Shown here piece by piece: positions 1 through 23,084 of a DNA stretch of 23,084 nucleotides (within the stretch, counting starts at the first letter, position 1; every line of letters begins with the position of its first letter). The notes under the pieces are model-generated. The model ran no database searches and was not told the DNA's origin. It worked only from the letters and a program-made list of their open reading frames with translations. The stretch comes from a virus: positions 1 through 23,084 of the IMG/VR virus record IMGVR_UViG_3300011436_000008; one strand, 5' to 3'. A program made the translations under genes and the position numbers.

Positions 1-164
1 GCGCCGGTTATAGCATAACTGCCAGCTTCAAGATTGAGCGCACGCCCGGCTAGTGGGGTAAGGTCGGCGCCAGTAAGCGCATAAGAACCAGATTCGAGGT
101 TTACGGCGCGGCCAGCTAATGGGGTAAGATCGGCGCCGGTTATCGAATACGAACCGGCTTCAAG
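1..164 (-). repeat. 66-bp in-frame tandem repeat (2.5 copies, continues off edge)
   Basis: Read on the minus strand, units cover 164-99, 98-33 and 32-1. They encode LEAGSYSITGADLTPLAGR, LESGSYALTGADLTPLAGR and LEAGSYAITG. Most changes between units are synonymous or conservative (S/A, I/L, V/L), so selection keeps the protein repeat. Copy number cannot be read because the array leaves the window. Confidence 0.85.
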
Positions 165-485
165 TTCAAGCGAATAGACGCTAACGGTCTTTACTGACCG
201 ATGCACCTCTGGATGACGGAATGATACCCTGCGTTGCGGATTAGGCCATTCGGTTTGAGAAAATGGCGTTGGTACCGATTTAAGCGTCGTCCCAAGTAAA
301 TTGGGGATCGGTTGAGCAATGATTGCCGCAAACGACGATACGGCAATAATTTTAGTGATTAACGGAAGCCGCTGAGTTTGAGTGCTGACAGCGCCGTAGG
401 TTTTACCTAAAAGGTTCTGAACCCAACCAGCTTCATTAGCCTGGTTGTATCGGCGCGGTGGCGATTGGTATGAGTTAAATGCCAT
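1..485 (-). CDS. Partial tandem-repeat phage protein, C-terminus off the left edge
   Basis: This open frame runs off the left edge without a stop, so at least 161 residues are present and the C-terminus is missing. The ATG at 485 lies 1 base after the stop of the upstream tail gene, with no clear Shine-Dalgarno, so translational coupling is likely. The N-terminus (MAFNSYQSPPRRYNQANEAG) is polar. Residues about 41-64 are hydrophobic (LITKIIAVSSFAAIIA) and could be a membrane-inserting or buried segment. From residue 108 a 22-residue unit repeats (consensus start LEAGSYSITGADLTPLAGRA), with two full copies and one partial. Similar GSYxITG repeats occur in phage virion-associated proteins and may form a beta-rich fibre. 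Function is not known; a structural or tail role is inferred from position after the tailspike. Confidence 0.75.
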   Translation of the reverse strand, partial: MAFNSYQSPPRRYNQANEAGWVQNLLGKTYGAVSTQTQRLPLITKIIAVSSFAAIIAQPIPNLLGTTLKSVPTPFSQTEWPNPQRRVSFRHPEVHRSVKTVSVYSLELEAGSYSITGADLTPLAGRAVNLESGSYALTGADLTPLAGRALNLEAGSYAITG

Positions 486-486
486 T

Positions 487-1167
487 TTAGAACCATGACA
501 TCATTGCAAGCGGACCAGGGATGGCAATAACTTCCGTAACTGCAAGCGTGGCAAACGCCAAGTCATCGACGCCTACACCGCCCCACTGAATCGAATAGTC
601 TGCCGTTCCTGCCGTCGTCTGATGCTGCACGCCGCAAGTAAAGTTGCCGGCCAAGTCGGTCGTGCTGTCTTTGGTGGAGGTTGCGTGCACGGTCAGCGTT
701 GTGTTGGCGGTGACGCCGCTGTAACACACCGCAAAGGCCATAGAACTTCGCCCCGCATATTGGAGCGTTAGGATAGTTGGGTCGGCAGCCGCGTTATTGT
801 CTCGGGTATCGGAATCAATAACCATCAAGTTAGCGGCACCATCGAGGGAATACGCAGCGCCAAAAATATCTGTGGTGGTGCCCGATGTCAGGTCAACCGT
901 GATGGTCTGCACACCAGTGGGAATACCCGATCCCCAAAAGTAGGCGTAGGACCGTCCTGGTTCAGTTGTGGTATCGACGGCGGTGCAACAACGCTGGAGA
1001 ACCGCTGTGCCGTAAGTAACACCCACCACCAAGTCGGTTGACTCGGTGCCGTGCGCTAATAGGACAACAACGCCTTGGGGTGAGGCAGCATTGAAGCTGC
1101 TCCACGTCATTGGGTCCGACGTGTCGATGCGCAAGCTCTCGGTTATACCCGCAACGGTGACAGTCAT
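487..1167 (-). CDS. Predicted virion/tail-associated beta-sandwich protein
   Basis: A 226-residue protein, rich in Thr, Ala, Val and Gly with few charged residues, which is the composition of an all-beta phage structural protein. No signal peptide is seen. Its ATG overlaps the stop of the tailspike gene (TAATG at 1167), so the two are translationally coupled. Motifs such as GVVVLLAHG, VTYGTAVLQ and QWGGVGVDDLAFA suggest repeated beta strands. Proteins of this type are common next to tailspikes in environmental phages and may be surface or adhesin proteins. I do not recognise a named family; the virion role is inferred from composition and from its place between the spike and the repeat protein. 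Confidence 0.7.
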   Translation of the reverse strand: MTVTVAGITESLRIDTSDPMTWSSFNAASPQGVVVLLAHGTESTDLVVGVTYGTAVLQRCCTAVDTTTEPGRSYAYFWGSGIPTGVQTITVDLTSGTTTDIFGAAYSLDGAANLMVIDSDTRDNNAAADPTILTLQYAGRSSMAFAVCYSGVTANTTLTVHATSTKDSTTDLAGNFTCGVQHQTTAGTADYSIQWGGVGVDDLAFATLAVTEVIAIPGPLAMMSWF

Positions 1168-3491
1168 TAAAACATTACCGCCCCAAATAAAGTTGTCGGA
1201 GTATACTCATACGCGCCTATGTCCGGCAGTCCATAGATAGGAGCGCCTATGAAATCCACAGTTAATCCAACATCAACTCCTGCATTCTTAGCTGGTGATG
1301 CTGCTTGTAAAGTAAAATCGTCGTTGCCGGGATCGGTCAAAAGCGGGTCTGCATTGACCCCGTTGGTATCGTAAGTGGCTTGCCATGTGGCCCATGATGG
1401 AAACGCGCCATTGTGATTGATGTTAGGCGCTCCGTCTGCCCGCCAATGTAGATTGTAGTCGATAGTTGCCGCCGACTGCGTGACCATGTTCAAAGTGCGG
1501 CGGGTATCGGTGGCAACAATAAGATTATTCCGCATGTCAAACGCGGTTAAATTATCCGCGATTTTCACCTCTTGCTGAGTCGTTCCGCCGTTCTTCCAGA
1601 TGGTGTTATTCCAAATCGTTAGGCTAAGAGTGCCGGCGCCCTTGGTCTGCTCAGTGATACCCGATGACGTTTCGGCAGTATTGTTGCCGTAAATCACGTT
1701 GGAATAAATCGCATAGACAACATTGGTCGAACTGTTTTGTCCTGCCTCGACGCCGGAACTGGCATTGCCGTAAATCTCGTTGCGGTAGACGTTAGCGGAG
1801 CCGATTAACTTGATGCCATCACCATAAAGGTGCCCGTAAATCGTATTTTGGTAAATGTTTGTTACGACTGCGCTAGTAAGAACATATATTCCGTGACTTA
1901 ATCCCGCTGTGTTGCCAACATGGGTATTGTCGTAAATTGTATTGCCGAAGATGTTAAACAAACCCAAATAACCCTGAATACCACTGTACTGTTGGTTATT
2001 AAAAACCGAAACCAACCCATTCCCGGTGATCGTGTTGTTTTTCAGTTCACCACCGACCGAGTAAGCGTTGTCGACCCAAATACCCCATCCGCCGTTGTTT
2101 CTGATTGTGCAGCTATCAACGATTGCGTTTATCGCTGTGGTCGATCCTCTTAAATCTATTCCGTCTAGTGCAGATCGTTCAAGGATGCAGTTTTGAACGA
2201 TGTTATTGGTTACGGTCACGCTGCCAACGACGATGGAGTGAGAATTGCCATCTCTCAATGTCAATCCGTCAATCGTGATATTCGTTTTATCGTTGGTGTA
2301 AATTGCCTCGGCACGTTGGCCGACTTCCATTGTATAACCTGCGGGATCATCGTCGCCAGTTGTCCGAATATAAACCTGCCCGCCACCTGCATCCCAAAAG
2401 AATGTTCCTGCGGTTAGATTGTTTTTAGTAGTGATTACCTCGCCCAACCGGGTATCGGTTTCATAAACTATACTAGGTTGTACGCTAACCACTTTTTTGT
2501 AGGCGTCGAAATTGGTCGATGACCCCAATGCGCTCAAGCCGGATGTATAGATAGTACCTATTACGGTATCGGTAATCGCTTCAGTAAACACAAACCATTC
2601 ATCGTAATTTAACGCGCCGTCAGCAGCGCCTATAAAAGCAAGAGACTGCGCGGTATTTAGAGCGACTGAGGTGCGAGTAACCGTAGTTGATTCCTTGACA
2701 CCATCTATCCAAAACGATATTTCGTCATCGGCACCTGCGTTTGCGACGTTTTCACCGTTCCATCTAAGGACAACATGGTGCCATCCATCGCCGGTGTACG
2801 CAGCGCCCGCTTGGTCGATTGTGGCCGTGCCGCCAGCGGAATAGACTCGCGCTCTAAATTTACCGATAGTTCCGCTGCCCGCAATCAACCATCCCCTACT
2901 TGAAAAATCGCTATGCGCTGCCATTGAACGAAAGGCGGCAAAATTACCCTTGATGTTTATCCAGCCGCCAATAGTAAAACCCGTCGTTGTACCTTTGAAT
3001 GGAAAGGTCGCAGACTCATTTGCTAGTGTGATAAAGGCGTTGTCACTGGTCGTTGGGGTTGCTATCGAATATGTCCCTTCATGGTGCGTAGCCGATTGGG
3101 CTGCTGATCCTGCCCATGTAAGATTATTAACCCCGTTACCATCGAGTGATGGCGAAGCAGCATCCTCAAAATACCAGTATGAAAGTGGCATTGGCGAAAG
3201 CGGCACAACGGTAACGATGTTTTCAAGTGTCCAACCCGTTACAATATCGGAGCCGCTAATGATTGGCGCAGCCCCGCTGCCGTATGTGCCTAGGGTGATG
3301 ACATTACCGGCGCTACCCGATGATGGCATTGTCAGCATCTCGCGCCAAACTTCACCCTTCTTGAACAGGATCGAATCACCGGCAGAGAACGACGACCCAT
3401 TGACCTTGGCAATGGTTTTCCACGCCAAGGCTTCACTCAAGCCGGTATCGCCATCGTCACCGGTTGTAAAGTCAACGTAGTAAATCGCCAC
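1167..3491 (-). CDS. Tailspike-like right-handed beta-helix protein with inserted LamG domain
   Basis: A 774-residue protein. Residues 1-90 look like the start of a secreted pectate-lyase-superfamily beta-helix (YYVDFTTGDDGDTG, AWKTIAKVN, GDSILFKKGEVWRE). Residues about 103-318 form a LamG/concanavalin-like domain (SYWYFEDAASP, GFTIGGWINI, DGWHHVVLRWNG, ISFWIDGVKE). Residues about 400-700 return to short NN-rich beta-helix rungs (NITIDGLTLRDGNSHSI, NNTITGNGL, NNTIWKNGG). This is the architecture of a polysaccharide-binding or -degrading phage spike. The start is GTG at 3491, three bases after the preceding stop, with no strong Shine-Dalgarno. Catalytic residues cannot be assigned. Binding or cleavage of host capsule or exopolysaccharide is inferred from the fold. 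Confidence 0.85.
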   Translation of the reverse strand: MAIYYVDFTTGDDGDTGLSEALAWKTIAKVNGSSFSAGDSILFKKGEVWREMLTMPSSGSAGNVITLGTYGSGAAPIISGSDIVTGWTLENIVTVVPLSPMPLSYWYFEDAASPSLDGNGVNNLTWAGSAAQSATHHEGTYSIATPTTSDNAFITLANESATFPFKGTTTGFTIGGWINIKGNFAAFRSMAAHSDFSSRGWLIAGSGTIGKFRARVYSAGGTATIDQAGAAYTGDGWHHVVLRWNGENVANAGADDEISFWIDGVKESTTVTRTSVALNTAQSLAFIGAADGALNYDEWFVFTEAITDTVIGTIYTSGLSALGSSTNFDAYKKVVSVQPSIVYETDTRLGEVITTKNNLTAGTFFWDAGGGQVYIRTTGDDDPAGYTMEVGQRAEAIYTNDKTNITIDGLTLRDGNSHSIVVGSVTVTNNIVQNCILERSALDGIDLRGSTTAINAIVDSCTIRNNGGWGIWVDNAYSVGGELKNNTITGNGLVSVFNNQQYSGIQGYLGLFNIFGNTIYDNTHVGNTAGLSHGIYVLTSAVVTNIYQNTIYGHLYGDGIKLIGSANVYRNEIYGNASSGVEAGQNSSTNVVYAIYSNVIYGNNTAETSSGITEQTKGAGTLSLTIWNNTIWKNGGTTQQEVKIADNLTAFDMRNNLIVATDTRRTLNMVTQSAATIDYNLHWRADGAPNINHNGAFPSWATWQATYDTNGVNADPLLTDPGNDDFTLQAASPAKNAGVDVGLTVDFIGAPIYGLPDIGAYEYTPTTLFGAVMF

Positions 3492-3494
3492 TGT

Positions 3495-3998
3495 TTAATC
3501 TGGTTCGATTACGATATGGCTTGCAAGCGCCGTCGATGCCGTCGAACCCGTGTGCGCCGACAAACTAATCTCGCCCACGTTGACCGCTACGCCGTACTGC
3601 GAGATTTCTTCACCTGGCGCTGCCACCCATCGGACGATGCCGCCGAATGCGTTGAACGAGAGTTGCAACAGATGAAACGCGGCGTTTCTCTGCGGCATGG
3701 TCGTGGCGCTGAATCCCGGTGTCGGTGGCGCTGCCAGCGCGGCAGTATGCACGGTCAACGGCGTGAACGAGCCGTTGGTGCCGAGCGTGATCGAGGTCGC
3801 GGCAACTGTGGAGTCGCGGCCCACAACCATAATCATTGGCGCCGAGGCTGTGGCTTGGCCGCCCAGGTACACCTCGTAAGTCCTGATGAACTGCGTCGAT
3901 GAACCAAGTACAAAGCACGCCCCGTTCGCCGTCATCGTGGCGCCGTTGCCGACTACCGTTGCCGTCCAGGTCGGATTGCTAAAACTCCATTTAGCCAT
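3495..3998 (-). CDS. Predicted virion structural protein
   Basis: A 167-residue, Ala/Thr/Ser-rich, nearly all-beta protein (MAKWSFSNPTWTATVVGNG, FIRTYEVYLGGQATASAP, NAAFHLLQLSFNAFGG). AAGGAG lies about 7 bases before the ATG, and the first 8 bases overlap the end of the upstream gene. There are no Cys clusters, membrane segments or enzyme motifs. Its place directly upstream of the tailspike suggests a tail or decoration protein. Family not recognised with certainty. Opposite-strand open frames here are GC-rich shadows of this gene. Confidence 0.75.
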   Translation of the reverse strand: MAKWSFSNPTWTATVVGNGATMTANGACFVLGSSTQFIRTYEVYLGGQATASAPMIMVVGRDSTVAATSITLGTNGSFTPLTVHTAALAAPPTPGFSATTMPQRNAAFHLLQLSFNAFGGIVRWVAAPGEEISQYGVAVNVGEISLSAHTGSTASTALASHIVIEPD

Positions 3999-4200
3999 TA
4001 GCTTTCTCCTTTTCTTCCTTTACTCTATCCAATTGTTCACCTAATTCGCGCAGCGCAGAGGCCACGGTTGGACGAAAAACAACCGGACATCCGCTTACAT
4101 GAATAAACTGTCGGCGCTCGCTATCGATCTGATCCCAATAGCAGTCAAGCTCGCCAATACACGGCAACAACTTCTCCACCTGCTCGTCATATTTATCCAT
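3991..4200 (-). CDS. Small charged hypothetical protein (69 aa)
   Basis: I take the ATG at 4200 rather than upstream in-frame codons, because it lies 2 bases after the stop of the zinc-finger gene and starts a compact protein (MDKYDEQVEKLLPCIGELDC). It has two parts: a Cys-containing N-terminal half and a Glu/Lys-rich C-terminal helix (ASALRELGEQLDRVKEEKEK) likely to form a coiled coil. The longer upstream reading would be an antisense-like overlap of the previous gene and has a poor composition. No function is recognised. Confidence 0.65.
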   Translation of the reverse strand: MDKYDEQVEKLLPCIGELDCYWDQIDSERRQFIHVSGCPVVFRPTVASALRELGEQLDRVKEEKEKANG

Positions 4201-4202
4201 CG

Positions 4203-4502
4203 CTAGTCTCCCGTCACAATTATCGGCCCGCCGTGGTGAGCCGCTTTTTCCGCCGCTTCGATAACCTTCATCCACGGTCTGCATTCCAGCCCGCACGCCG
4301 GCTTGTCGCACACATAATGATCGCACTTCACGCAGTAGTGACGCGGACGTTTGCGCGTGGGTGATAGCACCACCACTGAGCCGCAATGAGAGCATGTCAC
4401 CGTCGGCGACTCCCACACTTGCCCCTCGGGCGCGAGCGCGTTGCCGGGACTCGCCCGGTGGTCGATGATAAGATAGCCTTCTTTTGTGCGTTGACTGCTC
4501 AT
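4203..4502 (-). CDS. Phage zinc-finger protein (CxxC pairs)
   Basis: A 99-residue protein whose ATG at 4502 overlaps the upstream stop in an ATGA junction. It has the phage pattern GYLIIDHRASPG near the N-terminus, followed by TCSHCGSVVVL, HYCVKCDHYVCDKPACGLEC, giving at least three CxxC or CxxxxC pairs able to bind one or two zinc ions. Small proteins with this IDHRASPG-plus-zinc-cluster layout recur in tail regions of many environmental phages. The biochemical role is unknown; a DNA- or protein-binding role is possible. Confidence 0.8.
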   Translation of the reverse strand: MSSQRTKEGYLIIDHRASPGNALAPEGQVWESPTVTCSHCGSVVVLSPTRKRPRHYCVKCDHYVCDKPACGLECRPWMKVIEAAEKAAHHGGPIIVTGD

Positions 4503-5083
4503 AAGCAAATCTGCGCCATTAAGTTTGTGGAGCCTAAATCTCCGCCGGAAAAATCGTCTATCGAGTCAGAACCCGCTGCTCCGGTAAATAACGGAATACG
4601 AACGCCAATAGAGCCAGCCGCAGTAATGTCACCATTACTTACGGTTAGAATCGTTCCGCCGTTGCGTTTTAAGGTAAGGTTGGTGCCATTGACTTCAAAA
4701 TAAATAACGTCATTCAACTGCCACGGTGTAGTATCTTCTCCCGATATTGCGGTTGGAGTGCCGGTAATGATTTTAAGTATTTGCGTCCGTGGAATAGAAG
4801 GAACATGCTGTGCTTGGTACATTGTTCCGACGCCATCGTTAAGACGCAGAATTAAACCCCAAGTTGCAGCCAAGCCTGCTGTTAACGCTGAGATGGTGTA
4901 TTGCACAAACTGATTCGCGCCTGGAGTAGCAGCATTCCAGTAGGCGCCAGAATCACCACCACTACTTGACGAACATAATTTTTGACTAATAATTTGGACA
5001 ACATTGTATCCACTTAGCGTAGACCAATTGCCGCCAGCGGGATTCGCATCTGCTCTATTAAAGTCATCAGTTATGACAGCCAT
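4499..5083 (-). CDS. LamG/concanavalin-like carbohydrate-binding phage protein
   Basis: A 194-residue protein starting ITDDFNRADANPAGGNWSTL, a common opening in phage proteins with a jelly-roll (concanavalin-A-like/LamG) fold. The strands AATWGLILRLNDGVGTMYQA and DVIYFEVNGTNLTLKRNGG fit the family, and IDDFSGGDLG near the end matches the usual closing strand. The ATG overlaps the stop of the pectate-lyase-like gene (TAATG at 5083). It probably binds sugar or packs on the tail near the lyase and spike. No catalytic residues are evident. Confidence 0.75.
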   Translation of the reverse strand: MAVITDDFNRADANPAGGNWSTLSGYNVVQIISQKLCSSSSGGDSGAYWNAATPGANQFVQYTISALTAGLAATWGLILRLNDGVGTMYQAQHVPSIPRTQILKIITGTPTAISGEDTTPWQLNDVIYFEVNGTNLTLKRNGGTILTVSNGDITAAGSIGVRIPLFTGAAGSDSIDDFSGGDLGSTNLMAQICL

Positions 5084-6144
5084 TAGGGCAACTCCACGTC
5101 TTGCCAGCCCGATCCGGCCTCAACCGCCGCTAGTAGTGTGGCGTCAGCAGTTTCTGCTGTGTAAGAATAAAAGCTCGATGGGTTAAAAATACTTTCGGGA
5201 TTTAGTTCCTCAACGGTTGCACCATCCAGGAGATACTCGCCAATGCACTTAGCATTAGCAGCCAAGCCATTAACTGTAGTGTTGAGCAGTAGGGTGACAC
5301 CGCTTATATGTTTTTTGTAAATGTCATTCTCGGAATAAAATTTAACATTGTCACCCGCGTACACTCCTGAAATAGTGCGGTCCAGATAATTGTTGAAAGC
5401 ATGTACCTTCGCCCAATGAGCCAGCGGATTTCTGACGTAAATCGCTTGGTAATGGTTATGATGCAGCGTAACCGTTATGCCGTCATCTACAGTCTCACCG
5501 AATGTAGAGATAAGTATAGCCTTATCGCCCCAACCCAACTCAGCCGCGCCCGTACCACCATCACCGCCGCCAGAAGTCGTCGGGAATTTGCACCACGATA
5601 CGGTAATTCCGTATGGCGCCACGTCGTTGCTGGGGTTGGCTGTACCCGATCCAATGTAGATGATTTCATCCGTCGCGTCATGGAATGTGCAATGATCTAT
5701 CCAAACATTTGAAGCATCCTCCCCAACAGCTATCATGCAATTGCTTGTGTTGTCCTCCATCTTGATGTTGTGAATAATGACATTAGAAATGGGTCCATTA
5801 CTTCCCGCATCCCACACGCCAATCGTAATACCCTTGTTTGAAATCGTGATGTCCTGTCCCCTGCCATCGATTGTTTTGTTCGATCTGATACCAATGACTG
5901 TTGACAGTGTAATAGTTCCTGATACGTCGAAGACGATCCAATAAGGCGTTGTTGACTCCGCCCCTGCGCGAAGCGAACCGGCGCCGGAATCGTTTAGGTT
6001 GGTGACGTGATAGAGTGCGCCGCCAGCGCCGCCGGTGGTGTCTTTGCCAAAGCCGACGACGTTGGCAAGGATGTTCTCCCATGGTCGCAGATTGCTGGAA
6101 CCTGCCGGCAAACCCGGCGCTTCGTAAGTTACTGTAGGCGCCAC
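5083..6144 (-). CDS. Pectate lyase-like protein, polysaccharide lyase family 1 fold
   Basis: With the GTG start at 6144 (overlapping the upstream stop as TAGTG, with a purine-rich GGGGATGGGA before it) the protein has 353 residues. The N-terminus GFGKDTTGGAGGALYHVTNL NDSGAGSLR is the standard family opening. Then come NKTIDGRGQDITI (about 89-101), SNVWIDHCTFHDATDE (145-160) with Asp residues at calcium-site positions, a Lys at about 208 (GWGDKAILI), VTLHHNHY (225-232) and YVRNPLAHWAKVHAFNNYLD (236-255). The first Arg of the family RxPxxR motif is kept (R238), but the second is His (H243). There is no signal peptide, as expected for a virion-borne enzyme. It likely cleaves an acidic polysaccharide by beta-elimination, perhaps host slime or pectin-like polymer. 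Activity is unproven. Confidence 0.85.
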   Translation of the reverse strand: MAPTVTYEAPGLPAGSSNLRPWENILANVVGFGKDTTGGAGGALYHVTNLNDSGAGSLRAGAESTTPYWIVFDVSGTITLSTVIGIRSNKTIDGRGQDITISNKGITIGVWDAGSNGPISNVIIHNIKMEDNTSNCMIAVGEDASNVWIDHCTFHDATDEIIYIGSGTANPSNDVAPYGITVSWCKFPTTSGGGDGGTGAAELGWGDKAILISTFGETVDDGITVTLHHNHYQAIYVRNPLAHWAKVHAFNNYLDRTISGVYAGDNVKFYSENDIYKKHISGVTLLLNTTVNGLAANAKCIGEYLLDGATVEELNPESIFNPSSFYSYTAETADATLLAAVEAGSGWQDVELP

Positions 6145-6356
6145 TATCCCATCCCCGCGCCGGTCATGCCCAGTTTTCCCGGGTCCATGCTGAACTCGAA
6201 ATGTCTTCGACCGCATACTTTGCAACGCTCCACCACGAGGTCCACCTTCAATTGGTGCGGCTCGCAGTTCTCTTTTATTCGGCAACACTCGACCGGCCTA
6301 TCTTCTCGTGGAATGTAAGTGGCGCGGTAAAGTTCGCCTAATTCGGTGTCGCTCAT
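6144..6356 (-). CDS. Small cysteine-rich hypothetical protein
   Basis: A 70-residue protein whose ATG overlaps the upstream stop (ATGA). It contains CCRIKENC and, about 15 residues later, CKVCGRRHFEF, enough Cys and His for one zinc site. The C-terminus is Gly/Met-rich (GKLGMTGAGMG), and its stop overlaps the GTG of the lyase gene. Phages often carry such small zinc proteins between tail genes. The function is unknown. Confidence 0.7.
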   Translation of the reverse strand: MSDTELGELYRATYIPREDRPVECCRIKENCEPHQLKVDLVVERCKVCGRRHFEFSMDPGKLGMTGAGMG

Positions 6357-6784
6357 GTAAGCGTAAAAATGTTGCCGGCTACGCCAACGGCGGCGTTGCT
6401 AAACTTGGCGCTGAATGTCTCGCCGTTGCCCAACGTCAAAGGTGACCCATAATCCCACCAGCATATTAAGCCAGTAGCCACGGTGCTATTTTGAAGCACG
6501 ACATACTGCCAGCTTTGCCAATCGGCAGCGGTTGCCGTCCACATGAGCGACGTACCGCGAAGCCGTCCAGTGCCCGCTGGACTCTCATCGTATGTGTTGA
6601 GCGTGTCCTCACCGCCAGCCGTATAGCCGGTGCCGGTCGGTTGCGTCACGTCGGTTAGTACCGTGTCGGTGTTGACGATTGGATCGGTGGCGCGTACTAA
6701 AGCAATCTTCAGCGCGTCCGTATTAAGATTGACGCCAAGCCCAATCTGCTCGGCAAAGTCGAGTATCTTATTGTATGTTGCCAT
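6353..6784 (-). CDS. Conserved phage tail-region protein
   Basis: A 143-residue protein. I chose the ATG at 6784 over the GTG three bases upstream, because AGGGGG lies about 5 bases before it. The opening ATYNKILDFAEQIGLGVNLN followed by TDALKIALVRATD and TGTGYTAGGEDTL is a pattern widely seen in tailed-phage structural modules. It is an all-beta protein without membrane segments. The role is likely virion assembly or tail, inferred from family recurrence and position. Confidence 0.8.
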   Translation of the reverse strand: MATYNKILDFAEQIGLGVNLNTDALKIALVRATDPIVNTDTVLTDVTQPTGTGYTAGGEDTLNTYDESPAGTGRLRGTSLMWTATAADWQSWQYVVLQNSTVATGLICWWDYGSPLTLGNGETFSAKFSNAAVGVAGNIFTLT

Positions 6785-6792
6785 CACTCCCC

Positions 6793-7248
6793 CTAAAGTT
6801 TATGCGCCGCCTTGAACGCCTCGAAGGCTTTCTTTACTGCGTCGAGTTCCGCCTGCTTTGCCGTCTTTTCCGCTCCAAGCTTGTCAATCTCCCTGCTGTA
6901 CTGCGCGCCTAGTTCCCCAAGCTGCTCCATCTTGCGGTCATGATCCGCTCTAGTCTTGGCAAACTCGGCAGAAAGCGCCGCTGTCTTTGTAGCCATACCG
7001 TTAGTGAAATCGTCAAACGCTTTACGCGCCACGTCGGTTTCCCGCGCCAGCTTCGCCTTGCTGGTTTCGAGCACGGCTATCTCGTCGGCGAGCGCCTTCT
7101 TGCGTGACTCGTCCTCTTTGGTCGCCTTGGCGAATGCCTTCTCGGCGGCTTCCGCCGATTCGACAATCTCGATACACGAGGTTATCGCGGGGGCGAACTG
7201 CATCATCGGCTTTAACGCTTCTCTGATTTGTATGGCTGTCATGGTCAT
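6793..7248 (-). CDS. Coiled-coil protein
   Basis: A 151-residue protein. After a short N-terminal region (MTMTAIQIREALKPMMQFAP) it is almost entirely a charged heptad-like helix from about residue 30 to 148 (ADEIAVLETSKAKLARETDV, SREIDKLGAEKTAKQAELDA). AGGGGG is 5 bases before the ATG, and the gene follows the membrane-anchored gene by 9 bases. A coiled coil beside a membrane-anchored protein could be a spanin-like, chaperone or fibre-assembly factor, but none of these can be shown. Six-frame shadows on the plus strand come from its Ala/Lys-rich codons. Confidence 0.75.
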   Translation of the reverse strand: MTMTAIQIREALKPMMQFAPAITSCIEIVESAEAAEKAFAKATKEDESRKKALADEIAVLETSKAKLARETDVARKAFDDFTNGMATKTAALSAEFAKTRADHDRKMEQLGELGAQYSREIDKLGAEKTAKQAELDAVKKAFEAFKAAHKL

Positions 7249-7257
7249 GGAAGCCCC

Positions 7258-7743
7258 CTATGGAGTGGTGTAACCGATTATCGTGATTTTGGTTAATTGT
7301 GTGGCGATGCCCAACACGCAGATTGCATGTCCGGCGGTGATATGGATTGGCGTTTGAAGCTGAATGATTTGCACCGACTGCGCATTGGTCACGCCGACGT
7401 ATTTGGTGCTTACGTTGTCGGCTGGCAATACCGCCGTGGTGCTAGTGCCGCAATTTGTCCCGGTGCCCGACTGGATAGACCACTGATTCGCCGTCGAAGT
7501 CGTGGACTGATTGATAATCGTGGTGATGTGATGCTGTTTGTCGGTAACAACGGCTTTTATTTCGGCTAATGAGGCGCCGACACCCGCGTGTCCCACGGTC
7601 CATTCCTGGGCGGCGCTGCCCTGGCGGGTGTACCATTGCGCGTCGGCTGGTCGCGTGTTCATCATTAACGCACTCAACCCGAACCACACCAACACAACAA
7701 GAAGTGCTATACCGGCGCGATACTCTTGGATTACTTTTAACAT
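7258..7743 (-). CDS. Membrane-anchored phage protein with beta-rich ectodomain
   Basis: The start is the ATG at 7743: AAGGAG lies 5 bases before it, and it overlaps the end of the methyltransferase gene. A longer in-frame GTG reading would add an unlikely basic extension. The 161 residues begin MLKVIQEYRAGIALLVVLVW, continuing into a hydrophobic helix (about residues 9-27), so it is a signal anchor or uncleaved signal peptide. After it come 130 Thr/Ser/Gln-rich residues of beta character (STKYVGVTNAQSVQIIQLQ, ITAGHAICVLGIATQ). Such single-pass proteins in late operons may act at the host membrane during lysis or assembly. No lipobox is evident. Confidence 0.7.
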   Translation of the reverse strand: MLKVIQEYRAGIALLVVLVWFGLSALMMNTRPADAQWYTRQGSAAQEWTVGHAGVGASLAEIKAVVTDKQHHITTIINQSTTSTANQWSIQSGTGTNCGTSTTAVLPADNVSTKYVGVTNAQSVQIIQLQTPIHITAGHAICVLGIATQLTKITIIGYTTP

Positions 7744-8357
7744 GAGTGCTCCTTCGGCAGTCCTAAAACGACGCGGCTTTGAGTTCCATCGCACCACTCT
7801 TTAATTTGCCAACGGCTTTCAATCTTGGCTTGCCACCAGTGAGGCGATTCGATGGTAAGGTGCAAATCCTCGATAATCTCCATGTCGCTAAAATCTGCCG
7901 TGCTGGAAGGTACATGAGCGATGGTAAGAAGCCCGCCTTTGCGCGTAATCTTCGCCATGCCGTCCAGTGTCCGGTCGACATACTGCGGCGGTATATGCTC
8001 CAGCACATCGCAACAAAGTATCCAGTCGAATACCGGGAGGCCGTCGAGTTCCCACATATTGCCTTCGATGAATGGCAAGTCCACCTCACGCACGTCGACG
8101 AAATCGAACAACGTCACGTTGAGAACCCTGGGTTCTCCCCCTGGCATTTTCTTTTTATAGTCAGCAAGGTATTTACCAGCCCGCCCGGTACCGCAACCCA
8201 AGTCGATAACGGTGTCGCCCTGCTCTCGCGCAGAAGAAAAGAGAAAGTAAGCGGCTACACGCTCGCCTGGCGAGCCTCGGCGATAGGACTTATGCTGATA
8301 GGCACGCCAATACTTGCGCTTCTCCGATTCGAGGTCGGCTAAACTAGACTGCATCAT
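7737..8357 (-). CDS. Class I SAM-dependent methyltransferase
   Basis: With the ATG at 8357 (GGAAG about 8 bases upstream) the protein has 206 residues; an in-frame ATG at 8384 and a GTG at 8402 are alternatives. Motif I is clear (VIDLGCGTGRAGKYLADY, about 50-67), an acidic loop follows (LFDFVDVREVDLP), and the motif IV/post-region is CCDVLEHIPP (115-124), then KGGLLTIAHVP. This is the UbiE/BioC/Methyltransf_11-type Rossmann fold. The substrate is not given by the sequence: a small molecule, sugar or protein is possible, and no DNA-recognition DPPY/NPPF motif is present. It sits in a block with a Rossmann-like and a metal-cluster protein, which suggests a shared modification task. Confidence 0.88.
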   Translation of the reverse strand: MMQSSLADLESEKRKYWRAYQHKSYRRGSPGERVAAYFLFSSAREQGDTVIDLGCGTGRAGKYLADYKKKMPGGEPRVLNVTLFDFVDVREVDLPFIEGNMWELDGLPVFDWILCCDVLEHIPPQYVDRTLDGMAKITRKGGLLTIAHVPSSTADFSDMEIIEDLHLTIESPHWWQAKIESRWQIKEWCDGTQSRVVLGLPKEHSC

Positions 8358-8556
8358 CTGCGCGATCTTCCACCCAACCACCATACTCTTTGGTCGTTGC
8401 ACTGCTTGGGCTTGCCGGTCTTTGGAAACGGCAGATAGTGTTGCCGGCTTTGTTGACTGCCATGTGCGCGTTGGTCCAGGTGTGGTCGGCTATCTTAGCC
8501 TTGGCCCATTCTTCAGCGGCTATGCGCCCTACGGCGGTATCAGCGAAATTTGCCAT
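8344..8556 (-). CDS. Small hypothetical protein (70 aa)
   Basis: GGGAGG stands about 8 bases before the ATG at 8556, and the 3' end overlaps the start of the methyltransferase gene. The sequence is an Ala-rich helix (MANFADTAVGRIAAEEWAKA) followed by a Cys/Arg segment (GNTICRFQRP) and an acidic tail. No family is recognised. Its strong ribosome-binding site and correct operon spacing make it a likely real gene. Confidence 0.65.
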   Translation of the reverse strand: MANFADTAVGRIAAEEWAKAKIADHTWTNAHMAVNKAGNTICRFQRPASPSSATTKEYGGWVEDRADDAV

Positions 8557-8560
8557 TGTA

Positions 8561-8833
8561 TTATTCCTCCCTTAGCGAGCATTGCCCGCGCCTGATAAGT
8601 GAAATGAGATGGTCATCTTCGGCTGGCCCGGCGTTGTGCAAACAAAACCCTTCCTTGATGGAACCATACGGGTCGGCAAGTAGGATAGGCATGTCGGTGT
8701 AGCGTTTGTCGTAGACGGTGCAGCGCGTAGACATCGGCATACCAGCGATACCGCCAATATCGAGATACTGGCACTTGAAGTTGCCTATCCAGCAACAGTT
8801 GCCGCATTGATTACAGTGTCCAGAGATACTCAC
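8561..8833 (-). CDS. YkgJ-type CxxCxxCC metal-cluster protein
   Basis: A 90-residue protein starting at GTG 8833 (AGGATGG upstream), overlapping the previous gene by 23 bases. It has HCNQCGNCC at residues 6-14, then KCQYLD at 20-25 and RCTVYDKRYTDMP at 37-49, with further Cys near the end (FCLHN, QCSLREE). This is the YkgJ/UPF0153 putative zinc- or iron-chelating pattern (CxxCxxCC ... C ... CxxY). Known family members are small, often of unknown substrate, and are found beside glycan or sugar-modification genes. Here it lies between a Rossmann-like protein and a methyltransferase. Confidence 0.8.
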   Translation of the reverse strand: MSISGHCNQCGNCCWIGNFKCQYLDIGGIAGMPMSTRCTVYDKRYTDMPILLADPYGSIKEGFCLHNAGPAEDDHLISLIRRGQCSLREE

Positions 8834-9395
8834 GAGTCCATCCTGACATGCTATGCAATGTTTTCTTAAACTCCGGGTTCCGGTTTACTTCCGCCTTGAA
8901 CTGGCTCTGTACTTTCGAGTATCCGCCATTGATCGTGTCGTCCGGTTGCCAAAAGCACGGTGTTGAATCTGTAGGGCATCCACAAAGTACGATAGGTTGG
9001 CAACCCATCAAGTGAGCTACTTGCGCTGCGAACAAACCTGAAAGAGCAAAAATAGGTGTCAGTCCCATCCATTGGTGCCATTCCCTTTCTCCATATAAGC
9101 CGCCGTCATGTACCCTGAAATCCTTATTGCCATATCCCTTGCTAGTTGCATCGCGCCTGAGTCCTACCCAACAATCAAGTTTCGGAGTGTGAAGAGAAAC
9201 CATATGATCCACATGAGGAAGATAGACGCCAACATCGTTAGCAGCAAAGATAACGCATCGGCCCATTGCTGACTCGGCGGCCTTAACTTCCTCAAAGACT
9301 CCCTTCGCATTCCCGGCGACTATCGCCGGCTGGCCGCGAAGTTCTCCTAAGAGTTCTTCGCAGCCTTCGCCAGTGTATCCGCTCGACTCCCACAC
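8811..9395 (-). CDS. Rossmann-like phage protein, DUF115/Maf-like (possible glycan modification)
   Basis: The true start is probably GTG at 9395, overlapping the upstream stop (TAGTG); a longer in-frame reading to 9650 is out-of-phase noise over the neighbouring gene. The 194 residues read as a nucleotide-type fold: QPAIVAGNAKGVFEEVKAAE, CVIFAANDVGVYLPHVDHMV, SLHTPKLDCWVGLR, then LSGLFAAQVAHLMGCQPIVL with CGCPTDS after it, ending in SMSGWTREYLW. The NDVG...DHxVSLH and GLFAAQVAHLMG...LCG elements recall DUF115/flagellin-Maf and related phage proteins. I infer a sugar-nucleotide or pterin-type ligand; no catalytic residue is certain. Confidence 0.65.
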   Translation of the reverse strand: MWESSGYTGEGCEELLGELRGQPAIVAGNAKGVFEEVKAAESAMGRCVIFAANDVGVYLPHVDHMVSLHTPKLDCWVGLRRDATSKGYGNKDFRVHDGGLYGEREWHQWMGLTPIFALSGLFAAQVAHLMGCQPIVLCGCPTDSTPCFWQPDDTINGGYSKVQSQFKAEVNRNPEFKKTLHSMSGWTREYLWTL

Positions 9396-9886
9396 TACGC
9401 CACAAAGCGAAATGTGTAATAGAATATCTTCGTGGCTACCGGAACAACCGCCGCCCAAGTGGCGATTACAACCTGGTCCGTTGTCGGCTTGTAGTGGTGC
9501 CCGGTGGCGTTGATCGTGGCAATCGCCGCCACGTCGCAATCGAACGCCGTGATGTACTTGTCTGCCGTGGCGCTGGTGCCGATTGCCAGGGTCAAGCTGG
9601 CGCCCGCTGAGGCGCCCATAGCCTCGGTCGTTACCGTGGCACCGATGCACTTCCAGCCGGCCCGGTGGATAAACAGCTTGACTGTGCCGCTGGCCGTTTC
9701 TGACGTTCCGACAACGTAGGTGCCGGCGCCGACCGTGTGCGAGTCACTGATAATAATTTCCTCGCCGAACCGCTCCGTTGACCGGAATGGCCTGCCGAGA
9801 ATGTCGTGGTTCTGATACGACGTTGAGCGAAGCTCGCTCGCCGTGCCACGACTCGATAGCAATACCCGCTTGATGAACTGAAACAT
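9395..9886 (-). CDS. Predicted head-associated structural protein
   Basis: A 163-residue protein with GAGAGG about 9 bases before its ATG, lying 58 bases downstream of the major capsid gene. The N-terminus is basic (MFQFIKRVLLSSRG), the middle is acidic and then a Gly/Ala/Thr-rich beta region (GASAGASLTLAIGTSATADK, TDQVVIATWAAVVPVATKIF). Position right after the capsid gene and composition fit a head decoration or head-closure protein. No named family is recognised. Confidence 0.7.
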   Translation of the reverse strand: MFQFIKRVLLSSRGTASELRSTSYQNHDILGRPFRSTERFGEEIIISDSHTVGAGTYVVGTSETASGTVKLFIHRAGWKCIGATVTTEAMGASAGASLTLAIGTSATADKYITAFDCDVAAIATINATGHHYKPTTDQVVIATWAAVVPVATKIFYYTFRFVA

Positions 9887-9900
9887 ATGAATGTCCTCTC

Positions 9901-9925
9901 TAGGGCGTTCTCCATTTCCACCCTA
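9901..9925 (-). promoter_or_regulatory. Stem-loop between capsid gene and next gene
   Basis: A 7-bp stem (TAGGGTG with CGCCCTA on the minus strand, one G-U pair) closes an 11-base loop, 18 bases after the capsid stop. No U-tract follows, so it is unlikely to be a strong terminator. It could moderate expression downstream of the abundant capsid mRNA or protect its 3' end. Confidence 0.3.
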
Positions 9926-9943
9926 ATTAGCTGAAGTTGTTGT

Positions 9944-10909
9944 TTAATTTTCCTTGGCGATAATCAAAACGACTGCACCTTCCCACAAGCGCACGGCGCC
10001 AAACGTCGCACTTATGTAGACCTGATTGTCATAGTTGAGGTCGTCACGTTCACTCACCCTCGGCGTGAACTCCTGACCACTCGAAAAACCTACTGCGCTT
10101 TTCGACATCGCAATCATGCTTCGGCTGTTAGCGTCGTACATCGGCAGGATGGTCTGCAATGCGACGGCGGTGGCGTCGTCCACCCAAGTGGTTTGATCGC
10201 CATAATCCTGAACCAATGTCCAATCGAACCCTTGCCACGCATGACCATTCATTGAACCACTGTCCATGATTCTCGGAGTGCTGGTAAAATCTGAAGATGA
10301 CGCCTGCGTGATTGCCATGATGTCGGTTTCTTGCCCGGCACCGTAAAACATCACACGGTTTTGTGGGCCGGTCGGCACATAGCCTTTAGTCAACAGCACG
10401 CCTGCGCTGATGATGACCGTCAGGTTGATTGCCGTGTTGGTCGTGCCGACGATCCGGCTGGTAAGCATGGCCTGGGTGCCATAGGTCATTTGACCTGTGG
10501 TGCCGGAAGTCGTAATTACCATGGCATCGCCTACCGCCGCCGATAGTAACGCCGCATCACGCGAGCGCACCGCAGCCGCCGAGAGTTCGCGCACATACTC
10601 GGACTGCGGGTTGATAAGCGCCCGCACCAAGTCGACGTTTTTGCTGACCAAGCAGGCGCCGCCAATAGACTGCACCGGACAGCCGCGCCGGGTGTGGTTG
10701 GGGTTGAGAATAGGTGTGGTGCTATGCGCGCCGATTGGCACCAGCATGACACCGCCCATCCGTTCCCAGGTGTCGATCGCTGCGCTAACGCCCATGTGCT
10801 TGACGGCTGGAGCAATCTTGTCGAATACGACGGCTTCGCGCTGCTCCATGTTGGCGAGAATGTTTTGGTTGAATTGATGGACATATGCCATCGGAAAACT
10901 GGTACTCAT
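9944..10909 (-). CDS. Major capsid protein
   Basis: The 321-residue length and sequence features match the capsid family seen in phiKMV-like and marine podoviruses. It opens MSTSFPMAYVHQFNQNILAN with a helical N-arm, has WERMGGVMLVPIGAHST around residues 48-64, and ends in ANSRSMIAMSKSAVGFSSGQ, DLNYDNQVYISATFGAVRLW, EGAVVLIIAKEN. That C-terminal segment is the typical beta-strand signature of HK97-fold capsids of this type. It forms the icosahedral head around the scaffold. AAAGGA lies 9 bases before the ATG. It is preceded by a 170-base hairpin-rich leader and followed by a probable head protein. Confidence 0.9.
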   Translation of the reverse strand: MSTSFPMAYVHQFNQNILANMEQREAVVFDKIAPAVKHMGVSAAIDTWERMGGVMLVPIGAHSTTPILNPNHTRRGCPVQSIGGACLVSKNVDLVRALINPQSEYVRELSAAAVRSRDAALLSAAVGDAMVITTSGTTGQMTYGTQAMLTSRIVGTTNTAINLTVIISAGVLLTKGYVPTGPQNRVMFYGAGQETDIMAITQASSSDFTSTPRIMDSGSMNGHAWQGFDWTLVQDYGDQTTWVDDATAVALQTILPMYDANSRSMIAMSKSAVGFSSGQEFTPRVSERDDLNYDNQVYISATFGAVRLWEGAVVLIIAKEN

Positions 10910-10936
10910 GGATTTATCCTTTCAGGGTTATATACT

Positions 10937-11074
10937 CTCGGCAATTAAGCGAGACCGAGAATCGCCCGGTGGAGGTGCCCGCATTGCACGGACTCCATCT
11001 GACTCGTCGTGAGTCAACGCCACGGCTTTCCGTGGAGCCATCGGACTAACCTTGAAAGGTTAGGTGCCCGAAAT
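10937..11074 (-). promoter_or_regulatory. Multi-hairpin leader upstream of major capsid gene
   Basis: A 170-base gap sits before the capsid gene. On the minus strand it can form, in transcript order: CTAACCTT/AAGGTTAG at 11,063-11,046 (2-base spacer), CCACGG-aaag-CCGTGG at 11,035-11,020, TGACTC-acgac-GAGTCA at 11,016-11,000, then GGAG/CTCC with GTGC/GCAC at 10,996-10,971. All four are near perfect. The motif GGTGCCCG (plus-strand reading) occurs at both ends (10,974 and 11,064). This points to a structured 5' leader or small RNA controlling capsid expression. No known ribozyme or riboswitch core was recognised. A TATATA motif is present close to the capsid start, but without a -35. Confidence 0.45.
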
Positions 11075-11105
11075 GTCTGCTACCTATCCGGCATCGGTAG
11101 CAGAC
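11075..11105 (-). promoter_or_regulatory. Perfect 10-bp stem-loop at a gene end
   Basis: GTCTGCTACC and GGTAGCAGAC flank an 11-base loop, and the minus-strand stop codon of the small gene before it lies within the stem. No U-run follows on the minus strand, so a classic intrinsic terminator is unlikely. It may slow ribosomes or mark an RNA-processing boundary before the capsid leader. Confidence 0.4.
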
Positions 11106-11286
11106 TTCTTTGGTCATAGCGTAGCGAGCGTTGAATCATGCGAATACTCTCGTTCTCCTCAAAATAGCCGGAGTCTTTTGAAGGTACAGATTGCTCTATC
11201 GCATGGGTCGAGCAACCGAGATGCCCTAGACGCGCCGCAATAACGACGCTTAAACGCTCTGTGGGATTCAATTCTTTGCAACACAT
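11080..11286 (-). CDS. Small hypothetical protein (68 aa)
   Basis: Starts at an ATG 3 bases after the preceding stop; the Shine-Dalgarno is weak. The residues (MCCKELNPTERLSVVIAARL ... IRMIQRSLRYDQRSLLP) suggest a short basic helix after a Cys-rich start. No family is recognised. Its place before the structured leader could make it part of the scaffold-capsid unit, but it may also be a spurious frame. Confidence 0.45.
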   Translation of the reverse strand: MCCKELNPTERLSVVIAARLGHLGCSTHAIEQSVPSKDSGYFEENESIRMIQRSLRYDQRSLLPMPDR

Positions 11287-11289
11287 TAC

Positions 11290-11517
11290 TCAATCGTCTT
11301 TTTCACCCTTGCCCGCCGGCGCGTCGCCGCGATAGTAGCGGTCAACGATCTCGTAGGGCACTCCACTTAGGCGCACGGCATCGCTTCTGCTAATACCGTT
11401 CTTTTTCATTCTGCCGATTGCTATCGTCATCGCGCCTGACTCCCAAACTTCCTTTTTAACGTCTATTGAGTGCTGGCGCTTCATAAGAGTTTTTTTGTCG
11501 ATCATTACTTCAGACAT
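11290..11517 (-). CDS. Small basic hypothetical protein with possible helix-turn-helix
   Basis: A 75-residue protein with AGGAG about 7 bases before its ATG. The middle (MTIAIGRMKKNGISRSDAVR LSGVPYEIVDRYYRG) resembles a helix-turn-helix pair with a GIS/SGVP turn, which would fit DNA or RNA binding. The C-terminus is charged (GKGEKDD). It sits between scaffold and capsid. No named family is recognised, and the DNA-binding reading is inference. Confidence 0.6.
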   Translation of the reverse strand: MSEVMIDKKTLMKRQHSIDVKKEVWESGAMTIAIGRMKKNGISRSDAVRLSGVPYEIVDRYYRGDAPAGKGEKDD

Positions 11518-11527
11518 TGCGTTTCTC

Positions 11528-12379
11528 CTATATTTCTATCGTACCCGGATAACCCTTTTTCATCAACTGGTTGACATACTCGGTAACATCGGGGTCGCCC
11601 TGGTGGTAAGCCTTGTACTTAGGGTTCTCTTTGTTACGGATGATGTCCTTTGCCTCCAACACCGCCGCATTGCCGTCGTGCGACGTTGCCCCGTTAGCCG
11701 TACCACCGAAATCAGTTTGAGTCATTTTCGCCACCAGTCCTATTAGTTTTACCATTGCCGGATGGTCGCCCAAAGCCAATGCCTTATTCTCCGAGGCTTG
11801 CCCGTATGGCGCCACACCGTCGTTGAGTAAGTCTTTCAATTCGGGAATATCGCGTGAGAGTAAGTCCACGTTCTGCTTGTACTCGGCAATGCGTTGGGTC
11901 GACTCGCCCTTGAATATATCCGCCATCAAGGCGTCGACGTGCTCGCCCTGGATGAAGTCCACTTCGGCGCCCTTGGCGGGTAGGAGAGCTGGTAGAATAT
12001 CCTTGGCGAAGGTTTCGACTAGCCCCGCCGCTTGCGTCTTGGATAGTCCTAGCTTGTGCGCCTGCTCGCGGAAGATGCCAAGGGTCTTGTCGGACTTGAT
12101 GACTTCATCGGCCATGCCGTCGAACTTAAACTCGTAGTCGTCGGCTTTTGCCGGCGGCATACGGTCGGCGAAGACATGCTGGAGTTTCGGCAAGTGCTGA
12201 GTTTTCCAGGCTTCGAGTTCCTTGGGATCGTTGCCGGGTATCGCTACCGAACGGCCCTGGTAGGACTCCATTTCACTGAAGCCCTTCACCAGCGAGCCGA
12301 CATCGTTGTACTTTTGGACTGCCGAACTGCCGCGTAGTTCCTCGGGTAGACTCTGCACTATATCATCTGGCAGTGGCAT
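11528..12379 (-). CDS. Capsid scaffold/assembly protein
   Basis: A 283-residue, acidic, mostly helical protein directly upstream of the capsid genes. MPLPDDIVQSLPEELRGSSA, then NDVGSLVKGFSEMESYQGRS, then PGNDPKELEAWKTQHLP, is the usual opening of podoviral and siphoviral scaffolds, with a central long helix (FREQAHKLGLSKTQAAGLVE). The ATG overlaps the upstream stop (TAATG) behind GAGGAG. It would guide capsid shell assembly and then leave or be cleaved. No protease motif is seen in it. Confidence 0.85.
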   Translation of the reverse strand: MPLPDDIVQSLPEELRGSSAVQKYNDVGSLVKGFSEMESYQGRSVAIPGNDPKELEAWKTQHLPKLQHVFADRMPPAKADDYEFKFDGMADEVIKSDKTLGIFREQAHKLGLSKTQAAGLVETFAKDILPALLPAKGAEVDFIQGEHVDALMADIFKGESTQRIAEYKQNVDLLSRDIPELKDLLNDGVAPYGQASENKALALGDHPAMVKLIGLVAKMTQTDFGGTANGATSHDGNAAVLEAKDIIRNKENPKYKAYHQGDPDVTEYVNQLMKKGYPGTIEI

Positions 12380-12636
12380 TACATCTCCTCATTCAATTTG
12401 ACTAAGACAGCCGTCCTACTCATGGCAATAGTCAGAATGGTGCGCGATAGCCGGCGCATTCCTTCAGCCATGCCGCGCTCAAATTCCGAAGCGCCCTCCA
12501 CGTCCTCTGAAATAATAGTGCTGAAATAATCCCACAACACACCGCCCTGGAATACCGCCGCCCGTATTGCCTCGTCGATTTGCTCAGGGGTGCGCTCGAC
12601 ATAAGTGAGCCTGATTTTACGCTGCCGCTTCTTCAA
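12379..12636 (-). CDS. Small hypothetical protein (85 aa)
   Basis: The only start is TTG at 12636, 20 bases inside the upstream gene, with a poor Shine-Dalgarno, so translation by coupling is likely. The protein opens strongly basic (MKKRQRKIRLTYVERTPEQI) and then becomes helical and acidic (GASEFERGMAEGMRRLSRTI). Its stop overlaps the scaffold start. It is conserved in position between portal and scaffold, but no function is recognised. Confidence 0.6.
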   Translation of the reverse strand: MKKRQRKIRLTYVERTPEQIDEAIRAAVFQGGVLWDYFSTIISEDVEGASEFERGMAEGMRRLSRTILTIAMSRTAVLVKLNEEM

Positions 12637-12799
12637 GCTGCTTATCCCACTGGTTGATAAATTCCACTACATCCTTGAGCGTCGGTTCATGGTCATAACA
12701 CTGACTCATGCCACGGTTGTCTATCTTCAAAAAGAGTTGATACGGCATTAACTGAGGCGTCCTGCCGGGCAGTATCGAGTAGTCGCAAAATACCTTCAT
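12617..12799 (-). CDS. Small hypothetical protein (60 aa)
   Basis: The ATG at 12799 forms an ATGA overlap with the portal stop, with GGAGGA 11 bases upstream. Residues MKVFCDYSILPGRTPQLMPY and QWDKQLEEAAA show no membrane segment or metal motif. It lies between portal and the next small gene. It could be a head-tail adaptor or an unrelated co-expressed protein; I cannot assign it. Confidence 0.55.
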   Translation of the reverse strand: MKVFCDYSILPGRTPQLMPYQLFLKIDNRGMSQCYDHEPTLKDVVEFINQWDKQLEEAAA

Positions 12800-14472
12800 G
12801 CCGCTGCCTGTCCTCCGCTGGCGCCTTCGCGTGTGACTTTGAGGAACGGCGCCACATCTCCCGCCGCCTTAGCCGCACCCATGCCGAGCATCGCCATCTT
12901 CTCGGCGTTCTGCTGCGCGAGTAGCTTGGTGACTTTCTGGTTGAACTCGTACTCGCTTATCAGCATGTCCTGGGTGCCGCGAATCTCGAATAGCTTGCGT
13001 GATACTTTCTTAAAGTCGACAAGCTGTAGCACCTGCGGGTCAAACTGCTGGATGCCGGCAAGGTCGGCGACGGACTGCTGCAAATCAGTAATTTCCTGAT
13101 TGCGAGCTGCACGCGCAAGAGGCGATTCATAACTGACCGCCAGTGCCCCGTCTGCCGAGCCTTGCCTCAACACATCGGGGGGTTCGCGCAACATCCCCGC
13201 ATGCGCCATGTTGTCTAGGGTGACGTTGATGACTACGCTTTGATAGTCCTGTTCAAGGCGGGAATATACCGGACCTTGGATTTGCTGGAGTAGGTTAAGT
13301 CTTGCGTTGGTTTCAAAGGCTGTGAGTTCGGGTTTCTCGCGGCTGAGTAGATTGAGAATTTCTGAGACATGATAGATTCGTAAGATTTGCTCAACTTTGC
13401 GCTTTCGCATAAGGTCATCGGCTTGCCAGTTAGGCTGGTCGAATAGCTGCCGAACGGAGTTGTTAGGGTCAGTGACCACGGTATCTCCGCCGGCTCGCTT
13501 ATTAAGAATTCCGTTAATGATACTATTTCGTTTGCTAAGCGTTGGGGGATCGAGTTGTCTATCCCACATGAGCATTTCTTTTTTGTCGGCTTCATTCATC
13601 GTCCTCGCGTCGGGTAACGCCATTTCGCTAGGTCCACGTCCGTAAGGCTCACCGGCTATCAAGTCGTAACGTGCTACCGCCACGGGAAACAGTCGGTAGC
13701 CCGACTCGCGCACCAGCCGGAGTTTTTCCTTCTCCACCCAACACGACGCCCATGGTAGTTGGTTGGACTTCTTGAGTTTAGTGCCGGAGTATTCGAGGTT
13801 TTCCCTTGGACTGATGGAGTGTAGAAACGTCACGTCACGGTAGGGGGTCTTGTCGAGTTGACGGTTAAGGTCGTCGGACAAGCCGTAGTTTACCCCGCCG
13901 TCTTCCTCGAACATCTTGTGCGCATTGACCAGCTTGATGGTCACTTCCCGGATAAAGGTATCTATCTTTCCGTCCGGTCCCTCACACATGACGTAACTGC
14001 CAAATGGGATGGCCGTGTAACGAAGCTGGTTAAGACCGCTTCTAGTCTGCGGTACCATCTCGCAGAGTAAGGGGCCGTTGCCCATGTTGATCCATGAGTT
14101 TATCGCCTGTCCATTTCCTTGGTAGAAGTTGCTGCGCCGGAAGGCGAGCAGCATTGCGGTCGTCCAGTCCTTGAGACAATTAGCGGCATCTGAGTCCTCG
14201 TTTATTTCCGGGTCTGAATGCCCGAGTCCAAACCAGCGGGTAGCCGAGTTGCACACGGCGCCCTGGATAAACTGGCTGAGAATGAAAGAGCCGTAGGTCG
14301 CTGTCGAGTCAAATATCTTTCGGGTGCGTCTCTCGCCTGGCGCCCTGGTGCGCTCCACGTCTTTGTAGAACGGCGCTATGTAGTCGATGATGTCTTGGAC
14401 AATGTTGTCAAGATTGACGCGCTCCGCCTTGAGCGTTTCGTAATTCTTGGCGATGGCTTGGGGTAAATTCAT
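12796..14472 (-). CDS. Portal (head-to-tail connecting) protein, podovirus type
   Basis: A 558-residue protein matching the T7/phiKMV-type connector family (about 500-560 residues). It has NLPQAIAKNYETLKAERVNL at the N-terminus, DIIDYIAPFYKDVERTRAPG, RKIFDSTATYGSFILSQFIQ, and further on EPYGRGPSEMALPDARTMNEADKKEM. The C-terminal third is helical and Gln/Ala-rich, as in T7 gp8. Twelve copies would form the ring at one vertex that receives DNA from the terminase. Its ATG overlaps the pre-portal gene's stop. Its podoviral type is the main evidence for a short-tailed virion. Confidence 0.9.
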   Translation of the reverse strand: MNLPQAIAKNYETLKAERVNLDNIVQDIIDYIAPFYKDVERTRAPGERRTRKIFDSTATYGSFILSQFIQGAVCNSATRWFGLGHSDPEINEDSDAANCLKDWTTAMLLAFRRSNFYQGNGQAINSWINMGNGPLLCEMVPQTRSGLNQLRYTAIPFGSYVMCEGPDGKIDTFIREVTIKLVNAHKMFEEDGGVNYGLSDDLNRQLDKTPYRDVTFLHSISPRENLEYSGTKLKKSNQLPWASCWVEKEKLRLVRESGYRLFPVAVARYDLIAGEPYGRGPSEMALPDARTMNEADKKEMLMWDRQLDPPTLSKRNSIINGILNKRAGGDTVVTDPNNSVRQLFDQPNWQADDLMRKRKVEQILRIYHVSEILNLLSREKPELTAFETNARLNLLQQIQGPVYSRLEQDYQSVVINVTLDNMAHAGMLREPPDVLRQGSADGALAVSYESPLARAARNQEITDLQQSVADLAGIQQFDPQVLQLVDFKKVSRKLFEIRGTQDMLISEYEFNQKVTKLLAQQNAEKMAMLGMGAAKAAGDVAPFLKVTREGASGGQAAA

Positions 14473-14651
14473 CCGACGTTGCCCAAGTTACTTCCGCCTA
14501 TCACCGTGGAGGAGCGCCCCTGCGCCAGCATGGCCCGGCGCCGGGCGTCATTCTCTGCGGCTTGTATCTGAGTGCTGGAAGTGGACGGCGGGGGTTTTGC
14601 TTTGGGTATCTTCGGCTTATCGGCGCCGACGAACATATCTTTCAGCATCAT
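14469..14651 (-). CDS. Small pre-portal phage protein
   Basis: I prefer the ATG at 14651 because AGGAG lies 10 bases before it; an earlier ATG at 14675 lacks a site. The 60 residues have a Pro/Lys-rich first half (KDMFVGADKPKIPKAKPPPS) and an Ala/Arg-rich helix ending in AQGRSSTVIGGSNLGNVG. Proteins with this 'KPKIPK ... GRxSTxIxG' layout occur just before portals in several podoviruses. Function unknown; a virion or assembly role is inferred. Confidence 0.65.
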   Translation of the reverse strand: MMLKDMFVGADKPKIPKAKPPPSTSSTQIQAAENDARRRAMLAQGRSSTVIGGSNLGNVG

Positions 14652-14694
14652 GGGCGGGGTACTCCTAAGAACCATTACTCGCTTTTAGGCTTGG

Positions 14695-14726
14695 TTGTCA
14701 AGCGTCGGGCACAAGTGCCCTATAAT
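14695..14726 (+). promoter_or_regulatory. Divergent promoter with palindromic operator-like site
   Basis: A perfect TATAAT (14,721-14,726) lies about 40 bases before the plus-strand island. Immediately upstream of it is GGGCACAAGTGCCC (14,707-14,720), a 14-base near-perfect palindrome covering the spacer. TTGTCA at 14,695-14,700 could be the -35, but the spacing of 20 is long. The palindrome would be an operator able to block this promoter. Basal promoter activity is inferred. Confidence 0.5.
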
Positions 14727-14743
14727 ACTTGTTGACTTTCTTT

Positions 14744-14767
14744 ATGATGGAGAATAGAAAACACTAA
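14744..14767 (+). other. Possible 7-codon leader ORF coupled to next gene
   Basis: ATGATGGAG starts a frame of seven codons (MMENRKH) whose TAA overlaps the ATG of the 241-residue gene (TAATG). GGAG within it lies about 14 bases before that ATG, too far for an ideal ribosome site. So it is either a weak Shine-Dalgarno or an upstream peptide coupling translation. Confidence 0.3.
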
Positions 14768-15492
14768 TGTTCGACGCGGAATTTATAAAGCGAACCCACG
14801 AACCGATCATCAAGGAATTAGAAATCGAGATCAATCGGGCGAGGTATAAAATACGATACACGCTAGGATACACAAGCGAACATGACAAAGTAGATGATCT
14901 CGTGAGAAAGAACTTAAAAATTTGTTTAGTACGAGATAGGTGGAATGACATTCTTGAACAGTATTACGGTCACGCGATAAACTGGCCCATTCAAAAAGAA
15001 TGGCTAGCTACATTTAACTACGACAACACACGCTTTTCCGGCATTGATCGTAAATCTCTTAAAGTCCACTTTAACACTTACAGATACCTGCAATCTATTA
15101 TTCCTTGCGTGTATTCCTATCAGATGGATCAACGCGGATTATTTTACTGGCGTGATATTTTGCGAGTTATTCCCAAAAGACCGCGTTGCAGAATATGTGG
15201 TGCGCCGCCAACGAGGTGGGATAGAACCGCTCATGGCAAACGTAAAGGCGATGATAATGACAGATATAACTGCCTCGGCGGAGAATCATACGTTTACGCC
15301 GAACGGTTACGGAAATGGAGGGAAGAATATCGAATAAAACAAGAGAAGAAGAAAGGTATTTGGCAAGCACGAATAGCGGCTCTTGAAGCACAATATAAAA
15401 TCAAGGAGGACAAAAAATGTCTGCAAGAAACAAGACAACTGATCTGGAAAATAAGGAAGTATCTACGGAATCCGAACAGCCTCGCTCTCTAG
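14767..15492 (+). CDS. Unknown AT-rich protein with possible zinc knuckle
   Basis: A 241-residue, strongly basic, Tyr/Lys/Arg-rich protein, transcribed opposite to the late module. The N-terminal half is helical (EPIIKELEIEINRARYKIRY). The middle has WRDILRVIPKRPRCRICGAP followed about 20 residues later by YNCLGG, a possible incomplete zinc knuckle. A long charged helix follows (YAERLRKWREEYRIKQEKKK). It is more AT-rich than its neighbours, suggesting recent acquisition. Its last 76 bases overlap the next gene. It is not related to any family I recognise; nucleic-acid binding is possible from charge and Cys motif. Confidence 0.7.
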   Translation: MFDAEFIKRTHEPIIKELEIEINRARYKIRYTLGYTSEHDKVDDLVRKNLKICLVRDRWNDILEQYYGHAINWPIQKEWLATFNYDNTRFSGIDRKSLKVHFNTYRYLQSIIPCVYSYQMDQRGLFYWRDILRVIPKRPRCRICGAPPTRWDRTAHGKRKGDDNDRYNCLGGESYVYAERLRKWREEYRIKQEKKKGIWQARIAALEAQYKIKEDKKCLQETRQLIWKIRKYLRNPNSLAL

Positions 15493-15728
15493 CGATTGCC
15501 CGCAAGGGATTAAACACCTCGAAAGACTTCGCCAACTTCATGGCGGCAATGATGTCTGATTTAGTCGAGGGGAAAGTTTCACCCGGCGTCGGCAATGCAA
15601 GCTGCAACGCAGGCGGAAAGCTATTGAAGATTGTCGAGATGGAATACAAGTACGGCACCAAGGATGACAAAGGCAATCCGAATAAGACATTGACGCTTGC
15701 CTTCGAGAGCACAGATGCCAAAGAATGA
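15417..15728 (+). CDS. Conserved small phage protein (103 aa)
   Basis: AAGGAGG sits about 6 bases before the ATG at 15417. The sequence SLAIARKGLNTSKDFANFMA followed by SDLVEGKVSPGVGNASCNAG and GKLLKIVEMEYKYGTKD matches a recurring small phage protein whose members carry 'GKxxPGVxNAxxNAxGKxLKxVExEYKYG'. It has no known enzymatic role; in other phages it is found beside terminases or small regulators. It overlaps both neighbours. Confidence 0.75.
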   Translation: MSARNKTTDLENKEVSTESEQPRSLAIARKGLNTSKDFANFMAAMMSDLVEGKVSPGVGNASCNAGGKLLKIVEMEYKYGTKDDKGNPNKTLTLAFESTDAKE

Positions 15729-15843
15729 TGACTCCGATGACCGCTGGTCGCGCACATGCCCGCGCTGCGGCTGGAAGTGGGTGCCGAGGGTGCCCAAGCC
15801 CAAGAAGTGCCCGGCGTGCAAGAATATCCTAAAACCGAAGTGA
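15715..15843 (+). CDS. Zinc-ribbon micro-protein (42 aa)
   Basis: The ATG at 15715 overlaps the end of the previous gene. The 42 residues have a clean two-Cys-pair ribbon, CPRCGWKWVPRVPKPKKC PACKN, with Lys-Pro-rich linker. This 'CxRCGxxWxPRxxxPKxCPxCK' layout is frequent in phages and can bind zinc. The last 15 bases overlap the 3' end of terL on the other strand, so the genes converge. The role is unknown; regulator or nucleic-acid binding is possible. Confidence 0.8.
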   Translation: MPKNDDSDDRWSRTCPRCGWKWVPRVPKPKKCPACKNILKPK

Positions 15844-17439
15844 TGGTTGCCGGTCGTCCTGATTAAGGTTGGTCAACACCTTGAGCGGGCGACCGGCATT
15901 CTCATTCATTCCCGGCACACCCCACCTAGCCAAGAGATAAATAAAGGCATCGCCTATATCCTCATGGGGATGGTTGGGCTTCTTGGGCTTGTCGCTGCGC
16001 AGCTCGCCGAGGTGCGACTTGGCATAGTACCAGCGTCCGTCGAGTGCTTTTATCAAGTCCTGGGTGTAGGCATTATCTTCGACGGTGATACCCGACCTAC
16101 GGTTGAATATCTGGACCAGGATATTCTTTCTTATCTCCCACTGGACAGGTCCGCTTTCAAACCACCCTCCGCCCAGCATCTGCTGGATCATCACCAGAGC
16201 CGCATTGTCGATGTCTGCTTCACTGCCCTTGGGCTTCTCCATGCTGCCCTGGGCCGGGTCGTAGCCTATGAAGGCGTAGTCGTCGGGATGTCTAAGCACC
16301 CAAGGTGCAAACCTACCTAGCCACGGTATCACCTGATCCTCGAATAGCTGCTGGATACCCGCCCCCATGGCGCACAGTGACGCCTTGACGCGCATGGTCG
16401 GACCCTCGGGCTGTCCTATCACGCACGCCGGGGTATGGCCGAAGTCGATACCGAAGTAGACAGGCTCTCCCGGAATGAAGGGGAGTTGTTTAGATGAAAC
16501 GTGGAGGTCACGGCTAAAGCCCTGCGCTACCTGGTCCCCAAGCATGATAACGCCGGGAAGTCCAAGCAGGAGTCTTCGAACTAGGTCGGGTCTATTCTGG
16601 AGGGACTGACCCCAATCGGCTCTCGCTTCTTCGTTTGCTCTCTCGCCGGCTGGCACCCTGAACCACTGGACAGTCGGCAAGTAGGATGAATTGCCCATGC
16701 ACTCGGACAGGGGACTGCCCTGGGGATACTTGTCAAACTCGGGAAGCCACCGGTAACCGTTATCCAGGAACATCTTCTTGAACTGCTCGGGGTGTGCGAA
16801 GACTGGTCGCTGATGGGGGTTAGCCCTACGCCATGTCCAATGATCCTCATCAGGTAGGTTCTCGGTCGTAACCGCGGGGTGAAAGTGGCTAGGTGTGCGT
16901 TGACTGGTCAACCCGAGACTCCAGGCATCCTCATTGACACCGCTGGACACCACCATCTGAGAACTAGGCGCCGGCTCCTCGAACCACATGCCCACCGTCT
17001 CCATCCTCATCCGGTCCATCGCCCCCTGATCCTCAATCCCAAACAGGTCCACCCTCACTAGGGGAGTCCCAGCTAAGTAAAACGTAGCCACATGGTCATT
17101 ATCCGTTAGTCTCCAGCCACCTTTGAATATGACATTCTCGAAACTCTTGATGGTCTTTAACTTGTGGCTGGTAAAAGTATCCGTAACTCCCACCCAGGGA
17201 ACGGGGAGGGGAAACCCCGCGGCATGGTGCGCCCGGGCATGCTCTATCGCCCCCACCATCCACCCGATGGTCTTGCCGTCACCACGAGTACCAAAACAGA
17301 ATATCTCCCTACGCTCAGGGTTACGTCCCCCATCCCTAATGGTCTGGACAAACTCAGCCACCACCGGCTGCTCCATAAAGCTGATCTCTGCCTTCTGGTT
17401 TGCCTGCCGGGGGTCTATCTTGTGACGGAGTTTAGGCAT
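15829..17439 (-). CDS. terL: Terminase large subunit (ATPase-nuclease)
   Basis: A 536-residue DNA-packaging motor. Walker A is a deviant GTRGDGKT at residues 50-57, Walker B is VGMWFEEP around 149-156 with the catalytic Glu after it. The RNase H-like nuclease is GIDFGHTP with D332, then FIGYDPAQG with D394, then HEDIGDAFIYLL with D494/D497. The enzyme pumps DNA through the portal and cuts genome ends. AAGGGA lies about 6 bases before the ATG. It lies between terS (276 bp upstream) and the plus-strand island, whose last gene overlaps its stop. Confidence 0.93.
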   Translation of the reverse strand: MPKLRHKIDPRQANQKAEISFMEQPVVAEFVQTIRDGGRNPERREIFCFGTRGDGKTIGWMVGAIEHARAHHAAGFPLPVPWVGVTDTFTSHKLKTIKSFENVIFKGGWRLTDNDHVATFYLAGTPLVRVDLFGIEDQGAMDRMRMETVGMWFEEPAPSSQMVVSSGVNEDAWSLGLTSQRTPSHFHPAVTTENLPDEDHWTWRRANPHQRPVFAHPEQFKKMFLDNGYRWLPEFDKYPQGSPLSECMGNSSYLPTVQWFRVPAGERANEEARADWGQSLQNRPDLVRRLLLGLPGVIMLGDQVAQGFSRDLHVSSKQLPFIPGEPVYFGIDFGHTPACVIGQPEGPTMRVKASLCAMGAGIQQLFEDQVIPWLGRFAPWVLRHPDDYAFIGYDPAQGSMEKPKGSEADIDNAALVMIQQMLGGGWFESGPVQWEIRKNILVQIFNRRSGITVEDNAYTQDLIKALDGRWYYAKSHLGELRSDKPKKPNHPHEDIGDAFIYLLARWGVPGMNENAGRPLKVLTNLNQDDRQPSLRF

Positions 17440-17715
17440 GGAGTCCCTTGATACTTTAAAAGCGGGGATATTGGTAGCCTACTCCTTAACGTGGAGGCGT
17501 ATGGCCCTAAAAAATGGGTCCCACCCCTCACCTCGTAGGGAAAAAGCACCCCCCCCTACCACTACTACCAGCACCACGCTCCACGCTCCCGCACTGTACA
17601 ATACTGTCCATGTTGTACAATTATGGTAAAGTTTACAGATTATGTGTTATCAGACACTGATGGTCTATCCATGCCATAACACTGAGTATTATTTTATTAT
17701 TCTAAATTATGGGAA
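17440..17715. other. terS-terL gap with repeats and stem-loop, candidate packaging/regulatory site
   Basis: No credible gene lies here; a 63-codon plus-strand frame is low-complexity. It contains a run of eight C at 17,549-17,556 in a Pro-codon-like tract, two copies of TGTACAAT at 17,595 and 17,614 (19 bp apart, palindromic core TGTACA), and a stem GTGTTAT/ATAACAC at 17,644-17,682 with an inner ATGG/CCAT stem. No clear U-tract follows the stem. Phage packaging (cos/pac) sites often lie in or beside terS, so this is a plausible place, but nothing proves it. Confidence 0.4.
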
Positions 17716-18279
17716 TTAGACTTTGGATGGGTTTATTATCTTAGCTTCCTCGAGGTCTTCACCTAACTTACTAAGGCCATTATCGGGTGTTATTGCCCTA
17801 GGTGACTGTCCGGGATAGCTGATAGCTAACTGTGCTGGACCTATCGTAGTGATATTAAAACCATCACGATATTCAGGTCTTAGACCTTTGAGAGCGAAGA
17901 TGGCTAATACGTCGCTTTTGCGATTCACCTTCTCAACAATTACCTGATCTCCCCTTGTCTTAGTGATAGTATGCTCAGTCCCCACAAAGGCCCTAGTAAA
18001 TACGTCACCCTCAGCATAGTCAGCAAACATTTCACGAGCTTTATTATAAGCTTGTTTATAATCCTCAGACTTTTGTATCCATCGATAATGAAACATCCAA
18101 TGGATATTGCATAACCTAGAACATCCGGTGATTGAGCCACTAGCGCAATATGCCAGTAAATAACGTCTTTGACGTGGTTTAATGGCCTTGAACTCAGCAA
18201 TGGCCTTAAATTCTCTGATTAGGTTTAAAGATTCTACTGGTACTGAGGCAGGTGATGTGAGACTTGCTGAACCATCCAT
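17716..18279 (-). CDS. terS: Terminase small subunit-like DNA-binding protein
   Basis: A 187-residue protein upstream of terL on the same strand. Residues about 31-62 (AIKPRQRRYLLAYCASGSIT, CNIHWMFHYRWIQKSEDYKQ) form a helix-turn-helix of the phBC6A51/terminase-small type ('KQRRFLxAYxxxGxxxxAxxxxxxxxxxxYRWxxxxxxYxxA'). NRKSDVLAIFALKGLRPEYR matches the typical 'KSDRLLIFLLKxxRPExYR' oligomerisation region. It would recognise the packaging site and load terL. The ATG lacks a close Shine-Dalgarno: AAGGAG is about 24 bases away. Confidence 0.75.
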   Translation of the reverse strand: MDGSASLTSPASVPVESLNLIREFKAIAEFKAIKPRQRRYLLAYCASGSITGCSRLCNIHWMFHYRWIQKSEDYKQAYNKAREMFADYAEGDVFTRAFVGTEHTITKTRGDQVIVEKVNRKSDVLAIFALKGLRPEYRDGFNITTIGPAQLAISYPGQSPRAITPDNGLSKLGEDLEEAKIINPSKV

Positions 18280-18382
18280 GAGTTAAGATTTTAAAGACAG
18301 GTACTCCTTAGGTTGGGACGCTGCTCTCACTCCCTCACTCCCTCCGCTATCCTCTTAAGCCCCCCGAGTAACCCTGCAATCC

Positions 18383-18412
18383 ATTCTATGATGCAGGCCA
18401 TAGTTGATTCAA
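18383..18412 (-). promoter_or_regulatory. Candidate terS promoter (minus strand)
   Basis: Read on the minus strand: TTGAAT (-35, 18,412-18,407), an 18-base spacer, TAGAAT (-10, 18,388-18,383; five of six to consensus). A start at about 18,376 would leave a leader of roughly 97 bases to the terS ATG. This is the best sigma70-like site in the gap. Confidence 0.45.
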
Positions 18413-18435
18413 TGTGATTAGATCAAGATTGAATC
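18406..18435. promoter_or_regulatory. Inverted repeat over the terS promoter -35
   Basis: GATTCAAT (18,406-18,413) and ATTGAATC (18,428-18,435) are a perfect 8-bp inverted repeat with a 14-base spacer, and the left arm contains the -35 hexamer. This is the layout of a repressor operator. Binding partner unknown; the Cro/C1-like protein at 20,484 is the only regulator seen in the window. Confidence 0.45.
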
Positions 18436-18444
18436 GTGAAAGCG

Positions 18445-18463
18445 TCGGTCGGTCGGTCGGTCG
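18445..18463. repeat. (TCGG)4 tetranucleotide repeat
   Basis: Four and three-quarter copies of TCGG in the non-coding gap. Slippage here could vary spacing in the control region. If the weak minus-strand frame through it (18,418-18,657) were translated it would give DRPTDR-like residues, but that frame is not well supported. Confidence 0.7.
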
Positions 18464-18535
18464 ATTGCGCTGGCCCGGTCAATCACGTTATTAGCAGCTA
18501 TCCCGCCAGTGGCGCTGTAGGCAATGGCGCTATGG

Positions 18536-18656
18536 AGTACCTGAGAGACGCGATCCATGCCTCGTGATTGCCGAATAGTCCCACAAACAACAAAGCGTAG
18601 CCCAGATTGCTCCAAGCTACGCTCCATTGCCTCAGGTACTACTATGGATTGCTCCA
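18536..18656. repeat. Nested inverted and direct repeats in control region
   Basis: AGTACCTGAG (18,536-18,545) and CTCAGGTACT (18,631-18,640) are perfect 10-bp inverted arms 85 bases apart. Inside them AGCGTAGC and GCTACGCT (18,594-18,601 and 18,616-18,623) form an 8-bp stem with a 14-base loop. GATTGCTCCA occurs directly twice (18,605 and 18,647). Together they can fold into a branched structure. An origin, operator array or recombination site is possible, none proven. Confidence 0.6.
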
Positions 18657-18725
18657 TACGCCACTACTATTGAATTAAGTAGAGTTTGTCAAGCGTTATC
18701 CCATCGGGCATTTCTGAGAAAACAA

Positions 18726-18737
18726 GGCATTATTGCC
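18726..18737. promoter_or_regulatory. Operator-like palindrome copy 1
   Basis: GGCATTATTGCC is an imperfect palindrome (GGCA/TGCC arms). It is the first of two nearly identical sites 69 bp apart in the early gene's upstream region, which suggests cooperative repressor or activator binding. Confidence 0.4.
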
Positions 18738-18794
18738 CACTGTAATAAATTCAACTACTTAGAGTATCAAGTTATAGGTAGTGTAAATAAATAT

Positions 18795-18806
18795 GGCAGT
18801 ATTGCC
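18795..18806. promoter_or_regulatory. Operator-like palindrome copy 2
   Basis: GGCAGTATTGCC differs from copy 1 by a single base (T to G at the fifth position). It lies 14 bases before a possible -35 at 18,821, a natural place for a regulator. Confidence 0.4.
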
Positions 18807-18820
18807 TGAATTCTTTTTCC

Positions 18821-18850
18821 TTGACTCATAGGGGAATGTAGTGTTATTGA
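18821..18850 (+). promoter_or_regulatory. Weak candidate early promoter
   Basis: TTGACT (-35, five of six) is followed at 18 bases by TATTGA, which matches only part of the -10 consensus. It is the closest match upstream of the first early gene, but a phage- or activator-specific promoter is equally possible. Confidence 0.25.
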
Positions 18851-18916
18851 GCATTTAGCATTGCGCTGTTATCTGGCATGAGTCCTGCTTTAATGGGAGT
18901 GCAAAGGGGAATGAAA

Positions 18917-19126
18917 ATGAAAACCATCAACCATCTACGAGAAATATACGGCGGCAGGTATCACCAGATCGCTCAAGTGAATATCACAGAGCCTCAATAC
19001 CTACAGCCTATTCACGCGAGTGTAGTTGCCGATAGCTTACAGACATTCGATGGGGACCAAGGACCAAAGACAGCACAGCTCATGACCTACGGCGATAGCT
19101 GGCGCTTTTGGGTAATTGTCGACTAA
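18917..19126 (+). CDS. Small hypothetical early protein (69 aa)
   Basis: An in-frame pair ATG-AAA-ATG occurs; the second ATG at 18917 has the better spacing to AGGGGA, so I use it. The sequence starts MKTINHLREIYGGRYHQIAQ and is mixed alpha/beta with Trp near the end (WRFWVIVD). No family is recognised. It is the first gene of the plus-strand early set, and its start block is almost the same as that of the next gene. Confidence 0.65.
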   Translation: MKTINHLREIYGGRYHQIAQVNITEPQYLQPIHASVVADSLQTFDGDQGPKTAQLMTYGDSWRFWVIVD

Positions 19127-19152
19127 CCATCAACGTGCAGGAGGGAATGAAA

Positions 19153-19386
19153 ATGAAAAACAAAAAACTATCTGAGGAAGATTTAGTCCAGGAAGCTTAC
19201 GAGGATTCTCTTTATGTATTCCGCCTGGCATCTCAGGCCTTTAGCGCAGTGCAGGTAGCATACCGCGGACGGGTCATTGATGATGATGAGTTTCTCCGCG
19301 GGCGCAAGATATACCACCTGGCGCAATTAGCGGCTGATGAGGCTGAGGAAGCCTATATCAACGCCATGAAGCAGTTTCGCGACTAA
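19153..19386 (+). CDS. Small acidic helical protein (77 aa)
   Basis: GAGGGA precedes the in-frame ATG-AAA-ATG pair; the second ATG at 19153 is chosen by spacing. Highly acidic and Ala-rich helices (LSEEDLVQEAYEDSLYVF, QLAADEAEEAYINAMKQF). No known motif. It and the upstream gene end in the same GACTAAC-ATCAACGT-type sequence, so they may share an origin of their ends, although the proteins are not similar. Confidence 0.65.
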   Translation: MKNKKLSEEDLVQEAYEDSLYVFRLASQAFSAVQVAYRGRVIDDDEFLRGRKIYHLAQLAADEAEEAYINAMKQFRD

Positions 19387-19403
19387 CATCAACGTTCGCA
19401 ACA

Positions 19404-19419
19404 CCCGCTGCCAAGCGGG
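19404..19419 (+). promoter_or_regulatory. Hairpin before early gene 3
   Basis: CCCGCT-GCCA-AGCGGG is a perfect 6-bp stem with a GCCA loop, ending 16 bases before the next start codon. There is no U-tract, so it is not a classic terminator. A role in RNA processing or translation is inferred. Confidence 0.4.
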
Positions 19420-19435
19420 AGAATGGAAGGGGAAA

Positions 19436-19675
19436 ATGAAAACTAAGATGGTCAAATATGAAATTGAGTGGGCTAACGGCGAAAAGGAAATAGTCAAAAT
19501 TCCGGCTTTTTTCCAACCGAGTCAAGTTAAGAAAAACCTCCCCTACTCTGAGGTCGTCATGTTACTTGAGAAAGGCTATCACGTTTTCGCCAACAGCGAT
19601 GGTCGCATTGATGGTCCGGCTCGCGTTGCAGTCCTTGACAATGGCGAGTTAACGCCTGCGTTTAAACATCTATAG
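19436..19675 (+). CDS. Small hypothetical early protein (79 aa)
   Basis: AAGGGG lies about 3-4 bases before the ATG. The protein starts MKTKMVKYEIEWANGEKEIV and includes FFQPSQVKKNLPYSEVVMLL. Short strand-like segments (YEIEWANGEKEIVKIPAFF) may fit a compact alpha/beta fold. There is no clear family. The gene lies between hairpins, like its neighbours. Confidence 0.65.
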   Translation: MKTKMVKYEIEWANGEKEIVKIPAFFQPSQVKKNLPYSEVVMLLEKGYHVFANSDGRIDGPARVAVLDNGELTPAFKHL

Positions 19676-19685
19676 TCCCATCATC

Positions 19686-19707
19686 GGCAACTCTTATGAG
19701 AGTTGCC
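19686..19707 (+). promoter_or_regulatory. Perfect 9-bp hairpin after early gene 3
   Basis: GGCAACTCT-TATG-AGAGTTGCC. It is followed by CATTG, not a U-run. It may end or stabilise the upstream transcript. Confidence 0.45.
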
Positions 19708-19735
19708 CATTGATCGGATTAGGCGTGCTTAACCT

Positions 19736-19753
19736 CCATGTTGCCAAACATGG
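19736..19753 (+). promoter_or_regulatory. Hairpin before early gene 4 with GCCA loop
   Basis: CCATGTT-GCCA-AACATGG has the same GCCA tetraloop as the hairpin at 19,404. It stands about 20 bases before the start at 19,774, close enough to influence ribosome access. Confidence 0.4.
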
Positions 19754-19773
19754 GAGAAAGAGAAGGGGATAAC

Positions 19774-20064
19774 ATGAAAGACACACTATGGGCCTACAAG
19801 GCCATCGAGACGCGCTACATCGGCCCAACGAATACACGCGGATCGCGCTGCAAGGCCACTGCCGAAGGCCACAACTCTATCACGCTGTCATGGGACAGCG
19901 ACCTAGACTCGCTTGAAATGCACCACAAAGCAGCGTTGGCACTATGCGCCAAGTTGAATTGGAAGGGTAAGCTAGTCGCCGGCGGTACAGCACGCGGTTA
20001 TGTCTTTGTCTTTGCGGATCGGGATTTCAAAGCAGAAAACAAAAGCGAGGTCGAAAAAGTCTAG
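19774..20064 (+). CDS. Conserved small phage protein (96 aa)
   Basis: AAGGGGAT lies about 4 bases before the ATG. The pattern YKAIETRYIGPTNTRGSRCK, LTLSWDSDLDSLEMHHKAA, LNWKGKLVAGGTARGYVFVF matches a widespread small phage family opening with 'YxAIxTRYxGPTNTRGSRIKA'. No biochemical function has been established for it. Upstream in-frame ATGs belong to the hairpin leader. I am confident it is a gene, not of its job. Confidence 0.85.
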   Translation: MKDTLWAYKAIETRYIGPTNTRGSRCKATAEGHNSITLSWDSDLDSLEMHHKAALALCAKLNWKGKLVAGGTARGYVFVFADRDFKAENKSEVEKV

Positions 20065-20065
20065 C

Positions 20066-20093
20066 CTTGCCCTTCGCCCTTTCTAAGGGCAAG
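20066..20093 (+). promoter_or_regulatory. Alternative hairpins after early gene 4
   Basis: CTTGCCCTT can pair with AAGGGCAAG (9 bp, 10-base loop). A second GCCCTT inside the loop can instead pair with AAGGGC to give a tighter 6-bp stem with a 3-base loop. These mutually exclusive folds could make a switch or just reflect sequence redundancy. Confidence 0.4.
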
Positions 20094-20117
20094 CGCCGTG
20101 AGTCTGGCAACTTACCA

Positions 20118-20138
20118 CGCCCGCTGGCGATACGGGCG
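20118..20138 (+). promoter_or_regulatory. GC-rich hairpin before early gene 5
   Basis: CGCCCG and CGGGCG pair around a 9-base loop, 36 bases before the start at 20,175. No U-tract follows. Confidence 0.35.
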
Positions 20139-20174
20139 GGCATTAAACTAACTCAAGAGGAAGGAAGCAAAACC

Positions 20175-20309
20175 ATGAAAGACTTAGACGCCATACTGGC
20201 AATAATCCTCGTTATAATCGGCATAGGCTCATGCAGCGTTTACAACGTTGCCAAAGTCGATGCCGTGGTGACACGCATGATTGAGCAGTCCCTACAGGTG
20301 AAACGATGA
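20175..20309 (+). CDS. Single-helix membrane peptide (44 aa)
   Basis: I place the start at the ATG 20175 because GAGGAAGGAAG lies upstream of it; an upstream in-frame reading would pass through the hairpin. The 44 residues are MKDLDAILAIILVIIGIGSC then SVYNVAKVDAVVTRMIEQSL; residues about 7-22 form one transmembrane helix. Such small membrane peptides in phages can be inhibitors, superinfection factors or lysis modulators. The last bases overlap the next gene in ATGA. Confidence 0.65.
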   Translation: MKDLDAILAIILVIIGIGSCSVYNVAKVDAVVTRMIEQSLQVKR

Positions 20310-20497
20310 TAAAAACAAAAGAACATTACGACTTGTTAGAACAATTTGAACGCGACTTCCCCTACTGCCGCCTTGACAAAGAACCTAAGGATTTATGGGG
20401 AAAGGAAGCTATCTATCAGAATGGTAACACTAATGAATTGTTTCTGGCTTACCGTAAAGGATACGCTTTCGGCAAAGTGGTGAATGATAATGATTAA
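20306..20497 (+). CDS. Small hypothetical early protein (63 aa)
   Basis: The ATG overlaps the preceding stop (ATGA). The residues MIKTKEHYDLLEQFERDFPY and NELFLAYRKGYAFGKVVND show a helix-rich, aromatic protein. 'Y.LL.QFE..FP..RLDKE....W' is seen in small phage proteins, though no function is known. Its end overlaps the helix-turn-helix gene. Confidence 0.7.
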   Translation: MIKTKEHYDLLEQFERDFPYCRLDKEPKDLWGKEAIYQNGNTNELFLAYRKGYAFGKVVNDND

Positions 20498-20708
20498 GTC
20501 AGGCGCCGATCTCCGCCATGAGCGCAAAGCCTTGGGCATCAACCAAAGCCAATTCGCTAGGTTTTGCTTTGTCGCCCGCAATACCATCATCGAATGGGAA
20601 AAGCGCGATAAGCTGCCGTTTGTCTTGGCGCTAGGCTTAGACGAATTGATTAGGCAATTACATTTCGCGCTAGGCGTAGGAAAAGGGAGGGCACGCGATG
20701 AAGATTGA
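20484..20708 (+). CDS. Cro/C1-type helix-turn-helix regulator (74 aa)
   Basis: Residues about 6-44 form an XRE-type helix-turn-helix: SGADLRHERKALGINQSQFA with RFCFVARNTIIEWEKRDKLP. The Q-S-Q-F-A recognition start and 'ARNTIIEWEKR' helix are typical. A start at ATG 20490 is also possible. It is the only clear DNA-binding repressor in the window and is a candidate for binding the palindromes at 14,707 and 18,406-18,806. It overlaps genes on both sides. Confidence 0.8.
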   Translation: MIMIKSGADLRHERKALGINQSQFARFCFVARNTIIEWEKRDKLPFVLALGLDELIRQLHFALGVGKGRARDED

Positions 20709-20799
20709 AAGAGGCTCGCCACTAGGACCACTTATCGGGCTGGCGTTTTGCCTGATGTTTTGGGCTTTGGTCTGGGTGCTTATCAGCGCGCTGGTATGA
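20698..20799 (+). CDS. Short membrane peptide (33 aa)
   Basis: GGGAGG is about 7 bases before the ATG, which lies within the end of the helix-turn-helix gene. The peptide is MKIERGSPLGPLIGLAFCLM then FWALVWVLISALV: one strongly hydrophobic transmembrane segment after a short basic N-terminus. A good ribosome-binding site and correct spacing make it a likely small membrane protein. Confidence 0.65.
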   Translation: MKIERGSPLGPLIGLAFCLMFWALVWVLISALV

Positions 20800-20807
20800 G
20801 GGGTGAA

Positions 20808-20993
20808 ATGACAAAGAAAACCATCCTTGAACTCATCACGTTAATGGCGAATTTTAAGACATCGGCATCGGCAACAATAGCCGATATGGGCGACTACGAC
20901 TATCTTATTTCCGGCACCAAGAATAGCGGTAAACTGCGTCGATTGAGCATGGACATTACCCGCAAGCTGGCCGAGTTGCGCGCCGGCAAATGA
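20808..20993 (+). CDS. Small hypothetical early protein (61 aa)
   Basis: GAGGGG lies about 4 bases before the ATG, and the gene follows the membrane peptide by 8 bases. It reads MTKKTILELITLMANFKTSA and MDITRKLAELRAGK, mostly helical with a short Gly-containing middle. I do not recognise a family. Confidence 0.65.
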   Translation: MTKKTILELITLMANFKTSASATIADMGDYDYLISGTKNSGKLRRLSMDITRKLAELRAGK

Positions 20994-21027
20994 AGCGAAG
21001 CGACAGTCTGCTAAGGACGGAGGCAAG

Positions 21028-21306
21028 ATGAAAGACGCTATATCATGTCAATTTTGTGGTGCCTGGTATCACCATCCGACTTATTACCGGGCACCTAGCC
21101 AATGCTGCGATCGCTGCTGGCTGGAGATTAACGCGCAACTATCAAGGGAAGGAAGCGAAATGAAAGAATATCCGCATGAATGCGATACCGACTACGAATA
21201 TGAAAAGATAGGGGAAGCCAAACGCCTAGCCCATGACGAAGGCACATGCAAAGCGCCTTGCGACTATTGCGAAGCGACGGGGGATAAAGAAAATGGGCAA
21301 GAATGA
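21028..21306 (+). CDS. Cys-rich small protein with two possible zinc sites, internal start
   Basis: GGAGG precedes the ATG at 21028. The first half has SCQFCGAWYHHP and CCDRCWLEI (CxxC and CC..C), the second half has TCKAPCDYCEATG, so one or two zinc sites are possible. A strong internal site (AAGGGAAGGAAGCGAA) precedes ATG 21160, which would give a 48-residue shorter product containing only the second cluster. The function is unknown. Its end overlaps the next gene's start. Confidence 0.75.
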   Translation: MKDAISCQFCGAWYHHPTYYRAPSQCCDRCWLEINAQLSREGSEMKEYPHECDTDYEYEKIGEAKRLAHDEGTCKAPCDYCEATGDKENGQE

Positions 21307-21463
21307 ACTTATTTCCGATTTAACTAGGCTCGAATGGTTTGCCGGCATGGCGCTAAATGCTTGGATTGATACAGACCATTGGACGAATGCAACAGACTTA
21401 GCTAAGCGATGTTTTGATGTTGCCGAGGCCATGCTGGCTGAAAGCGAGCGGAGGGAGAAATGA
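21293..21463 (+). CDS. Small hypothetical protein (56 aa)
   Basis: I use the ATG at 21293, with GGGGGATAAAG upstream at about 8 bases, not the earlier in-frame ATG inside the Cys-rich gene. The peptide is MGKNELISDLTRLEWFAGMA then LNAWIDTDHWTNATDLAKRC, helical and aromatic. It overlaps the next gene in ATGA. Its family is unknown; position suggests the same operon as the recombination-type genes. Confidence 0.6.
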   Translation: MGKNELISDLTRLEWFAGMALNAWIDTDHWTNATDLAKRCFDVAEAMLAESERREK

Positions 21464-22143
21464 GCGAGCAACTATACGACCAAGCCATTAGCGTGCTGGA
21501 CAACGCCAAGCTGATACCGGCGGCCCGCACCGACGAGGATTATAGCGCCCTGGGCCACTTCATTGTTCACTGTAAACGCCTTATCGCCAAGATAACCGAA
21601 GCCCACAAGCCGAGTATCCAAGCCGCCCATGACTCCCACAAAGCGGCCATAGCCCTGCGGGATAGCCATATTCAGCCCATTACCGCGGCTTTGAGGATCG
21701 TTGAGCCGCTGGCGCTGGCTTACAAGCAAGCCAAGGATGCCGAGGCATGGGCAGAGACAAATAAATTACTAGGTACCGCCCGTTGGATTAAGGAGGCCAC
21801 AGCCCTAGCCGATGCCGAAGCCCTAGAAGCCCTGGGCTTTGCCGATGATGCCGATGCCAAGCTGGCTGAAGCCGTAGCCCCAACGCGCATAACGCCCCAA
21901 ATTAGCACGCTGCCCAAGGTGGCGGGGCTTTCCACCCGGAAACGCTGGACGTACCGTATAACGGACGCCAGGGCGGTCAAACGCGACTATTGCCAGCCCG
22001 CCGAGGGTGTCATCAAGGCGGCAGTCGAGAATGCCTTTTATAAAATATCCGTAGTTACCCCCAACATGGTAAAACAGCTTGAAGATGAGATAGGGGGGAT
22101 CGAGGTTTTTGAGACCGAAACGGTGGTAGGGAGGACAAAATGA
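21460..22143 (+). CDS. Conserved phage protein of recombination-type cluster
   Basis: A 227-residue protein, ATGA-coupled, with GGAGGG upstream. The N-terminal half is a helical Ala/Lys-rich region (HKPSIQAAHDSHKAAIALRD, EAWAETNKLLGTARW) and the C-terminal half includes LSTRKRWTYRITDARAVKRD, PNMVKQLEDEIGGIEVFETE, a pattern ('GLSxRxxWxxxVxDxxAL ... P N ... GxxxxExxTV') that recurs in phages beside RecT/Erf annealing proteins. I infer a DNA metabolism role from the family context; no enzyme motif is seen. Confidence 0.7.
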   Translation: MSEQLYDQAISVLDNAKLIPAARTDEDYSALGHFIVHCKRLIAKITEAHKPSIQAAHDSHKAAIALRDSHIQPITAALRIVEPLALAYKQAKDAEAWAETNKLLGTARWIKEATALADAEALEALGFADDADAKLAEAVAPTRITPQISTLPKVAGLSTRKRWTYRITDARAVKRDYCQPAEGVIKAAVENAFYKISVVTPNMVKQLEDEIGGIEVFETETVVGRTK

Positions 22144-22634
22144 GTGAAGCTGAGCGTGTCGTTGAAATCAATCAGATCAAAGACAAGATCGCCGAATGGC
22201 AAACAGCCAAGCTCAAACTTGAGCGTGATCTAGGAGAGGTCACGAACAAGATTAGAACAAGTGGCAGACTCCCTCAATTGGAATATGTGAGGTTATGTAA
22301 TCGCCAAAACACTCTCAAAAGAGAAGTGGCTGATATTCTTGACACAATGGCAAAACTTAAATCTCAACTCAGAATCGCCTCAAGTAAGAAAGACATTCTT
22401 ACTATCGAACGACAGTCTATTTCATCCTTAAGCGACTCATTGAGTGACTTGGATTTTGTATTTGGACGTATTCGTTTACTGAGAGATAGCCACTTGAGAT
22501 TCTCTGAAGACCTTACCCGTGTCTCTAGTATGCGTACCATCTCCGCACAAATTGCTAGAGAATTGACCGAATTGATCGGAGAATTACAACAACGACGCGA
22601 CTCTATTTTGCAGAAGAAGTCACAAAATGAGTAA
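22140..22634 (+). CDS. Coiled-coil protein (164 aa)
   Basis: ATGA overlap with the previous gene, with GGGAGG before it. Almost entirely charged heptad-type helix (QIKDKIAEWQTAKLKLERDL, LKREVADILDTMAKLKSQLR). A proline-containing hinge (SGRLPQLEYVRL) divides it. There are no metal, membrane or enzyme motifs. It is probably a partner or structural part of the neighbouring recombination-type genes. Confidence 0.65.
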   Translation: MSEAERVVEINQIKDKIAEWQTAKLKLERDLGEVTNKIRTSGRLPQLEYVRLCNRQNTLKREVADILDTMAKLKSQLRIASSKKDILTIERQSISSLSDSLSDLDFVFGRIRLLRDSHLRFSEDLTRVSSMRTISAQIARELTELIGELQQRRDSILQKKSQNE

Positions 22635-22974
22635 CCTGAGCCTGTTGGAGCGGCGCATCATAGCCGCCGAAAAGTTAGGCGAGTCATGGGCTGAGTTACA
22701 TGCCACTTGGATGCAGCTTGACGACGCAAAGAAGAATGTCCTGGCCGCATTGATGAATGACCTGGATGACGGCAACATGAGCGAGTCCAAGCTGGAAAGA
22801 CTCGCTAGAGGGGCCAAGGAATATCAAGACTATTGCCGTAACCTGGCACTCGCCAAGGGTGCGGAGTTACGGGCGAAGGTGAAATATGAGTGTGCAAAGG
22901 ACTATTTTGAAGCTGGACGGTCTGCCGAAGCTACAGAACGGGCAAAATTTACGCATTTTAACCACATACCATAA
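22627..22974 (+). CDS. Conserved small phage protein, recombination-type cluster
   Basis: Its ATG overlaps the coiled-coil gene's stop region. SKLERLARGAKEYQDYCRNL, KGAELRAKVKYECAKDYFEA, GRSAEATERAKF matches a small phage protein often found beside annealing proteins ('RLARASKEYxxxxxxxxxArxxAxxAKVRYExxxxxFEAxRSxxATERAKM'). It is helical and charged. The exact role is not known; the position within the coupled set supports it. Confidence 0.7.
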   Translation: MSNLSLLERRIIAAEKLGESWAELHATWMQLDDAKKNVLAALMNDLDDGNMSESKLERLARGAKEYQDYCRNLALAKGAELRAKVKYECAKDYFEAGRSAEATERAKFTHFNHIP

Positions 22975-22984
22975 GGAGGAAGTC

Positions 22985-23084
22985 ATGCCGATAATTCAAG
23001 TAGACGCCGTTACCAAAGAAGCACGCGAGTGGAAGGGTCGTAAGAAATGGGGAGTCAAGCCGGTCGGCTGGTCGGAATGGCTGA
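22985..23084 (+). CDS. Partial CDS cut by right edge
   Basis: GGAGGAAG lies about 5 bases before the ATG at 22985. Thirty-three codons are present before the edge, MPIIQVDAVTKEAREWKGRK and following residues with Lys/Gly/Trp (KWGVKPVGWSEW). The frame is still open. Context suggests a further gene of the recombination or replication set. The product cannot be named from what is visible. Confidence 0.65.
   Translation, partial: MPIIQVDAVTKEAREWKGRKKWGVKPVGWSEWL

Follow-up and report, generated by a model that had tools for sequence, protein, structure and literature searches.

A probable glycan-modification cassette of variable content in the late virion operon of a T7-like podovirus

The window, by which we mean the whole 23,084-base virus record that was analysed, belongs to a T7-like podovirus, as judged from profile matches of its portal protein (PF12236, 1.3e-82) and its capsid protein. 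Five open reading frames, here called genes A to E, occupy positions 7258-9395 of the minus strand between the capsid-adjacent gene and the tail genes, as an earlier sequence-only reading had described. These genes are packed tightly, mostly overlapping and otherwise a few bases apart, and no promoter-like sites were seen on their strand within 6700-11300. The locus consists of the following features:

9944..10909, minus strand: major capsid protein (PF19821, 4.7e-27; phrog_3437, 1.6e-37)
9395..9886, minus strand: g9395, which adjoins the capsid gene and borders the insertion on its upstream side; a candidate virion acceptor
8811..9395, minus strand: gene A, 194 aa, predicted DUF115/MptE/Maf/sialyltransferase fold, probable glycosyltransferase-type enzyme and cassette core (AlphaFold2, Foldseek, alignment)
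8561..8833, minus strand: gene B, a protein of 90 aa with a CxxCGxCC motif that probably binds Fe-S or Zn; optional cargo (alignment of 17 sequences)
8344..8556, minus strand: gene C, 70 aa, core protein of the podovirus lineage (position in A-lacking phages)
7737..8357, minus strand: gene D, class I SAM methyltransferase, ATG at 8357 (PF13489, 1.5e-9)
7258..7743, minus strand: gene E, small variable protein with a predicted signal peptide, not cassette-specific (leader in alignment)
6793-7248: coiled-coil gene, the other border of the A-E block

Close relatives of the window were obtained by a capsid-based scan. One 32.4 kb contig (L001) is almost identical to it, and the order g9395-A-B-C-D is common to L003, L005, L006, L012 and L020; the start codon of A is GTG in the window and ATG in L005. 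Between relatives, dN/dS values for A, B, C and D are 0.04-0.19, and these values, together with the order A-B-C-D kept behind g9395, indicate that the four are real, selected genes. The capsid gene is adjoined by g9395 in relatives both with and without A. Elsewhere in the window, the tail-side genes include a pectate lyase domain protein (5083-6288, minus strand; PF00544, 1.4e-14), a possible depolymerase; a 774 aa right-handed beta-helix protein (1167-3491, minus strand; PF13229, 6.4e-10) is likely a tail spike. Two plus-strand open reading frames of 241 and 103 aa (14767-15728) lie between the minus-strand portal and terminase genes, and the 241 aa frame has no Pfam match.

By sequence, gene A is a member of a phage family that has no curated model of its own. 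We collected 32 A loci with wider alignments and built a 32-row alignment; the family was found in about 30 phage contigs, where it lies for the most part among genes for the virion. Invariant in all 32 rows are G28, G139 and the stretch M183-S-G-W186, while H69, S119, A127, G131, L137, P141, S182, T187 and E189 are nearly invariant. The window protein scores 12.6 bits (E 0.12) against PF01973 (DUF115/MptE-like), for which the curated cut-off is 34.6, and has no family in PHROGs or NCBIfam. MptE-like is the sole recurrent Pfam match of the family, found weakly in 13 of the 32 members with a best value of 4.4e-5.

The structure of A was predicted by AlphaFold2 from 31 of the 32 alignment rows, one phage-collection row being left out, and the model has a pLDDT of 88.5 and a pTM of 0.88. 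Foldseek placed human ST6GalNAc2 and ST8SiaIII, M. jannaschii MptE (8sd5), Magnetospirillum Maf (5mu5) and Campylobacter CstII (1ro7) among its top PDB folds. All of the top 21 PDB matches fall in the GT42/GT29/Maf/MptE class, with probabilities of 0.90-1.00 (mostly 0.95-1.0), TM values of about 0.42-0.55 and E-values from 1.3e-3 to about 2e-2, none being below 0.001. A sequence-profile search of the PDB likewise ranked GT42 sialyltransferases first, weakly and without significance, and a viral structure library returned several proteins named MptE-like along with unnamed phage proteins, with E-values down to 4e-11. The description of A as a DUF115/Maf-like Rossmann protein in the sequence-only reading is supported by the predicted fold, although the protein's own Pfam score lies far below the cut-off. 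On the predicted model, A is probably a protein of glycosyltransferase-type fold with a putative enzyme activity; MptE, itself of this fold, works as a pterin pyrophosphokinase. A resembles Maf, MptE and DUF115 proteins (PF01973) as well as GT42 and GT29 sialyltransferases in its predicted fold, in a GN-type N-terminal loop and in an SG...A...G....LCG core. Unlike them, it is a short single domain of ~190 aa that falls below the Pfam cut-off and carries its own invariant C-terminal motif, MSGW(T)xE.

Among 50,697 cultured phage records, the sole phage with A is Paracoccus phage vB_PkoS_Pkon1, whose p38 is an A homologue (29% identity) encoded directly behind the major capsid gene, as A is found close behind the capsid gene here. 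In contrast to the window, Pkon1 is a siphovirus and p38 (L015:6959-7825) has a long C-terminal extension after the A domain; neither a GT nor a D match was found within the 14.5 kb of Pkon1 sequence covered (L015). A similar extension is present in an A gene on a contig of Xaviernesmea oryzae (L097). Bacterial genomes scanned with close A patterns gave no match, and a wider bacterial-genome scan gave three loci. In the literature searched, nothing relevant was found on DUF115 or MptE-like proteins in phages.

Gene D is by sequence a class I SAM methyltransferase, as had been proposed: it matches PF13489 at 1.5e-9 (38.2 bits, cut-off 27) and contains the glycine-rich SAM motif DLGCGTGRAG. The A proteins of L003, L004, L005 and L012 are 80-86% identical to that of the window, whereas D of the window and D of its relatives share just 38-45% identity, which indicates that a distantly related homologue has taken the place of D at this site. 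Behind D, the relatives L003, L006, L012 and L020 carry a further gene, GT, which belongs to the glycosyltransferase family phrog_1962 (3e-29) and matches glycogenin/galactosyltransferase structures of the GT8 type (1e-4 to 1e-3). GT is absent from the window, from its near-twin L001 (32 kb) and from L005. Near GT or tail genes of several relatives there are also small proteins with repeated VVPVRE/GVVPVRE-type peptides (L076:9189-9440, L079:9784-10164, L078:11390-11674, L084:2694-2885).

For a comparison of gene content, a set of podoviruses was chosen through gene C, regardless of A. Of 20 contigs with A, 12 have GT or D no more than 6 kb away, vs none of nine A-lacking ones (Fisher p 0.003, uncorrected for relatedness and with contigs being fragments). 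In the subset where the sequence continues for 4 kb or more downstream the counts are 10/13 and 0/5 (p 0.007, relatedness again uncorrected), and over whole records GT is present in 10 of 17 podoviruses with A and in none of five without it, figures that are likewise uncorrected for relatedness and include one contig-end fragment among the ten.

The same company recurs outside this lineage, where A lies behind the capsid gene or among head or tail genes. A is near GT in phages whose head and tail genes are unrelated (L033, L034, L035, L036 and L041), and a D-type methyltransferase accompanies it in L035, L040, L043 and L044, at a distance of 6 kb in the last. In L040:5445-7035 two A domains stand in tandem, and the second runs in one open reading frame into a GT8-like domain. 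A Deltaproteobacteria MAG fragment with phage-tail-like flanks (L098) holds A followed by GT, a hexapeptide-transferase-like gene, a DegT-like gene and D, the hexapeptide-transferase-like and DegT-like names resting on sequence resemblance to L040, where the counterparts scored as GT2 and DegT_DnrJ_EryC1; L040 holds the same set. Other neighbours of A are a sulfotransferase (L033), NDP-sugar C-methyltransferase domains (L029), a hexapeptide acyltransferase (L024, L042) and FkbM (L093). Directly upstream of A in L046 (4219-5669) are 2OG-Fe(II) oxygenase and radical SAM-SPASM genes, which suggests further chemistry in some cassettes.

Genes B, C and E behave differently from this group, and the view of all five genes as a coupled block holds for A and D, together with the GT that the window lacks, but not for the remainder, which also occur without A. 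Inheritance of the five as one unit was rejected, C adjoining g9395 in podoviruses without A. The distance from the g9395 frame to the C frame is -39 to 253 bases in podoviruses without A and 571 to 3054 bases in those with it; the place of C directly behind g9395 in the former and farther away in the latter marks it as a core gene and A as an insertion at that junction. A helix and three strands are predicted for C (AlphaFold2, pLDDT 81), a fold search with this model found no PDB match, and C has no PHROGs or NCBIfam family; it probably serves the virion or its assembly and stands outside the enzyme cassette. Gene E had been read as a single-pass membrane protein. Its relatives share a short leader in the alignment, MKKLILL...PADAQ, and a cleaved signal peptide is a better reading of this sequence than a membrane anchor. 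E is also present in L052, which lacks A.

Gene B has eight invariant cysteines across 17 aligned sequences. Its CxxCGxCC motif, followed by C-x-V-Y/H-x-x-R and more conserved cysteines, resembles the CxxCxxCC family (PF03692: YkgJ, YcgN) and FliB, a flagellin methylase that binds a [4Fe-4S] cluster via CX4CX3CC, a motif its authors relate to the CX2CX2CC of PF03692 (PMC8598068). The YkgJ-like label given to B earlier is thus upheld by the motif but not by a profile: no significant match was found in Pfam, PHROGs or NCBIfam, and PF03692 gave none for B of the window and 0.078 as the best E-value of ten relatives. B differs from both known groups in this respect and as a phage subfamily with eight invariant cysteines and a CSL end. 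By analogy with FliB, it may hold an Fe-S cluster; its sequence makes it a probable Fe-S or Zn binding protein, which would be separate from the glycan cassette. In podoviruses without A, B homologues lie between terminase and portal; in L059-L062, L064 and L065, B precedes the portal gene and, where the sequence reaches that far, follows the terminase, often ending long open frames. Association of B with A is not significant in the podoviruses selected by gene C (p 0.096), and a FliB-like Fe-S methylation unit of B and D was dropped, since B stands alone elsewhere and lacks this association. Relatives of B and C were absent from the 50,697 cultured phage records.

We favour, with moderate confidence, the view that the locus is a reduced and variable glycan-modification cassette, set at the junction of g9395 and C in the late virion operon, that modifies a virion protein in the cytoplasm. 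Its core is best read as A, D and the GT missing here, forming a virion glycosylation cassette of a kind already known, in which the uncharacterised A family is the new part. The sequence-only reading was right in placing enzyme-like genes amid those of the virion. Joint modification of a glycan, a virion protein or a surface component, as it envisaged, fits A and D by fold, by sugar-enzyme neighbours and by the fusion frame, but not the whole five-gene block. In the proposed mechanism A, through a putative catalysis, would attach a sugar, along with the GT8-like GT in sister phages, and D would O-methylate that sugar. The absence of GT from the window weighs against this view, as A and D would here have to suffice or draw on a host enzyme. 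A, D and GT have no evident membrane segment and no gtrABC-type partners, and would do their work in the cytoplasm at a late stage of infection, before lysis. We infer that the acceptor would be a virion protein, namely the capsid, a g9395-type decoration protein or the tail. The outcome would be particles with a variable, methyl-capped glycan, and the benefit could be particle masking or altered adsorption or stability.

Other explanations must be weighed against this one. The cassette might instead modify a host surface glycan, serving receptor masking, superinfection exclusion or serotype conversion. Phages do encode host-surface glycan modifiers (gtr operons), and the signal peptide of E means that this protein could act outside the cytoplasm. 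We consider such a role unlikely, given that E occurs without A, that A, D and GT show neither the membrane segments nor the partners of gtrABC type noted above, and that the cassette lies within the late virion operon, close to genes for the head or tail. Comparably improbable is that A, B, D and E are unlinked cargo, brought together by a hot spot for insertion behind the capsid genes and serving no common pathway. Such a hot spot would account for the presence of B, C and E without A, for the swap of D alone in the window and for the finding of GT in just about half of the A-bearing podoviruses; it does not sit well with the repeated finding of A beside GT and D in sipho-like phages that are unrelated, as well as in the bacterial-genome fragment, including the fusion frame, nor with the lack of both GT and D in the A-lacking podoviruses examined. 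B, C and E do occur independently in relatives, but A with GT or D does not follow that pattern. Finally, A as an MptE-like pyrophosphokinase or other nucleotide-dependent small-molecule enzyme, with D methylating a small molecule or nucleic acid, is very improbable, for despite the recurrent MptE-like Pfam match and the rank of 8sd5 among the top folds, sugar enzymes abound in the neighbourhoods of A, no genes of a pterin or nucleotide pathway were seen there, and A is fused to a GT8-like domain in L040.

The proposed modification of a virion protein by a glycan cassette has a precedent in mycobacteriophage Corndog, where the portal and protease genes flank those for an O-methyltransferase, two glycosyltransferases and an N-acetylglucosaminyltransferase (PMC4351075). 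The sugar-transfer and methyltransferase proteins are made in infected cells and were not identified in virions, and capsid modification was proposed (PMC4351075). Capsids of Che8, also a mycobacteriophage, are described as carrying glycans (Freeman et al. 2023, as cited in PMC11256854). As with gp35-38 of Corndog, methyltransferase and glycosyltransferase genes stand inside a virion operon in sister phages of the window: a glycosyltransferase of known type and a methyltransferase are both present in L003, L006, L012 and L020, and the window has A and D, with GT absent. The cassettes described here belong to other phages with other head genes, and at their core stands the A family with its predicted sialyltransferase/MptE-like fold; the comparison is one of gene content.

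It is probable that phages with A attach sugars to their own particles, as is known for a few phages of mycobacteria. To our knowledge, no virion protein of this podovirus lineage is recorded as glycosylated. A broader proposal, which we put forward tentatively and hold to be less likely than the cassette reading itself, is that A founds a new phage glycosyltransferase family, with a sialyltransferase/Maf fold and the motif MSGWTxE, which would lie at the heart of sugar-tailoring cassettes that can be exchanged and are found among the head-tail genes of tailed phages without close kinship; A would glycosylate a virion protein, and D and other cargo would diversify the glycan as a fast-changing coat. 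That cargo is exchanged at one site, D having been replaced and GT acquired or lost, suggests that change in the glycan is selected for. As far as we know, virion glycosylation is recorded from few cultured phages, mainly those of mycobacteria. A role of A in it can be tested directly in the cultured A-bearing phage Pkon1. A would represent a new family of enzymes and give a means of searching for cassettes of this kind, and if it marks virion glycosylation in uncultivated podo- and siphoviruses, glycosylation of phage particles would be far more widespread than recorded.
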